Below are positions 1 to 64,000 of a stretch of DNA of 64,000 bases, piece by piece. Each line of letters opens with the position of its first letter. Within the stretch, counting starts at the first letter, position 1. The notes under the pieces were generated by a model. That model was not told the DNA's origin and made no database searches. It saw only the letters and a list, made by a program, of their open reading frames with translations. The stretch comes from Pedobacter sp. WC2423 (lineage in GTDB: Bacteria; Bacteroidota; Bacteroidia; Sphingobacteriales; Sphingobacteriaceae), in assembly GCF_040822065.1 (NCBI RefSeq), contig NZ_CP162005.1, positions 4,030,001 to 4,094,000 on the forward strand, read 5' to 3'. The translations under genes and the position numbers were made by a program.

Positions 1-465
1 TGAAATCAGCTGATGCAGGAATTTCTTTGGATACTCTCCCTTAAATATTGCTATGGCGGTATTTAGTTCTCCGTCAAATTCCATATTCAGGCGCTCCATC
101 ATCAGGATAGAGATATCTTCATGCTGAATGCCTTTAACCAGTGAATATTCCAGGGCATGAGAAAATGGCCCATGACCGATATCATGGAGTAATATAGCTA
201 TGGTTGCACCTTCTTCTTCATCTTTAGTAATCTCGTGGCCCTTACTGCGTAAGATATCAATAGCCAGGCACATCAGGTGCATTGCACCAAGCGCGTGGTG
301 AAAACGCGTATGCAAAGCTCCCGGATATACCAGGTGCGTCATCCCCAATTGTTTAATGTAGCGTAGCCGCTGAAAAAAGGGATGCGAGATCAGGTCAAAG
401 ATCAATTCTGAGGGTATATTGATAAATCCATATACCGGGTCATTTATTATTTTCTTTTTATTCAA
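1..465 (-). CDS. HD-domain phosphohydrolase (3' part missing)
   Basis: This is the N-terminal ~155 residues of an HD-superfamily phosphohydrolase; the rest lies beyond the left edge. The HD signature is LLHDIGHGPFSH, preceded by a histidine-rich stretch HTRFHHALGAMHL. Such metal-dependent enzymes act on nucleotides or other phosphoesters, and the substrate here is unknown. I place the start at a TTG at 465 because the product then begins MNKKKIINDPVYGF. Another TTG lies 9 nt upstream (474), and an in-frame stop precedes both. A near-consensus -7 box (TTATTTTG, one mismatch) covers 472-479, only 6 nt before the chosen start. The gene diverges from porX. Confidence 0.85.
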   Translation of the reverse strand, partial: MNKKKIINDPVYGFINIPSELIFDLISHPFFQRLRYIKQLGMTHLVYPGALHTRFHHALGAMHLMCLAIDILRSKGHEITKDEEEGATIAILLHDIGHGPFSHALEYSLVKGIQHEDISILMMERLNMEFDGELNTAIAIFKGEYPKKFLHQLIS

Positions 466-569
466 TCTTGGCAAAATAAATTATACGGTACAAAAATTGC
501 TATTTTTATCCGTACTTAAGAAAGAGATAGCTCTTTTTAAGGATTTATTTACACCTTATATATACAATA

Positions 570-2123
570 ATGCAGGAAACCAAGATTCTATGGGCCGATG
601 ATGAGATAAACTTATTAAAACCGCATATATTACTATTAAACGAAAAAGGGTACCATGTGACTACATTTACAAATGGAAACGATGCATTGGAGGCTTTTGG
701 TAAGGAGCATTTCGACCTGGTATTTCTGGATGAAAATATGCCAGGCATGAGTGGACTGGAAACCCTGTCTGCCATTAAAAATATAAAAAGTGACATTCCG
801 GTTGTACTGATTACTAAAAGTGAAGAGGAAAACCTGATGGAGGATGCGATCGGTTCAAAAATTGACGATTATCTGATAAAACCGGTTAATCCTAAGCAAG
901 TATTGCTGACGATCAAAAAAATCATAGACAATAAAAGACTGATCAGTGCCAAAACTTCAATGGCATATCAACAAGATTTCAGACGTTTAGGCATGACACT
1001 GAATGACAAATTAAGTTATGAAGAATGGACAGAGGTTTATAAAAAACTTATTTTCTGGGAACTGGAGCTTGAAAAGTTAGATGATCCTCAGATGCATGAA
1101 ATTCTGACCATGCAAAAATCTGAAGCGAATACGCAATTCTCTAAATTCATTGAAGACAATTACATTGACTGGGTAAATAAAAGAGGTAAAACGCCTTTAT
1201 TGTCTAATGAGCTGCTTAAAAAGAAAGCATTTCCGCATATCAATTCTACTACTCCGGTATTTTTTATCCTGATTGATAACCTGAGATATGATCAATGGAA
1301 GATTATCAATCCTTTAATCACAGAACATTTCAGATTAGACGAGGAAGATATTTATACGAGTATCCTGCCAACAGCGACACAATATGCAAGGAACTCTATC
1401 TTTTCAGGGCTGATGCCTCTTGAAATGGAGAAACGTTTCCCTTCACTTTGGCAAAATGATGATGAAGAAGGTGGTAAAAACATGCATGAAGAAGCTTTTC
1501 TTGCAGATCAGATTAAACGCAGCGTACGTAAAGACTGTAAATTCAGCTATCATAAAATTCTGACTTATGATGATGGAAAAGCACTTAACGAGCAAATGAA
1601 CAACCTGATGCAAAATGAATTCAATGCAATCGTTTACAACTTTGTCGATATGCTTTCTCATGCCCGTACAGACATGGCGATGATCAGAGAACTGGCCAAT
1701 GACGATGCAGCTTACCGCTCATTGACACTTTCCTGGTTTGAGCACTCTCCTTTATTGGAGCTGTTAAAGAAACTTGCGCAGAAACAGGTTAAAGTAATTA
1801 TTACTACAGATCACGGTACCATCAGGGTAAAACATCCAAGTAAAGTAATCGGAGATAGAAATACCAATACAAATCTGCGCTATAAACAGGGCAGAAATCT
1901 GAATTTTAATGCAAAAGAGGTGTTTTTGATTAAAAATCCTCATGAGGCGCAATTACCTAAAATAAATATCAGTTCTAATTATATTTTCGCCAAAGAAGAC
2001 CGTTATTTTGTTTATCAGAACAACTACAACCAGTTTGTGAACTATTATAATGAAACGTTCCAGCATGGTGGGATCTCTCTGGAAGAAATGATGATTCCTG
2101 TAGCGACTTACAGCTCAAGATAG
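570..2123 (+). CDS. porX: PorX: response regulator with PglZ/alkaline-phosphatase-fold effector
   Basis: The 517-residue protein has an N-terminal receiver domain: acidic pair D10-D11, phospho-acceptor D54 in FLDENMPG, T82 and K104 in DYLIKP. After a helical linker comes a C-terminal PglZ domain of the alkaline phosphatase superfamily, with likely metal-binding motifs IDNLRYDQW (about residue 233) and TTDHG. This architecture is that of PorX, which in Porphyromonas gingivalis works with the kinase PorY and sigma factor SigP to control type IX secretion, and which has phosphodiesterase activity. No porY or T9SS structural gene is in the window. tsaE follows 9 nt downstream, so the two are probably cotranscribed. 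The identification rests on domain order and length. Confidence 0.92.
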   Translation: MQETKILWADDEINLLKPHILLLNEKGYHVTTFTNGNDALEAFGKEHFDLVFLDENMPGMSGLETLSAIKNIKSDIPVVLITKSEEENLMEDAIGSKIDDYLIKPVNPKQVLLTIKKIIDNKRLISAKTSMAYQQDFRRLGMTLNDKLSYEEWTEVYKKLIFWELELEKLDDPQMHEILTMQKSEANTQFSKFIEDNYIDWVNKRGKTPLLSNELLKKKAFPHINSTTPVFFILIDNLRYDQWKIINPLITEHFRLDEEDIYTSILPTATQYARNSIFSGLMPLEMEKRFPSLWQNDDEEGGKNMHEEAFLADQIKRSVRKDCKFSYHKILTYDDGKALNEQMNNLMQNEFNAIVYNFVDMLSHARTDMAMIRELANDDAAYRSLTLSWFEHSPLLELLKKLAQKQVKVIITTDHGTIRVKHPSKVIGDRNTNTNLRYKQGRNLNFNAKEVFLIKNPHEAQLPKINISSNYIFAKEDRYFVYQNNYNQFVNYYNETFQHGGISLEEMMIPVATYSSR

Positions 2124-2132
2124 CCTATTGAA

Positions 2133-2555
2133 ATGAACATTGAAATTAATCACCTGAATGAACTGGGCAATGCCGCTGAAGCACTGCTCAGTTTTGCAGG
2201 AAACGAAAAAATATTCGCCTTTGAGGGCGAAATGGGAGCAGGAAAAACAACTTTTATTAAAGTCCTCTGCCAGAAATTAGGCGTAACAGATGTAGTTAAC
2301 AGTCCTACATTTTCCATTGTAAACGAATATGCAGCACCCGCTCATCAGGCCATTTATCATTTTGACTTCTACAGAATTAAAAATCTGCAGGAGGTATTTG
2401 ATATTGGTTATGAAGAATATTTTTATTCCGGCAATATCTGCCTGATAGAATGGCCTCAGATGATCAGCGAATTGCTGCCTGAAAATTATATCGAAGTTGG
2501 AATTAAAGCGTTGTCAGAAGACAAACGTTCTTTCACCTTCACAAAAATTTCTTAA
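2133..2555 (+). CDS. tsaE: tRNA threonylcarbamoyladenosine biosynthesis ATPase TsaE
   Basis: This is a 140-residue P-loop ATPase of the TsaE (YjeE) family, with Walker A GEMGAGKTTFIK near residue 32, the family motif SPTFSIVNEY, and IEWP near the C-terminus. TsaE works with TsaB and TsaD to attach threonylcarbamoyl to A37 of ANN-decoding tRNAs in the cytoplasm. The length is typical. It follows porX by 9 nt and precedes alanine dehydrogenase by 47 nt, which suggests an operon. A TsaE next to a PorX-type gene has no obvious functional meaning. Confidence 0.93.
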   Translation: MNIEINHLNELGNAAEALLSFAGNEKIFAFEGEMGAGKTTFIKVLCQKLGVTDVVNSPTFSIVNEYAAPAHQAIYHFDFYRIKNLQEVFDIGYEEYFYSGNICLIEWPQMISELLPENYIEVGIKALSEDKRSFTFTKIS

Positions 2556-2602
2556 ATTCAGCTTATTTTTCTTAATTTCAATCAAAAAATCAGATAGACA
2601 GA

Positions 2603-3829
2603 ATGGCTACAGGATTACGGGAAGAAATGGCCTCTATTGCTCAGAAAGGACTGCTACAGCCTAAAGAGACATTGTCAGAAATCAAACAGAAAAGCAACAG
2701 CCTTTATATTGGAATCCCTAAAGAGATCTCTTTTCAGGAAACCCGGATTGCACTTACGCCTTTATCAGTTGCATTATTGGTCAATCATGGCCATAAAGTA
2801 TTGCTGGAAAGTGGTGCAGGTACAGGTGCAAACTTCTCTGACAATGATTACAGCGAACAGGGTGCACAGATTACATTCAATAAAAAGGATGTATATGATG
2901 CTGATATTATCGTAAAGATAGCCCCGCCAACGTTAGAAGAAATCAATCTGATGCATAAGGGCCAGACACTGATCTCTGCTTTGCAGATGGGTGCACTTAA
3001 AGAAGGTTATCTGAAAGCGTTACTCAATAAAAAGATCAATGCTTTATGTTTTGAGAATCTAAGAGATGAAGGAAATATTTTAACAGTTGTACGCGCAATG
3101 AGCGAGATCGTAGGGGCTACTTCCATCTTTATTGCCGCAGAGTATTTAAGCAGTGTAACCGGTGGTAAAGGCTTGATGCTGGGTGGTTTTACTGGTGTCC
3201 CCCCTACAGAAATTGTGATTCTTGGCGCTGGAACGGTTGGAGAATATGCAGCCAGAACAGCACTTTCATTAGGTGCTGAGGTCAAAGTATTCGACAGTTC
3301 TATATACCGTTTGCGCCGCCTTCAGAATAACCTGGGAAGCCGTGTATTTACTTCTGTAATGCAGCCTATCGTGTTAGGAAAAGCGGTAACAACCTGTGAT
3401 GTGGTCATCGGTGCTATCCGGGCTACACATGGCAGGAGCCCTTGTATTGTAACCGAAGAGACTGTAAGCAGAATGAAACCAGACTCTGTTGTCATTGATG
3501 TGAGCATAGATCAGGGCGGATGTTTTGAAACCTCTGAGGTCACTAACCATAAAGATCCTGTTTTCAGAAAACATGATGTTATCCATTATTGCGTGCCTAA
3601 TATCGCATCCAGAGTACCCAGAACAGCATCCTATGCCTTAACCAATATCTTTACCCCAATCCTGGTGGATATAGGCGAGATGGGTGGCCTGATGAGCCTG
3701 ATCTGGAATAAACCAGGCATCAGGGAAGCACTTTATATTTATAAAGGCCACCTGACCAGTAAAGATCTGGCTGCGAGATTTAATCTTCCTTATAAAGACA
3801 TCGAATTATTAGTTGCTGCCAATCAATAG
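2603..3829 (+). CDS. ald: Alanine dehydrogenase
   Basis: This 408-residue enzyme belongs to the alanine dehydrogenase / transhydrogenase-alpha family, which interconverts L-alanine and pyruvate plus ammonium with NAD(H). Visible features are the N-terminal motif PKEISFQETRIALTP (about residue 38), the Rossmann dinucleotide-binding motif VILGAGTVGEYAARTAL (about 200) and the family segment IDVSIDQGGCFETS. The first 35 residues precede the family's usual start, as is common in Bacteroidota copies. A transhydrogenase alpha subunit is less likely because no beta subunit gene is adjacent. The stop abuts the convergent MFS gene. Confidence 0.88.
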   Translation: MATGLREEMASIAQKGLLQPKETLSEIKQKSNSLYIGIPKEISFQETRIALTPLSVALLVNHGHKVLLESGAGTGANFSDNDYSEQGAQITFNKKDVYDADIIVKIAPPTLEEINLMHKGQTLISALQMGALKEGYLKALLNKKINALCFENLRDEGNILTVVRAMSEIVGATSIFIAAEYLSSVTGGKGLMLGGFTGVPPTEIVILGAGTVGEYAARTALSLGAEVKVFDSSIYRLRRLQNNLGSRVFTSVMQPIVLGKAVTTCDVVIGAIRATHGRSPCIVTEETVSRMKPDSVVIDVSIDQGGCFETSEVTNHKDPVFRKHDVIHYCVPNIASRVPRTASYALTNIFTPILVDIGEMGGLMSLIWNKPGIREALYIYKGHLTSKDLAARFNLPYKDIELLVAANQ

Positions 3830-5008
3830 CTAAGCTGTAACTGCAAGCTTCGGCTTCCAGATAAATTGCAGGTAAACTAATGCTGCAATGGTAATGCCTG
3901 TACAGATGAAAAATGTATGGGGTATTGTTTTGATATTGTCAATAAATAACCATCCTGCCAGCAAAGCTCCTAAACCAATTCCGGCTTCCAGTGCAATGTA
4001 CATGGTTGCCATAGCCTTGCCGCGATGTTTCGGATCGCTCAGATCTATTGTCCAGGCATTTACTGTTGGTGAAAGCATTCCTGTTGCTACGCCGTATAGT
4101 GCTGAAGCGGCCATTAAGGTAAAAGATGAATTCGCAAAGCCTATACATAACAGCGAAACGGCCAGTAATGCCAGGGATATTTTAAGGATTAAGATCCTTC
4201 CATGCTTGTCAGAGGCTTTACCTGCTACAAACCGGATCAGTAAAGAAGCCAGGGTAAATACCATAAAAAACAAGCCTTTATTACTAGTGCCGAGATATTT
4301 GCTCCAATCTCCGACTACAGTCAGGATTACACCATAACTCACATAACTCAGCAATGTAATTAAAGCTGCAGGAATCACTCTCCATTCAATAATATCCTGT
4401 CTTTTAATTTTCAATAAGGAGAAGCTGAAAGGTTTTTTTTCTTTCAGGGTTTCTTTCATATTTCCAAGAATTACAATGGATGATAAAGCAAAAATTGAAG
4501 AGCAATAAAACAAGACGTTAATGGAAAAATGATCGGTTATGGTACTTCCAATGGCAGGGCCGATGGCCATACCTGTACTGAAACAAATTCCATGAATCCC
4601 CATCGCTTCTCCCCACCTGTTTTTTGGAACCAGATCTGCTACGTAAGCTGCTGTTGCTGTTGGCTTAAATCCAGTAGAAAACCCATGAATTAATCTAAGA
4701 AACAGAAATCCGGCAACTGTAGTCAGTACAGGATATAAGAATCCGCAGACAAAGCAAACTATTGAGCCTACAGCCATTATCGGCACACGGCCGATAGTAT
4801 CTGTCAGTTTACCACTAAAAGGTCTGGAGATACCTGCTGTAAGCGTAAACAGTGCCACGATCAATCCTTTATAAGCAGCACCACCCATCGCACTCAGATA
4901 GGCAGGCAATTCGGGAATCAGCATATTAAAACTGGCAGAAAAAAGGAAGGAACTTAAACATACCAGGCCAAATTGCAGGGTATAAATCGATTGATCGGAC
5001 TTTTGCAT
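3830..5008 (-). CDS. MFS transporter
   Basis: The 392-residue integral membrane protein of the major facilitator superfamily has about 12 hydrophobic segments. The loop after helix 2 carries the superfamily motif GKLTDTIGRVPIM, and the second half repeats it as GKASDKHGRILI. The motif arrangement resembles drug or metabolite exporters, but the substrate cannot be read from sequence. It is monocistronic, converging on ald and reading away from dacB's 3' end. Its -7 box lies 7 nt before the ATG. Confidence 0.88.
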   Translation of the reverse strand: MQKSDQSIYTLQFGLVCLSSFLFSASFNMLIPELPAYLSAMGGAAYKGLIVALFTLTAGISRPFSGKLTDTIGRVPIMAVGSIVCFVCGFLYPVLTTVAGFLFLRLIHGFSTGFKPTATAAYVADLVPKNRWGEAMGIHGICFSTGMAIGPAIGSTITDHFSINVLFYCSSIFALSSIVILGNMKETLKEKKPFSFSLLKIKRQDIIEWRVIPAALITLLSYVSYGVILTVVGDWSKYLGTSNKGLFFMVFTLASLLIRFVAGKASDKHGRILILKISLALLAVSLLCIGFANSSFTLMAASALYGVATGMLSPTVNAWTIDLSDPKHRGKAMATMYIALEAGIGLGALLAGWLFIDNIKTIPHTFFICTGITIAALVYLQFIWKPKLAVTA

Positions 5009-5015
5009 ATCCGCA

Positions 5016-5023
5016 CAAAAATA
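5016..5023 (-). promoter_or_regulatory. -7 promoter element before the MFS gene
   Basis: On the minus strand this reads TATTTTTG, a match to the Bacteroidota -7 consensus TAnnTTTG. It ends 7 nt before the ATG at 5008, implying a very short or absent 5' leader. I see no convincing -33 TTG. Confidence 0.5.
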
Positions 5024-5163
5024 AAGATAAAATTTAGAGAAGCAGTTTAATTTCAGGTGATAAAATTATAAAGTACAGGATTGTTTCTCTTATGATTTAC
5101 AACCAGGAGTATACTTATTACATACCTTTTCAACCCCTGTTTACGAAGGTAACTGGCGGGTTT

Positions 5164-5234
5164 CTGTTGCAGTTTGAAGCGGGTTTGATACGGGTCGTGG
5201 CGTTTCAAACCCGTATCAAACTCAACCACAACAG
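5164..5234 (-). terminator. Long hairpin downstream of dacB
   Basis: Perfect 13-bp arms (5183-5195 and 5209-5221, GTTTGATACGGGT and its complement) enclose a 13-nt loop, and a second outer pair CTGTTG/CAACAG lies at 5164-5169 and 5229-5234. It sits 48 nt past the dacB stop. There is no clear U-run, so it may be a terminator, a transcript-end stabiliser or a small repeat. Confidence 0.45.
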
Positions 5235-5281
5235 CAAGGAAGACCCTTTTAGAGGTTCCTGAAAAACGAGAAGAACAAGGC

Positions 5282-6628
5282 TTAATACTGATCGTGGATG
5301 TATCCCATAAGTCTGGCCATTTCAGCCTGTAACTCTTTAATAGGGGTCATAAAATTATTATTCATGAAAGAAAAGGCAAGTATTTTTCCCTTTTTGGTGA
5401 CGATATAACCACTCTGGTTATAATTATTGGAAAAGGTTCCTGTTTTGGCAAATACAAAAGGATGTGTTGTTTTAGGATAGGCATTTTTAAGTGTCCCGCG
5501 CAGACCTCCGGCAGGAAGCATGCTGAAAAGTTTTTCTCTGTTATTTACCTCTTTATCGATCATTTGGAGCAGCATAATCATATCTCTGGGGCTGAACAAG
5601 TTCATCCGGGATACGCCCGATCCATCTACCCAGCGCGGGCGATCTGGCAAATCCTTCAGGTATTTGTCCAGCATATACCGGATTGCATCAGTACCGCTTA
5701 ATTTCTGCTGAAACTGATTCGAATAAACCAACAGCAGCTGCTCAGCAATAAAATTATCACTTGGCAAAAGCATCTCCCGGAAAAGGTCTTCAGACCTGCT
5801 GTTATAAATTGTTTTTGCAGTAGCCGGCATCTCCAGCTGAATAAGCTGTACATCACGTCTTAAGGTATCTCTCAATAGGTTCAACGTATTTAAAGTACTA
5901 GTTTGATAAGGAACCAACTGTATAAAATCAGCAGGAATAACCCCCGGAGGATATTTAAATTCGTTCTTTTCTAACACTCTGACTACCCTGAATTCCTTTT
6001 GATGATTTAAAGTATCTTTCAACAGACAATCGCTAAAATGCTGTGGATTAACTGTGAATCTTCCCTTTTCATTTTTGAACCTGACCAGGTTATCCATCAT
6101 AGGCAGTTCTGTTATTTCTGCCTGGGTATCATCGTTGTAATCGTCCCATGCCCAGCCTTGTCCATAAGCATAACCTGTATACCTGCCTGGTGCAAAAAAC
6201 AATTGCCTTTTACTGGTGCTTAAAAATTTAAAGGTTTTTTCCTCCCGCATTCCGCGCTTCAAAAAGGAAGGATCTCCTGTACCCCAGAAGATAAGAGAAT
6301 CTCCGCGCTCTATGTACCGTATGGACGGAATGGAATCAGGTATCAGTTTCAGTCCTGCGTAAAAAGTATATAACTTGGTATTAGAAGCTGGAATGAAATA
6401 TTTGTCCGCATTTTGCGCATAAATCATTCCCTGCTGATCTAATTCCGAAAGGGCAAATCCGACAAGATGCGAATGGAGAACAGGTGAATTCCTTAAAAAA
6501 TGAGAAACATTTTTAGCTAACCGATGCTGCACGGAGCAGCTTTCAAGCATCAGCAGAATCAACAATGCCGGTATAAAAAACCACTGAATACGGTATACTT
6601 TTTTTAATTCCATTACACGCTTTACCAT
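5282..6628 (-). CDS. dacB: D-alanyl-D-alanine carboxypeptidase/endopeptidase, PBP4 (S13) family
   Basis: This 448-residue S13 penicillin-binding protein trims or cleaves peptidoglycan cross-links in the periplasm. The catalytic motifs are all present: SNTK (S82-K85, in PASNTKLYT), SxN-type DGSGVSRMN, and KTGT near residue 393. A hydrophobic N-terminus ending LLMLESC gives a lipobox with Cys31, so the protein is probably a lipoprotein. An internal ATG at codon 6 is an alternative start. The upstream 157 nt separate it from a divergent metalloprotease gene. Confidence 0.92.
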   Translation of the reverse strand: MVKRVMELKKVYRIQWFFIPALLILLMLESCSVQHRLAKNVSHFLRNSPVLHSHLVGFALSELDQQGMIYAQNADKYFIPASNTKLYTFYAGLKLIPDSIPSIRYIERGDSLIFWGTGDPSFLKRGMREEKTFKFLSTSKRQLFFAPGRYTGYAYGQGWAWDDYNDDTQAEITELPMMDNLVRFKNEKGRFTVNPQHFSDCLLKDTLNHQKEFRVVRVLEKNEFKYPPGVIPADFIQLVPYQTSTLNTLNLLRDTLRRDVQLIQLEMPATAKTIYNSRSEDLFREMLLPSDNFIAEQLLLVYSNQFQQKLSGTDAIRYMLDKYLKDLPDRPRWVDGSGVSRMNLFSPRDMIMLLQMIDKEVNNREKLFSMLPAGGLRGTLKNAYPKTTHPFVFAKTGTFSNNYNQSGYIVTKKGKILAFSFMNNNFMTPIKELQAEMARLMGYIHDQY

Positions 6629-6699
6629 TGATATAGGTCGAATATATTGCTTTTTCCGAAAATACAGCCGTCCTTTGATTTAAACTGCGGCATATTTTG

Positions 6700-6720
6700 T
6701 AACGTTGCAATTACGTTGCA
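6700..6720. repeat. Direct repeat in the dacB/metalloprotease intergenic region
   Basis: ACGTTGCA occurs twice with an 11-nt period (TAACGTTGCA and TTACGTTGCA), about one helical turn apart. It is 65 nt upstream of the metalloprotease ATG and 72 nt upstream of the dacB start, so it could be an operator for either gene. No factor can be named. Confidence 0.35.
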
Positions 6721-6785
6721 TTATTTTAAGCTGACAATAGATATTTTTACGGCTTCAACCCAAACCCCAATTTTTTTGACTAACA

Positions 6786-9293
6786 ATGAATTCAAAAACT
6801 AAATTACTGGTTATTGCCGGTATATGTTTTTTAGGTACGGTATGCAGCGAAACTGCTTCCGCACAGAAAAAATCTAAAAAGACAGCCACTACTGCGGCGC
6901 CCGCTCCCACTATTCCAGCTCCCAAAAAAGAAGGGCTGAAGCCATTTTCCGAAGTGATTACTGCAAAAGCAAGAACTAAAAATGGATTATTCAAAACTTA
7001 TAAAGTAGACGATAAGTGGTATTTCGAAATCCCTGACACTTTGCTAAACCGTGAAATGCTTGTCGTTACCCGTTTAAATAAAGTGCCATCCGGTGTATCT
7101 GTTGGTAACCAGCAATATGGAGGAGAAGAATTAAATGACCAGGTTTGGCAATGGGAACGCCGCGGAAAACAGGTTTTTATCCGTGTACCCAGTTATTCTG
7201 TAAGAGCCGACAGCACTTCAGATATGTATCAATCTGTTAAAAATTCAAACCTGTCTACAATTCTTGCCAGTTTTGAGATTAAAGCTTACAATAAGGACAC
7301 CACAGGCGTTGTGATTGATGTCACTGATTTTTACAATGGTGATGTCGTGGCTATCGGCGCTACTGATGCCTTAAGGAAAGCCTATAAAGCAAGTGCTTTA
7401 GATGCCGGACGTTCTTATATAGACACGATCAAAACTTTCCCGATAAATATAGAAGTAGTGACCAGCAAAACTTACAGATCGGCAGAATCACCAATCGACA
7501 ATAGTATTGGTGCGGTAACTTTTGAATTCAATACTTCGATGCTCCTTTTACCAAAAACACCAGTTAAAGCGAGATTAACAGATCCAAGAGTAGGTTATTT
7601 CGGCCAATCCCAAACAGATTACGGAACAGATGCCCAAAAAGCTGAACGCACGGCCTATATCCACCGATGGAACCTCGTTCCTAAAGATACTGCGGCTTAT
7701 ATGCGCGGCGAACTGGTAGAGCCTGTTAAACCAATTGTAATTTATATTGATCCGGCCACTCCAAAAAAATGGGTCCCTTATTTAATTCAGGGGATTAATG
7801 ACTGGCAGGCCGCCTTTCAGGAAGCAGGATTTAAAAATGCAATTATCGGAAAGGAAGCCCCTACTCCTGCACAGGATCCTGATTTCAGTGTAGAGGATTC
7901 CAGATACTCTGTTGTACGTTATTTTGCTTCAAATATCGCGAATGCTTATGGCCCTCATGTTTCTGATCCACGTACCGGACAAATTCTGGAAACACATATT
8001 GGGTGGTACCATAATGTCATGAATTTATTAAGAAACTGGTATTTTGTGCAAACCGCTGCCATTAATCCGGCAGCAAGAAAAGCCAAATTTGATGACAAAC
8101 AAATGGGTGAACTGATCCGTTTTGTTTCTTCACACGAAATTGGACATACGCTTGGCCTGCCTCATAATTTTGGTTCAAGTTATGCTTATCCGGTAGATTC
8201 TCTTCGTTCGAAAACCTTTACCAATACCCATGGAACAGCACCGTCTATTATGGATTATGCGCGTTTCAATTATATCGCACAACCTGGTGATGGGGTAACG
8301 AAGTTACATCCTGAAATAGGTGAATATGATAAATGGTCTATTAAATGGGGCTATACTTGGTTTCCTGGTAACTTAACCGCTAAACAGGAAAGAGCAAAAC
8401 TGGATGTATGGACGATCGCTAAATCAGGAAATCCATTGTATTATTATGGCCGTCAGGGCACAAGCCTTGATCCGCGCTTACAAAGTGAGGATTTAGGCGA
8501 CAATGCAATGAAAGCCAGCACTTATGGTATTGCTAATTTAAAGCGTATCCTTCCGAATATAGAAATATGGACTTACCAGAAAGGAGAGGATTTCAGTGAC
8601 CTTAAAGAGCTCTACAATGAAGTTATTACGCAGTACAGCAGATATATGGGCCATGTAAGAGCAAATGTTGGCGGCATGAGTGAGAACTTTAAAACGACTG
8701 ATCAGAAAGGAACTGTTTATTCTTATTTGCCTAAAGTTAAACAAAAAGAAGCAATCACATTTTTCAATACACAGTTGTTTAATACTCCGGTATGGCTGAT
8801 TAATAATGAGCAGCTGAATAAATTCGATAACGGACAAATATTGAATAAAATAAAAGCAGTGCAAACCAGTACACTAGGTCAGTTACTGGCTCCTTCCCGT
8901 ATTGCACGCTTACTGGACAATGAGGCTAAAAATGGTACAGCAAATGCCTATACGCTTCCTGAACTGTTTACCGACCTGAAAACAAGCGTATTCTCTGCCA
9001 GCAGACCAGATGCTTTTAAACGTAATTTACAACGTTCTTATGTAGAGACGTTAACACAATTGATGACCAAAGAAATGGATGTTCCACCAGGAGCAAACTC
9101 CGAAGGACTTGCTAATTATGGCTTTACCCCTATTAATGTTTCTTTGTCGGATATAAGACCATTGGCAAGAGCTGAATTGAAATCACTGTTAACGCTCACT
9201 AAAGCAAGAGCTTTAGCTGGTGACAGCTTAACAAAAGCACATTATGATGATCTGGTAATCAGGATCAATGACATTCTTTTTCCTAAAAAATAA
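6786..9293 (+). CDS. Secreted zinc-dependent metalloprotease (metzincin motif)
   Basis: The 835-residue protein has an N-terminal signal peptide (ending near SETASAQ) followed by a low-complexity Lys/Ala/Pro segment. The zinc-binding motif is HEIGHTLGLPHN (H450, E451, H454, H460), the HExxHxxGxxH form of metzincins, and the downstream SIMDYARF provides the Met-turn. Overall length and layout match the Bacteroidota zinc-dependent metalloproteases with DUF5117/DUF5118-type N-terminal regions. It is probably exported to the periplasm or cell surface; the substrate is unknown. A strong terminator follows, so it appears monocistronic. Confidence 0.88.
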   Translation: MNSKTKLLVIAGICFLGTVCSETASAQKKSKKTATTAAPAPTIPAPKKEGLKPFSEVITAKARTKNGLFKTYKVDDKWYFEIPDTLLNREMLVVTRLNKVPSGVSVGNQQYGGEELNDQVWQWERRGKQVFIRVPSYSVRADSTSDMYQSVKNSNLSTILASFEIKAYNKDTTGVVIDVTDFYNGDVVAIGATDALRKAYKASALDAGRSYIDTIKTFPINIEVVTSKTYRSAESPIDNSIGAVTFEFNTSMLLLPKTPVKARLTDPRVGYFGQSQTDYGTDAQKAERTAYIHRWNLVPKDTAAYMRGELVEPVKPIVIYIDPATPKKWVPYLIQGINDWQAAFQEAGFKNAIIGKEAPTPAQDPDFSVEDSRYSVVRYFASNIANAYGPHVSDPRTGQILETHIGWYHNVMNLLRNWYFVQTAAINPAARKAKFDDKQMGELIRFVSSHEIGHTLGLPHNFGSSYAYPVDSLRSKTFTNTHGTAPSIMDYARFNYIAQPGDGVTKLHPEIGEYDKWSIKWGYTWFPGNLTAKQERAKLDVWTIAKSGNPLYYYGRQGTSLDPRLQSEDLGDNAMKASTYGIANLKRILPNIEIWTYQKGEDFSDLKELYNEVITQYSRYMGHVRANVGGMSENFKTTDQKGTVYSYLPKVKQKEAITFFNTQLFNTPVWLINNEQLNKFDNGQILNKIKAVQTSTLGQLLAPSRIARLLDNEAKNGTANAYTLPELFTDLKTSVFSASRPDAFKRNLQRSYVETLTQLMTKEMDVPPGANSEGLANYGFTPINVSLSDIRPLARAELKSLLTLTKARALAGDSLTKAHYDDLVIRINDILFPKK

Positions 9294-9315
9294 TCGGATC
9301 TATTCCCTTTAATCA

Positions 9316-9356
9316 GCCCTTAAGCTCTGTTTTTAAAGCTTAAGGGCTTTTCTTTT
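9316..9356 (+). terminator. Intrinsic terminator after the metalloprotease gene
   Basis: An 11-bp perfect stem (9316-9326 with 9337-9347, GCCCTTAAGCT and its complement) is followed by the U-rich tract TTTTCTTTT. It lies 23 nt after the stop. Confidence 0.85.
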
Positions 9357-9391
9357 ATGAATTCTTGTTATGATTAGCAAAGAAAGCCTGA

Positions 9392-9399
9392 TATATTTG
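9392..9399 (+). promoter_or_regulatory. -7 promoter element of the lipoprotein gene
   Basis: TATATTTG matches TAnnTTTG exactly. It lies inside the longest possible reading frame of the next gene (open from 9370), which argues that the true start is the ATG at 9424, 24 nt downstream. Confidence 0.6.
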
Positions 9400-9423
9400 C
9401 ATGAAAAAAGCGTTGTCTGTTAT

Positions 9424-10365
9424 ATGAGAGCAATCACCTCCCTGTCTATTTTTATAAGTTTCAGCTTGTTATTGACTGCGTGCAATACGAAAGCGAAGAA
9501 AGAAAAATTACCAGAACATGTAAAGTTAGAGGTCACTCCGGTCAAAGGAATCAGGTATACGGAAGTAAAACGTCGTTTCAGCAATGGATTATCTTTCGAT
9601 ACCACTGGTTTTCAGCAGGAACCAAGCTGGATTATTCAATTTAAATCTGCCGATACAGTGCTGGCTTATGATCCTGTCCAGAAAATCATGCAACCCTTTC
9701 ATTTGCACCATGACCATGCTGATGTCTTTAATTTTGCGAAAGAATGGTTCAGGTTTAAGCTGATCAGCAAAGACAGCCTCGTTTTTCAACGGCTTCAGGT
9801 GAATAAAAAAGAGATAGCAGATGATATCCGTTCGGATGTAAACATGACTTTTTATGCTGACGACTATATCAAAAATAAATTAAAGACTACTGCTGAAAAG
9901 TTGCAGCGGCCAAGTAAAGCGGATACCCTTTTTATTGCAGAAATGGTAGCTAAAGCAACTCAATATCCCGATCAAAGGGACAGTGTATTTGCGGGCCGTC
10001 AAGTGGTTTCTTTGCGTGCGCGCGATAACCGCATTACTGTAGAGCGTTTAAGCAGCGTCGATAAATTGAATGGCAGAACAGAGGCCTACGATTACCTCTA
10101 TCCGCAATATAAACTGGTTATTCCCGATGCTTATAAAGAATTCGCTTATGAATTTAATGTCCTGGTAGATGAAAAAGGAAAAATGAGATTAAGTTATTTT
10201 TTCACTAACCTTCCGGAATTCAGGGAAACGAGAAAAAAAGTTCTGGAAGGAATTATCAGCGTTTATTTGCAAAATTTACTAATAATTAAACCCGGGAGCA
10301 CTCTTGGCGTGCCTCATACGAGCGAAATTACAGTAGATGTAGTCGGGAGAAAACCTTCAAAATAA
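9424..10365 (+). CDS. Lipoprotein of unknown function
   Basis: I do not recognise a family for this 313-residue protein. The start at 9424 gives a proper lipoprotein signal, MRAITSLSIFISF then LLTAC with the modified Cys at residue 20; an upstream ATG at 9370 would put 18 charged residues before it and would overlap the promoter box. The mature part is mixed polar sequence with no transmembrane segment. It is probably anchored in the outer or inner membrane facing the periplasm. It stands alone between a terminator and the cold-shock gene. Confidence 0.75.
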   Translation: MRAITSLSIFISFSLLLTACNTKAKKEKLPEHVKLEVTPVKGIRYTEVKRRFSNGLSFDTTGFQQEPSWIIQFKSADTVLAYDPVQKIMQPFHLHHDHADVFNFAKEWFRFKLISKDSLVFQRLQVNKKEIADDIRSDVNMTFYADDYIKNKLKTTAEKLQRPSKADTLFIAEMVAKATQYPDQRDSVFAGRQVVSLRARDNRITVERLSSVDKLNGRTEAYDYLYPQYKLVIPDAYKEFAYEFNVLVDEKGKMRLSYFFTNLPEFRETRKKVLEGIISVYLQNLLIIKPGSTLGVPHTSEITVDVVGRKPSK

Positions 10366-10460
10366 ATCGTCAAAAATTATATTTATCAAAAAATGAAGCA
10401 TTTGCAGATTATAAAAAAATAATTACTACATTGCAGACTTAATTATTAATACATAATACA

Positions 10461-10652
10461 ATGCAAGAAGGAACAGTAAAATTTTTCAATGTAACTAAAG
10501 GTTTTGGATTTATCGTACCAGCGAATGGCGATAGCGAAATTTTTGTACATTCAACAGGCCTTATCGATGAAATCCGTGAAAACGACAAAGTAGAATACGA
10601 TGTTGAAAGCGGTAAAAAAGGTTTGAATGCGATCAATGTTAAAGTAATCTAG
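10461..10652 (+). CDS. Cold-shock domain protein (CspA family)
   Basis: This 63-residue single cold-shock domain has the RNA-binding motifs KGFGFI (RNP1) and EIFVH (RNP2). Such proteins bind single-stranded RNA or DNA and melt RNA structure, often on temperature or growth change. The 95-nt upstream region is AT-rich, with a -7-like TACATTGC near 10428, giving a short leader rather than the very long one of E. coli cspA. A strong terminator follows. Confidence 0.93.
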   Translation: MQEGTVKFFNVTKGFGFIVPANGDSEIFVHSTGLIDEIRENDKVEYDVESGKKGLNAINVKVI

Positions 10653-10675
10653 ATTATTATAACCATAATTCGTAC

Positions 10676-10709
10676 AAGCTTCCTGATGAGATATCGGGAA
10701 GCTTTTTTT
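10676..10709 (+). terminator. Intrinsic terminator of the cold-shock gene
   Basis: A perfect 8-bp stem AAGCTTCC / GGAAGCTT (10676-10683, 10697-10704) leads into a run of seven T residues (10703-10709). Confidence 0.88.
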
Positions 10710-10849
10710 ATGCCTTTTAAAATCTATTACAAATAAAAAAGACAATTTCCTGTCCTTTTGAATAAAAAACAACAATTACATTCGTTCTCTGTACAAGGCT
10801 TTTCTATCTTTAAATTCAGAAATGACTTAAACGGGCTTTTATACAAGAA

Positions 10850-13800
10850 ATGGATAGCAATTACAGCCTTTTAATTTCAAAGATCAATGAATTCAGGCAG
10901 CAGTTTTATCTTAATAAATTGCTTCATGGCCTTATTTATACGCTTGCCCTTTTATTTGCTCTTTACCTCTTCTTGTTTGTGCTGGTGTATTATCTGCATC
11001 CTGCGCCAATAGTTAAAACCGTCCTCTTTTTTTCTTTTTTGCTGATCTTACTGGTTGCTATTACTGCTGGCATTATTAAACCTGCAATGGCTTATTTCAG
11101 GCTGAGTAAGAGCATTAGTTTAGAAGAGTCGGCCAAACTTATAGGAAATCATTTTGAGCCTGTACGTGATAAATTGCTGAATACTTTACAGCTTAAAGCG
11201 CTGGCAGATTTATCACCTGAACATAATCAATTAATTTTAGCAGGAATAGAGCAGAAGATCAGTGAATTAACACCCATACCATTCAGCAAAGCGATTGACC
11301 TTGGGAACAATAAAAAATTAATTAAGTATTTCGTTGTTCCACTAGCTCTTATTATAGCCATCGGAATCGCTGCTCCGGCTATTTTAAAAGAAGGCACAAA
11401 CAGTTTCATCAAGTATGATCAGGAGATTTTACCAGTAGCTCCTTTTGAGTTTGTTTTGCTTCATAAGAGCCTGGTGGTAACCCAGGGAGATGATTTTCAG
11501 CTAAATCTTAAAATCGAAGGAGACCAGCTCCCGCAGGAGGTCTATTTAAAAGAGGGCCTTAATACATTTAAGCTGGAGAAAAAAACAAATAGTAGTTTTC
11601 AGTACACTTTAAAGAACTTGCAACAGACCCAGCAAATCCGCTTTAGTGCAGGCGGTTTTGATTCCAGGATCTATACCCTGACTGTCAAACCCAGAGCAGC
11701 TGTTTTAACGATGGAAGCCCGGCTGAGTTATCCTTCTTATTTGAAGAAAAAGAAGGAAACGATTTCCAATGCAGGAGATTTAACCATACCGGAAGGTACT
11801 GCTGTTACCTGGGTCGTCTCCACTGAGCATACACAACAATTGTTATTTGCATTAGGTAATCAGCTTCAGGAACTCCCTGTGATTAATAATTCAGCACAGT
11901 TTAAAGCTGTACTCAAAAAAAGCCAGGACTACAGGGTGGTCCCTAAAAATGAATTCTCTGTACACCAGGATTCGATCAGCCATAAAATTGAGGTGATTGC
12001 AGATCTTCCTCCTGCTATAGAAGTCAAGGAAACTGCAGATTCCATGAGCCGCAAAGCTTTGTATTTTACAGGAAATATTCATGATGATCATGGTTTCAGC
12101 GCTTTAAAATTTGTTTATACGCTTAAAGAAAATGGTATTGCGAAAAAAACGGTACAAGCAGGTATTCCGGTAAAAGTAAATCAACTGGAGAGTTCTTTCT
12201 TCTATTTCTGGAATCTCAAAAACATAGAAATTAAGCCTGGCCAGGTACTGGAATACTATCTGGAGGTAGCGGATAATGATGCAGTGAATGGGCCTAAAAA
12301 AAGCCGCACTGCGATCAGAACTTATGAGCAGCCTACTGCCAGTCAGCTGGAAAAACAGACAAACGCCGAAAGCAGCCAGTTGAAACAGAAAATGGAGTCG
12401 GCAATTAAACTCGCTGGTCAGGTAGAGAAAGAAAGCAAAAAACTGGGAGAAACTTTACTGGACAAAAAAGAACTCACTTTTGAGGATAAAAAAGATATTG
12501 GACAGCTGCTGGAAAAGCAGAAGAAGTTAGAAGCTGTTGTAAAGGAAATTCAGGAAGCTAAACAGAAAAACACGTTTAAATCTACAGAAAACGACAATTT
12601 GAAGAAAGAATTGGCAGAAAAGCAGAAAAAAATAGATGATTTGTTTAACAACGTTCTTGATCCTAAAACCAAAGAACTACTGGAAAAACTGCAAAACCTG
12701 GTTAATCAGAATAATAAAGATCAGACGCAACAGGAATTAGGAAAAATGACCATGGATAATAAATCTTTAAAGAATGAGCTTGACCGGATCCTGGAATTGT
12801 ATAAGCAATTGGAATTTGAGCAAAACCTGCAAAATAAGATTGACCGTTTAGCCAGCCTTGCCAGGACACAAAAAGAATTGAGCAAAGCTACTAAAGACCA
12901 GAAAAATTCATTGGATGAACTGCAAAAGAAGCAGCAACAGCAACAAAAGGAATTTAATGACCTGAAAAAAGAGATGAAAGAACTGGATGCTAAAAACCAG
13001 GCTTTAGAAAGACCTAATCCTTTTCAGCCACAGGAAAAAACAGCACAGCAAATTCAGCAGCAACAACAACAAAGCCTGGAAAAATTATCGAAAAATCAAA
13101 GACAGCAGGCTTCAGAACAGCAGCAAAAAGCGGGTGATCAATTACAGGAAATGGCTGATCAGCTTAAAGAAGAACAGCAGTCTGCAACTGAAGCGGAAAA
13201 TAATTTACAGGTAGAGGAATTAAGGTTATTACTTCAGCATTTGCTAAAAACTTCTTTTGACCAGGAAAAAGTGATGCTCAGTTTAAAGAAAATGGCGTTC
13301 AATGATCCTGCTTATGTTGGCAATGTGCAACTACAGCGCGGAATAAAAGATAATTTAAAAACGATTTCAGATAGTTTAGCTGCGTTAAGCAAAAGAATCC
13401 CTCAAATCCAGAGTGCTGTAGGTGAAGAAATGCAGCAGATTAATTTTAACCTGGACAAAAGCCTGGAGAACCTGGCAGAACGCAGAACTTATGAAGCTGT
13501 TAAAAATCAGCAGTATACGATGACTTCGATTAATAACCTGGCTTTAATGCTGAATGAGGCACTGGAACAATTGGAAAAGAACAAGCGCAATTCTAAATCT
13601 GGTGGAAAAGGGAAAGGAAAACAATCCATGCAGCAGCTTCAGCAAATGCAGCAGCAGCTGAATAAGAATATGGAGCAGGCCAGGCAAAAGCTTCAAAAAG
13701 AAGGTAAACAAGGAAGCGTACCCAAAGGGGAAATGAGTGAAAGTTTTGCAAAAATGGCACAGCAGCAGCAGATGATCCGCGAAGCTTTACAAAAACTCAA

Positions 13801-14164
13801 TACCGAACAAAATAAAGATGGAAGTGGTGGTTTGGGCAATTTAAACCAGGTGATCAAAGAGATGAAGACTACAGAATCAGACCTGATCAATAAAAGGCTG
13901 GAAGATGCAACGATTAAACGTCAGCAGGGTGTGCTGACCAAATTACTGGATGCCGAAAAAGCCAGCAGAGAACAAAGTGAAGACGAGAAAAGAGAAAGCA
14001 AAACCGGCAAGGACTTTCCTCCATCCTATCCTAAATTGCTGGAACAATTCAAAAAGAAACAAGCTGCTGAACAGGAGTTGTTACAGAAATTACCACCTTC
14101 GCTGAATTACTACTACAAAAATAAAATAGCAGACTATTTTAAATTGCTAAATTTGCAGCCGTAA
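10850..14164 (+). CDS. DUF4175-family membrane/coiled-coil protein
   Basis: This is a very large (1104-residue) protein of the Bacteroidota DUF4175 type. The N-terminus has two transmembrane helices (about residues 22-50 and 60-75) and another near 160-178. It is followed by a beta-rich region to about 500, then some 550 residues of glutamine- and lysine-rich helix with coiled-coil character, including runs such as KKQQQQQKEF and QQQQQQS. The predicted topology leaves a long coiled coil on one side of the inner membrane. Function is unknown. A TATCTTTA box at 10805-10812 may drive it. ybeY follows 10 nt downstream. Confidence 0.8.
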   Translation: MDSNYSLLISKINEFRQQFYLNKLLHGLIYTLALLFALYLFLFVLVYYLHPAPIVKTVLFFSFLLILLVAITAGIIKPAMAYFRLSKSISLEESAKLIGNHFEPVRDKLLNTLQLKALADLSPEHNQLILAGIEQKISELTPIPFSKAIDLGNNKKLIKYFVVPLALIIAIGIAAPAILKEGTNSFIKYDQEILPVAPFEFVLLHKSLVVTQGDDFQLNLKIEGDQLPQEVYLKEGLNTFKLEKKTNSSFQYTLKNLQQTQQIRFSAGGFDSRIYTLTVKPRAAVLTMEARLSYPSYLKKKKETISNAGDLTIPEGTAVTWVVSTEHTQQLLFALGNQLQELPVINNSAQFKAVLKKSQDYRVVPKNEFSVHQDSISHKIEVIADLPPAIEVKETADSMSRKALYFTGNIHDDHGFSALKFVYTLKENGIAKKTVQAGIPVKVNQLESSFFYFWNLKNIEIKPGQVLEYYLEVADNDAVNGPKKSRTAIRTYEQPTASQLEKQTNAESSQLKQKMESAIKLAGQVEKESKKLGETLLDKKELTFEDKKDIGQLLEKQKKLEAVVKEIQEAKQKNTFKSTENDNLKKELAEKQKKIDDLFNNVLDPKTKELLEKLQNLVNQNNKDQTQQELGKMTMDNKSLKNELDRILELYKQLEFEQNLQNKIDRLASLARTQKELSKATKDQKNSLDELQKKQQQQQKEFNDLKKEMKELDAKNQALERPNPFQPQEKTAQQIQQQQQQSLEKLSKNQRQQASEQQQKAGDQLQEMADQLKEEQQSATEAENNLQVEELRLLLQHLLKTSFDQEKVMLSLKKMAFNDPAYVGNVQLQRGIKDNLKTISDSLAALSKRIPQIQSAVGEEMQQINFNLDKSLENLAERRTYEAVKNQQYTMTSINNLALMLNEALEQLEKNKRNSKSGGKGKGKQSMQQLQQMQQQLNKNMEQARQKLQKEGKQGSVPKGEMSESFAKMAQQQQMIREALQKLNTEQNKDGSGGLGNLNQVIKEMKTTESDLINKRLEDATIKRQQGVLTKLLDAEKASREQSEDEKRESKTGKDFPPSYPKLLEQFKKKQAAEQELLQKLPPSLNYYYKNKIADYFKLLNLQP

Positions 14165-14174
14165 ATAGTGAGTC

Positions 14175-14627
14175 ATGAGCAAACCAGCAGTACATTTTTT
14201 TTTAGAAGACGTTAAGTACACCCTTAAAAATAAAACAGTAATCAGAAACTGGATCAAGGAGACCATCATTGCAGAAGGTTTTAAACTGGAGGAGTTAACG
14301 TTTATTCTCTGCTCTGACGAATATCTGCTGGCTATAAACCAGCAATATTTAAATCATGATACTTATACCGACGTAATTACTTTTGATAATTCAGAGACTC
14401 CTGAAATGATTCAGGGTGATATTTTTATCAGCATAGAACGTATCCAGGAAAATGCGAAAGAATTTAAGAGTATAGTTTTGCAGGAATTGTGCAGAGTAAT
14501 TATCCATGGTACTTTACACTTGTTAGGCTATAAGGATAAAGGTAAAGCAGCCAAAACCCTGATGACGCAGAAAGAAGATCAATACCTGGCTTTATTGAAT
14601 GCTGCATTAACTAAAACAACTATATAA
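14175..14627 (+). CDS. ybeY: Endoribonuclease YbeY (rRNA maturation)
   Basis: This 150-residue YbeY is a metal-dependent endoribonuclease involved in 16S rRNA 3'-end maturation and ribosome quality control. The conserved segment reads IIHGTLHLLGYKDKGK with H111 and H115. The third zinc histidine of the canonical HGxLHLxGYDH pattern is replaced by D121. Many Bacteroidota copies, as I recall, also have a KD here, so the protein is probably functional with Asp as ligand. It follows the DUF4175 gene by 10 nt and is likely cotranscribed. Confidence 0.88.
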   Translation: MSKPAVHFFLEDVKYTLKNKTVIRNWIKETIIAEGFKLEELTFILCSDEYLLAINQQYLNHDTYTDVITFDNSETPEMIQGDIFISIERIQENAKEFKSIVLQELCRVIIHGTLHLLGYKDKGKAAKTLMTQKEDQYLALLNAALTKTTI

Positions 14628-15131
14628 TTCTGATTATACTTAACAATAAAATATTTAATCACTGTAAATCAACCATTTATACTTTTATTTTTATACATAA
14701 AACATCAGCCTTATTTAAAGCGCTATAAGCTGGTTTTAAAATTTCTTAGACTCATCTGTTCAAAACAACAATAACTTCTTTAAACCGACTATAAAGTACT
14801 AAAAACAGCATGTTAAAGAAGGCAGCCATTCAATTTATATTGTTTTGGCAAATGTTTGATTTTTGACCTCATAATTACCTGCCCGGACGCTCTGATGAAT
14901 AAAAGCTATTCATTCTTTTTAAGTTTACCGGCCAGTTCCTTTAATCAATAATTTTATTATTCTGATTTGTCAAATTGTCGCCACGGCTCTTTTTATATAT
15001 ATACTTATAAATCCGCAGGTTACTGAATTGTAATATAATATTTAGATGTTTAAACACATGAATATTATACCCACAAATATTGCTTACTTTTGCGGATAAT
15101 TTCTTATCTGATAATTCGTTAAAAATATACT
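14628..15131. other. 504-nt AT-rich intergenic region
   Basis: No reading frame here looks protein-coding. The visible elements are a weak terminator-like hairpin (ATGAATA / TATTCAT, 14895-14913, followed by TCTTTTT) and a -7 box at 15085-15092. The rest is AT-rich with no strong repeat. I looked for DnaA-box clusters and saw none. Confidence 0.5.
15085..15092 (+). promoter_or_regulatory. -7 promoter element of the ABC-F gene
   Basis: TACTTTTG matches TAnnTTTG. It would start transcription about 30 nt upstream of the TTG start codon at 15132. Confidence 0.55.
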
Positions 15132-17006
15132 TTGAGCACATTAATTGCAGCAGAAAATTTAGGCCATGCCTATAATGATGAATGGTTATTCAAAAATTTA
15201 ACCTTAGGCATCCAGACTGGTCAGCGCGTCGCGTTGGTTGGAATCAACGGAGCTGGTAAAAGCACCCTATTAAAATTATTGGCCGAGCGGTTTACTCCGC
15301 TGGAAGGGAAAATAGTAAAAAATAAATTCGTTAAGATTGGCTTCCTTGATCAGGAACCCTCCTTCCCTGATGGATATTCTATCAGTGATTTTATTTTTTC
15401 TACAGACAATAAGCAGCAACAGTTAATCAAGGAATATGAAGAACTGATTGAAGATCCAAATCCTGATGAGAAAAAACTTAACCGTTTATACGAAGAATTA
15501 AGTGAACACAATGCCTGGGAATATGAGCATGAAATCAAAACGATTTTAAGCCGTATGGGAATTAATCATCTGCAACAAAAAATCTCAACTTTATCTGGTG
15601 GTCAGAAAAAGCGTCTGGCTTTAGCCAAGCTTTTAATTGAAGATCCTGAGATTTATGTATTGGATGAGCCTACAAACCACCTGGACATCGATACTATTGA
15701 ATGGTTAGAAAAGTTACTGACTTCAGGAAATAAAACAATATTACTAGTAACACACGACAGGTATTTTCTGGATAATGTATGTAATACGATTGTAGAACTG
15801 GATAGAGGTAAGATTTATAATTACAATGGAAACTATGCTTATTTTCTGGAGAAAAAATCTGAACGCGAAGCTTCTGATGAGAGTACTTTCCAAAAGAACA
15901 AGAATCTCCTGAAGAAAGAATTGGAATGGATGCGCAGAATGCCTGCGGCAAGAACAACTAAATCTCAATCCAGAATAGATGCTTTTTATGATTTGGAAAG
16001 TAAAACCAAACAACGTTCTGATACAGGAAGTGTAACCTTAAGCATGAAGATGTCCCGTCAGGGAAATAAAATTCTGGAATTGGACCATATTGGTCAGTCT
16101 TTTGATGAGAAAAAAATAATCAATGATTTCAGTTATACATTTAAACGTGCAGATCGTATTGGTTTAGCCGGAAAAAATGGGACTGGAAAATCTACATTGT
16201 TAAATATTATTACAGGGTTTCAAATTCCGGAAAAAGGTAAGGTGAGCACTGGAGAAACTACAGTTTACGGCTATTATAAACAAGGTGGTTTAGCCTTTAA
16301 TGAAAAAGAAAGAGTTATAGATATTGTAAAATCTGATGCTGAATATATCAAGATGGCTGATGGTTCAATGATATCCGCTTCCCAATTATTAACACTATTC
16401 CTCTTCCCTCCCAAGAAGCAACATGGAATGGTAGAAAAGTTGAGCGGTGGGGAGAAAAAGCGTTTACACCTGATGAAGGTTTTAATGCAAAATCCAAACT
16501 TCCTGATCCTGGATGAGCCGACCAATGATTTAGATATTGATACGCTAAATGTATTAGAAGAGTTCCTGGAAAATTTCCCGGGCGTATTGATTCTTGTTTC
16601 TCACGACAGGTATCTATTAGACAAAATGAGTGAGCAATTATTCATTATGGAAGGTGAAGGTATTGTTAGTATCTACAATGGTAATTATTCTGAATATAGA
16701 ATTAGCCTGGATACACCTAAAGAAAAAACAGAAACAAAACCGAATAAAACCGAACAGAAAACTACTGCTATACCTGCCAATAAATTAACCTATAAAGAGC
16801 AGAAAGAGCTGGATGATTCAGAAGCTAAAATAGCTGAGATTGAAACTGAAATTGATAAACTAACTAATTCCCTGCTTTCTATTGATAGTACTAACTATAT
16901 GGAAATACAAGAAGTAACAAAAGCTATTGAAAAGCTTAATACTACTTTGGAACAGACCATGGAACGTTGGGTAGAGTTATCAGAAAAGACAAACAAAACG
17001 ACTTAA
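15132..17006 (+). CDS. ABC-F ATPase, Uup-like
   Basis: The 624-residue protein has two ABC cassettes and no membrane segment. Cassette 1 has Walker A GINGAGKSTLL, signature LSGGQKKRLALAK and Walker B LDEPTNHLD; cassette 2 has GKNGTGKSTLL, LSGGEKKRLHLMK and LDEPTNDLD. A linker joins them, and the C-terminal ~75 residues form a charged coiled coil typical of Uup. ABC-F proteins act on the ribosome or, for Uup, on branched DNA and ribosome assembly. The start is a TTG (MSTLIAAENLGHAY); no better ATG fits the conserved N-terminus. mnmG follows after the parS sites. Confidence 0.88.
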   Translation: MSTLIAAENLGHAYNDEWLFKNLTLGIQTGQRVALVGINGAGKSTLLKLLAERFTPLEGKIVKNKFVKIGFLDQEPSFPDGYSISDFIFSTDNKQQQLIKEYEELIEDPNPDEKKLNRLYEELSEHNAWEYEHEIKTILSRMGINHLQQKISTLSGGQKKRLALAKLLIEDPEIYVLDEPTNHLDIDTIEWLEKLLTSGNKTILLVTHDRYFLDNVCNTIVELDRGKIYNYNGNYAYFLEKKSEREASDESTFQKNKNLLKKELEWMRRMPAARTTKSQSRIDAFYDLESKTKQRSDTGSVTLSMKMSRQGNKILELDHIGQSFDEKKIINDFSYTFKRADRIGLAGKNGTGKSTLLNIITGFQIPEKGKVSTGETTVYGYYKQGGLAFNEKERVIDIVKSDAEYIKMADGSMISASQLLTLFLFPPKKQHGMVEKLSGGEKKRLHLMKVLMQNPNFLILDEPTNDLDIDTLNVLEEFLENFPGVLILVSHDRYLLDKMSEQLFIMEGEGIVSIYNGNYSEYRISLDTPKEKTETKPNKTEQKTTAIPANKLTYKEQKELDDSEAKIAEIETEIDKLTNSLLSIDSTNYMEIQEVTKAIEKLNTTLEQTMERWVELSEKTNKTT

Positions 17007-17090
17007 TTGAAGGAATAATAGCTTATTATAAGGCTTTTAAAGCATTAAGAAGGCTAAACAAGCCCCCGTTAAGCCAATACGAGAATTAAC

Positions 17091-17104
17091 GTTCCACGTG
17101 AAAC
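17091..17104. promoter_or_regulatory. Degenerate parS-like ParB site
   Basis: GTTCCACGTGAAAC differs at one base from the 14-bp parS core GTTTCACGTGAAAC. It lies 31 nt from a perfect parS, in the gap before mnmG. Confidence 0.6.
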
Positions 17105-17135
17105 GCCAGGCGCCAGAACAAGAAATTAAAGTCCT

Positions 17136-17151
17136 TGTTTCACGTGAAACA
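17136..17151. promoter_or_regulatory. parS: parS centromere-like site (ParB binding)
   Basis: TGTTTCACGTGAAACA is a perfect 16-bp palindrome identical to the classic bacterial parS consensus. ParB loads here and spreads to organise and segregate the replication origin region. It ends 14 nt before the mnmG (gidA) start, a gene often found near oriC in other bacteria. parA/parB and dnaA are not in the window. Confidence 0.9.
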
Positions 17152-17165
17152 TAAATACAAATAAG

Positions 17166-19028
17166 ATGTTTAAAGAATATGATGTGATTGTTGTGGGTGC
17201 CGGACACGCAGGTTGTGAAGCAGCAGCGGCAGCAGCAAACATGGGATCTTCCGTTTTATTAGTCACCATGAATATGGAGACAATTGCGCAAATGAGCTGC
17301 AACCCTGCTATGGGCGGTGTGGCAAAAGGACAAATTGTAAGAGAGATTGACGCCATGGGTGGTTACTCGGGAATTATCAGTGATAAGACCACTTTACAAT
17401 TTAGAATGCTCAATTTATCCAAGGGCCCTGCGATGTGGAGCCCTCGTGCACAGAACGACAGAAAACGATTTGCCGAAGAATGGAGACTTGCCTTAGAGCG
17501 TACCCCAAATGTAGATTTCTGGCAGGACATGGTGAGTAGTCTGATCATTGAAAACAATAAAGTAACAGGAGTTAAAACTTCCATTGGTGTAGAGATCAAA
17601 GCCAAAAGCGTGGTACTGACCAATGGTACTTTTCTGAATGGATTAATTCACATTGGAGAGAAGAAATTTGGTGGTGGCCGTACTGGTGAAAAAGCAGCTA
17701 CAGGAATTACAGAACAGTTGACTTCTATTGGATTCGAAGCTGGAAGAATGAAGACTGGTACTCCCCCACGCGTGGATGGAAGATCACTGAATTATTCGTT
17801 AATGGAAGAACAATGGGGCGACGAAAACCCAGGAAGATTCTCTTATACTCATGTAGAAAGACCAACAGAAAAAAGATGTTGCTGGATCACTTATACCAAT
17901 AGTAATGTGCACGAAACTTTAAAAGAAGGTTTTGAGAAATCACCCATGTTTACTGGTAGAATCAAAGGGCTTGGTCCAAGATACTGTCCATCTATTGAAG
18001 ATAAAATAAACAGATTTGCAGAAAGAGACAGACATCAGATTTTTGTAGAACCCGAAGGATGGAATACCTGTGAAATTTATGTGAATGGCTTTTCTACATC
18101 GTTGCCGGAAGATGTTCAGTACAGAGCTTTAATTCAAATTCCAGGATTTGAAAATGCAAAAATGTTCAGACCAGGTTATGCGATTGAATACGATTACTTC
18201 CCACCTACCCAGTTGTCATTAACCTTAGAAACGAAGTTAATTGAGAATCTGTATTTCGCCGGACAAATTAATGGAACTACCGGATATGAAGAAGCTGCAA
18301 GTCAGGGTTTCATTGCCGGGATTAATGCACACCTGAAAATAAATGAGAAAGCTCCATTGATTATGAAGCGTTCAGAATCTTATATTGGTGTATTAATTGA
18401 CGACCTGGTAACTAAAGGAACTGAAGAACCTTACCGTATGTTTACCTCCAGAGCTGAGCATAGATTATTGCTGCGTCAGGACAACGCAGATATCAGGCTC
18501 TCCCCTATTGGCCATGCTTTAGGATTAATCAGTGACGAACGTTTAGCGATTGTTCACCAGAAAATTTCAAACTCAGATAATATCGTTGCCTTTACACGCA
18601 AGCAAGGAATAGAAATGACTGAAGCTAACGATATGCTGGAAACTTTAGGTTCGACACCTTTAGCACAAAATGTTAAAATTGTAAGTGTACTGGGCAGACC
18701 TCAGGTTGGAATTAATGACCTTAGAAAAGTAAGTAAAAGTCTGGATGAATATCTTGCTCCTTTCGATCAGGAAACTATTGAACAAGCTGAGATCAAAGTA
18801 AAGTATGAAAGCTATTTTCTCAAAGAACAGGAGATCGTCAACAAAATGCAAAAGATGGAAGACAAAGATATCAACCCTGATTTTGATTATTCTTCTTTAG
18901 GATCGCTGTCAAAAGAGGCAAGAGAGAAATTATTGAAGATAAAACCACGTACTTTAGGACAAGCATCCAGAATTTCGGGAGTTTCTCCTTCAGACATTTC
19001 AGTTTTGATGGTGCATATTAGCAAATAA
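17166..19028 (+). CDS. mnmG: tRNA uridine-5-carboxymethylaminomethyl modification enzyme MnmG
   Basis: This full-length 620-residue MnmG (GidA) has the FAD-binding motif [17 protein letters not shown] at residues 9-25, conserved segments [12 protein letters not shown] and GTFLNG, and the C-terminal helical domain that binds MnmE. With MnmE it installs the cmnm5 group on the wobble uridine of certain tRNAs. The start ATG is fixed by the conserved [16 protein letters not shown]. The upstream gap carries two parS-like sites, and a long AT-rich hairpin begins at the stop codon. Confidence 0.97.
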
Positions 19029-19062
19029 TATATAATGTATTGATAATCAATACATTATATAT
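19028..19062 (+). terminator. 17-bp AT-rich hairpin right after mnmG
   Basis: The arms at 19028-19044 and 19046-19062 are perfectly complementary around a single central base. There is no T-run, so it could be a terminator, an mRNA 3'-end stabiliser, or a DNA dyad bound by protein or prone to cruciform extrusion. Confidence 0.5.
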
Positions 19063-19172
19063 AAAAATAATACAGTCTGAGAGCAGCTTATTTTAAAGCG
19101 ATATAAGAAGCTTTCAGACTTTTTATATCATAGTTATTAAAAAGATTAAAGATTCTATTACATCGCACATAA

Positions 19173-20807
19173 ATGGCCAAAAACAGCTTATTAAGGATTG
19201 CAAGGAGTTTATTTTATACATTTTCAGGAATATCCCTGATTTATGGTTGCGCGAGCATTGGACCGGGTCCTCAGGGAGGCCCAAAAGATAAAACTCCGCC
19301 AAAAGTGCTTGCTATGACCCCGAAAAATTTAACCAGAAATTTTAAGGCCAGGAAAATCGTTATCCAGTTTGATGAGTATTTCAAATTGACTGATCAGTAC
19401 AAGCAGTTCTCCATTTCTCCGGATGTAGAAGTCATGCCCACTTTAAAGATTAAGGATAAGTCACTGGAAATTTCTTTTACAGATTCTCTGGAAAAGAACA
19501 CAACCTATACACTTAATTTTGGTAAGGCAGTTGGCGACGTGAATGAAGGAAATGTAACTAAAAATCTGACTTATGTTTTTTCAACTGGTGCTTCACTGGA
19601 CTCTTTAAGTATTTCTGGAAATATTAAAGAATCACAAACAGGCAAACCATTGATCGAGGGTGTTGCTTTTGTACTCCCTCTATCCAGGGACAGTATCTTT
19701 GGAAAAAGGAAAGCTTCTATCTATACTTTAACAGACAGCAGCGGAAATTACAAAATCAATAATTTAAGAGCAGATACTTACAAAGTCTATGCACTTAAAG
19801 AACAAAGCAGTGATAAGATTTATCAGCAAAGTTCTGATGAAATTGGTTTTGTTAAAGAGCCTCTGGTGCTGAAAAAAGATACTCAAAATGTAAATATGAT
19901 GGTGTTTAAAGAAGATGCCACACTTTTTAGAATCAATGACAGAAGGCTTAATGCAGACGGAAGTATTTCAATGAACTTCAATCAGAAACTCAAAAAACCA
20001 GAAATTGTAGTTACAGAACCTAAAAATCTGGATGCTACTAAATTGGTTAAATTCAACAAAAATGGGGATTCTGTAAAGGTTTGGCTAGCTGATTTAAGCT
20101 TTGATTCTACGAAAGTAAGTGTTACTAATGAAGGAAAATTATTGCAAACGGTTACTTTTAACAGAGGTAAAAAAGATACTTATAAAAGAAACGTTGTCGC
20201 AACAGACAATATTGAAACCAACTTAATCAACCCGAATAAACCATTTACTCTGACTTTTGGAATACCGGTTGAAGCCGTAGATCCATCAAAGATCACCTTA
20301 ATGGAAGATTCTGTAGTAAAGACAAATTTCACAGTTGTAAAGGATAGTGCAAACTTCCTCGCATATCACATTATGTATCCCTGGCAACCCAATAATATTT
20401 ATGAAATCAAGTTTGGTGATGGTGCTTTTACGGGTCTTTTTGCCACTAAAAGCAAAGAGTTTTTAAAGAAATTTCAACTCGCCAAAAAGGATGATTATGG
20501 AACTTTACAGGTGAAAATAATTGTTCCCGAACCTAACAAACAGTTCTTGCTGGAAATTACCAATGAAGCAAAAGCATTAGTGAATAGTTTGGTGGTATCC
20601 AGAGACACCACCGTAAAATTTGCAAATTACAGAGCTGGAAAATACTTTATCAGAATCATTTACGATACCAATAAAAACGGCGTCTGGGACACTGGTAATG
20701 TAAAGCTGGGTTTACAGCCTGAAACTATATATAACGAGCCTAAAGAGCTCTCTATAAGGGCCAACTGGGATAGAAATGAGACGATTACCTTACCTAAGGA
20801 AAAATAG
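19173..20807 (+). CDS. Ig-like domain lipoprotein
   Basis: The 544-residue protein has a lipoprotein signal (Cys27 in LIYGCASIGPG) and a short Gly/Pro-rich linker, PGPQGGPKDKTPPK. It then has an N-terminal Ig-like domain of the SbsA type (PKNLTRNFKARKIVIQFDEY) and beta-rich repeats including a carboxypeptidase-regulatory-like segment (SGNYKINNLRADTYKVYAL). This family is widespread in Bacteroidota and presumably sits on the cell envelope; its role is unknown. It is separated from mnmG by a hairpin and converges on the carbonic-anhydrase-like gene 1 nt away. Confidence 0.8.
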   Translation: MAKNSLLRIARSLFYTFSGISLIYGCASIGPGPQGGPKDKTPPKVLAMTPKNLTRNFKARKIVIQFDEYFKLTDQYKQFSISPDVEVMPTLKIKDKSLEISFTDSLEKNTTYTLNFGKAVGDVNEGNVTKNLTYVFSTGASLDSLSISGNIKESQTGKPLIEGVAFVLPLSRDSIFGKRKASIYTLTDSSGNYKINNLRADTYKVYALKEQSSDKIYQQSSDEIGFVKEPLVLKKDTQNVNMMVFKEDATLFRINDRRLNADGSISMNFNQKLKKPEIVVTEPKNLDATKLVKFNKNGDSVKVWLADLSFDSTKVSVTNEGKLLQTVTFNRGKKDTYKRNVVATDNIETNLINPNKPFTLTFGIPVEAVDPSKITLMEDSVVKTNFTVVKDSANFLAYHIMYPWQPNNIYEIKFGDGAFTGLFATKSKEFLKKFQLAKKDDYGTLQVKIIVPEPNKQFLLEITNEAKALVNSLVVSRDTTVKFANYRAGKYFIRIIYDTNKNGVWDTGNVKLGLQPETIYNEPKELSIRANWDRNETITLPKEK

Positions 20808-20808
20808 C

Positions 20809-21318
20809 TTATCTGAACCAGTCCGAATACATAATATAGTTATCTGGTAACTTATTTAACAAAGCCCGTTGCTCTTCAGTAATGGGCTTTATTTTTTTAG
20901 CAGGTGTTCCTGCATAGAGAAAACCAGTTTCACAGATGGTATTTTCCAACACAACTGATCCGGCACCAATAATACAATATTCTTCCACAACTGCATTGTC
21001 CATAACAATAGCCCCCATACCAACCAGTACATGGTCTTTAAGAATACAGCCATGTACAATCGCATTATGCCCTACTGACACTCTGTTACCAATGGTAGTA
21101 GCCGCCTTAAGATACGTAGCATGAATCACCGCCCCATCCTGAATGTTACTGTCATTTCCGATTGTAATTGTATTTACATCTCCTCTGATTACTGCATTAA
21201 ACCATACGGAACAATTATTTCCCATAGTCACATCCCCTACTATAGTTGCATTTGGTGCAATAAAACAATGATTTCCCCATTTAGGGTGTTTATCTAAAAC
21301 CGGTAAAATAACGGGCAT
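20809..21318 (-). CDS. Gamma-carbonic-anhydrase-like hexapeptide-repeat protein
   Basis: The 169-residue left-handed beta-helix protein has repeated hexapeptides (GNNCSVWFNAVIRGDV, IGNRVSVGHNAIVHGC). Candidate metal-binding histidines occur in VIHATYLK and VGHNAIVHG, as in gamma-class carbonic anhydrases and the YrdA/PaaY family. Whether it hydrates CO2 or has another metal-dependent role is not determinable. It lies 16 nt downstream of nadB on the same strand and may be cotranscribed. Confidence 0.88.
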   Translation of the reverse strand: MPVILPVLDKHPKWGNHCFIAPNATIVGDVTMGNNCSVWFNAVIRGDVNTITIGNDSNIQDGAVIHATYLKAATTIGNRVSVGHNAIVHGCILKDHVLVGMGAIVMDNAVVEEYCIIGAGSVVLENTICETGFLYAGTPAKKIKPITEEQRALLNKLPDNYIMYSDWFR

Positions 21319-21334
21319 ATTCTATATATATATA

Positions 21335-22921
21335 TTAAAAAATAGTATCAATTAATTCTTCAGCATGACCAGGATAATCAGTGGTGTAATGTAATCCTCT
21401 GCTCTCTTTTCTCGCCATCGCAGATTTTATAACAGTGAAAGCAACTTGTATGACGTTTCTTAATTCACATAATTTCACAGAAACTTTATTGGCTTTGTAA
21501 AATTCTTCAGTTTCTTCATGCAGTAAAAATAAACGCCGCATCGCTCTGTCCAATCTAAAATCTGAACGGACGATTCCCACATAATCACTCATGAGTTTTT
21601 GAGTTTCGCGCAGATTATGCGTAACCAGAATATCTTCATCAGACTGAACTACTCCATGATCATTCCACTCTGGTATATTTTCAGGAATAACATTATCCTT
21701 AAATTTTTCTACAGCATCCAGATAAATCCGGTGCGCAAAAACAGGGGCTTCCAGTAAAGAATTTGAAGCTAAACGGTTTGCTCCATGTAATCCAGTGGAA
21801 GAACATTCTCCGCAAGCATATAAATTATGAATAGAAGATCTTCCAAATTCATCCACCAAAATTCCACCACACATATAATGTGCAGCTGGAGTAACGGGAA
21901 TTAAATCTTTAGTCATGTCTATACCTATAGATAAACACTTCGCATAAATATTAGGAAAGTGTGTCAGAATGTCAGTCTTTGAACGATGCCTGATATCCAG
22001 ATAAACGAAATCTTCACCCGATTTTTTCATCTCAGAATCTATTGCTCTGGCCACAATATCACGCGGCGCCAATGAGCCTCTTTCATCATATTCGTACATA
22101 AATTCATCACCATTCTTACGCCTCAAAACGCCTCCAAAGCCCCTTACAGCTTCCGATATTAAGAAGGAAGGATACTCTCCAGGGTTATATAAAGCGGTAG
22201 GGTGAAACTGAATGAACTCCATATTCCTCAATTTTCCCTTTGCACGGTAAACCATTGCCATCCCATCACCAGTTGCAATTACTGGATTTGTGGTGCTGGA
22301 ATACACATGTCCGGCGCCGCCCGAAGCCAGCACAGTTACCTTTGCTAGTATCTTTTCCACATCGTTAAGCTCTGTATTAAAGGCATATACACCAAAACAG
22401 TTAATAACTTTAGTACTCTTGTCAACAAACAATCCGAGGTGATGCTGGGTAATTAACTCCAGACAGAAGTAATGTGTTAATATCTCTATGTTCGGATTCT
22501 CATGAATTTGCTGCAATAAAACACTCTCAATTTCGTACCCTGTAACATCTTTATAGTGTAAAACACGGTGCTCTGAGTGTCCTCCCTCCTTCGCAAGATC
22601 ATAGACGCCTGCCGGGTCCTTGTCAAATTTAATTCCGTAATCTATGATCTCCTGGATACGCTGAGGACCTTCTTTCACCACGATTTCCACAATTGCCGGA
22701 TCGCAAAGTCCATCACCAGCAATTAAAGTGTCGTGAATATGCTTTTCAAAAGAATCATCTTTATCCACAACTACAGCTACACCACCCTGGGCATATTTTG
22801 TATTGGATTCATCCTCGTTTGATTTTGTAATAATTAAAACTTTACCATGCTTAGCGGCCTTTAAAGCGAAGCTCAAGCCCGCAATCCCCGATCCTATTAC
22901 TAAAAAGTCTGTATTCTTCAT
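21335..22921 (-). CDS. nadB: L-aspartate oxidase
   Basis: The 528-residue FAD enzyme oxidises L-aspartate to iminoaspartate, the first step of de novo NAD synthesis. It shows the FAD motif GSGIAGLSFALKA at the N-terminus, TKYAQGGVAVV, the catalytic-region segment QFHPTALY, and C-terminal CGECSSTGLHGANRLASNSL. It diverges from nadA, whose product uses its reaction product, across a 398-nt intergenic region. Confidence 0.95.
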   Translation of the reverse strand: MKNTDFLVIGSGIAGLSFALKAAKHGKVLIITKSNEDESNTKYAQGGVAVVVDKDDSFEKHIHDTLIAGDGLCDPAIVEIVVKEGPQRIQEIIDYGIKFDKDPAGVYDLAKEGGHSEHRVLHYKDVTGYEIESVLLQQIHENPNIEILTHYFCLELITQHHLGLFVDKSTKVINCFGVYAFNTELNDVEKILAKVTVLASGGAGHVYSSTTNPVIATGDGMAMVYRAKGKLRNMEFIQFHPTALYNPGEYPSFLISEAVRGFGGVLRRKNGDEFMYEYDERGSLAPRDIVARAIDSEMKKSGEDFVYLDIRHRSKTDILTHFPNIYAKCLSIGIDMTKDLIPVTPAAHYMCGGILVDEFGRSSIHNLYACGECSSTGLHGANRLASNSLLEAPVFAHRIYLDAVEKFKDNVIPENIPEWNDHGVVQSDEDILVTHNLRETQKLMSDYVGIVRSDFRLDRAMRRLFLLHEETEEFYKANKVSVKLCELRNVIQVAFTVIKSAMARKESRGLHYTTDYPGHAEELIDTIF

Positions 22922-23319
22922 TGAATTGTGCTAAATCCGCCTTATTGTTAACAACGTTAGAAATATGTTGATTACTTGTCTAAATAAATAGAGTAACTAT
23001 TTAAGAATGTTTAAAGCTAAGGTAAAATGAGAATTAGACACAATATTTTAAGTTATTTTTCAGCAACTTTGCATGAGTTATTAACTTTTTACTACCAACT
23101 AACTAATAAACATCTGAGTATGGATAAGTTTTTAATCTTAAAAATATCTAATTGTTAATCAGCGTATTTTTTGAAAAAAAAAGTGATTTATTTGTTGATA
23201 AGTATAGAACAAGTTATAAAAACGAATAAAAACAGGAGAGTTACAAACATTACTAACACACTAATAAACAATAGAAATCTATTTATATTAAATAATTATT
23301 AATTATTGAAACGTTGAAA
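22922..23319. other. nadB/nadA intergenic region (398 nt)
   Basis: This is a very AT-rich region between divergent NAD genes. A near-consensus -7 box for nadA, CAACTTTG (one mismatch), lies near 23063-23071 and would give a leader of about 240 nt. Two one-mismatch DnaA-box-like sequences occur in reverse orientation (at about 23119-23127 and 23194-23202). I see no stable riboswitch-like fold and no ORF. Confidence 0.4.
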
Positions 23320-24312
23320 ATGGATACCTTAGAAGAATTGAACAGAAGAGGATTTGTAGAAGAAAGTATCGACCCAACACTTGATCTTTTTGCGGAAATT
23401 GAAAAATTAAAAAAAGAGAAAAATGCGATAATCCTGGCACATTATTACCAAGAACCTGATATACAGGATGTTGCTGACTATATTGGGGACAGTTTAGGAC
23501 TTTCTCAGGAAGCGGCCAGAACTGAGGCAGATGTGATTGTTTTTGCAGGAGTGCATTTTATGGCAGAAACGGCAAAAATTCTCTCTCCGGAAAAAAAGGT
23601 TTTATTACCAGATTTAAAGGCAGGTTGCTCATTAGCAGATAGTTGTCCGCCACATTTGTTTAAAAAGTTTAAAGAGAAATACCCGGATCACCTGGTCATT
23701 ACCTACGTGAATTGTACGGCAGAGCTAAAAGCGATGAGTGATATCGTCTGTACCTCAACCAATGCGGTTCAAATTGTAGAAAGTCTGCCAAAAGAGCAGA
23801 AGATTATTTTTGGTCCGGATAAAAATCTGGGTGCCTGGGTGGCGAAAAAAACTGGCAGGGATCTGGTTTTGTGGAATGGTGCCTGTATGGTTCATGAAAT
23901 ATTTTCGAGAGAGAAAATAACCAAGTTAAAAGAGCGCCATCCGAATGCAAAATTTATTGCGCATCCGGAATGTGAGGAAGCTGTATTGCAGATGGCAGAT
24001 TATATCGGATCTACAACAGGATTGTTGAATTATTCCATCAAAAGTGATGCAAAAGAATTTATTGTAGCTACAGAAAGTGGTATAATTCACCAGATGGAAA
24101 AGGCAAATCCGGCAAAAACTTTTATTCCGGCGCCGCCGAATAATAATTGTGCTTGCAATGATTGCCCGTATATGAAGAGAAATACTTTGGAAAAATTGTA
24201 TCTGTGTTTAAAAAACGGATCGCCAGAAGTTACTGTGCCAGAGCATATTATCAGAGAGGCTAGAAAACCAATTGAAAGAATGCTGGAAATATCAGCAAGT
24301 CTTGGCTTATAG
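23320..24312 (+). CDS. nadA: Quinolinate synthase
   Basis: The 330-residue [4Fe-4S] enzyme condenses iminoaspartate with dihydroxyacetone phosphate to form quinolinate. Diagnostic segments are [48 protein letters not shown] and the C-terminal [17 protein letters not shown], which supply the cluster cysteines. I use the ATG at 23320 ([11 protein letters not shown]); a TTG lies two codons upstream. It is divergent from nadB. Confidence 0.95.
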
Positions 24313-24422
24313 GAATTGTTAACTTTTTAACTTTCCTAACAACTGTTAATAAGTTTAAAAGCTTTAAAAACAGCGGTAAAAACCTATGGAAAATTCCAGC
24401 GGTTAATATTTATAAAAAAAAT

Positions 24423-25463
24423 ATGTTTGAGAATAAAGAACGTACAGAATTAGGTGAATTAGGTGAATTTGGCTTGATTGAACACCTGACAAATAATTTT
24501 AAAATTAGACATGAAAGTAGTGTCAAAGGGATTGGTGATGATGCTGCGGTATTACATTCGGGCGATAAAGAAATCTTAATTTCTACAGATTTATTGCTGG
24601 AAGGAATTCATTTCGACCTGGCTTACGTACCCTTGATGCACCTGGGGTATAAAGCTGTTCAGGTAAATTTAAGTGATATCTATGCGATGAATGGAGTGGC
24701 TACCCAGATTACTGTTTCTATTGGAGTTTCAAGCAAGTTTCCACTGGAAGCTGTAGAAGAAATTTACAAAGGAATAGAGCTGGCTTGTAATAAGTTCAAC
24801 ATTGATTTAATTGGTGGAGATACTTCTTCCAGCAAACAAGGGTTAGTACTGAGTGTAACGAGTATCGGCTATGCTGCAAAAGCAGATATTTGTTATAGAA
24901 ATGGTGCTGCTGATGGCGATTTAATTTGTGTTTCCGGTGATTTGGGTGGTGCTTATGTAGGCCTTCAGATTTTAGAAAGAGAAAAACAGATTTTCCTGGA
25001 AAACCCTAATATTCAACCTGATCTGGAAGGAAAAGATTATATTATTGAAAGACAATTGAAGCCTGAAGGAAGAAGAGATATCGTGGATCTGCTGGCCCAG
25101 ATGAAAATTGTTCCAACTGCAATGATCGATATTTCGGATGGTCTGGCTTCTGATATTATGCACATCTGCAAGCAATCTGAGAAGGGATGTACTTTGTATG
25201 AAGATAAATTTCCAATTGATCCGATGACTTATGAAACTGCAAGAGAACTTGGACTTGATCCAACTGTTTGTGCGTTAAATGGTGGTGAAGATTATGAATT
25301 GTTATTTACGATCAAACAAGAAGATTATACAAAATTAAAGCATGATGTGGATATTACTGTAATTGGTCATATCACGGATAAAGCTTCAGGCTGTAAAATG
25401 ATCTCTAAATCAAGTGTTGTCCATGAATTGAAAGCACAGGGCTGGAACGCATTTAAATTATAG
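24423..25463 (+). CDS. thiL: Thiamine-monophosphate kinase
   Basis: The 346-residue ThiL phosphorylates thiamine monophosphate to the cofactor TPP. Conserved motifs are GIGDDAAVL (N-terminal metal site), STDLLLEGIHFDL, GGDTSSS and DISDGLASD, in the order expected for the PurM/ThiL fold. Its 3' end overlaps convergent rmuC by 11 nt. The 110-nt upstream gap after nadA has no clear terminator, so read-through from nadA is possible. Confidence 0.95.
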   Translation: MFENKERTELGELGEFGLIEHLTNNFKIRHESSVKGIGDDAAVLHSGDKEILISTDLLLEGIHFDLAYVPLMHLGYKAVQVNLSDIYAMNGVATQITVSIGVSSKFPLEAVEEIYKGIELACNKFNIDLIGGDTSSSKQGLVLSVTSIGYAAKADICYRNGAADGDLICVSGDLGGAYVGLQILEREKQIFLENPNIQPDLEGKDYIIERQLKPEGRRDIVDLLAQMKIVPTAMIDISDGLASDIMHICKQSEKGCTLYEDKFPIDPMTYETARELGLDPTVCALNGGEDYELLFTIKQEDYTKLKHDVDITVIGHITDKASGCKMISKSSVVHELKAQGWNAFKL

Positions 25464-26781
25464 GATTTTCATCCTCTATTAAAGCTGGGTCTAAAAATTT
25501 CCGATCAATTTGTTTGGTAGTTTTTGCACCCAGCTTTTTTATTTTATCGGCTGTATTAGCCAGATTTCCTGTTCCGGCTGACAGTTTACCCATTGCTTTG
25601 TCATAAGCATCCTGGCTTTGTCTGATATTTCTTCCAATACTTTCCATATCAGTTACAAAACCAACAAATTTATCATACATGCTGCCACTTAAACGCGCTA
25701 TTTCAAGCACATTTCTATTTTGTCTTTCTTGTTTCCATATACTTGAAATGGTGCGCAGGGTAGCGAGTAAAGTAGAAGGGCTCACCATAACTACTTTTCT
25801 TTCCCAGGCATAATTAAAAAGTTCTGCGTCCTTTTGAACTGCAATACCAAATGAAGATTCTATGGGGATGAAAAGAAGCACAAAATCAGGCGAGTTGATC
25901 TGGTAAAGTGCCTGGTAATTTTTTCCGGATAAATCCTGAATATGATTTTTCAAAGAAAGTAAGTGCTGCTTGACAAATATTTCTCTTTCTTCTTCTGTTT
26001 CGGCAGTAACGTATTTTTCATAAGCAATCAGTGAAACTTTAGAGTCGACTACGATGTGTTTATCTTCGGGCAGATCGATAATTACATCGGGCTGAACCCT
26101 GTTGCCTGTTGCGGTATTAAAACTCGATTGTATCCGGTATTCCTGATCTTTAACGAGTCCGGAACGTTCCAGTACACGTTCCAGGATCACTTCTCCCCAG
26201 TTACCTTGCTTTTTGTTATCGCCTTTCAATGCTTTGGTCAGGTTATTTGCATCCTCTTGTATTTGTTTGCTCTGATCCATCAATTGTGAAATGACGCCCT
26301 TGAGTATATTGCGCTCGTCTGACTCCGCTTTGTATACCCGGTCGACCTTTTCCTCGAATGCTTTAATATTCTCCTTTAGCGGGCTTAAAATAAGATCCAT
26401 ATTGGCTTTATTGTTCGCGGTGAATTTGGAAGTTTTTTCTTCGAGTATCTGATTGGCGATATGCTCAAATTCCATTTTGAATTTTTGCTGTATCCCTGCT
26501 ATATATTTTTCCTGTTCTGTTTGCTTGTCTACTTGTGCTTTAAGCATCTCTTCTGCTTTGACGGCACGGCTTCTTTCATCCATAAAACCTGTTCGCAAAT
26601 CAATGATTTCGTCTTCCAGGCGTTGTTTTTCTTCTTTGTAATAGCTCAAAATCTTTTCATGTTCTGCCTCTTTCAAACACAACAGGTCGGTCTGATTATT
26701 AACTGCACCGGGTTTTTTTAATAAAATGAAAAAAAGAAAGATGATGACTACGATCAGTAATACTATAATCAGGATATTCAT
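25453..26781 (-). CDS. rmuC: DNA recombination protein RmuC
   Basis: The 442-residue protein has an N-terminal transmembrane helix (residues 3-22), a coiled coil to about residue 180, then the RmuC domain (KGDNKKQGNWGEVILERVLE, VQPDVIIDLPEDKHIVVDSKVSL, VVMVSPSTLLATLRTI). RmuC is a nuclease-fold protein linked to limiting DNA rearrangements at inverted repeats. It appears monocistronic. Confidence 0.93.
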   Translation of the reverse strand: MNILIIVLLIVVIIFLFFILLKKPGAVNNQTDLLCLKEAEHEKILSYYKEEKQRLEDEIIDLRTGFMDERSRAVKAEEMLKAQVDKQTEQEKYIAGIQQKFKMEFEHIANQILEEKTSKFTANNKANMDLILSPLKENIKAFEEKVDRVYKAESDERNILKGVISQLMDQSKQIQEDANNLTKALKGDNKKQGNWGEVILERVLERSGLVKDQEYRIQSSFNTATGNRVQPDVIIDLPEDKHIVVDSKVSLIAYEKYVTAETEEEREIFVKQHLLSLKNHIQDLSGKNYQALYQINSPDFVLLFIPIESSFGIAVQKDAELFNYAWERKVVMVSPSTLLATLRTISSIWKQERQNRNVLEIARLSGSMYDKFVGFVTDMESIGRNIRQSQDAYDKAMGKLSAGTGNLANTADKIKKLGAKTTKQIDRKFLDPALIEDENPII

Positions 26782-27090
26782 TTGCTAATATTTTTATCAA
26801 AAATCTGTATTATAAACGATTTTAACAACTATTTTAGTATTTATATGCCTGCTAATGATGAAGTTTTTAGAAGACATCGGGTTATTTAATTAAGAATATA
26901 CTGATTCATTTTAAATAATGAAAAGGTTATTTTATTAATGAACAGGTAATAAATTAATTAATAAGAGTGTTTTTTAATTCTGATAAGGCATTTTAATCAA
27001 AGAATGGCTGTTTTATTGAAATATTGTTGAAATTCAAGATTATGGGAACAATTTTTGATTTACAGCATTGAATAAATGTGATATCAAGAG
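26782..27090. other. 309-nt AT-rich intergenic region
   Basis: This lies between divergent rmuC and the zinc peptidase gene. The only element I can point to is a near-consensus -7 box AATTTTTG at 27050-27057 (one mismatch) for the plus-strand gene, about 33 nt before its ATG. No ORF or strong repeat is seen. Confidence 0.4.
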
Positions 27091-27786
27091 ATGGCGACCT
27101 ATTTGTTTTTTATAATTCCGATGTTGATGCTCAGCATTTTTGTGCAATGGAAGTTCAGACATAAATTTGGCAGATATGCGGAAATGCAGTTGAATTCTGG
27201 ATTTTCAGGACATGAGATTGCAGAAAAAATGCTGCATGACAATGGTATATATGATGTGCGGGTGATGAATGCAGACGGTCAGTTAACAGATCATTATAAT
27301 CCGGCAGATAAGACAGTTAATTTAAGTACAGATGTTTATTATGGCAGAAGTGTTGCGGCCGCAGCTGTAGCTGCTCATGAATGCGGACATGCGGTTCAGC
27401 ATGCTAAATCCTATTATTGGCTTCAATTCAGAACAAACATGGTCCCTGTGGTCAGTATATCTTCTAATCTTTTACAATGGGTGCTTATTATAGGTATTTT
27501 GCTGATTGGTTTTACAGGTAATCCTTTTGTACTTGGAATGGGTGTAGCAGGTTTGGTACTGATTACTATATTTAGCTTTATCACCCTGCCTGTTGAATTT
27601 GATGCGAGTAAAAGAGCTTTAATATGGCTTAAAAACAATCAGGTAGTTATGCATAGTTACGAGGAAAATGCGCAGGCTAAAGATGCTTTATGGTGGGCAG
27701 CAATGACCTACGTGGTAGCTGCCCTTGGTGCTTTATCCAATCTATTGTACTATGCTTCGATGTTATTTGGAAGAAATAAAAATTAA
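27091..27786 (+). CDS. Membrane zinc metallopeptidase (YugP-like)
   Basis: The 231-residue integral membrane protein has the zinc motif HECGHAVQHA (HExxH) near residue 97, after an N-terminal helix, with hydrophobic segments near 1-16, 128-168 and 205-225. The conserved GHAVQHAKSYYWLQFR and VNLSTDVYYGRSVAA fit the neutral zinc metallopeptidase 2 family. Substrates are unknown. The end overlaps convergent apaG by 4 nt. Confidence 0.9.
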   Translation: MATYLFFIIPMLMLSIFVQWKFRHKFGRYAEMQLNSGFSGHEIAEKMLHDNGIYDVRVMNADGQLTDHYNPADKTVNLSTDVYYGRSVAAAAVAAHECGHAVQHAKSYYWLQFRTNMVPVVSISSNLLQWVLIIGILLIGFTGNPFVLGMGVAGLVLITIFSFITLPVEFDASKRALIWLKNNQVVMHSYEENAQAKDALWWAAMTYVVAALGALSNLLYYASMLFGRNKN

Positions 27787-28169
27787 TTCAAACGGTAAGG
27801 TACAATCAATTGAAATTCAGGAATATCAACTGTAAAGTCACTTTCATCTGCGGTACGGTGCATCAGGTAATTTCCTGACATTGATCCCATATCTGTTGTT
27901 AAATTACATCCGGAAACGTAAGAATAGCTCTCTCCTGGTTCTATTACCGGCTGAATTCCAACAACACCTTCTCCCTCTACTTCTCTTTGTGTACCATTGG
28001 AATCAAAGATGAACCATTGACGGCGCATTAATTGTATTGAATAATCTGACAGATTTTCTACAGAAATCTGGTAAGCAAACATAAAATGTTCTTTCTCAGG
28101 GTTGGAATATTCTTCCTGATACACCGTATCTACCGAAATCTTAACGCCTTGTGTAATCGCTGTGACCAT
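27783..28169 (-). CDS. apaG: ApaG domain protein
   Basis: The 128-residue single ApaG domain has an immunoglobulin-like beta fold. Typical segments are FAYQISVENLSDYSIQLMRRQWFI, here abbreviated by its ends, plus VEGEGVVGIQPVIEPGESY and MSGNYLM. ApaG has been linked to Co2+/Mg2+ homeostasis in enterobacteria, but its biochemical role is unclear. It lies 44 nt downstream of dusB on the same strand. Confidence 0.92.
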   Translation of the reverse strand: MVTAITQGVKISVDTVYQEEYSNPEKEHFMFAYQISVENLSDYSIQLMRRQWFIFDSNGTQREVEGEGVVGIQPVIEPGESYSYVSGCNLTTDMGSMSGNYLMHRTADESDFTVDIPEFQLIVPYRLN

Positions 28170-28213
28170 TGTAATCTAAATTCTAATCTTATTTATGAAG
28201 TGTTTTTCAAAAA

Positions 28214-29221
28214 TCAAGCCATTTCTCCTTCCAGGAGCAGGTGATGATATTTATCTGCCACTTCGTCTAAAATAGCATGAATTATTTCAATATTGTCTTC
28301 TTTGACCAATAACATTCTATAGTTCTTAAAGTCAGGTAAACCCTTGAAATAATTAGCATAATGACGTCTCATTTCAAAAATACCTACTTTTGGACCTTTC
28401 CAGGCAATAGATTTATCTAAATGGGTCCTGCAAACTGAAACTCTTTCTGCAACAGTAGGGCCGGCGAGTTTTTCCCCGGTTTTGAAGAAATGTGCAATTT
28501 CTCTGAAAATCCATGGGTAACCAATTGCAGCTCTCCCAATCATGATTCCGTCTACTTCAAATTCTCTGCGCCAATCTAATGCTTTCTGAGGACTATCAAC
28601 GTCTCCGTTACCGAAAACCGGAATCTTGATCCTTGGATTTCTTTTAATATCCCTGATCATCCGCCAGTCAGCTTCGCCTTTATACATTTGCGATCTTGTT
28701 CTTCCGTGAATAGTCAGTGCCTGAATACCGATATCCTGCAATCTTTCGGCTACTTCATCTACGTTTTTAGTGTTATCATCCCAACCTAAGCGGGTTTTAA
28801 CGGTAACAGGTAAATGAGTGGCTTTGACTACGGCTTCAGTCATTTTCACCATCTTATCTATATCCTGTAAAAGCGCAGATCCTGCACCTTTACAGGCCAC
28901 CTGCTTCACAGGACAGCCATAGTTGATATCAATCAGGTCTGGTTTGGCCAGGGTAGCAATTTCAGTTGCTTCGTGCATGGTCGATATTTCACTTCCGAAA
29001 ATCTGAATACCAATGGGTCTTTCATACTCAAAAATATCAAGTTTCTGCCTGCTTTTAGCTGCATCACGTATCAGCCCTTCAGAAGAAATGAATTCTGTGT
29101 ACATCATATCCACACCGCTTTGTTTACATACAAAACGGAAAGGCGGATCGCTTACATCTTCCATTGGTGCCAGCAATAATGGGAACTCTCCCAAGTCAAT
29201 ATTTCCTATCTTTACAGACAT
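28214..29221 (-). CDS. dusB: tRNA-dihydrouridine synthase DusB
   Basis: The 335-residue TIM-barrel flavoenzyme reduces specific uridines in the tRNA D-loop. Motifs are LLLAPMEDVSDPPFR at the N-terminus, INYGCPVKQVACKGAGSALL with the catalytic Cys in ACKGAG, the phosphate-binding LTIHGRTRSQMYKG, and GRAAIGYPWIF. DusB fits best among the bacterial Dus types. Its promoter is at 29251-29258, and apaG may share the transcript. Confidence 0.94.
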   Translation of the reverse strand: MSVKIGNIDLGEFPLLLAPMEDVSDPPFRFVCKQSGVDMMYTEFISSEGLIRDAAKSRQKLDIFEYERPIGIQIFGSEISTMHEATEIATLAKPDLIDINYGCPVKQVACKGAGSALLQDIDKMVKMTEAVVKATHLPVTVKTRLGWDDNTKNVDEVAERLQDIGIQALTIHGRTRSQMYKGEADWRMIRDIKRNPRIKIPVFGNGDVDSPQKALDWRREFEVDGIMIGRAAIGYPWIFREIAHFFKTGEKLAGPTVAERVSVCRTHLDKSIAWKGPKVGIFEMRRHYANYFKGLPDFKNYRMLLVKEDNIEIIHAILDEVADKYHHLLLEGEMA

Positions 29222-29250
29222 TTTTCTATCTTCAATCCAAAATTAAAAGA

Positions 29251-29258
29251 CAAAGGTA
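29251..29258 (-). promoter_or_regulatory. -7 promoter element of dusB
   Basis: The minus strand reads TACCTTTG, an exact TAnnTTTG match, 29 nt upstream of the dusB ATG at 29221. Confidence 0.6.
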
Positions 29259-29274
29259 CAAACTATTCCCAATA

Positions 29275-30207
29275 ATGAATTTCATTTACAAAGAGGTAGA
29301 AGAAAAGGATGCTTATATACAGCTACTTATGATTCTGTGTTATACGATATTAGGTTTGGTTGTGGGCTCTGTACTGAGTTTAGCTGTAGTAGTGGGTATT
29401 TACGGAACTGACGGTTTAAGTAATGCTGCTGTTTTAATGAGCGGAGATGCCAGTTCTATTGCTGTTCTTAAAATTTCACAGGTGTTAACAACGGGTTGTA
29501 TGTTCATTTTGCCACCTTTAATGCTTGCCTGGACGGAAAAAATTAAAATCAGTAGTTTTTACAGTTTTAAAAAACCAACCGCTTCTCTTCTTTTTTTAGT
29601 CGTTTTAATTATGCTTTGTTCGATGCCTTTAATGGAATGGATTGGGCTGGTTAATCAAAAAATGGTACTTCCTGAATTTCTAAAACCAGTTGAAAACTGG
29701 ATGCGGAGTAAAGAGGATGAAGCCATGAAAATGACAATTTTATTATTAAACACAAAGAATATTTCTGATTATCTGATCAATATTCTGGTGATTGCATTGC
29801 TGCCGGCTATAGGGGAAGAACTCATGTTCAGAGGAGGTATTCAACGGTCATTTACTAAAATGTTCAAGAATCCGCATGTAGCCATATGGATTTCTGCATT
29901 TATTTTTAGTGCTATACATCTTCAGTTTTTTGGATTTTTCCCAAGGTTATTTTTAGGAGCAGCATTTGGTTACATTTATTGGTGGACGGGTAGTTTATGG
30001 TATGCGATGCTGGCGCACTTTTTAAACAATGCTTATGCGGTTAGTGTAGCCTGGTATTTGCAAAAACATAATATTCCTTTAACTGAGGCAGATAATTCTT
30101 CAAATTTTCCATGGTATGCATATGTTATTAGCTTAATTTTGAGCATATTTTTATTTAAGTATTTAAAAAACAAAACCACATCAGGCAATGGAAAACAATT
30201 GGGTTAA
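29275..30207 (+). CDS. CPBP-family intramembrane metalloprotease
   Basis: The 310-residue polytopic protein has the CAAX-protease/bacteriocin-processing (CPBP, ABI) signature: EELMFRGGIQR (EExxxR) near residue 182, followed by SAIHLQFFG and HFLNNAYA with the other metal-ligand residues. About eight hydrophobic segments are predicted. I start at the ATG at 29275 (MNFIYKEVEEKDAYIQ); a longer frame would run back into dusB's promoter and coding region. The target is unknown. It is the first gene of a tight operon with DUF2007, cdsA and a lipoprotein. Confidence 0.9.
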   Translation: MNFIYKEVEEKDAYIQLLMILCYTILGLVVGSVLSLAVVVGIYGTDGLSNAAVLMSGDASSIAVLKISQVLTTGCMFILPPLMLAWTEKIKISSFYSFKKPTASLLFLVVLIMLCSMPLMEWIGLVNQKMVLPEFLKPVENWMRSKEDEAMKMTILLLNTKNISDYLINILVIALLPAIGEELMFRGGIQRSFTKMFKNPHVAIWISAFIFSAIHLQFFGFFPRLFLGAAFGYIYWWTGSLWYAMLAHFLNNAYAVSVAWYLQKHNIPLTEADNSSNFPWYAYVISLILSIFLFKYLKNKTTSGNGKQLG

Positions 30208-30397
30208 GGTTTATACCACAGAAAATCCTGTGACAGCAGAGATTATCAAACAAGGATTAATAGAAAATGATATTGCTGCGGTAATTATGAATAAAAAAGA
30301 TTCTTCATACCAGACTTTTGGTGTGATTGAAGTATTAGTGAATCAAAAGGACTTTGATGCTGCGGATACTTATATAAAATCGACAGAAACGGAATGA
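30188..30397 (+). CDS. DUF2007 small protein
   Basis: This 69-residue single-domain protein has the DUF2007 pattern: WVKVYTTENPVTAEIIKQGL, then IAAVIMNKKDSSY and VNQKDFDAADTYI. The fold is ferredoxin-like and related to PII-type signal proteins; the function is unknown. Its start overlaps the CPBP gene by 20 nt, and its stop overlaps the cdsA start by 4 nt (ATGA), which suggests translational coupling. Confidence 0.9.
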   Translation: MENNWVKVYTTENPVTAEIIKQGLIENDIAAVIMNKKDSSYQTFGVIEVLVNQKDFDAADTYIKSTETE

Positions 30398-31203
30398 AAA
30401 CCAGAGCAATAACGGCCTTCTTTTTTACGATTGTAATGTTAGGCTCTATTTTTCTTGGCGCCTGGACTTTTACTTTCTTTTACTTGTTTTTAAGTGTTTT
30501 TTCTCTCGCAGAGTTTTATAAACTGATTAAAACATCCGGAATCAGACCGCATCGGAATATTGGTTTGGTGGTAAGTGCATTCATGTTTTTAATTACTGCT
30601 GGTTATCATTTGTATCAATTTGATACAAAATATTTATTATTGCTGATTCCACTGGTTTCGGCAGTTTTCCTGGGTGAACTTTATAAAAAGGATAAGATTC
30701 CATTTGGCAATATTGCCTATACGTTTGTGGGCTTTGTTTATGTAACAGTTCCTTTTTGTTTTTTCTATTCTTTAGCATTTATACAGGATTTTAAAACGCA
30801 CAATTATCATTTGCCACTGGCTTTTTTACTCTTGTTATGGGCTAGTGATACTGGTGCTTACTTATTTGGAAGAAAATTGGGAAATCATAAATTGTTTGAG
30901 CGCCACTCTCCGAAAAAAACCTGGGAAGGATTTTTTGGTGGTATGCTAACCAGTATATTAGTTTCTTTCGTGATTTCTTTATTTTTTAAAGAGATACCAT
31001 TTCTGGTCTGGGCGGGTATGGCTGTTTTAATTGTAAGTTTTGGTACACTTGGAGATCTGGTAGAATCTATGCTGAAGAGAAGTCTGAATGCTAAGGACTC
31101 GGGTACACTTTTACCAGGACATGGTGGTTTACTGGACAGATTTGACGGGTTACTAATTGCTGCACCTGTAGTTTTTGCGTATTTATATCTTGTTTTAAAC
31201 TAA
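30394..31203 (+). CDS. cdsA: Phosphatidate cytidylyltransferase
   Basis: The 269-residue membrane enzyme makes CDP-diacylglycerol from phosphatidate and CTP. It has eight or so hydrophobic helices and the signature region SDTGAYLFGRKLGNHK, HSPKKTWEGFFGG and the C-terminal DSGTLLPGHGGLLDRFDGL. With psd at 53 kb it belongs to phospholipid synthesis. It overlaps the upstream DUF2007 gene and is followed 6 nt later by a lipoprotein gene. Confidence 0.95.
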   Translation: MKTRAITAFFFTIVMLGSIFLGAWTFTFFYLFLSVFSLAEFYKLIKTSGIRPHRNIGLVVSAFMFLITAGYHLYQFDTKYLLLLIPLVSAVFLGELYKKDKIPFGNIAYTFVGFVYVTVPFCFFYSLAFIQDFKTHNYHLPLAFLLLLWASDTGAYLFGRKLGNHKLFERHSPKKTWEGFFGGMLTSILVSFVISLFFKEIPFLVWAGMAVLIVSFGTLGDLVESMLKRSLNAKDSGTLLPGHGGLLDRFDGLLIAAPVVFAYLYLVLN

Positions 31204-31209
31204 TTATTG

Positions 31210-31857
31210 ATGAAAAAATCTGCTTATATTATTTTGCTGTTGCTAGTTGTTTTTGCGGGCTGTAACCAGAAATCCGGATCAGGCAAAAATGGTTCAGATG
31301 CGGTAAAGGGTAAAGGATTACGGAAACAAAATGATAACTCTCCTGCCGCTAAACGCGCTTTGATGATTGCTGAATTGAAAAAGATGCAACAGTCTTTCAT
31401 GGCTAAAGATGTCAATCAGATTGAACAATATTTTGATTTTCCACTGGCAGACAGTACCATGTCTATGTTTGATGTCAATGAGGAATTTGACCAGGTAAGA
31501 AAAGCGAATGGTGGAAAAATCAGCAGGGAACTTTTTATCAAAAATTTTAATGATATCTACGATTACTTTCAAATGGGAGGCTTCAATGACCTTTTTAAAG
31601 CTGTTGATGTGGCTGAGCTGAGCGCAAAGCCCAAGCTGGAAAGTGAATCGCACGTGGAAGATGAGGGCTGTTATTCTTTTTATGTAGTCCAGATTGACGG
31701 CGATACCGTAAGCCTGCAATATGGAACAAATTCAGATCCTAAATACAGGGAAGCACATCCCGACCAGGAAGAAGTTTGTGGGGAATCTGCGCAGCAGTGG
31801 ACTTTCAAACTGGAAGGAGGCCGCCTGCGTTTTATCAAAGAAGTAACCGCCGGATAA
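31210..31857 (+). CDS. Lipoprotein of unknown function
   Basis: This 215-residue protein has a lipoprotein signal ending VFAGC, then a Gly/Ser/Lys-rich linker (SGSGKNGSDAVKG). The mature part is acidic and mostly helical up to about residue 120, then beta-rich with VEDEGCYSFYVVQIDGDTV and EEVCGESAQQWTF. I do not recognise a family. The ATG at 31210 is used; a TTG one codon earlier is possible. It is the last gene of the CPBP-DUF2007-cdsA operon, so an envelope role is likely. Confidence 0.75.
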   Translation: MKKSAYIILLLLVVFAGCNQKSGSGKNGSDAVKGKGLRKQNDNSPAAKRALMIAELKKMQQSFMAKDVNQIEQYFDFPLADSTMSMFDVNEEFDQVRKANGGKISRELFIKNFNDIYDYFQMGGFNDLFKAVDVAELSAKPKLESESHVEDEGCYSFYVVQIDGDTVSLQYGTNSDPKYREAHPDQEEVCGESAQQWTFKLEGGRLRFIKEVTAG

Positions 31858-31885
31858 GTTCATCCAGCGGTATCTTATGCTTAAA

Positions 31886-32098
31886 TTATTTTTTTCTCAG
31901 CGGTTTCAACAGATATTCTAATCCGTTTAACCTGATTTCGTACATAGTCCCGATCAGTTCTCCAAGTTTACCCGGAGGAAGCCCCTGGTTATTAAACCAG
32001 ATCAGGTAAGATTCTGGTAAGTCGCAGATTATTTTGTCTTTGTATTTACCAAAAGGCATCTTAAAAGTAACCAGATCGTTTAATAGTTGTGGGTTCAT
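31886..32098 (-). CDS. DUF3820 family protein
   Basis: The 70-residue protein matches the DUF3820 pattern: FKMPFGKYKDKIICDLPESY, YLIWFNNQGLPPGKLGE and the C-terminal LNGLEYLLKPLR. A role in virulence or quorum sensing has been proposed for members, without mechanism. It lies 10 nt downstream of mfd on the same strand and is probably cotranscribed. Confidence 0.9.
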   Translation of the reverse strand: MNPQLLNDLVTFKMPFGKYKDKIICDLPESYLIWFNNQGLPPGKLGELIGTMYEIRLNGLEYLLKPLRKK

Positions 32099-32108
32099 CC
32101 TGATTTAT

Positions 32109-35100
32109 TTATTCTGCAACCATTTGCAGCATTTGAATAGCTTCATCTACCGTTTTCAGATCTTCAAAAGCGATTCTTAAAGTGTTTTTAACTTCTTTCA
32201 GGTTACACATCCGGGGATGCTGCTGTGCGAAGGTTAATATTTTATGGAACATTGGGGAGTCAAAGAAATTAGATTGTTTATCTGCAATAAAATAACCTCT
32301 CAATACTCCTTTCTTGAAGCTCAGTTTTTCAAATCCAAGCTTTTTAGCTGTCCATTGTAACCGCAGCACATTCAACATCGTTTTTACGGGCTTCGGAACA
32401 CTACCAAAGCGGTCTTTTAAGGACGTTTCAAAGGCGGCCAGCTGTAATTCGTTATCCAGCTTGGATAGTTCCGTATAGAGGTTGTATCGCTCTGTAATAT
32501 TGGTTACGTAATCATCCGGAATGTATAATTCCAGATCCGTATCGATTTGTGTAAAAGTGACAAACGGCCTTTCTTTATCATCTTTGAACAATTCTTTGAA
32601 TTCATCAGCTTTAAGTTCCTGTATGGCTTCATCTAATATCTTGTGGTACATTTCAAAGCCTATCTCGGCAATAAACCCGCTTTGTTCAGCACCCAGGAGG
32701 TTTCCACTGCCGCGAATATCCAGGTCACGCATGGCAATATTGAAACCGCTGCCCAGATCAGAAAATTCTTCAATGGCACTTAAACGTTTCCTGGCTTCGG
32801 AGGTAAGGGTGGATAAAGGTGGACTTAACAGATAACAGAAGGCTTTTTTATTAGATCTTCCTACCCTTCCACGCATCTGGTGCAGATCACTCAAACCAAA
32901 CATGTGAGCATGGTTAATAATGATGGTATTCGCATTTGGAATATCCAGTCCTGCTTCGATAATGGTCGTAGCAACAAGCACATCCTTTTCTCCATTAATG
33001 AAATCAAGCATGACATCTTCCAGTGCATCTCCGTCTAATTGTCCGTGAGCAATACCTATACGGGCTTTTGGAACGAGTGTTTGTATCAGACCGCCGAGTT
33101 GTGGCAGATCATTTACCCGGTTATGAATAAAAAATACTTGTCCTCCACGATCCAGTTCAAATTGTACTGCTTCCTGGATCAGTTTATCATTGAATACGTG
33201 AAGTTCAGTATTCACAGGCTGCCGGTTTGGTGGCGGGGTACTCATAATAGACAGATCCCTTGCACCCATCAGCGAAAAGTGCAGGGTTCTTGGTATTGGT
33301 GTAGCAGTAAGTGTAAGGGTATCTACGTTGACACGCAGTGCACGGAGTTTTTCTTTGGCAGTAACACCAAATTTCTGTTCTTCATCGATAATCATAATGC
33401 CGAGTGATTTGAATTTCACGTCTTTACTTAATAAACGATGTGTTCCGATAATGATGTCGACTTTACCTTCTTCTACTTGTGCCAGTGTTTCTTTGATCTG
33501 TTTATTGGTCTTGAAACGGTTAATATAATCTACTTTACAAGGAAACTCTTTTAGTCTTCCTGAAAATGTTTTGAAATGCTGTAAAGCAAGAATAGTCGTT
33601 GGAACCAGCACTGCAGCCTGCTTACCATTTGCTACGGCTTTAAATGCAGCTCTGATGGCTATTTCTGTTTTTCCGAAACCTACGTCACCACAAACCAGCC
33701 TGTCCATTGGATGCGGAGCTTCCATATCCTTTTTAACATCATTGGTGGCTTTCATCTGATCGGGTGTATCTTCATAAATGAAGGAAGCTTCCAGTTCAGT
33801 TTCCAGATAACCGTCAGGATCAAACGCGGTTCCTACCTGTGATTTTCTCAGGGCATAAAGCTTGATCAGGTCCCGGGCAATGTCTTTAACTTTTTTTTTT
33901 GTAGTCTTTTTTAGTTTATCCCAGGCTTCTGTACCCAGTTTATTCATTTTTGGTGGTGTACCGTCTTTTCCGCTGTATTTTGCAATACGGTTTAAAGAGT
34001 TGATATTCACGTAAAGCAAATCATTATCAGCGTATACCAACCGGATCATTTCCTGCGTTTTGCCATTGACTTCTACCTTTTCCAAACCGGCATATTTACC
34101 TATACCATGGTCTATATGGGTAACGAAATCGCCAGGTTTCAGATCTCTCAGATCTTTCATGGTAATGGCCTGGCTGCGCTGATAACCTCTTTTTAACTTA
34201 TATTTATAGAAGCGGTCAAAGATCTGGTGATCGGTGTAAAAGGCTATGGATTGTTGCGGATCAATAAAACCTTCCCTTAACTGAATATTAACAGGAACGA
34301 ACTTCGCGGTTTTGTCAATATCGTCCAATATAGCATATAACCTCTCGGTTTGTTTAGGGGAAGAGCTGGAAATAAAATTATGAATTCCGTTTTTCTCGTT
34401 TTCTTTTAAATTATGGATCAGCAGATTAAAATCTTTATTGAAAGATGGCTGTGGCTTAGTATCAAACAGGAAAACGTGGTCGGTTTTATAAAAGAATTGC
34501 TTACCAAATTCTATCACCGGGAAATCATGCAGGATGTCTCCAATCATTCTTTCGTCAGAGAAAGCAAATTTCGGGTCAATCCAGTCCAGGTTTTCCTGTT
34601 TTTCTTTCGCAGGAAGTGCTTTCCATAATTCTACGGCCTTTTTATAACCAGTTTTAATGATGTCCAAAGTGAATTCTACATCTTTAAACCAGAGTTGAGT
34701 GTCTTTCTCCACATAATCCAGCAAGTTAATATTGCTTTCTGTAAGGTACTTGGACTGTACGTTAGGAATAATAGTAAAGGTCTTGACATCTTCTACGGAA
34801 AGCTGGCTTTCTATTTCGAATGTACGTATGCTCTCTACTTCATCCCCAAAAAATTCTATCCGGTAAGGAAGATCATGAGAGAAGGAGAAAATATCAACGA
34901 TACCACCCCGGATAGAGAACTGGCCGGGTTCATAAACGAAATCAGTGCGGTTAAAATCATAATCAACAAGAAATTCGTTGATAAAGTCAATACCCAGTTT
35001 TACACCCAGACTTATTTCAAGCGTATTTTTTTCGAGAACATCTCTGTTGATTACCTTTTCGGCAAGCGCTTCAGGATAAGTAACCACGATTTTTCCAAAG

Positions 35101-35450
35101 GAAGAATTGTGGTTCAGCTCATTAAGCACTTCTGCTCTTGCCAGTACATTAGCAGTATCCACCTGGGTGAAGTCGAAGGCTTTACGGAAAGAAGATGGAA
35201 AAATTAAGACTTCTTTTTCAAGTATACTTTCCAGATCTGCCATAAAATAAGCAGCTTCTTCTCTGTCAGGAAGGATAAATAATTGTGGCTTATGCAGCAG
35301 GAAGTAGGTGGTAACGGCAACTGTAGCATCGGCAGAGCCTACTAAACCTTTTAATTGAAGTTTATTACCTTTACCCGAATTGAGGGTCTTTGCAAGCGCT
35401 TCGATGCGCTCATCAGTTTTATATCTATTGATCAGGTCACGGATGTTCAC
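32109..35450 (-). CDS. mfd: Transcription-repair coupling factor Mfd
   Basis: The full-length 1113-residue Mfd has an N-terminal UvrB-like module, the CarD-like RNA polymerase-interacting domain (GDFVTHIDHGIGKYAGLEKV), and a RecG-like translocase with Walker A GDVGFGKTEIA, DEEQ box and TATPIPRTLH. The helicase C half contains IIEAGLDIPNANT and the QMRGRVGRS motif, followed by the TRCF domain. It removes stalled RNA polymerase at lesions and recruits UvrA. The start is a GTG (MNIRDLINRYK). A perfect -7 box ends only 4 nt before it. Confidence 0.97.
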   Translation of the reverse strand: MNIRDLINRYKTDERIEALAKTLNSGKGNKLQLKGLVGSADATVAVTTYFLLHKPQLFILPDREEAAYFMADLESILEKEVLIFPSSFRKAFDFTQVDTANVLARAEVLNELNHNSSFGKIVVTYPEALAEKVINRDVLEKNTLEISLGVKLGIDFINEFLVDYDFNRTDFVYEPGQFSIRGGIVDIFSFSHDLPYRIEFFGDEVESIRTFEIESQLSVEDVKTFTIIPNVQSKYLTESNINLLDYVEKDTQLWFKDVEFTLDIIKTGYKKAVELWKALPAKEKQENLDWIDPKFAFSDERMIGDILHDFPVIEFGKQFFYKTDHVFLFDTKPQPSFNKDFNLLIHNLKENEKNGIHNFISSSSPKQTERLYAILDDIDKTAKFVPVNIQLREGFIDPQQSIAFYTDHQIFDRFYKYKLKRGYQRSQAITMKDLRDLKPGDFVTHIDHGIGKYAGLEKVEVNGKTQEMIRLVYADNDLLYVNINSLNRIAKYSGKDGTPPKMNKLGTEAWDKLKKTTKKKVKDIARDLIKLYALRKSQVGTAFDPDGYLETELEASFIYEDTPDQMKATNDVKKDMEAPHPMDRLVCGDVGFGKTEIAIRAAFKAVANGKQAAVLVPTTILALQHFKTFSGRLKEFPCKVDYINRFKTNKQIKETLAQVEEGKVDIIIGTHRLLSKDVKFKSLGIMIIDEEQKFGVTAKEKLRALRVNVDTLTLTATPIPRTLHFSLMGARDLSIMSTPPPNRQPVNTELHVFNDKLIQEAVQFELDRGGQVFFIHNRVNDLPQLGGLIQTLVPKARIGIAHGQLDGDALEDVMLDFINGEKDVLVATTIIEAGLDIPNANTIIINHAHMFGLSDLHQMRGRVGRSNKKAFCYLLSPPLSTLTSEARKRLSAIEEFSDLGSGFNIAMRDLDIRGSGNLLGAEQSGFIAEIGFEMYHKILDEAIQELKADEFKELFKDDKERPFVTFTQIDTDLELYIPDDYVTNITERYNLYTELSKLDNELQLAAFETSLKDRFGSVPKPVKTMLNVLRLQWTAKKLGFEKLSFKKGVLRGYFIADKQSNFFDSPMFHKILTFAQQHPRMCNLKEVKNTLRIAFEDLKTVDEAIQMLQMVAE

Positions 35451-35454
35451 CTCA

Positions 35455-35462
35455 CAAAGATA
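35455..35462 (-). promoter_or_regulatory. -7 promoter element of mfd
   Basis: The minus strand reads TATCTTTG, then TGAG, then the GTG start codon at 35450. A transcript started the usual few nucleotides downstream would begin at or within the start codon. Confidence 0.6.
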
Positions 35463-35489
35463 ATATTTATGATTTGCTAATATGTAACA

Positions 35490-35837
35490 ATGCGGCCATT
35501 TATGACTCTAAAATTCAAAAGCGTGATGCTTAACTGGTTAGGTTGCTTACCACTGGAATTGATTTTCTGGGTGACAGGTTTAGCGTTACTGGCCATTGCA
35601 GAACCGCAAAGCCATGGGCAGGAACATCATTTTACCTTTTGCCCTTTAGCAAACCTGGGCATGGACTGGTGTCCGGGCTGCGGACTGGGCAGGTCGGTTA
35701 CGCAATTGTTCCATGGTCATCTGGAGGAGAGTTTTCATCAGCACTGGCTGGGGATACCTGCGGTAATCATTATCGGGTTGAGAATTATCACACTTGGCCA
35801 GTACGAGTGGAAAAAAAATAAGAATAGAAAAAATTAA
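35490..35837 (+). CDS. DUF2752 membrane protein
   Basis: The 115-residue protein has two hydrophobic helices and the DUF2752 signature CPGCGLGRSVTQLFHG between them. The start could be 35490 (MRPFMTLKF) or the ATG at 35502. The function is unknown. It is divergent from mfd, with only 39 nt between the starts, and lies 17 nt before the TM2 gene, with which it forms a pair commonly seen together in Bacteroidota. Confidence 0.85.
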   Translation: MRPFMTLKFKSVMLNWLGCLPLELIFWVTGLALLAIAEPQSHGQEHHFTFCPLANLGMDWCPGCGLGRSVTQLFHGHLEESFHQHWLGIPAVIIIGLRIITLGQYEWKKNKNRKN

Positions 35838-35854
35838 ATATAAGGAGAGAGATT

Positions 35855-36217
35855 ATGTACAATTCACCATTTATGATGCTTCCGGGCATCACGCCTCAGG
35901 AGTTTTCTTACTTGCAGTCTATGACAGCGGGTTTTAATGAGCAGCAGCTGAATGGATTTCTAATGATTTACAATAGCAAAAGACGAAATCCGGATGATAT
36001 GGTACTTTATTGTGTTTTAGGTTTTTTTGTACCTGGATTATCCAGGTTTCTGGTAAACCAGATCGGGATGGGAATTCTTTACTTCTTTACTTTTGGCTTA
36101 TGTATGATCGGAACAATTATCGACCTGGTTAACTATAAAAACCTGGCTTTTGAATACAATCAAAAGGTAGCTTTTGAAAGTTTGCAAATGGCGAAAATGG
36201 GTACAATTACCCAATAA
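35855..36217 (+). CDS. TM2 domain protein
   Basis: The 120-residue protein has a soluble N-terminal ~45 residues and then a TM2 domain, two helices with the loop VPGLSRFLVNQIGMGILYFF. The expected DRFYxG-type signature is replaced by LSRFLVNQIG. The function is unknown. It is probably cotranscribed with the DUF2752 gene and followed by a Nif3-like gene. Confidence 0.83.
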   Translation: MYNSPFMMLPGITPQEFSYLQSMTAGFNEQQLNGFLMIYNSKRRNPDDMVLYCVLGFFVPGLSRFLVNQIGMGILYFFTFGLCMIGTIIDLVNYKNLAFEYNQKVAFESLQMAKMGTITQ

Positions 36218-36241
36218 TTAAATCTTATAGTATCTTTACAT

Positions 36242-37342
36242 ATGATGAGATTAGCTGTAATTACTAAACATCTGGAGGCTTATGCACCGTTAAATTATCA
36301 GGAAGATTATGATAATTCGGGCTTGCTGACGGGAGATATGAACCAGGAAATCACAGGGGCTTTAGTTGCGCTTGATTGTACTGAAGATATTGTTGATGAG
36401 GCCATTGCCAGAAACTGTAATCTGATTATTACGCATCATCCGATTGTTTTCAAAGGATTGAAAAAGTTTACGGGCAAGAACTATGTAGAGCGCGTTATTG
36501 TTAAAGCGATTAAGCATAACATTGCTTTATATGCGATCCATACGAATCTTGATAGTGTACAAAATGGAGTGAATGGAGTGATTTGTAAACGTCTGGGCTT
36601 AAAACAGCCGAAAATTCTTGCACCTAAAAACGGAATCCTGAAAAAGCTGGTTACTTTCTGCCCAACGGCGCAGGTGACCAGGTTAAGAGAGGCTCTTTTT
36701 GCTGCGGGAGCAGGAAATATTGCGAATTATAGTGAATGTAGTTTTAATGCAGTGGGTGTAGGTACGTTTAAGGCTTCGGCTGGTACACAGCCTTTTGTTG
36801 GTCAGCAAGGGGTGCAGCACCAGGAGCCTGAAGTTAGAATTGAGACTGTATTTTTAATTCAGGACGAAAGGAAAGTATTGCTCGCATTGCTTGAAAATCA
36901 TCCTTATGAAGAGGTTGCCTATGATATCTATCCACTTGAAAATAAATTAAATACCGTTGGAGCTGGAATGGTCGGCTGGTTGGAAGAAGAGATGGATATG
37001 GCAGATTTTCTGAGGTTTGTAAAATCGAGGATGAATGTCAGCGTGATCAGGCATACGAAAGATACGGGCCGGAAAATTAAAAAGGTGGCTGTTTGCGGCG
37101 GTTCTGGTAGTTTTTTGCTGGGAAATGCGCTTGCAGCTGGTGCCGATGCTTTTATTACGGCAGATTTCAAGTATCATGAGTTTTTTGATGCGGACGGAAA
37201 GCTGATTATTGCTGATATCGGACATTTTGAAAGTGAGCAGTTCACTTCTGATTTACTAGTAGATATCCTGCAAAGGAAATTTCCTGAACTGGCGGTTCGT
37301 TTAACGGAAGTTGATACCAATCCGATCAATTACTTTTATTAA
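36242..37342 (+). CDS. Nif3-like dinuclear metal centre protein
   Basis: This 366-residue Nif3/YqfO family protein has metal-ligand segments ITHHPIVFKGLKKF and YAIHTNLDSVQNGVN in the N-terminal half and IADIGHFESEQF near the C-terminus, with a CutA-like inserted domain between (about 140-235). It is often called GTP cyclohydrolase type 1-like, but the activity is not established. A near-match -7 box (TATCTTTA) ends 3 nt before the first ATG and 6 nt before a second one. A strong terminator follows. Confidence 0.92.
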   Translation: MMRLAVITKHLEAYAPLNYQEDYDNSGLLTGDMNQEITGALVALDCTEDIVDEAIARNCNLIITHHPIVFKGLKKFTGKNYVERVIVKAIKHNIALYAIHTNLDSVQNGVNGVICKRLGLKQPKILAPKNGILKKLVTFCPTAQVTRLREALFAAGAGNIANYSECSFNAVGVGTFKASAGTQPFVGQQGVQHQEPEVRIETVFLIQDERKVLLALLENHPYEEVAYDIYPLENKLNTVGAGMVGWLEEEMDMADFLRFVKSRMNVSVIRHTKDTGRKIKKVAVCGGSGSFLLGNALAAGADAFITADFKYHEFFDADGKLIIADIGHFESEQFTSDLLVDILQRKFPELAVRLTEVDTNPINYFY

Positions 37343-37353
37343 ATAAAATAGTT

Positions 37354-37391
37354 AAAACGTGGGTTAGCCATACACTAACCCACGTTTTTTT
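37354..37391. terminator. Strong (possibly bidirectional) terminator after the Nif3-like gene
   Basis: A perfect 14-bp stem (37354-37367 with 37375-37388, containing ACGTGGGTTAG) has a 7-nt loop, followed by seven T on the plus strand. The AAAA at the left base gives a shorter U-run in the minus direction. Confidence 0.85.
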
Positions 37392-37617
37392 ATGGTTTGG
37401 TTTCTTCTGCTTTCGCGTCATAATCTACGATCGCAACACTCCAACTGCTGGTCAATGATATTTTGCAGAGCAAACAGATTAAGCAATCAGCTATAATATG
37501 GTAATATCTCTGCTTATAGCCATAACAGACCCGACAACCGCGCTGTAGTACTCTCTTTCAGTTACCATTTGGTGGAGATGGAACAAGGTGGTAAACAAAG
37601 AAGTAAGGCTGGTGAAG
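37390..37617 (-). pseudogene. Possible decayed gene remnant
   Basis: Two overlapping minus-strand frames look protein-like but neither has a good start. One ends at 37390, directly before the hairpin, with the C-terminal-looking SSWSVAIVDYDAKAEETKP. The other, in a different frame, ends at 37491 with MVTEREYYSAVVGSVMAIS. Together they could be one gene broken by a frameshift. I recognise no family, and this remains a weak call. Confidence 0.3.
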
Positions 37618-37725
37618 ACTTAAAAGGAAAGTTGAAATAAGGAGGGTATGCGGGATAAAATATTTAATTAAAAGCCAATCAGCAGATTAATAGTAAATTG
37701 TATGGCTGAAAGAAAATATAATACT

Positions 37726-37733
37726 TATCTTTG
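37726..37733 (+). promoter_or_regulatory. -7 promoter element of the zinc-ribbon gene
   Basis: TATCTTTG matches TAnnTTTG exactly. It implies a leader of roughly 145 nt before the ATG at 37884, the longest of the leaders with an exact box in the window. Confidence 0.5.
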
Positions 37734-37883
37734 CAAGCTTTAGCAATAGACTATATGACAATTAATTCCTATATTTTGAGGAATTGTATTTTGTTTTGAG
37801 TCTGTGCAAGAGCTAAGAAACAGTTAAAGAACTGACAATTAGTCAAATATAATTATACCCATACCCATAAATTATTTCATTTA

Positions 37884-38627
37884 ATGGAACAAACTGTAGA
37901 GCAAAAGCTGAAAGCTTTATACGAATTACAAACCCTTCATACAAAAATTGATAAAATACGTCAGATTCGTGGTGAATTGCCAATGGAAGTGGCTGATTTA
38001 GAAGATGAAGTAGCGGGATTGGATACACGTATACAAAAATTCAAAGCTGAATTGGATGAAACCGAAGATGCTATTGTAACACGTAAAAATATGATCAAGG
38101 AATCTCAGGCTTTGATTAAAAAATATGATACTCAGTTAAAAGAGGTAAAAAATAATCGTGAGTATGATGCTTTAACAAAAGAAGTAGAGATCCAATCTCT
38201 TGAAATTCAGGTTTGTGAAAAGAAAATCAGAGAATATGGATTTGATATCTCTTCTAAAACTGAAGTTTATGAGAAAGCTTTAGCTGATCAGGAGTCAAGA
38301 AAGAAAGACCTGGAAATCAAAAGAGGAGAATTACAAACGATTACATCTGAAACTGAAAAAGACGAGCAGGTTTTAAATAAAAAAGCGGAGAAAGCTGAGT
38401 CTGTAATTGAAGAAAGATTATTAATTGCTTACAGAAGATTAAGAGGAAACGCGAACAATGGACTTGCTGTGGTAACTATCGACCGTGATTCTTGTTCCGG
38501 ATGTTTCAACCAAATCCCACCTCAACGTCAGTTAGATATTCGTCAGCGTAAAAAAATCATCGTATGTGAGCATTGCGGAAGGATTTTAGTTGATGAGGCT
38601 TTAACATTAGAAAATGTACCAGCGTAA
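37884..38627 (+). CDS. C4-type zinc-ribbon coiled-coil protein (CdsZ/DUF164-like)
   Basis: In this 247-residue protein, residues ~1-185 form a long charged coiled coil and the C-terminal ~50 residues a zinc ribbon with two CxxC pairs, SCSGCFNQIPPQ and CEHCGRILVD. Homologues (CT398, CdsZ) are proposed to bind nucleic acids or scaffold other proteins; the role here is unknown. It has its own promoter and a strong terminator. Confidence 0.88.
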   Translation: MEQTVEQKLKALYELQTLHTKIDKIRQIRGELPMEVADLEDEVAGLDTRIQKFKAELDETEDAIVTRKNMIKESQALIKKYDTQLKEVKNNREYDALTKEVEIQSLEIQVCEKKIREYGFDISSKTEVYEKALADQESRKKDLEIKRGELQTITSETEKDEQVLNKKAEKAESVIEERLLIAYRRLRGNANNGLAVVTIDRDSCSGCFNQIPPQRQLDIRQRKKIIVCEHCGRILVDEALTLENVPA

Positions 38628-38656
38628 TTAAGTAATTATTGCTAATCCTATAAACG

Positions 38657-38689
38657 AAACGGTCAGATTGTAATCTGGCCGTTTTTTTT
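38657..38689 (+). terminator. Intrinsic terminator of the zinc-ribbon gene
   Basis: A 13-bp stem (38657-38669 with 38672-38684, one G-T pair) leads into eight T residues. Confidence 0.85.
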
Positions 38690-38737
38690 ATACAGTTTTT
38701 CCTAAATTTAAAATAATAGCGCTGTCTTGCCGTTTTT

Positions 38738-40273
38738 ATGGATTCACCCTATAGAAATATTTTATTTATGCCCGCCAAAAGGAAATTCATCCTCCTGTTC
38801 AGATATTGTCTCTTTCCCCTGTTTTTAATCCTTCCTGGTACAGTTCATGCTAATTTTGATTTTAATGCCAACTGTTTAAAAGCTTATCAATTGATATTTG
38901 AGCTTAAAATTAATGCAGCGAAGCAACTGATTGCGGCTGAGAAAACCGCGCATCCTGGAAATTCTATAGTACCTTTATTAGAGAACTATGCAGATTATTT
39001 TTATCTGATTACCGTAGAAAGTAAACAAGATTTTGACAGGTTAAAAGATGAAAAATCACGCAGGCTCAGTCAGATTGAGGATGACGATGATAAATCTCCT
39101 TATTATCTGTATGCACAGGCAGAGATCAATTTACAATGGGCTTTATTAAGAAGCCGTTATGGAGAGTATTTTACAGCTGCGAGAGAAATCAAAAAAGCAA
39201 ACAGTCTTTTGCAGGATAATAGTAAGAAATTTCCGGGATTTCATTTAAATGGTAAAGGGCTGGGCTTGATCAATGTCTTTTTGGGAAATCTTCCTGATGG
39301 TACGCTAAAGAACATGCTTTCTACTTTTGGTGTCAAAGGTGATGTACAAAAGGGATTGTTAATGCTGGATAAACTTGCCCAAAATCTTCCCCGGTCTGCG
39401 TTTGAGCCCTTTTACGAAGAAGTAATCTTCTATTATTCTTATGTTTTATCTGATGTGATCCATTCTCCGGATGCCTATGCTAAAACTATGAAGTATACGG
39501 CCAGAATTTCTGACAGCAGCTTGTTGAAGGCTTATTTGCAGGCTTACGTTTGTGCCCGGAATGGCCATAATGACGAAGCAATAGCTATTTTGGCGAAACG
39601 GCCTGCTGGTGAAGGTTATCAGGCATTTCCTTATCTGGAACTTTTAATGGGAACCGCAAAACTGAATAAACTGGATTATTCTGCTAGTACTAATTTTAAA
39701 AGGTTTTTGCAGTTAAATAAAGGCGTGAATTACATTAAAGACGCTAATCTTCACTTGTCATGGGTGGCTTTATTAAATGGCGATACAGGGGCTTATAAAG
39801 GCTATATAGCTAAAGTAAAAAGTACAGGGTATACTTACGCTGAAAAAGATAAGCAAGCGATGAATGAGGCTGGTGCTCCTGCCCCCGATAAGAAGTTATT
39901 AAAATCCAGATTATTATTTGATGGCGGATATTATGCAAAAGCACTGGATATATTAGCTGGAGAGAATGCTTCAGCTTATAAAGACATCAAAGATAAAGTG
40001 GAGTTTTATTACCGCATGGGCAGAATTTATGATGCACTGGATAAAGATGACAGTGCTTTACAAGCTTATCAGAATGCTATAACCTATGGGAAAAATTTAA
40101 AGTATTACTATGCGGCGACTTCTGCTCTGAATATGGGTAAAATCTATGGGAAGAAAAAAAATGATGCCAGGGCTAAAGCTTACTTTAACCAGGCAATCAA
40201 TATGAAAAATCATGAATATGAGAATAGTATTGAAACTCAGGCCAAAGATGGCCTGAAGAAACTTGGCAATTAA
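38738..40273 (+). CDS. Exported TPR-like protein
   Basis: This 511-residue protein has an N-terminal signal peptide (basic MPAKRKF, hydrophobic core, cleavage near TVHA-NFDF). The rest is almost entirely helical with TPR-like pairs; the clearest repeats are YYRMGRIYDALDKDDSALQA and ALNMGKIYGKKKNDARAKAY near the C-terminus. It is probably a periplasmic protein-interaction scaffold; the partner is unknown. The start could instead be the ATG at 38768, which gives a more typical signal peptide. Its 3' end overlaps the convergent KAS III gene by 4 nt. Confidence 0.75.
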   Translation: MDSPYRNILFMPAKRKFILLFRYCLFPLFLILPGTVHANFDFNANCLKAYQLIFELKINAAKQLIAAEKTAHPGNSIVPLLENYADYFYLITVESKQDFDRLKDEKSRRLSQIEDDDDKSPYYLYAQAEINLQWALLRSRYGEYFTAAREIKKANSLLQDNSKKFPGFHLNGKGLGLINVFLGNLPDGTLKNMLSTFGVKGDVQKGLLMLDKLAQNLPRSAFEPFYEEVIFYYSYVLSDVIHSPDAYAKTMKYTARISDSSLLKAYLQAYVCARNGHNDEAIAILAKRPAGEGYQAFPYLELLMGTAKLNKLDYSASTNFKRFLQLNKGVNYIKDANLHLSWVALLNGDTGAYKGYIAKVKSTGYTYAEKDKQAMNEAGAPAPDKKLLKSRLLFDGGYYAKALDILAGENASAYKDIKDKVEFYYRMGRIYDALDKDDSALQAYQNAITYGKNLKYYYAATSALNMGKIYGKKKNDARAKAYFNQAINMKNHEYENSIETQAKDGLKKLGN

Positions 40274-41352
40274 AACCGGTATACAAAAGCATTAATATGC
40301 ATTCCTGCACCAACAGAAGCAAATACTGCATATTCACCTGCTTTTACTTTATAACCTGCTACTTTTTCCTTCAGCACAAGATCCAGTAAGGTAGGTATAG
40401 TTGCAACAGAGCTGTTACCCAGCCATGAAATTGTCATCGGGACCAGGTTTTCGGGAACAGCATCCTTATCGTATAATTTGAATAATCTTTTCATAATCGC
40501 ATTATCCATTTTGCCGTTTGCCTGATGAATAAATACGGTTTTGATATCGTCTATAGTTAATCCTGCTTTATCAATAGCCATTTTTACGACATGAGGAACG
40601 TTTACAACCGCAAATTCATAGAGCTTGCGTCCATTCATTTTCATGTAAGTATTGCCATCTGTAGCGCCTGGATTACAGCTTTTAGCCATGTATAAAAGCG
40701 AAGCAAAGTTACCAGCGAATGTTTGTGTTTTATGGGCAATAATACCAATTGGCTCTTCATTTTCAACCCCTTCAAAAACTACTGCTCCTGCCCCGTCCGA
40801 AAAGATCATACTATCACGGTCATGCGGGTCAATGATTCTGGAAAGTGTTTCTGAACCAATGACCAGAACACGTTTGGCGTCTCCGCTTTGAATCAGGTAA
40901 TTGGCTTGTATGGTACCTTGTACCCATCCCGGACATCCAAATATAATATCATAAGAAACACAGTCAGGATTCACAATATCTAATTGTTGCTTAACTTTAG
41001 CTGCAAGAGAAGGCAGAATATCCATCCGGTTACTTCCATGATGAATATCTCCGAAATTATGACATACAATGATGTGATCTAAGGTTTCTTTATCGATTTT
41101 CGCATCATCCAGAGCCCTTTGTGCGGCAATGGCAGCGATATTGCTGTTGAGCAGATTATCATCGATATAACGACGCTCTATAATTTCGGTAATTTCAGAG
41201 AATTTACTGATAATATCTGCGTTGTCTTTCTCAATGATGAGTCCGTTTTCGTAAAAAGTAGAGTTTAGGAAGGAATCTCCTGAAACAATTTTCTCAGGAA
41301 TGTAACTTCCTGTGCCTGCAATTACTGAAGATATATGCTTTTTATTACCCAT
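40270..41352 (-). CDS. 3-oxoacyl-ACP synthase III family protein
   Basis: The 360-residue thiolase-fold enzyme has the KAS III catalytic triad: C140 in IIFGCPGWVQG, H276 in VFIHQANGK, and N313 in WLGNSSVATIP. KAS III enzymes start fatty-acid or related acyl chain synthesis by Claisen condensation. It is about 30 residues longer than housekeeping FabH and is not next to plsX or other fab genes, so a specialised role (branched-chain, aryl or secondary lipid) is as likely as general FabH. Confidence 0.87.
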   Translation of the reverse strand: MGNKKHISSVIAGTGSYIPEKIVSGDSFLNSTFYENGLIIEKDNADIISKFSEITEIIERRYIDDNLLNSNIAAIAAQRALDDAKIDKETLDHIIVCHNFGDIHHGSNRMDILPSLAAKVKQQLDIVNPDCVSYDIIFGCPGWVQGTIQANYLIQSGDAKRVLVIGSETLSRIIDPHDRDSMIFSDGAGAVVFEGVENEEPIGIIAHKTQTFAGNFASLLYMAKSCNPGATDGNTYMKMNGRKLYEFAVVNVPHVVKMAIDKAGLTIDDIKTVFIHQANGKMDNAIMKRLFKLYDKDAVPENLVPMTISWLGNSSVATIPTLLDLVLKEKVAGYKVKAGEYAVFASVGAGMHINAFVYRF

Positions 41353-41416
41353 TCTGAACCGTATACTGTTTTAGTATTTAGTATAAAACTAGGATTAATT
41401 TATTGAAAACAAAAAT

Positions 41417-42061
41417 TTAAGAGAAATCATCAATTAAAAAAACAAATAATTCTTTAGGGCCATGGGCACCAAGGACAAGTGTTTTCTCAATATCGGCAGT
41501 TCTGCTTGGTCCGGTGACCGTACTGATCATGGATGGCAGCTGTGAGCCGTATTTATTTTTGATCAGTTGAAATCCATCTTTAAGATCCATTACCATCTGG
41601 CCTGTTCTTGCAATGACAATATGGTGATGCGGAAAAATACTTAGCCTTCTGCCTGCTTCATTTTGATTACTCAGCAATATAGAGCCATTTCTGGCAATTA
41701 AAGCTTCGCACATAGTAATTCCCACCTCGGCCATTTCAAAGTCTTTGTCAGTCTTGTAAAAAGGGAATTCATAAGTGGAAAGTAATTTCTGAAGTTCGGT
41801 TTCCCAGCAATATATTTTTCTCCATTTGAACTTTTCAGCCAGCTCAAGAATGTTTTCGATGAATTCAACACCGTCCTGGCAATAAATAAAATTGCCGGAT
41901 ACAGCGGTTAACTGCTCGGCAAATAAAATTTCCGGAATCTCTGTGTTGGGCTTGTAAAGCGGGGTTTCTTCTAAATTCGGATAAGGATTATCTCTTTTTT
42001 CAAGCAGAGCTTTCCTTATCTTTTTTAGCATTAACTCCTTGGAGGAAATATTCTCTTGCAT
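41417..42061 (-). CDS. LUD-domain protein (LutC/YkgG family)
   Basis: The 214-residue single LUD domain has the family segments GITMCEALIARNGSILLS, IVIARTGQMVMDL and the C-terminal GPSRTADIEKTLVLGAHGPKE. LutC is part of the lactate oxidation complex LutABC in other bacteria, but lutA and lutB are not adjacent, so the function here is uncertain. It lies 57 nt downstream of ftsH on the same strand. Confidence 0.88.
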   Translation of the reverse strand: MQENISSKELMLKKIRKALLEKRDNPYPNLEETPLYKPNTEIPEILFAEQLTAVSGNFIYCQDGVEFIENILELAEKFKWRKIYCWETELQKLLSTYEFPFYKTDKDFEMAEVGITMCEALIARNGSILLSNQNEAGRRLSIFPHHHIVIARTGQMVMDLKDGFQLIKNKYGSQLPSMISTVTGPSRTADIEKTLVLGAHGPKELFVFLIDDFS

Positions 42062-42118
42062 AAAAAAATGGATTTGCTGTCATCAGTATAGCTGATGACA
42101 GCTCCATAAAGTTAATTA

Positions 42119-44212
42119 TTAAGATTCAGAATTTAAAGGCGATACTAAAGGAGCAGACGGATCTGTTGTTTCTCCTACACCTTCATGAAGTAAGCCTTCA
42201 GCAGCAGGTTTTTGATCACCTGTGCCATTCACGAATTCATCATAAGTAGTACGGTTATCAAAAGGACGTTTGCCTAAGATTTCTTCCAGATCTGCCTGGA
42301 AAAGAATTTCTTTCTCCAATAGTTTTTCTGCAAGTTTCTCTAAGCCGTCTCTTTTATCAATTAATAACTGCATTGTTCTGACATAAACCTCATTGATGAG
42401 TTTACGTACTTCAATATCAATTAATTCAGAAGTTTTTTCTGAGTAAGGTTTATTGAAGTTATACTCATTTTGAGGATCATGGAAAGAAACATTACCGATC
42501 GTACTGTTCATTCCATAAATAGTTACCATGGCATAAGACAATTTTGTAATTCGTTCCAGGTCATTCTGTGCGCCTGTAGATATTTTACCAAAAACAAGGT
42601 CTTCAGCAACACGGCCACCCATAGTCATACACATACCATCTGTAAGCTGCTCTGTAGTGTAAAGGAACTGCTCTTTCGGCAGGTATTGTGCGTAGCCTAA
42701 AGCAGCAACACCCCGCGGTACAATAGATACTTTTACCAATGGATCTGCATGTTCAAGGTACCAACCTGCAATAGCGTGTCCGGCCTCATGATAAGCAACT
42801 ATACGTTTCTCTTCGGGAGAGATGATTTTATTTTTCTTCTCTAAACCGCCAATCACACGGTCGATTGCATCCTGGAAATCCTGCATATCTACAGATTCCT
42901 TATTTCTTCTAGCAGCAATCAGCGCTGCTTCATTACAAACGTTTGCAATTTCAGCACCTGCAAAACCAGGAGTTTGTGCAGAAAGTTTTTTAGCATCCAC
43001 AACCACATCAGTTTTGATAGGTTTTAAGTGGACTTTAAAGATTTGCTCTCTGCCTACTAAATCTGGTTTATCGATAGAAATTTGTCTGTCAAATCTTCCA
43101 GGACGAAGTAAAGCGCTGTCTAATACATCAGGACGGTTAGTTGCAGCAAGAATAATAATTCCTGAATCTGTACCAAATCCATCCATTTCTACCAGTAACT
43201 GGTTCAAAGTGTTTTCACGCTCATCATTACCACCCATCATGCTGTTTTTACCACGGGCGCGCCCGATTGCGTCAACCTCATCAATAAAAATGATACATGG
43301 AGCTTTATCTTTAGCTTGTTTAAACAAGTCACGTACACGTGATGCACCTACTCCAACAAACATTTCCACGAAATCAGAACCTGAAAGTGAGAAGAACGGA
43401 ACCTGTGCTTCACCAGCAACAGCTTTCGCCAATAAAGTTTTACCAGTACCAGGAGAACCTACAAGTAGCGCCCCTTTTGGTATTTTACCACCCAGATTTG
43501 TATATTTTTTAGGGTTTTTAAGGAAATCTACAATCTCCATAACCTCTTGTTTAGCTTCTTCCAGACCTGCAACATCATTAAATGTTACGTTTACCTGGCT
43601 TTCTTTATCAAATAGAGTCGCTTTGGATTTTCCGATATTGAAAATCTGTCCGCCGCCGCCGCCTGCGCCACCACCCATTTTACGCATAATAAAGATCCAG
43701 AATCCAATAAATAACAACACAGGAATAATTACTGTGAAAAACCATGAATTGAAAGTACTTTGTCTGGTTTCTTTTTCTGCTAAAATCTGGCTTTCAACCG
43801 GAACAGTTTTTTGTGACTCAGACAATTGCTTATCCAGTGCATCCATTGATCCTGCGGTAAATGATACTGTAGGACCTCCGGTTGAACCAAAATTGCTCTT
43901 AGTCTGATATTTTTTATACTTCTCCTGATTAAGACGGTCTGGTTTAATAAATACATCAGCCCTGACCAGGTCTTCATATTTGTAAGCTATAATTTTCTGA
44001 ACATCTCCCGGAGCAAGCATGTTCGTTTCAAATTCCCTGTAAGTGATTGTTTTATTGGTATCATTGGTAAACAAAACGGAAACCAGGACAAGGCCTAAAA
44101 TGATAGCAGCATAAACCCAGAATATATTGAAATTTGAACCCTTTTGAGGTTTTTTGGGAATGTTCGGTATTCTCTTAATTAATTTGGGCTTAGTATTTTC
44201 TTTCTCTTTCAT
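42119..44212 (-). CDS. ftsH: ATP-dependent zinc metalloprotease FtsH
   Basis: This 697-residue FtsH has two transmembrane helices (near 25-45 and 165-185) flanking the periplasmic segment. The AAA module has Walker A VGSPGTGKTLLAKAVAGEA, Walker B IIFIDEVDAIG and SRH region ATNRPDVLDSALLRPGRFDR, and the peptidase motif is HEAGHAIAG. It degrades membrane and soluble proteins. I start at the ATG at 44212 (MKEKENTKPKLI); the frame is open to 44287, but that part overlaps rsfS. The gene follows rsfS by 35 nt. Confidence 0.96.
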   Translation of the reverse strand: MKEKENTKPKLIKRIPNIPKKPQKGSNFNIFWVYAAIILGLVLVSVLFTNDTNKTITYREFETNMLAPGDVQKIIAYKYEDLVRADVFIKPDRLNQEKYKKYQTKSNFGSTGGPTVSFTAGSMDALDKQLSESQKTVPVESQILAEKETRQSTFNSWFFTVIIPVLLFIGFWIFIMRKMGGGAGGGGGQIFNIGKSKATLFDKESQVNVTFNDVAGLEEAKQEVMEIVDFLKNPKKYTNLGGKIPKGALLVGSPGTGKTLLAKAVAGEAQVPFFSLSGSDFVEMFVGVGASRVRDLFKQAKDKAPCIIFIDEVDAIGRARGKNSMMGGNDERENTLNQLLVEMDGFGTDSGIIILAATNRPDVLDSALLRPGRFDRQISIDKPDLVGREQIFKVHLKPIKTDVVVDAKKLSAQTPGFAGAEIANVCNEAALIAARRNKESVDMQDFQDAIDRVIGGLEKKNKIISPEEKRIVAYHEAGHAIAGWYLEHADPLVKVSIVPRGVAALGYAQYLPKEQFLYTTEQLTDGMCMTMGGRVAEDLVFGKISTGAQNDLERITKLSYAMVTIYGMNSTIGNVSFHDPQNEYNFNKPYSEKTSELIDIEVRKLINEVYVRTMQLLIDKRDGLEKLAEKLLEKEILFQADLEEILGKRPFDNRTTYDEFVNGTGDQKPAAEGLLHEGVGETTDPSAPLVSPLNSES

Positions 44213-44247
44213 CGTTGATTCAAAAAAATGTATAAGGTTGTAACTGG

Positions 44248-44622
44248 TTATGCGCTTTGATAAGAAGTTGTTTGTGCGTCGCCCCATAAATCTTCGATCC
44301 CATAAAAATCTCTTTTTTCAGTTTTGAAGATATGAACAACAACATCAAAATAATCCAGGATTATCCATTCTGCGTTTTCTAATCCTTCTTTTCTCCACGG
44401 TGTGGCTTCTGTGTTTTTGTAAATTTCGTCTTCTACACTATCTGCGATAGCTTTCACTTGTGTCGACGAGTCTGCGTTGCAAACTATAAAATAATCTGAT
44501 ACAGAGCTATTTAATTCTCTTAAGTCCAGACGGACTATATCGTGGCCCTTTTTTTCCTGCATGCCTTGAACGGCTATTTCTGAAAGGTAGGTAGAAAGGT
44601 TTACTAATTTCTTTTTTACCAT
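44248..44622 (-). CDS. rsfS: Ribosome silencing factor RsfS
   Basis: The 124-residue RsfS/YbeB family protein binds uL14 and blocks subunit joining in starvation. Diagnostic segments are DLRELNSSVSDYFIVCNADS, TPWRKEGLENAEWIILDYFD and VVHIFKTEKRDFYGIEDLWGD. It is divergent from birA, with 44 nt between the starts, and leads an operon with ftsH. Confidence 0.95.
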   Translation of the reverse strand: MVKKKLVNLSTYLSEIAVQGMQEKKGHDIVRLDLRELNSSVSDYFIVCNADSSTQVKAIADSVEDEIYKNTEATPWRKEGLENAEWIILDYFDVVVHIFKTEKRDFYGIEDLWGDAQTTSYQSA

Positions 44623-44632
44623 TAAAATGTTT

Positions 44633-44640
44633 TATTTTTG
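44633..44640 (+). promoter_or_regulatory. -7 promoter element of birA
   Basis: TATTTTTG is an exact TAnnTTTG match, 26 nt upstream of the TTG start codon at 44667. Confidence 0.6.
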
Positions 44641-44666
44641 ATAAATAACAACTATAAAATCAACTA

Positions 44667-45443
44667 TTGCAAAATAACACTTTTTCAACACTATTTGTTG
44701 GTCAAAATCTTATCAAATTATTAGCGGTTGATTCTACCAATAATTTTTTGAAAAGGATGGTGTCAAATTCCGAGCCATTACCCGAAGGAACTGTTATTAT
44801 GGCAGAGAATCAATATGAAGGCCGTGGCCAGGTAGGGAGTAAATGGCATGCTGAGCCAGGTAAAAACCTCACTTTTAGTATTCTTCTGCGACCATCGTTT
44901 ATACAGCTCAGGGAGCAATTTAACTTGAATATGACTATCAGTATTGCAATTCAGAAAGCACTGGAAAGTATTATTGGTACAGGTTTATCGGTTAAATGGC
45001 CTAATGATATCTATTTTGGACATCAAAAGATAGGCGGGATGTTAGTAGAGAATATCGTAGCTGGAAGCCATATAAAGGCTTGTATTGTAGGAATCGGAAT
45101 CAATGTAAATCAGGAAGTTTTTGAAACAGAGTTACAGCAGCGTGCGGGTTCAATCTATCAAATTTTACACCGGCATGTTGATTTAGTAACGCTTTTAGCA
45201 GAAATTTGCAGTCATATAGAGGCTGGATATTTAAAACTCAAAGCAGGGAACTACAGCAATCTGCGGAATGAATACCTGAATTATCTTTATCAATTTAACG
45301 TAAAAGCCAATTACAGACAAAATGGCGAGATAATTGAAGGGAAAATTGTAGATGTAGGCGAAAATGGAATGTTAAGTTTAGAAACCATTGACGGACTAAA
45401 GATGTATAACTTTAAAGAGATTGAGTTTATTAAACCATCCTAA
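44667..45443 (+). CDS. birA: Biotin--[acetyl-CoA-carboxylase] ligase
   Basis: This 258-residue biotin protein ligase without an N-terminal DNA-binding domain attaches biotin to carboxylase carrier domains through biotinyl-AMP. The biotin-binding loop is GRGQVGSKWHAEPGKN, followed by SVKWPNDIYFGHQKIGGMLVE (split here as VKWPNDI and KIGGMLVE) and IGIGINVNQ. The start is a TTG: the conserved N-terminal segment LLAVDSTNNFLK precedes the first ATG. It is divergent from rsfS. Confidence 0.94.
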   Translation: MQNNTFSTLFVGQNLIKLLAVDSTNNFLKRMVSNSEPLPEGTVIMAENQYEGRGQVGSKWHAEPGKNLTFSILLRPSFIQLREQFNLNMTISIAIQKALESIIGTGLSVKWPNDIYFGHQKIGGMLVENIVAGSHIKACIVGIGINVNQEVFETELQQRAGSIYQILHRHVDLVTLLAEICSHIEAGYLKLKAGNYSNLRNEYLNYLYQFNVKANYRQNGEIIEGKIVDVGENGMLSLETIDGLKMYNFKEIEFIKPS

Positions 45444-45482
45444 AAATTATCAGTCATACTCACAGTAATATAATTTATAAAC

Positions 45483-45932
45483 ATGAAAAGAATAACCTTA
45501 GTATTTGCCTTATTGTTTTTTACGGTTCTTGGAGCTTCTGCTCAGATCGAGAATCCTGTAACCTGGTCTTATGCACAAAAAAAGATCAGTAAAACAGAAG
45601 CCATTGTTTATCTTAAAGCAACTATTCAGGATGGATGGCACATCTATTCTCAAACAGTGAAGCCAGGAGGTCCTGTTAAAACAACGATTAAGTTTAATCC
45701 GTCAAAAGATTTTACTAAAGTGGGAACTACCGCAGAACCTAAAGCCCTTTCTAAATTTGAGAAGGTTTTTGATATGAATGTTGGCTATTTTGAGAATCAG
45801 GTTGTATTTCAGCAAAAAATTAAATTAAACAAACCAGCAACAGTTGTAACTGGTACCATAGAATTTATGGTATGTGATGCTACGAAATGTCTTCCTCCTG
45901 ATGAAGTGAAGTTTTCTGTACAGGTCAAATAG
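45483..45932 (+). CDS. DsbD N-terminal-domain (DsbD-alpha-like) protein
   Basis: The 149-residue exported protein has a signal peptide (ending LGASAQ) and then an immunoglobulin-like DsbD alpha domain with the cysteine pair CDATKC near residue 135. In E. coli DsbD this domain passes reducing power to DsbC and similar proteins; here it is a separate polypeptide, 182 nt before the membrane DsbD gene and separated by a terminator. They probably act together. It could instead accept electrons from a different thioredoxin. Confidence 0.87.
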   Translation: MKRITLVFALLFFTVLGASAQIENPVTWSYAQKKISKTEAIVYLKATIQDGWHIYSQTVKPGGPVKTTIKFNPSKDFTKVGTTAEPKALSKFEKVFDMNVGYFENQVVFQQKIKLNKPATVVTGTIEFMVCDATKCLPPDEVKFSVQVK

Positions 45933-45950
45933 ATTTACGATAAGTATTAA

Positions 45951-45983
45951 AGAGCGCCAGAAATTCTGGCGCTCTTTTTTTTT
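45951..45983 (+). terminator. Strong terminator after the DsbD-alpha-like gene
   Basis: A 12-bp perfect inverted repeat, AGAGCGCCAGAA with its complement (45951-45962, 45964-45975), is followed by a run of nine T residues. About 10 bp can pair around an AAATT loop. Confidence 0.9.
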
Positions 45984-46114
45984 GTCTTTTTCTGCCGAAT
46001 ATCGAAGTATAGTAAAATATTGGCAATCCGGTAATTCAAAACTTTTTAAACAAGAAATTATAAGTAATTTCACAGCCTTATAGAAAAGGGTAATACCCAA
46101 TCAGGTTAAAAAAC

Positions 46115-47815
46115 ATGAGAATGAAAAAGTTAATTTTAATGCTTGGCTTGGTGCTTACAATGCTTTTAATGCATTCCAGCCAGAGTTTTGCTTTCATACA
46201 AAGCCATGATTCTACTGTGGTAAGCGATGATATCCAGTTTACCGAAATTGGATCTGCGGCAGACAGTGCTTCAAATGCTATCGTTAAAGATAGTGTTAAA
46301 AAGGACACTGTAAAAGCTGCTGCTATAGTTAAACCGGCGCAGAAAATACAACAAACAGAACAGGAGAAAACATTGTGGCAAACCTTTATTCAAGGGTTAA
46401 TCGGCGGTTTTATTGCCTTCTTAATGCCTTGTATCTTCCCAATGGTGCCGCTTACAGTTAGTTTTTTTACTAAAAAAGCCGGCAGCAGAAAAAAGGGAAT
46501 TGGACAGGCGGTAATTTATGGCCTTTCTATTATTGTCATTTATGTGGCCTTCGGGTTATTGATCACCTTGCTTTTTGGTTCCGCCAAATTAAATGAATTG
46601 AGTAGCAGCGGATGGTTTAACTTTACTTTCTTTATTCTGCTGATAGTTTTTGCAATCTCGTTTTTCGGTGCTTTTGAAATTACGTTACCAAGTTCTTTTG
46701 TGAATAAAATTGATCAGAAAGCGGATGACACTAAAGGTTTAGGAGGAATATTTTTTATGGCGGCTTCTTTGGCGCTTGTTTCATTCTCCTGCACAGGTCC
46801 TATTATTGGAACATTGTTAGTACAGGCGAGTTCAAAGGGTGAAATTCTTGCTCCTGCAATAGGAATGTTTGGGTTCGCATTGGCTCTGGCACTACCTTTT
46901 ACCTTATCAGCTATATTCCCTGGTTTCTTAAGCAGTATGCCTAAATCGGGTGGCTGGTTAAACAGTGTAAAAGTTTGTCTTGGATTCCTTGAGCTTGCAC
47001 TGGCCTTAAAATTCTTGTCTGCAGCAGACCTGGTTTGGCACTGGGAGTGGTTTGACAGAGAGATATTCCTGGTTTTATGGATTGTAATTTTCTTCCTGAT
47101 GGGTATTTATATTCTTGGAAAGATTAAGTTTTCACATGACAGTGATGTCCCTTATGTTTCTGTTCCAAGATTGTTTTTCGCTATCCTCTCTTTCTCTTTT
47201 GCGATGTACCTTGTTCCTGGTCTCTGGGGAGCACCGGTTAATATTTTAAGTGGAATAGCACCTCCTTTAAATACACAGGATTTTATTCTGGGTGGAAATA
47301 ATGGCGGAAGCTCGCAGGGAACGTCTGATTTTCCGGCGGTAGTTAAATATAATGATGTATTACATCCTCCGCATGGTTTTAATGCATTCTTCGATCTGGA
47401 TGAAGGCCTGGCCTATGCAAAAAAAGTAAATAAGCCAGTACTCATAGATTTTACGGGACATGCTTGTGTAAACTGCCGGAAAATGGAAGATAAAGTATGG
47501 ATAGATCCGCAGGTGGGTCATTTAATTAAAGATGAATATGTTCTTATACAATTATATGTAGATGAGCGGTCTGTAAAAATGCCGCCGGAAAAAGTACATT
47601 ACTCTAAAATTTTAAGGACTACCACAGATGATCTGGGGCGTTGGAACGGTGATTTCCAGGCAACAACCTATAATTCTAATTCACAGCCTTTTTATGTCCT
47701 TGGCGGACATGACCTGGTTCCTTTAGTTGCCCCGCAGGGAGCAATTTTTGACGCGAAAGAATATGCCGCTTATTTGCAAAGCGGACTCGATAAATTTAAA
47801 GCATCCAAGAAATAA
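46115..47815 (+). CDS. dsbD: Protein-disulfide reductase DsbD (transmembrane and thioredoxin domains)
   Basis: The 566-residue protein has an N-terminal signal peptide and a Lys/Ala-rich linker. The CcdA-like membrane domain has the two reactive cysteine motifs LMPCIFPMVP and SFSCTGPIIG. The C-terminal thioredoxin-like domain has GHACVNCRKMED (CVNC). It carries electrons from cytoplasmic thioredoxin to periplasmic partners, and the alpha domain is encoded separately upstream. The stop and the pfkA start share one base (TAATG), which implies coupling with a glycolytic gene. Confidence 0.9.
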   Translation: MRMKKLILMLGLVLTMLLMHSSQSFAFIQSHDSTVVSDDIQFTEIGSAADSASNAIVKDSVKKDTVKAAAIVKPAQKIQQTEQEKTLWQTFIQGLIGGFIAFLMPCIFPMVPLTVSFFTKKAGSRKKGIGQAVIYGLSIIVIYVAFGLLITLLFGSAKLNELSSSGWFNFTFFILLIVFAISFFGAFEITLPSSFVNKIDQKADDTKGLGGIFFMAASLALVSFSCTGPIIGTLLVQASSKGEILAPAIGMFGFALALALPFTLSAIFPGFLSSMPKSGGWLNSVKVCLGFLELALALKFLSAADLVWHWEWFDREIFLVLWIVIFFLMGIYILGKIKFSHDSDVPYVSVPRLFFAILSFSFAMYLVPGLWGAPVNILSGIAPPLNTQDFILGGNNGGSSQGTSDFPAVVKYNDVLHPPHGFNAFFDLDEGLAYAKKVNKPVLIDFTGHACVNCRKMEDKVWIDPQVGHLIKDEYVLIQLYVDERSVKMPPEKVHYSKILRTTTDDLGRWNGDFQATTYNSNSQPFYVLGGHDLVPLVAPQGAIFDAKEYAAYLQSGLDKFKASKK

Positions 47816-48798
47816 TGAATAAAATTAAAAACATAGCTGTATTAACATCAGGGGGAGACGCACCCGGTATGAATGCTGCCATAAGGGCAGTAGTCAGAGC
47901 GGGGATATATTATGATTTAAATGTTTCAGGAGTACTTAGAGGATATGAAGGCTTAATTAATGGAGATTTTATCCCCATGGACCGGAAATCCGTAGCGAAT
48001 ATTATACAGCGTGGCGGTACCATTCTTAAAACAGCCCGGAGTGATGACTTCCGGACTAAAGAAGGAAGACAAAAAGCTTATGACCAGTTAAAACTGCACG
48101 ATATTGATGCAATGGTTGTGATTGGTGGCGATGGTACTTTTACAGGAGCAAACCTGTTTACCAGTGAATTCGATTTTCCGGTGATTGGTTTGCCGGGCAC
48201 TATAGACAATGATCTGGCAGGAACAGATTTTACAATTGGTTATGATACTGCAATTAATACAGTAGTGAATGCTATTGATAAGATCAGGGATACGGCAGAA
48301 TCACATGACAGACTTTTTATTGTTGAAGTCATGGGCAGGGATTCCGGACTGATCGCTTTAAGAAGTGGAATTGGTGTAGGCGCAGAAGCAATTATGATTC
48401 CTGAAGCCAATATGGGCGTAGAAGGATTGATCAAAAGATTAGAATACGGAAGGAAAGATAAAGCTTCTAAAATTATAATTGTTGCAGAAGGCGATGAAGT
48501 TGGCGGGGCTTTTAATGTAGGTGAAGTGCTAAAACAGAACTTCCCTAACTATGATATTCGTGTCTCTGTTCTTGGGCACATTCAACGTGGCGGTAAGCCA
48601 AGTTGTATGGACCGGGTACTGGCCAGCCGATTTGGTGTTGCAGCTGTAGAGGGCTTGCTGGAAGGCAGATCGGGCGGTATGGTCGGTCAGATCAATAAAG
48701 AAATCCTGTTTACTCCTTTTGATCATGCGATCAAGCACATCGATGCGGAAGAGGTAAGTCCGGTGTGGTTAAAGCTTGTAGAGATTCTCTCTTTATAA
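47815..48798 (+). CDS. pfkA: ATP-dependent 6-phosphofructokinase
   Basis: The 327-residue PfkA phosphorylates fructose 6-phosphate in glycolysis. Visible motifs are TSGGDAPGMNAAIRA (ATP site), GGDGTFTGA, the substrate-binding PGTIDNDLAGTDFTIGYDTA, and VEVMGRDSG. The size is typical of the bacterial ATP-dependent enzyme. Glycine in GGDGT supports ATP rather than PPi as donor. It is translationally coupled to dsbD and followed by a hairpin. Confidence 0.96.
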   Translation: MNKIKNIAVLTSGGDAPGMNAAIRAVVRAGIYYDLNVSGVLRGYEGLINGDFIPMDRKSVANIIQRGGTILKTARSDDFRTKEGRQKAYDQLKLHDIDAMVVIGGDGTFTGANLFTSEFDFPVIGLPGTIDNDLAGTDFTIGYDTAINTVVNAIDKIRDTAESHDRLFIVEVMGRDSGLIALRSGIGVGAEAIMIPEANMGVEGLIKRLEYGRKDKASKIIIVAEGDEVGGAFNVGEVLKQNFPNYDIRVSVLGHIQRGGKPSCMDRVLASRFGVAAVEGLLEGRSGGMVGQINKEILFTPFDHAIKHIDAEEVSPVWLKLVEILSL

Positions 48799-48838
48799 AA
48801 ATTAATAAGTGCTGTTCACGGGCAGCACATATTAATTT
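48798..48838 (+). terminator. Hairpin terminator after pfkA
   Basis: The arms AAATTAATAAGTGCTG and its near-complement (one mismatch) face an 8-nt loop TTCACGGG, followed by a short T-run. The stem is GC-rich near the loop, with GTGCTG / CAGCAC. Confidence 0.55.
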
Positions 48839-48847
48839 TGCGGCATC

Positions 48848-48878
48848 TTGCTTATCATTAGTATTTTACTTACTTTTG
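48848..48878 (+). promoter_or_regulatory. rpsP operon promoter
   Basis: TTG at 48848-48850 is followed by a 20-nt spacer and TACTTTTG at 48871-48878. This is the best complete Bacteroidota-type -33/-7 promoter in the window and sits ~58 nt before the rpsP ATG. Confidence 0.75.
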
Positions 48879-48935
48879 CATCCCCGCTAGCATGCAGCTC
48901 CGGGAACTATGTTGAATACATAAACTTATAAAGAA

Positions 48936-49499
48936 ATGGCAACTAAAATCAGATTGCAAAGATTCGGTAAAAAGAGCAAACCTTTTTTCCACGTAGTGGT
49001 AGCGGATTCACGCGCACCGAGAGATGGTAAATTTATTGAGCGTTTAGGTTCATACAACCCAAACACCAATCCTGCTACTATTGAAATTAATTTCGAAAAA
49101 ACATTAGACTGGGTAAACAAAGGTGCTGAGCCTACGGATACTTGCCGTACTATTTTATCTCACAAAGGTATTTTGTACAAAAAACACTTACAAGGTGGTG
49201 TTAAAAAAGGCGCTTTAACTGAAGAACAAGCAGAAGCTAAATTTGCTGAGTGGCTTTTAGCTAAAGACAGTAAAATCGAAGGTAAAAAAGACAGCCTGAC
49301 TAAATCTAAAGATGAAGTTAAGAAAACTGCTCTTGCTGCTGAAGCTAAGAAAAATGCAGACCGTGGTGCTGCTATCGCATTGAAAAATGCACCGGTAGCA
49401 GAAGAAGTTGCAGCTGAAGAAACAGAGGAAACTCCTGTAACTGAAGAAGCAGCTGAAGAAGCTCCTGCAACAGAAGAAACAAAAGAAGAACAAGCATAG
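48936..49499 (+). CDS. rpsP: 30S ribosomal protein S16 with C-terminal extension
   Basis: Residues 1-~85 are ordinary bS16 ([20 protein letters not shown], then [19 protein letters not shown]). The protein continues for another ~100 residues with a lysine-rich helical part and an acidic Ala/Glu-rich tail ([19 protein letters not shown]), to 187 in all. Long S16 tails are known in Bacteroidota; their role is unclear. It begins the S16-RimM-TrmD cluster and has its own strong promoter, with a terminator-like hairpin before rimM. Confidence 0.95.
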
Positions 49500-49519
49500 T
49501 AATTTGTAATTCTTAATTA

Positions 49520-49560
49520 TAGCGAAGAATCCTTCATCTGAAGGTTTTCTTCGCTATTTT
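49520..49560 (+). terminator. Hairpin between rpsP and rimM
   Basis: The outer stem TAGCGAAGAA / TTCTTCGCTA (49520-49529, 49547-49556) contains an inner stem CCTTCA / TGAAGG, and four T follow. It may attenuate read-through so that S16 is made in excess of RimM and TrmD. Confidence 0.7.
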
Positions 49561-49590
49561 TATTTAACGTAATAATTGATTTAGATTTTA

Positions 49591-50118
49591 ATGACGCACG
49601 AAGAGGCATTTTATATAGGGTATTTTACTAAAACAAAGGGATTAAAGGGAGAACTTCAATTGTACTTTGAATATGATGAACCGGGGCTGCTTGAGCTTGA
49701 CGTTATATTTGCAGAGATGAATAGCAAGATGGTTCCTTTTTTCGTTTCGGCGTTTAAAATGCAGCCTAACAGCACTGGAAATATCTACCTGGATGATATT
49801 GATCATATAGACAAAGCACAGCCTCTGTTAAAGAAAAAGGTTTATCTGCCGATCAGCAAGATGCCTAACAGGGATGATGATGATTTTCATTATACTGATC
49901 TTGTTGGGTTTGTGGTTACAGATGAAACTCATGGTGAGCTGGGAGAAATTCTTGAAGTCAATGAATATCCTCAACAGTTCGTAGCTACGGTTTCTTATCA
50001 GGAAAAGGAAATCATGTTTCCGCTAAATGATGATATGATTGTGGAGATTGACGAAGATGCCAGTACATTACTTGTTGATCTTCCGGATGGTCTGCTTGAT
50101 ATTTACCTGTCTAATTAA
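49591..50118 (+). CDS. rimM: 16S rRNA-processing protein RimM
   Basis: The 175-residue RimM helps 30S head assembly by binding bS16/uS19. The N-terminal RimM domain starts with YIGYFTKTKGLKGELQLYFE, and the C-terminal PRC-like barrel includes LVGFVVTDETHGELGEILEV and LPDGLLDIYL. It follows rpsP by 91 nt and precedes trmD by 9 nt. Confidence 0.93.
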   Translation: MTHEEAFYIGYFTKTKGLKGELQLYFEYDEPGLLELDVIFAEMNSKMVPFFVSAFKMQPNSTGNIYLDDIDHIDKAQPLLKKKVYLPISKMPNRDDDDFHYTDLVGFVVTDETHGELGEILEVNEYPQQFVATVSYQEKEIMFPLNDDMIVEIDEDASTLLVDLPDGLLDIYLSN

Positions 50119-50127
50119 TTTGATGCC

Positions 50128-50805
50128 ATGCGTTTTGATATCATAACAGTTTTACCTGACTTACTGCAAAGCCCTTTCGCGCATTCTATTTTGCAGCGTG
50201 CACAAACTAAAGGGATTGCTGAAATAGTAGTACACAGCCTGAGAGATTACTCGACAAACAAACAGCGTAGTGTTGATGATTATCCGTATGGTGGTGGCAG
50301 TGGCATGGTGATGTCAATTGAGCCTTTTGCGCGTTGTATAGATGCGCTAAAAGAGCAAAGGACATATGATGAGATTATTTTCATGACGCCGGACGGAGTA
50401 ACGTTGAACCAGTCTATGGCCAATGAATTATCAGGAATGGAAAATGTAATCATTTTATGTGGCCATTATAAGGGAATTGACCAGCGGATCCGGGATATTT
50501 ATGTAACACGTGAAGTTTCTATTGGTGATTACGTTTTATCTGGCGGAGAATTACCTGCGGCAGTTCTTGTAGATGCTATTGTCAGATTAATACCTGGTGT
50601 ATTGAATGATGAGACCTCCGCTTTGAGCGATAGTTTTCAGGGCGGACTGCTTGATGCTCCGTTATATACCCGTCCAGCGGATTATAAAGGTCACCAGGTG
50701 CCTGAAATTCTTTTGAGCGGACATGAGTTAAAGATTAATAACTGGAGGCATGAGCAGGCTCTGGCGCGTACGCTGAAGCGTCGGCCCGATCTGCTTGAAG
50801 ATTAG
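50128..50805 (+). CDS. trmD: tRNA (guanine-N1)-methyltransferase TrmD
   Basis: The 225-residue SPOUT enzyme makes m1G37 in tRNAs reading CNN and some other codons. Motifs are [13 protein letters not shown] at the start, [14 protein letters not shown], the knot [12 protein letters not shown], and [16 protein letters not shown]. The size fits the shorter TrmD class. It is separated from rplS by ~600 nt and one small extra ORF. Confidence 0.96.
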
Positions 50806-50969
50806 TCCTTTTTTGTAAAATTATTCTCTGTAAAATCTTTTAATTCTTTAATAAATAATTTATTTACCTTATTATTTATTTGCATATGAAATTATTTATA
50901 TATTTACGAAATAATATTCGTGACCTGGTTGGCGGGTCTTTATAAATCGTGTAAATAAATTCAATAAGA

Positions 50970-51242
50970 ATGAGTGAAAGTATAGATAAGTATAAGATCA
51001 ATTATTTCTTAGACAAGCTTACTGTTAAGGAATATAAGTTTGCAATGAAAATGATTCCCAAATTGTTGAATATTTCGATGAACACATTTCATAATTACCG
51101 AAGGATAAAAATTGGCGAGGCCCAGGACATCCCTTATGAAAAAGTTAAACTCATGGAAATTTTATTTGATGCAGAAAGCGGAGCACTGGAAAACACAAAA
51201 ATGAATGGAAAAAGCCTCGTGCAATTGCTTAAAGGCCAATGA
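50970..51242 (+). CDS. Small helical protein, unknown family
   Basis: The 90-residue, mostly helical, basic and hydrophobic-periodic protein has no cysteines and no signal peptide. The middle (MIPKLLNISMNTFHNYRRI then YEKVKLMEILFD) resembles a helix-turn-helix of a phage-type or XRE-like repressor, without a clear match. It lies between trmD and rplS on the same strand, with 164 nt and 165 nt of AT-rich DNA on either side, so it probably has its own promoter. It might be a lineage-specific regulator of this translation locus. Confidence 0.6.
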   Translation: MSESIDKYKINYFLDKLTVKEYKFAMKMIPKLLNISMNTFHNYRRIKIGEAQDIPYEKVKLMEILFDAESGALENTKMNGKSLVQLLKGQ

Positions 51243-51353
51243 TAAGGGTAATTTAATACCTGTTGAGAAATAAAAAAAAGAATTATTATTGTGGATTTCG
51301 TAAAGAATGTTGAAAAAAAATAAGAATCACTTTTTTTTATTAAATAAAATTCA

Positions 51354-51361
51354 TAATATTG
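51354..51361 (+). promoter_or_regulatory. Probable -7 element of rplS
   Basis: TAATATTG differs from TAnnTTTG at one base. It lies about 46 nt before the rplS ATG, which would make rplS independent of trmD. Confidence 0.45.
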
Positions 51362-51407
51362 CAGTCCGATTTTAAACAACAAAAAGTCGGCTTAATAGCT
51401 TAAAATC

Positions 51408-51755
51408 ATGGATTTAGTAAAATTTGTTGAAGAGCAGGTAATCGCAAAGAACGAGTTTCCTGCATTCAAATCAGGAGATACAGTGAGTGTTCACTATAAA
51501 ATTCGCGAAGGTAATAAAGAACGTGTTCAAATTTACCAAGGTGTAGTCTTACAACGTAACAGCGTAGGTGCTAATGAGACGTTTACTGTTCGTAAAATGT
51601 CTAATGGAGTTGGAGTAGAGCGTATCTTCCCAATTAATTCGCCAAACATCGCTAAAATTGAAGTTAACAGTCACGGTAAGGTGCGTAGAGCTAAGTTGTT
51701 CTATCTTCGTGAATTGACTGGTAAAGCAGCTCGTATCAAGTCTAAGAGAGTTTAA
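51408..51755 (+). CDS. rplS: 50S ribosomal protein L19
   Basis: This 115-residue bL19 has [51 protein letters not shown] and [18 protein letters not shown] (each a stretch of the conserved core). It sits at the 30S-50S interface. Compared with the classic rpsP-rimM-trmD-rplS order, here it is preceded by a small extra gene and has its own promoter and a terminator. Confidence 0.97.
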
Positions 51756-51776
51756 TTTCTCTACAAAATATATAGG

Positions 51777-51806
51777 CCTTCCCGATTCTCTCGGGGAGGT
51801 TTTTTT
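51777..51806 (+). terminator. Intrinsic terminator of rplS
   Basis: The 9-bp stem CCTTCCCGA / TCGGGGAGG (one G-T pair), with a 5-nt loop, is followed by seven T residues at 51800-51806. Confidence 0.85.
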
Positions 51807-51814
51807 GTTTGTGC

Positions 51815-52095
51815 CTATCCCAGTATAGCATTCTGCTCATCCTTTACAGGCTGGTACCCTTTATTACTCCCGCTATACAATGTCTGGTGGAAAAACAAGC
51901 GGATCAAGTCATAAACTTTTGGATCAGGCTCTTTTTTAAGCATAAATTTTGACACGCTAAACAGAAAGTATTTGCTGTCACGGATGCTCTTATGCCGCTG
52001 GAAGTTGCGCTGAAAGCTTTCAATTTGCCTGGGAATTACTCAGGGGAAACAAGGCCGGGCTGTTCGTAAATAAATTCAAAATAGCTAAATCATAA
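51815..52095 (-). pseudogene. Frameshifted C-terminal gene remnant
   Basis: The minus strand from 52039 to the TAG at 51815 encodes 74 residues with real-protein composition (for instance SIRDSKYFLFSVSKFMLKKE, DPKVYDLIRLFFHQTLYSG) but has no plausible start. Just upstream, in another frame (52044-52095), comes SYFEFIYEQPGLVSPE followed by a stop. Joined by a small frameshift these would be the tail of one protein. I cannot name the family. Confidence 0.5.
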
Positions 52096-52103
52096 AGCTA
52101 TAT

Positions 52104-52135
52104 CGTCCGGGTACTGCCTGAGTATTGCCTGAGTA
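52104..52135. repeat. Tandem 11-nt repeats
   Basis: TGCCTGAGTA occurs at 52115-52124 and 52126-52135, preceded by the degenerate CGTCCGGGTA (52104-52113). The inverted form ACTCAGGCA reappears at 52265-52273. Confidence 0.6.
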
Positions 52136-52334
52136 CTCGTTAGGGTAAGAGCAATGCTAAAGTAACGTGAGAGCATGGCAAGTCCAAGTCAAAACAACTA
52201 GTTGAAACAACATGGACTCGACATGCTTACAGCCCGTTCTCAACCTGGTGTCATCCCGACCATCACTCAGGCACAACCCAACCATAACTAGTTGAAGATT
52301 AATGAAATTATAATTTTCCCTTTGACTAACCCAT

Positions 52335-52378
52335 GGACAAAGCGGACAATTGCAGACAGCTGCGGACAATTACGGACA
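52335..52378. repeat. Helically phased GGACA iterons
   Basis: GGACA begins at 52335, 52344, 52364 and 52374, with a degenerate AGACA at 52354, giving spacings of 9, 10, 10 and 10 nt. On the other strand the unit reads TGTCC/TGTCCG. Such spacing puts every copy on the same face of the helix. Confidence 0.65.
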
Positions 52379-52713
52379 TTTTTTACGCATCAGGATAATC
52401 TTTAAAGCTAATGGCTTACATTGGTGAAATGATATTTATTATGGGAAGTTTAACGGGTAAATTTTCAAAGGAAATCCTTGACGATTTCATTTTTAAAGCA
52501 GCAGTTTGGAGTACTGGTTGTTTCAAAAGTTCTGTACCGGGCAAAAGGAAACAAACAATGGAAACCCAAAGGCATCAGAGCACTTTCCTCAAAGTAGCCA
52601 GCCTGGAAAAATCAGGATCTTTCCTCCCCCTAAAAATTCCACTGAAGCGTTGACCGATCTCTTATCAAAGTAATCAGGAGTGTTTAATAAGGATAAATTG
52701 AACTATACCGGAT

Positions 52714-52778
52714 AAAAACAAAGCGGGTCAATCCTTGTGATGTACTGTACATCACAAGGATTGACCCGCTTTGTTTTT
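52714..52778. terminator. 65-nt perfect palindrome downstream of psd
   Basis: The arms at 52714-52745 and 52747-52778 (32 bp each) are perfectly complementary around one central T. The minus strand ends in a T-run 14 nt past the psd stop, so it can terminate psd, and the plus strand also ends in TTTTT. It is far longer than a normal terminator. Confidence 0.8.
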
Positions 52779-52792
52779 CTAGTTCCCGGGGA

Positions 52793-53452
52793 CTAAACGA
52801 GTTCGCCAAGGACAGTAATACCGCCTTTAACCACCTGGTTCAGTTCCAGGTTAACTTTTGTCCCAACAGGAAGAAATATATCTACTCGGGAGCCGAACTT
52901 AATGAAGCCAAATTCTTTACTTTGTTCCACTACATCACCTTCTTTCACGTACCATACAATCCTTCTGGCAAGCGCTCCTGCAATTTGTCTGAATAATACC
53001 GGTGTTCCGTTTGCGTGTTCTACGACAACTGTTGTACGCTCATTTTCGGTAGAAGATTTCGGATTCCATGCGGCAAGATATTTTCCAGGGTGATATTTGA
53101 AAAATTTAACTACTCCAGCAATTGGGTTTCTGTTGATATGTACGTTTACAGGAGACATAAATATCGAAACCTGTAATCTTTTGTCTTTGAAATATTCATT
53201 TTCCTGAGTTTCTTCAATTACGACAACTTTTCCGTCAGCAGGACAGATGATCAGGTTTCCGCCAGTCACGAATGGTCTGGATGGATTTCTGAAAAACTGA
53301 AGAATAGTAATAAATAAAGCGAATGAAGCAATATACACTGCCCACCTTAACCAGGTGACATCAGCAAATCTGTAGTCAATAATGGCATTAAGGACGAAGA
53401 TAAAAAGGAGAGAGAGTGCGATGGTTGTATAACCTTCTTTATGTATTGTCAT
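52793..53452 (-). CDS. psd: Phosphatidylserine decarboxylase
   Basis: The 219-residue proenzyme of the short type makes phosphatidylethanolamine. Self-cleavage is expected at the Gly-Ser of IKFGSRVDIFLP (G187-S188), giving the pyruvoyl subunit. Other features are two N-terminal hydrophobic helices (10-27, 35-52), FMSPVNVHINRNPIAG and VVEHANGTPVLFRQIAGALARRI (given in part: HANGTPVLFRQIAG). It is followed by the long palindrome. hpt lies 67 nt upstream on the same strand. Confidence 0.94.
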   Translation of the reverse strand: MTIHKEGYTTIALSLLFIFVLNAIIDYRFADVTWLRWAVYIASFALFITILQFFRNPSRPFVTGGNLIICPADGKVVVIEETQENEYFKDKRLQVSIFMSPVNVHINRNPIAGVVKFFKYHPGKYLAAWNPKSSTENERTTVVVEHANGTPVLFRQIAGALARRIVWYVKEGDVVEQSKEFGFIKFGSRVDIFLPVGTKVNLELNQVVKGGITVLGELV

Positions 53453-53519
53453 TTAAATATAAAATATGTTTGATGCAAAATTGTGAAAAATTTATGGGAA
53501 TCAAGCTAAAGAATCACGA

Positions 53520-54065
53520 TCAGGAAATTGTACGGTAAATGTGTTTAAGATTCCGCCCCAGTTCATCATAATCCAGGCCGTAGCCTACTACAAATTCATT
53601 CGGGATTTCAAAGCCTACATATTCAAGTTCTTTAATTGGTGATAGTATGGCTTCTGGCTTGAAAAGCATGCTGCAAACACGTACTGAAGCAGGCTGCTGC
53701 AAATAAACCTTTTCTAATATATATTTTAGGGTCAGGCCTGTATCCACGATGTCTTCTACTAAAACCAGGTGGCGGCCCTCCAGATTATCCGGTAATCCAA
53801 ATATCTCTTTCAATTCTCCACTGCTGGTAAGTCCGCCTTTATAGCTTGAAACCTTCATAAAAGCGACTTCACAAGGAATTTCTGTTTCCTTAAGCAAGTC
53901 AGCCATAAATAAAAAGCTGCCATTTAATACGCCGATAAAAAGGGGGCGCTTATCTTTATATTCAGCATTGATTTGTGCTGCAATTTCTTTTGTACGCGCA
54001 ATAATGCGTTCGTTCGTGATCGATATCCCGAACTTTCTGTCTCCAACTTCTATCGTATTCATCAT
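53520..54065 (-). CDS. hpt: Hypoxanthine phosphoribosyltransferase
   Basis: This 181-residue type I phosphoribosyltransferase salvages hypoxanthine (and probably guanine) to IMP/GMP. The PRPP-binding motif is VLVEDIVDTGLTLKYIL, the N-terminal loop is LFIGVLNGSFLFMADL, and the flexible loop is FMKVSSYKGGLTSSG. It lies 15 nt downstream of the GT51 gene and may be expressed with it. Confidence 0.94.
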   Translation of the reverse strand: MMNTIEVGDRKFGISITNERIIARTKEIAAQINAEYKDKRPLFIGVLNGSFLFMADLLKETEIPCEVAFMKVSSYKGGLTSSGELKEIFGLPDNLEGRHLVLVEDIVDTGLTLKYILEKVYLQQPASVRVCSMLFKPEAILSPIKELEYVGFEIPNEFVVGYGLDYDELGRNLKHIYRTIS

Positions 54066-54080
54066 TTCTTTAAGGCGAAG

Positions 54081-56228
54081 TTAACTGGCTTCTTTTTCCA
54101 GACGTCGTTTTTCCCGCCGTTCCCTTCGCAGTTCTTTTCTTGTTTTTTTTACGGTATCCTGTACAGTTAATTGTTTGCTTGCAGTATCCTTCTCTTTTTT
54201 AGACCTGCCAAATAACCTGTCAAAAATGTTTTTTGATTCATCCTGCATTTTAACAGGCGTATCAGTATCTGTATCAAAGGCAGCAGTGTCAACTTTTGCC
54301 GAATCTGGCAGCAAATAACGGCGTAAACCTTCTCTTAATCTTACGTTATAAAAACCATAACCACTGGTGTCGGCGGGTGTTAAGCCACGTTTAGCCATAA
54401 TCCTGCCCATATACCTGAAATAAGGCAGCATATAGTCTTTCAATCCGCCATCACCCCGAAACTTGAACATCGCTATTTTAGGGCGCGGAACAATATTAGC
54501 CAGGAATATACCTTCGCCAATACTCAATTGTGACGGGCTTTTTCCAAAATACTGGCGTGATGCTTCACCTATTCCATAAATGTTTTTACCCATTTCAATG
54601 ATATTGAAGTAGACCTCAAGCATTCTCTGCTTACTAACCAGGCGGTTATTCTCGATCAACCAGACAATCAGGATTTCTTCCGCTTTACGTGCAAGCGTTT
54701 TTTGCCTGCTTAAGAATACATTTTTTACCAGCTGCATTGAAATCGTACTTCCTCCTCTGACAAACTTCTTCTCTTTGAAATTAATCACGAAAGATTTACG
54801 GATAGACTCTTCAACGAAACCTTTATGTGTATAGAATGAAGGGTCTTCAGAAGTCAGCAATGCATTTTTGAAATTACTGGAGATTTCAGAAAGCGGGGTG
54901 TAATTAGGGTTAGAAGGTCCGATTGTGATATCACGCATCGGTTTTCCATACTCATAAGGGGTATATACAAAAGTATCATTGATCTTTTGAAGATTTAGCT
55001 TACCCCACCTGACAATTTTGAAATTATAGGGTGTCAGTGTAGAATTGAACCTTAAGCTATCTGGTGTACTGCTGTCCAGGTAAAAATTAAGATCATATTT
55101 AATCTTCCCTTTAACCTGTAATCCGTCCAGTGATTCGAATAAACCTTCAGGAAAAGCATTTAAAACTGCCTGTGCATCCTGTTCGTCAGCATGAAGCTTC
55201 ACTTCATAAATTTTGTTTGGCGACAGCGTATATTTCAAATAAGGATGGATTGCTGCATCTTTAAGGAAAACAGTCGAGGTGCTGTCCAAAGCCACAAAAT
55301 TTGGCCCGATTAACATATTTGCATCAATCTTGGCGTTCTTAACTATAATATCATTAGAGGCGATCTTAGTATGGTTAATCAATAGATTTTTAACTGACCA
55401 TGAGCCGGAGATCTTAAAATTATCACCACTGTATTCAGCGCTTCTCATTTCGGTTCTAACCGTATCGAAACTCAGTTTTGCATGCAGTTTATTCTCCAGG
55501 TAAGGCAACTCAACTTTTTTACCATCCGCAAAGAACAGCACATCCATTTGTTTTTTACCCGGCTTCAGTTTGCCATTAATGTGCCAGGTTGCCTGATCGT
55601 TATTGACCAGAATGGTTGATTTCAAATCTCCCCCGTCAATTGTAGCTGTTGTAGTCAGGAAATTTAATTTTGCGGTATCATTATCATTCAATGTAAATAC
55701 CAGGTTCTTCATCTCCATGTCATCCGGGATTTTATTCAGTACCTGGTTGAGGATATCATGCGCAATTTCACTCAGATCTATTTTTGCTTTATTATCTTTT
55801 TTATCTTTCTTTTTCCTTTTGAGAATAAAGTCAAGGTTAGTCAGGCTATCTTTCAGTACGATGCTGACTTTACCCGTATTTAAGCCAACTTCAGCAAGTT
55901 TAACATCTCCGAAAAGTAAGGGTAATAACTTGACGCCAATAGTAAGATCGGCAATTGTAGATAGCGTATCCCGGTCTTTAGGAACTACAGAAATGTTTTT
56001 CATGTGTACAGTGCTCAGTCCTTTAAAGCCGGCACTCTCAATTTTTATGGCTAATCCATAATCAGTATCCGCCTTCAGGATAGCCTTAGCTATCATTTTT
56101 TTGAGTAGAGCTTCTCTTTTGCTATAAGCAATAGAACCAAGGATGGCAATTAATACAAGAAATACCCCTAGAACCCATGCACCTGCTTTGATGTATTTTT
56201 TAGGGATGTTTATTTTTGGAAGACGCAT
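54081..56228 (-). CDS. GT51 transglycosylase with AsmA-like N-terminal region
   Basis: The 715-residue protein starts with a transmembrane helix (16-35). Residues ~40-420 are a beta-rich AsmA-like/DUF748-type region. The C-terminal domain is a GT51 peptidoglycan glycosyltransferase with catalytic Glu461 in SEDPSFYTHKGF, then RGGSTISMQLVKN, KAEEILIVWLIE and RMLEVYFNIIEMG. The last ~90 residues are Lys/Arg/Glu-rich. There is no transpeptidase domain, so it would polymerise lipid II like MtgA. The long front section suggests an extra envelope-spanning or lipid-related role. Confidence 0.88.
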   Translation of the reverse strand: MRLPKINIPKKYIKAGAWVLGVFLVLIAILGSIAYSKREALLKKMIAKAILKADTDYGLAIKIESAGFKGLSTVHMKNISVVPKDRDTLSTIADLTIGVKLLPLLFGDVKLAEVGLNTGKVSIVLKDSLTNLDFILKRKKKDKKDNKAKIDLSEIAHDILNQVLNKIPDDMEMKNLVFTLNDNDTAKLNFLTTTATIDGGDLKSTILVNNDQATWHINGKLKPGKKQMDVLFFADGKKVELPYLENKLHAKLSFDTVRTEMRSAEYSGDNFKISGSWSVKNLLINHTKIASNDIIVKNAKIDANMLIGPNFVALDSTSTVFLKDAAIHPYLKYTLSPNKIYEVKLHADEQDAQAVLNAFPEGLFESLDGLQVKGKIKYDLNFYLDSSTPDSLRFNSTLTPYNFKIVRWGKLNLQKINDTFVYTPYEYGKPMRDITIGPSNPNYTPLSEISSNFKNALLTSEDPSFYTHKGFVEESIRKSFVINFKEKKFVRGGSTISMQLVKNVFLSRQKTLARKAEEILIVWLIENNRLVSKQRMLEVYFNIIEMGKNIYGIGEASRQYFGKSPSQLSIGEGIFLANIVPRPKIAMFKFRGDGGLKDYMLPYFRYMGRIMAKRGLTPADTSGYGFYNVRLREGLRRYLLPDSAKVDTAAFDTDTDTPVKMQDESKNIFDRLFGRSKKEKDTASKQLTVQDTVKKTRKELRRERREKRRLEKEAS

Positions 56229-56334
56229 GCTGTAAAATAGATGTTTAATTGCTTAACGCTAAATGCAAATGTTTATTTCGTGTTAAAATTACACTTAAAA
56301 AGCCTAAAATCAATTAATTGTAACGTCCTTTTGT

Positions 56335-56342
56335 TAATTTTG
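56335..56342 (+). promoter_or_regulatory. -7 promoter element of mrp
   Basis: TAATTTTG (exact TAnnTTTG) is followed by GGCA and then the ATG at 56347, only 4 nt later. Initiation would occur about at the start codon. Confidence 0.5.
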
Positions 56343-56346
56343 GGCA

Positions 56347-57423
56347 ATGAATATTAGCAACGAACAAGTTTTAGCTGCTTTAAGAAATGTCGAAGACCCT
56401 GATCTTAAAAAAGATCTGGTTACATTGAACATGATTAAAGAGCTGAGCATCGAAGATAAAAAAATTAGTTTCACCTTAGAACTGACCACTCCAGCCTGTC
56501 CAATGAAGGATATGCTTAAAAATGCCTGCTTCAATGCTATCAGACATTTTGTGGACAAAGAGGCAGAAATAAATATAAAAATTACTTCAAGAGTAACCAG
56601 GCCAAATGATACTACCCAGCTGAAAGATATTAAAAATATCATTTTAGTCTCTTCAGGTAAAGGTGGAGTAGGAAAATCTACTGTAGCGAGTAACCTTGCT
56701 GTTACCCTGGCAGCAGACGGAGCTAAAGTTGGTTTAATTGATGCGGATATTTATGGTCCTTCGGTGCCGACAATGTTTGGTCTTTTGGGTGCCAAGCCAA
56801 GTGCAAGAGAAACAGCAGAAGGAAAAACGCTGATTTTGCCAATTGAAAAATATGGTATCAAGTTATTGTCATTAGGCTTTTTTGCCGATCCTGACCAGCC
56901 TGTACCATGGCGTGGACCAATGGCGTCCAATGCAATCAAACAATTGTTCAATGACGCGGATTGGGGAGAGCTGGATTACCTGATTGTGGATCTTCCTCCT
57001 GGAACCGGGGATATTCATATTACTATTACCCAAAGTTTCCCGATTGCAGGTGCGGTAATCGTGACAACTCCGCAACAAGTAGCTTTAGCAGACACCAGAA
57101 AAGGGCTTGCGATGTTCAGAATGCCAGGCATTAATATCCCGGTATTAGGCGTAATTGAGAATATGGCTTATTTTACGCCGGCAGAACTGCCTGAAAACAA
57201 GTATTATATTTTTGGGAAAGACGGCGGAAAGGCTTTGGCAGCTTCTTTTGATGTACCTTTCTTAGGAGAAATACCTCTTGTTCAAGGCATTACAGAAGGC
57301 GGAGATAGTGGTACGCCTATTGCGATGGATAAAGAGAGTCAGACCTCAATTGCATTTTCAGAAATGGCAGGAAAGATTGCACAACAGATTGCAATTAATA
57401 ATGCCTTGCGGTCAGATTGCTAA
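56347..57423 (+). CDS. mrp: Mrp/ApbC Fe-S cluster carrier ATPase
   Basis: The 358-residue protein has an N-terminal MIP18/DUF59 domain (ALRNVEDPDLKKDLVTLNMI) and a P-loop deviant Walker ATPase with SSGKGGVGKSTVASNLAV, DADIYGPSVPTMFG and DLPPGTGDIHIT. It is thought to bind and deliver [4Fe-4S] clusters to apo-proteins. nfu follows 32 nt downstream on the same strand, which fits a joint Fe-S trafficking role. Confidence 0.95.
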   Translation: MNISNEQVLAALRNVEDPDLKKDLVTLNMIKELSIEDKKISFTLELTTPACPMKDMLKNACFNAIRHFVDKEAEINIKITSRVTRPNDTTQLKDIKNIILVSSGKGGVGKSTVASNLAVTLAADGAKVGLIDADIYGPSVPTMFGLLGAKPSARETAEGKTLILPIEKYGIKLLSLGFFADPDQPVPWRGPMASNAIKQLFNDADWGELDYLIVDLPPGTGDIHITITQSFPIAGAVIVTTPQQVALADTRKGLAMFRMPGINIPVLGVIENMAYFTPAELPENKYYIFGKDGGKALAASFDVPFLGEIPLVQGITEGGDSGTPIAMDKESQTSIAFSEMAGKIAQQIAINNALRSDC

Positions 57424-57455
57424 AAAATTAGTAAATTTATATTTTAAAATATATC

Positions 57456-57701
57456 ATGGATTTAAAAGAACAAGTAGAACAAGCATTAGAAACTATCCGT
57501 CCTTATCTTAAGGCTGATGGTGGTGATGTTGCGATAGAAGAAATTACGCCGGATAATGTCGTTAAATTGAAATTACTGGGGAACTGCGGATCTTGCAAAA
57601 TGAGTTTTATGACCATGAAAGCAGGAATCGAGCAGGCTATTATGAAAGCGGTACCGCAAATTACTGCGGTTGAAGCTATTAACCTGACTGAATCAGTTTA
57701 G
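57456..57701 (+). CDS. NifU C-terminal-domain Fe-S scaffold (Nfu)
   Basis: This 81-residue single Nfu domain has the CxxC motif NCGSCKMS (C44, C47) and the conserved RPYLKADGGDVAIEEI. Nfu proteins hold and transfer [4Fe-4S] clusters as dimers. It follows mrp closely and so is probably part of the same transcript. Confidence 0.94.
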   Translation: MDLKEQVEQALETIRPYLKADGGDVAIEEITPDNVVKLKLLGNCGSCKMSFMTMKAGIEQAIMKAVPQITAVEAINLTESV

Positions 57702-57742
57702 CCATTTAACAAAATTTAACTAGTCACTGTAAGAATTACAGT

Positions 57743-57750
57743 TATTTTTG
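57743..57750 (+). promoter_or_regulatory. -7 promoter element of the CarboxypepD-like gene
   Basis: TATTTTTG (exact TAnnTTTG) is followed by TACG and then the ATG at 57755. The 4-nt spacing is the same as at mrp and mfd. Confidence 0.5.
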
Positions 57751-57754
57751 TACG

Positions 57755-58399
57755 ATGAAATACATCTTTACGGTCGTTTTGATTTTTTTTACTGCGGGGC
57801 TGTTTGCACAACAAACGCCTTCAGGAAAGAAATTGATCCAATTTTCTGGTATTATAACAGACAGGGACAGTAGTTTTGTTGTCCCTTATGTGACTATAAC
57901 GAATAAAACTAACCAGGATCAGCGTTATGCTGCCAATTATAAAGGCTATTTCTCTTTTGTAGCCCATCCGGGAGATACTTTGATTTATAATGCAATTGGA
58001 TACACTGACAAAGTGGTTCTTATTCCGCAGGATGTTAAAGATTCAAAGTATACAGCAATGGTGAAAATGAAATCAGAGATTGTTTATCTTCCTGCAGTAC
58101 GTGTTTATCCATGGGCTACTGTGGAAGAATTCACGAAAGATTTTCTGGCGATGAAAGTTGCTGATGATGATATGGAAATTGCGCGGAAGAACATGTCTTC
58201 ACGCTCCATTAACGGGAAAATTCAATATCTCCCCAGGGATGCCGGAGAGATATCTTCAACTAATTTCCGTATAGATCAGGAAAGAGAACTGAATAAAAAT
58301 CTGGTACAATCTAACCCGTTATTAAATCCGTTTGCCTGGGGCAAACTCATGCAACAGATTTTTAGTGGGGATAAAAGCAGACAAAACAATAATAACTAG
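57755..58399 (+). CDS. Exported protein with carboxypeptidase-like regulatory domain
   Basis: The 214-residue protein has a signal peptide (ending TAGLFAQ), then a CarboxypepD_reg-like/CNA-B type beta domain (SGIITDRDSSFVVPYVTI, YKGYFSFVAHPGDTLIYNAI). The polar C-terminal helical region contains TVEEFTKDFLAMKVADDD. Such proteins occur widely in Bacteroidota, often near TonB-dependent receptors, but no receptor is here. The function is unknown. It overlaps convergent def by 4 nt. Confidence 0.8.
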   Translation: MKYIFTVVLIFFTAGLFAQQTPSGKKLIQFSGIITDRDSSFVVPYVTITNKTNQDQRYAANYKGYFSFVAHPGDTLIYNAIGYTDKVVLIPQDVKDSKYTAMVKMKSEIVYLPAVRVYPWATVEEFTKDFLAMKVADDDMEIARKNMSSRSINGKIQYLPRDAGEISSTNFRIDQERELNKNLVQSNPLLNPFAWGKLMQQIFSGDKSRQNNNN

Positions 58400-58959
58400 C
58401 GTTTCTTGTTGCGCTGTTTTGGAAATTTCATTCTGTAATCTGCGTGAATATCTCCTCTTGAAATTGAATCCAGTTTAGACTTCAGCATGGTTTTACGCAA
58501 CAGACTTAAGGTATCGGTAAACAATTTACCTTCTATATGGTCATATTCGTGCTGTACCACACGTGCAGGCATACCAGACAAAGCTTCTTCATGCAATTCC
58601 CAGTTTTCATCATAATACTGAACTCTGATATTTGGCTTGCGTAATACATCTTCTCTGATTTCAGGGATACTTAAGCATCCTTCGGTAAAAGCCCATGGCT
58701 CACCGGTTTCTTCCAAAATCACAGCATTGATAAATACTCTTTTGAACCCTTGCTTTCCGTCTTCATCCTCACCAGTATCCACAATGAACAGTCTGATTGG
58801 CAAACCAATCTGTGGCGCAGCCAAACCAACACCACTTGCTGCATACATGGTGTCAAACATATTACTGATTAGTTTTTGTAAATCCGGATAGTTTTCATCT
58901 ATGCTTTCGCATACTTTTCTTAAAACCGGATCTCCATAAGCTATAATTGGTAATTTCAT
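58396..58959 (-). CDS. def: Peptide deformylase
   Basis: The 187-residue metalloenzyme removes N-formyl from nascent proteins. All three motifs are present: GVGLAAPQ (43-50), EGCLSIPE with metal-ligand Cys95, and QHEYDH with His137, Glu138 and His141. It stands alone on this strand, with the M16 peptidase gene 122 nt upstream. Confidence 0.97.
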   Translation of the reverse strand: MKLPIIAYGDPVLRKVCESIDENYPDLQKLISNMFDTMYAASGVGLAAPQIGLPIRLFIVDTGEDEDGKQGFKRVFINAVILEETGEPWAFTEGCLSIPEIREDVLRKPNIRVQYYDENWELHEEALSGMPARVVQHEYDHIEGKLFTDTLSLLRKTMLKSKLDSISRGDIHADYRMKFPKQRNKKR

Positions 58960-59081
58960 CTATCTAATTTTTTTTGACCTGTTTAAATACACACAATATG
59001 TATTTATATTGTCACTGCTTACTGGCAGTAACAAAGTATATTACAAAAGTACAAATATTAGTGCCTGTTTCAAACTGGCTC

Positions 59082-60311
59082 TTAAGCTAAAGGGTAAAAG
59101 GTTAAGACGCTGAGGTTTTTTTCATCCAGGATTTCATCTGCAATCTGTGCCATATCCTGTGTATTTACGGCTTGTATTTTTTGAAAAACAGTCTCCAGGC
59201 TATCTATTTTATTGTAATCAATCAGACTTTTTGCCATGGAAACAATTAATCCTATTCTGTTTTCTTCTCCAAGGGCAATTTGTCCGATGAATTTATTCTT
59301 GGCTTTTTGTAGCTGTACTTCTGTTAAAGGATTTTCTCTGATCTTTTTAAACTCTTTGTAAATAAGCGATTGTGCCCTGTTTACTTTTTCCTTATCGGTG
59401 CCAAAATATAAGGTAAAAATGCCCGTATCGCTTAAAGGACTGTATCCCGATTCTATGCTGTAAGCAATCCCATGTTTTTCTCTGATCTGTAAATTCAGGA
59501 TAGAACTCATTCCAGTACCACATAGCAGGTTATTCAACAATAGCAGGCCAGTTTTAAAAGGGTGGTGTAAAGAATAAGCTGTAGAGCCAATCATGGTATG
59601 TGCCTGCATAATCGGTTTTTGATCTATGCGGGTAATCACTGGTGATTTAGCAGGAGCTTTTCTATTGTCCTGATGTAGATTCTGAGGAATTTCCTCATAA
59701 TACTTCGTGAATATTTTAACGGCTTTAGGCAAAGAATAGTTACCCAGAACAGCAACGACAATTTTATCTGTATGGTAATTAGCGGCTATAAAATCTTTAA
59801 TATCCTGTTGAGAAAGCTGATTTACACTTTCAGTCGTTCCCAGAATATTCCTGCCCAGGGAATGATCTGCAAATACCATATCCTCAAAATCATCATAAAT
59901 AGCTTCTTCAGGCTGATCAAGGTAAGATGCGATCTCATCTAAGATCACTCCTTTTTCCTTTTCCATTTCCTCTTCCGGAAAAGTAGAGTGGAATACAATG
60001 TCATTGAAAAGTTCGAGCGTTCTGTCCAGGTAAGGGTGTAAAAAAGAAGCATGGATACAGGTATATTCTTTGGTCGTATAGGCATTTAAATCTGCTCCAA
60101 CACTTTCCAGCCTGTTCAGGATCTGGTTTGTATTTCTTTTTTCTGTGCGTTTAAAAATTAAATGCTCAATAAAATGGGCAAGTCCGGCCTGGCTTTCAGT
60201 CTCATCACGTGAACCGCTATTTATAATAATACAAGCGTGAGAGATTGCTGATGCAGAGGGCACGTGAAGAAGACGAATGCCATTAGGCAGGGTGTGTACA
60301 TTATATTCCAT
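59082..60311 (-). CDS. M16-family zinc peptidase
   Basis: The 409-residue protein has the inverted zinc motif HFIEH (His46, Glu49, His50 from the start used) and the M16 layout of two homologous halves; the C-terminal half carries QKAKNKFIGQIALGEENR. The processing-peptidase-like family is common in Bacteroidota; substrates are unknown. The start is the ATG at 60311 (MEYNVHTLPNGIRL). A possible TTG three codons earlier lies inside a perfect -7 box and is probably not used. Confidence 0.9.
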   Translation of the reverse strand: MEYNVHTLPNGIRLLHVPSASAISHACIIINSGSRDETESQAGLAHFIEHLIFKRTEKRNTNQILNRLESVGADLNAYTTKEYTCIHASFLHPYLDRTLELFNDIVFHSTFPEEEMEKEKGVILDEIASYLDQPEEAIYDDFEDMVFADHSLGRNILGTTESVNQLSQQDIKDFIAANYHTDKIVVAVLGNYSLPKAVKIFTKYYEEIPQNLHQDNRKAPAKSPVITRIDQKPIMQAHTMIGSTAYSLHHPFKTGLLLLNNLLCGTGMSSILNLQIREKHGIAYSIESGYSPLSDTGIFTLYFGTDKEKVNRAQSLIYKEFKKIRENPLTEVQLQKAKNKFIGQIALGEENRIGLIVSMAKSLIDYNKIDSLETVFQKIQAVNTQDMAQIADEILDEKNLSVLTFYPLA

Positions 60312-60317
60312 TCTATG

Positions 60318-60325
60318 CAAAGATA
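60318..60325 (-). promoter_or_regulatory. -7 promoter element of the M16 peptidase gene
   Basis: The minus strand reads TATCTTTG, 6 nt before the ATG, with TTG 18 nt upstream as a -33 candidate. Confidence 0.65.
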
Positions 60326-60361
60326 CAGAAGAACATTGCTAACCAATTGTAATATTCTTTC

Positions 60362-61552
60362 TTAAAAATTTGAAGAAGAACCGCCGCCGCCAAAATCTCC
60401 TCCACCAAAACGACTCTCTGTTCCCGAAGGCGCATCCAGGTGGGTGGTTGAAATAATCAGTGACTCCACATTAACGCCGCCAGGGATCGTGTCTTCAATC
60501 AGCTCTTCGGAAGTAAACCCCTTTTTAGGTGTTTTAAGATAGCTGATTGCCCAATAAGAACCTCCAAGGGTAACCAGCCCAATTAAAACAAGTGTGCCCT
60601 CTATAGGCAGTACATGATAGTAATTTTTAAAAGTAACTGCAGCTATAGCGATAAGAATCAGTCCTGTACGCAGTAGAATCACATTTTTTTTATAAAGGCC
60701 CAGGCCGGTATAGATAAAAGGGACAAGAATAGTCCATGGCCAGAAAAAGACTGGATAAGGAACTTTGTATGGCCCGAGAGTGGTATAGCCATAGAGTTCA
60801 TTGCCCATTTCCTGAACTACATAATAATTGCCAGCCAGGTATAAAGTGAGTAAGCTGCCTGTTTGCACAAAGCGGAGACAATGCTGGTAATCAATGAATT
60901 TTGGACTATTGCTTTTAGCCCGGGAAAAATAATAAACCAGCGCAGAAATCAGCATAACTAAAAATGGAAGTATAGCCTTACCAAAAGAAAGGTGTGCAAT
61001 CGCTAGCAGTACGGACAGTACCAATACCGTTAAAAAGCAAAATAAGGCCATTAGACTGTCTGCAAACCTTAACGCCAGGAATAAGCTCAGGAAAAATGTA
61101 AAACCAGTTATAGAGATTGCCGTATTCATGCTGGTATTAATATCCCAGTCCATCGTGAATGTGAGCCAGGTAAAGGCGACACAAAACAGGCCGCCAGAAA
61201 TCCAGATCAGAGCATCATCAGTGCCAGCTCTGAAATGATGTTTGTTTTTCACAACTACTTCAAGCGTGATATAACTGATCAGGCCTAAAAAAAGCACCCA
61301 TGCACCACTATGGGAAGTTGCCAGCAGGTCCCAGCAGATATAAGTCAGTAAACAGCCTCCAAATAAAGCAATCACACAGGTTAACAGAAATAGTCCTGTT
61401 CTGACAAAGATATTGGGAGAATAAAATCCAACCGGATAAGCTTTTTCAATATTTTTAAATTCCTCTTTGGTCAGGTCACCCGCAGCCAGATAGGGTTTAA
61501 CCTGATCTTGTATATTCAGGTTGGTCAGCCATGTTTTATTGTAGATGATCAT
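60362..61552 (-). CDS. Polytopic membrane protein with Gly-rich tail
   Basis: The 396-residue protein has about ten hydrophobic segments and a C-terminal tail ending RFGGGDFGGGGSSSNF, the kind of Gly/Ser tail seen in TPM-domain/DUF2207-like membrane proteins. I do not recognise the membrane part. The start ATG overlaps the upstream DUF2157-like gene's end by 4 nt, so the two are translationally coupled and likely form one complex. Confidence 0.75.
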   Translation of the reverse strand: MIIYNKTWLTNLNIQDQVKPYLAAGDLTKEEFKNIEKAYPVGFYSPNIFVRTGLFLLTCVIALFGGCLLTYICWDLLATSHSGAWVLFLGLISYITLEVVVKNKHHFRAGTDDALIWISGGLFCVAFTWLTFTMDWDINTSMNTAISITGFTFFLSLFLALRFADSLMALFCFLTVLVLSVLLAIAHLSFGKAILPFLVMLISALVYYFSRAKSNSPKFIDYQHCLRFVQTGSLLTLYLAGNYYVVQEMGNELYGYTTLGPYKVPYPVFFWPWTILVPFIYTGLGLYKKNVILLRTGLILIAIAAVTFKNYYHVLPIEGTLVLIGLVTLGGSYWAISYLKTPKKGFTSEELIEDTIPGGVNVESLIISTTHLDAPSGTESRFGGGDFGGGGSSSNF

Positions 61553-62529
61553 ATCTCTTTAATTTTTTTATTCAACCGGATCAATGCCATGATTAAACCG
61601 ATCGCCGATCCGATAAAATAGAGTAATACTGTCACAAAAGCAGCTTCTGAATCTATATTGAACAGCACCCTGACTACAAGCGTGCTAATTGCTACATAAG
61701 CATATAAGATAACCAGCAGCAAAAAATAGAAAGATTTATTTTTTAAGGCATCCCGGTATAAGATGAAAGCCAGTATAAATACGGTAATTAACCACAGAAA
61801 ACTTAAAGGATGCTCATAAAAACTGAAATAACCAGTGAAAAGTGCAATAAAAGAGATATTCACTCCGAAATTCTGGTAAGTGAATTTAAAATGTTTTTTG
61901 AAGTTATACTGTTCAGAAAGATAAGCAGCAGTTAACAATAGCAGTCCTAAAAAGAGATAAGGGATAATTAAAGGATTACTGCTGTAAAGCCCATTTGAAA
62001 GCATTGCAAATGGTGTAATAGCAGCGCCCAGCCAGATAGCCAGGTTGGTAATGCCCATACTCAGCACACCGATATGGTCAAATTCATAAGCTACATAGAA
62101 CAGCACGAGCATAGGAATAAAGGTTGCAAGGCCATAATTATCACCAAAAACATGGTATTGAAATTGAAGATAACCAAGAAAGCTCAGCATGCTCAGACAA
62201 CCCAATAATAAGATATAGTCGTAAAAGGAACTGGAAGATTTGACTTTTTCCCTGCTAAAAGGTTTTCTGTTTTTAATGCAGTATAAGAAACTGCCTATGC
62301 AGATCGCTGCTATAAACAATAAGATGAACTGATGACCAATGGTATCAATATTTTTATAGATCAGAATTCCCAGACCTGTACTTAAAAGTGTGACACCCAG
62401 GTATAAAAGAGTTTTCAGTTCCCAGTGTAAAGAGAATAAAGGGTTTTTATCTTTTTCCACCACCTTTTCCAGTGTTTGCGCACTGATGAGCCCTTCGGTA
62501 TGTAGTTTTTTATAGAGGTCCATGTTCAT
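61549..62529 (-). CDS. DUF2157-like membrane protein
   Basis: The 326-residue protein begins with a soluble ~40-residue segment, YKKLHTEGLISAQTLEKV, of the DUF2157 type, and then has about ten transmembrane helices. The function is unknown. It starts 129 nt from divergent htpG and is coupled to the Gly-tailed membrane protein downstream. Confidence 0.78.
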   Translation of the reverse strand: MNMDLYKKLHTEGLISAQTLEKVVEKDKNPLFSLHWELKTLLYLGVTLLSTGLGILIYKNIDTIGHQFILLFIAAICIGSFLYCIKNRKPFSREKVKSSSSFYDYILLLGCLSMLSFLGYLQFQYHVFGDNYGLATFIPMLVLFYVAYEFDHIGVLSMGITNLAIWLGAAITPFAMLSNGLYSSNPLIIPYLFLGLLLLTAAYLSEQYNFKKHFKFTYQNFGVNISFIALFTGYFSFYEHPLSFLWLITVFILAFILYRDALKNKSFYFLLLVILYAYVAISTLVVRVLFNIDSEAAFVTVLLYFIGSAIGLIMALIRLNKKIKEI

Positions 62530-62658
62530 ATGTCTGGCTGAAGCTATAATTTTCAGAGTAAGCTTACGAAAATTAAATCAGACTGTCAATTTGACAACTA
62601 AATAGAAATTGGAACATCCCTTGATAAAGACGATATGTACTTAAAAATGAGTTAACAT

Positions 62659-64000
62659 ATGAGCATAGAAGAAAAAGGGAGTATTTCCATACATACCGAA
62701 AACATTTTTCCTATTATTAAGAAATTCCTGTACTCAGACAATGAGATATTCCTGCGTGAGCTGGTTTCAAATGCGGTTGATGCGGTACAAAAAATCAAAC
62801 GTTTAGCTGCATTAGGACAATACAACGGTGAGTTGGGCAATCCTTTAGTAGAAGTTGCGCTTGATGTGGAAAAAAAGACAATCACAATCAGTGATAATGG
62901 ATTGGGAATGACCGCTGAAGAGATTAAGAAATATATCAACCAGGTTGCTTTTTCAGGTGCAAGTGAATTTGTAGAGAAATTTAAAGACGCTAAAGATGCC
63001 AATGAGATTATTGGTAAATTCGGGTTAGGGTTCTACTCTGCATTTATGGTATCTGATCTGGTTGAAATCCAGACTTTATCATATCAGGAAGGCGCAGAGC
63101 CAGCACGCTGGGTTTGTGACGGAAGTACCTCTTATGAAATTACTGAAGGTTCACGTACTACACGCGGAACAGAAATTATCCTTCATATCAATGAAGAATC
63201 TGCTGAATTCCTTAGTCAGCATAAATTAGAAGAGATCTTAGATAAATATGGTAAATTCTTACCAGTACCAATTAAATTCGGTACAAAAACTCAGGAGATT
63301 CCTGACGGTGAAGATGAAGAAGGGAAGCCTAAAACAGTAAGTGTTGAAACTGATAACATTATCAATACCACTGATCCGATCTGGACTAAAGCACCTGCTG
63401 ATTTGTCAGATAAGGACTATCTTGATTTCTACAAACAATTATATCCTTTCGGAGAAGATCCTTTATTCTGGATTCACCTGAATGTTGACTATCCTTTCAA
63501 CTTAACGGGTGTTTTATATTTCCCTAAAGTGAAGAACGATTTTGATATGCAACGCAACAAAATCAAGTTATTCAGCCGCCAGGTCTTTATTACTGATGAA
63601 GTAAAAGATATTGTACCTGAATTCTTAATGTTATTGCATGGTGTAATCGATTCTCCTGATATTCCATTAAACGTTTCCAGAAGTTTCCTTCAGGCAGATA
63701 GCAATGTGAAAAAAATCAACAGTTATATCACTAAGAAAGTAGCTGATAAACTAGGTGAACTTTTCAATAAGGACCGTAAGGCTTATGAAGAGAAATGGGG
63801 CGATATCGGTCTTTTCGTGAAATACGGAATGGTTAGTGAAGAGAAATTTTATGATAAAGCAAAAGATTTCGCTCTAGTAACCAACACTAAGAATGAGAAC
63901 TTTACGCTTGATGAATACCATGCAAAAGTAAAAGATATCCAGACTGATAAAAATGGTCAGGTGGTTTATATTTATACAAACGACCCTGCTAAACAAGATG
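62659..64000 (+). CDS. htpG: Chaperone HtpG (3' part missing)
   Basis: This is the first ~447 residues of the bacterial Hsp90, cut by the right edge. Motifs are LYSDNEIFLRELVSNAVDAV, ISDNGLGMTAEEI (ATP site), GASEFVEKF and IIGKFGLGFYSAFMV, then the middle domain with NVDYPFNLTGVLYFP and SPDIPLNVSRSFLQ. It uses ATP to remodel client proteins. The start ATG at 62659 gives MSIEEKGSISIHTENIFP. Heat-shock control cannot be confirmed from the upstream 129 nt. Confidence 0.95.
   Translation, partial: MSIEEKGSISIHTENIFPIIKKFLYSDNEIFLRELVSNAVDAVQKIKRLAALGQYNGELGNPLVEVALDVEKKTITISDNGLGMTAEEIKKYINQVAFSGASEFVEKFKDAKDANEIIGKFGLGFYSAFMVSDLVEIQTLSYQEGAEPARWVCDGSTSYEITEGSRTTRGTEIILHINEESAEFLSQHKLEEILDKYGKFLPVPIKFGTKTQEIPDGEDEEGKPKTVSVETDNIINTTDPIWTKAPADLSDKDYLDFYKQLYPFGEDPLFWIHLNVDYPFNLTGVLYFPKVKNDFDMQRNKIKLFSRQVFITDEVKDIVPEFLMLLHGVIDSPDIPLNVSRSFLQADSNVKKINSYITKKVADKLGELFNKDRKAYEEKWGDIGLFVKYGMVSEEKFYDKAKDFALVTNTKNENFTLDEYHAKVKDIQTDKNGQVVYIYTNDPAKQD

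Follow-up and report, generated by a model that had tools for sequence, protein, structure and literature searches.

Chromosomal parS sites near oriC are textbook knowledge. In many bacteria other than the one described here, gidA/mnmG, gidB, parA and parB are grouped near oriC. Recruitment of SMC condensin by ParB at parS is common, not universal. The Noc binding site NBS, ATTTCCCGGGAAAT, is a related palindrome recognized by Noc, a paralogue of ParB. Its A at position 1 and C at position 6 are confirmed in PMC7383237, and an Arg/Gly or Gln/Arg residue pair in the protein decides whether parS or NBS is read (PMC7383237). A Hi-C study of gut bacteria, two Bacteroidota included, locates parS clusters at ori and finds no systematic agreement between ori and dnaA (PMC10197239). 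For Bacteroides caecimuris and Muribaculum intestinale, the study places ori by parS, skew and coverage, and describes both as lacking known condensins (PMC10197239).

The window, the whole stretch analyzed here, is 64,000 bp of Pedobacter sp. WC2423 (positions 4,030,001–4,094,000 of a single 5,978,383-bp contig). Upstream of mnmG it carries two copies of the 14–16-bp palindrome known as parS in Bacillus subtilis, Caulobacter crescentus, and Pseudomonas aeruginosa. As in those species, the copies are few and origin-adjacent.

Two palindromes upstream of mnmG

The features are as follows, in window coordinates unless stated otherwise.

15132–17006, + strand: ABC-F family ATPase, upstream neighbour of the palindrome pair, given for context only
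17090–17105, no strand: parS-type site 1, CGTTCCACGTGAAACG; 14-mer core GTTCCACGTGAAAC at 17091–17104
17136–17151, no strand: parS-type site 2, perfect TGTTTCACGTGAAACA; 14-mer GTTTCACGTGAAAC at 17137–17150
17166–19028, + strand: mnmG (gidA), TIGR00136 (823 bits) and PF01134
21335–22921, − strand: nadB, left flank of the candidate oriC
22922–23319, no strand: candidate oriC, the AT-rich divergent nadB–nadA spacer, 5.8 kb from the palindrome pair
23119–23127 and 23193–23201, − strand: DnaA-box-like sites in the spacer, conserved in relatives
23320–24312, + strand: nadA, PF02445 (431 bits), right flank of the candidate oriC
Genome coordinates 25–1419 (+), 459333–460727 (+) and 3057920–3059314 (−), outside the window: three dnaA copies

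The pair matches the parS consensus palindrome (GTTNCACGTGNAAC / TGTTTCACGTGAAACA), and its members are spaced 46 bp start to start. Site 1 has one mismatch over the 14-mer GTTCCACGTGAAAC and three over the 16-mer CGTTCCACGTGAAACG. An earlier note, made from the window alone, had described a perfect parS at 17136–17151 with a one-mismatch copy upstream, the pair ending 14 nt ahead of mnmG. The sequence confirms this with mismatches counted over 14 bases: the perfect 16-mer of site 2 ends 14 nt before the ATG at 17166, and TIGR00136 identifies the gene. The note had also held a chance pair to be very unlikely, and the expectation is indeed ~0.01 sites per 64 kb (43 sequences with at most one mismatch, 4^14). 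A perfect 17-nt inverted repeat, possibly a terminator, lies directly after the mnmG stop codon (19028–19062).

The whole 5,978,383-bp chromosome was scanned for further copies, as the earlier note had proposed. Sites 1 and 2 are the only matches with at most one mismatch to GTTTCACGTGAAAC. The exact pattern GTTNCACGTGNAAC also finds these two alone, and the reversed control pattern finds none. Two mismatches add eight scattered sites; the resulting total of 10 is below the 14 found with the reversed control, so the eight were rejected as chance matches.

The genome has a single ParB-family match, at ~3.27 Mb and immediately preceded by parA; parAB lies 776 kb from the palindrome pair. The match has ParB_N, HTH_ParB, and ParB_C domains and the adjoining ParA is an ATPase, so a chromosomal-type ParB and ParA are encoded. 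In alignment with Noc, GKNRST and SMGHARAL of ParB face GKGQST and TERHARAL. The deciding pair is Arg/Gly in ParB (Arg173 and Gly201 in Caulobacter numbering) and Gln/Arg in Noc; the Arg/Gly pair, which reads parS, is common to WC2423 and textbook ParABS systems. The palindromes were ruled out as Noc binding sites: their position 1 is G and their position 6 is A, and the ParB pair is Arg/Gly, not Gln/Arg. No match above the TIGR02168 cut-off for SMC was found in the genome, where a divergent SMC may exist. With no SMC over the cut-off, another factor may perform the usual ParB–SMC step, or the step may be absent. A 1197-aa ORF near the origin matches SMC weakly but encodes a hybrid histidine kinase.

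Origin domain and a candidate oriC

For cumulative GC skew, 100 samples of 20 kb at even spacing and a continuous 560 kb were used. The samples place the minimum at 4.03 Mb and the maximum at 1.33 Mb. In 1-kb steps, the minimum resolves to a flat stretch at 4.029–4.043 Mb, in the left part of the window. The palindrome pair is at 4.0471 Mb, so that both chromosomal sites lie 4–18 kb from the minimum, as few and as origin-clustered as the earlier note had expected. The + strand holds 64.5% of long-ORF length in the right replichore and 37.6% in the left, a switch of the coding strand. Third-codon-position skew turns ~5–23 kb into the window; from nadA on, it stays mostly positive for ~45 kb to the right. 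From the skew minimum, the coding-strand switch, and the third-position turn, the window belongs to the origin domain. Local skew places oriC no finer than ~20 kb.

The origin domain had been predicted for this window despite the absence of dnaA, parA, and parB from it, and both points stand. Besides the 776-kb distance to parAB, no dnaA is near: the three genes are full-length, all score above the family cut-off, and none is within ~0.9 Mb of the skew minimum. Among 25 genomes of the same genus that were searched, seven have three dnaA genes (WC2423 included), two have two, and the rest have one.

At 20% GC, the 150-bp stretches lowest in GC across the window fall in the nadB–nadA spacer. The density of DnaA boxes in Pedobacter-type loci is highest 5–6.5 kb from the mnmG start, partly from boxes inside nadB, to which codon conservation may contribute. 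The spacer is present in 70 of 72 loci, with 64 boxes at one mismatch or less vs 9.8 in shuffles. Its length is nearly constant within genera, and its conserved blocks are of the TGTTAA/TGTTGATAA type. The window copy has two DnaA boxes only, each with one mismatch, and lies 10–24 kb from the skew minimum. In WC2423 alone, DnaA boxes form no standout cluster across the 560 kb around the origin, and relatives were needed to reveal the nadB–nadA peak. An NAD-synthesis regulator could be an alternative reason for the conservation. Since the related sequences are non-independent and such a regulator is possible, oriC at the spacer is offered as a proposal, with the odds slightly in its favor.

Linkage to mnmG across Bacteroidota

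The closest relatives of this mnmG are from Pedobacter species, at ~91% protein identity. Sites stand beside mnmG in 80 of 80 loci, mostly from Pedobacter and Mucilaginibacter, with one to five upstream sites each. These loci comprise 1.57 Mb, in which 176 of 177 sites lie no more than 500 bp upstream of mnmG. In 22 aligned upstream regions of the Pedobacter type, both boxes are invariant at defined positions and the flanking DNA is unalignable. The Mucilaginibacter form is mostly the symmetric GTTCCACGTGGAAC. Spacing between sites upstream of mnmG varies from 24 to 241 bp, and in Sphingobacteriaceae the nearest site is 20–101 nt ahead of the mnmG ATG (median 27).

The exact motif occurs in 93 of 99 sampled Bacteroidota genomes, usually twice. 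Positions were readable in 89 genomes; 84 of these have a site no more than 500 bp from mnmG, and 168 of their 208 sites are within that distance. Four further motif-bearing genomes stand outside this count; in one of them (G049), the sites directly adjoin mnmG. By side of mnmG, 26 genomes have upstream sites alone, 23 have downstream sites alone, and 35 have both. Five of the six genomes without the exact motif carry one-mismatch sites directly beside mnmG. Each of 24 Bacteroidota genomes tested has one ParB copy, and parB is hundreds of kilobases from mnmG in the complete genomes inspected by eye. Judged from sequence, the parS–mnmG linkage is phylum-wide and uncoupled from parAB and dnaA. 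No description of a link between parS and mnmG/gidA was found in the searchable literature; the main survey (Livny et al. 2007) was outside this search and may mention it. Phylum-wide linkage to mnmG is apparently undescribed.

Three genomes (G036, G063, and G090) have ParB and no recognizable site near mnmG, meaning that the site has shifted or changed there. Two genomes of family f5 have matches away from mnmG only, and in each of the two, threonine synthase contains at least one of them. GTTCCACGTGGAAC in these genomes resembled a parS distant from mnmG and was rejected as a false positive, since it lies at the GSTWNN codons of that gene. This match inside threonine synthase, near position 1501 in L248 and L249, is a source of false parS calls. 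Two genomes of family f16 have a pair spaced 46–50 bp between murQ and mfd, away from mnmG. Around position 1501 of L300 (f16), one palindrome coincides with the ATG assigned to the mfd frame (MFHVKH), so that mfd may in truth start further downstream.

A probable centromere beside mnmG and known systems

Two unique and conserved sites, a nearby skew minimum, and a ParB with parS-reading residues argue for reading the palindromes as parS, the chromosomal centromere of a ParABS system near oriC, with a probability of about 0.93. ParB made from the distant parAB, 776 kb away, would load at both sites as a CTP-dependent clamp and spread across mnmG and its neighbours. ParA would then pull newly copied origin regions apart. 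The pair would sit a few kilobases from oriC, for which the nadB–nadA spacer, 5.8 kb rightward, is the probable location. The constant position of parS next to mnmG most likely survives from an ancient cluster of origin genes, preserved by the need for parS to remain close to oriC.

The position just before a start codon also invites readings that center on mnmG. The palindromes might be operators at which a dimeric protein, ParB or another, controls mnmG transcription or translation, with no centromere involved. The short distance to the ATG in Sphingobacteriaceae fits such operators. Against them stand the near-equal numbers of downstream-only (23) and upstream-only (26) genomes beside the 35 with both, the f16 pair between murQ and mfd, the unfixed spacing (24–241 bp), and the motif itself, which has the ParB consensus sequence and is located at the skew minimum; this reading is very improbable. 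Perfect or near-perfect inverted repeats just 5′ of a start codon could also form RNA hairpins in the mnmG leader. Variants that place C opposite A at positions 4/11 (mnmG strand) occur in 15 of 176 upstream sites and in site 1, and many genomes have sites downstream of mnmG only. Because pairing-breaking variants are common, hairpins have hardly any likelihood.

A double role would keep the sites as true parS, with ParB segregating the origin and also damping or insulating mnmG, so as to tie tRNA modification to origin copy number. The persistence of parS beside one gene across the phylum, after parAB and dnaA have moved away, is what such a role would explain. The varying side on which the sites lie, together with the f16 exception, points instead to selection on origin nearness only, and the double role is considered unlikely. 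More generally, it is doubtful that the Bacteroidota centromere is held by mnmG for a second ParB function, such as a link between mnmG and origin copy number or segregation. The earlier note had suggested that ParB loading might influence mnmG expression. The 26/23/35 split of sides and the f16 pair away from mnmG lend this no support, and mnmG regulation is unlikely to be the conserved function of the sites. The origin-proximal centromere is the preferred reading. As parS has stayed at the origin though parAB and dnaA have moved, the reason for its linkage to mnmG is directly testable.

In this large phylum, dnaA is a poor guide to the origin region, and mnmG flanked by parS offers a simple landmark for it. 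The landmark bears on metagenome growth-rate estimates and on genome rotation; the WC2423 record begins at a dnaA ~1.9 Mb from the origin.

WC2423 differs from most textbook ParABS systems in that parAB is 776 kb off parS and no dnaA is nearby. It differs also in having two sites only, 46 bp apart, beside mnmG. The lack of an SMC over the cut-off parallels the lack of known condensins in Bacteroides caecimuris and Muribaculum intestinale (PMC10197239). The passages on these origins leave mnmG unmentioned; to that picture of parS at ori, the present analysis adds a conserved gene neighbourhood and proposes an oriC candidate.
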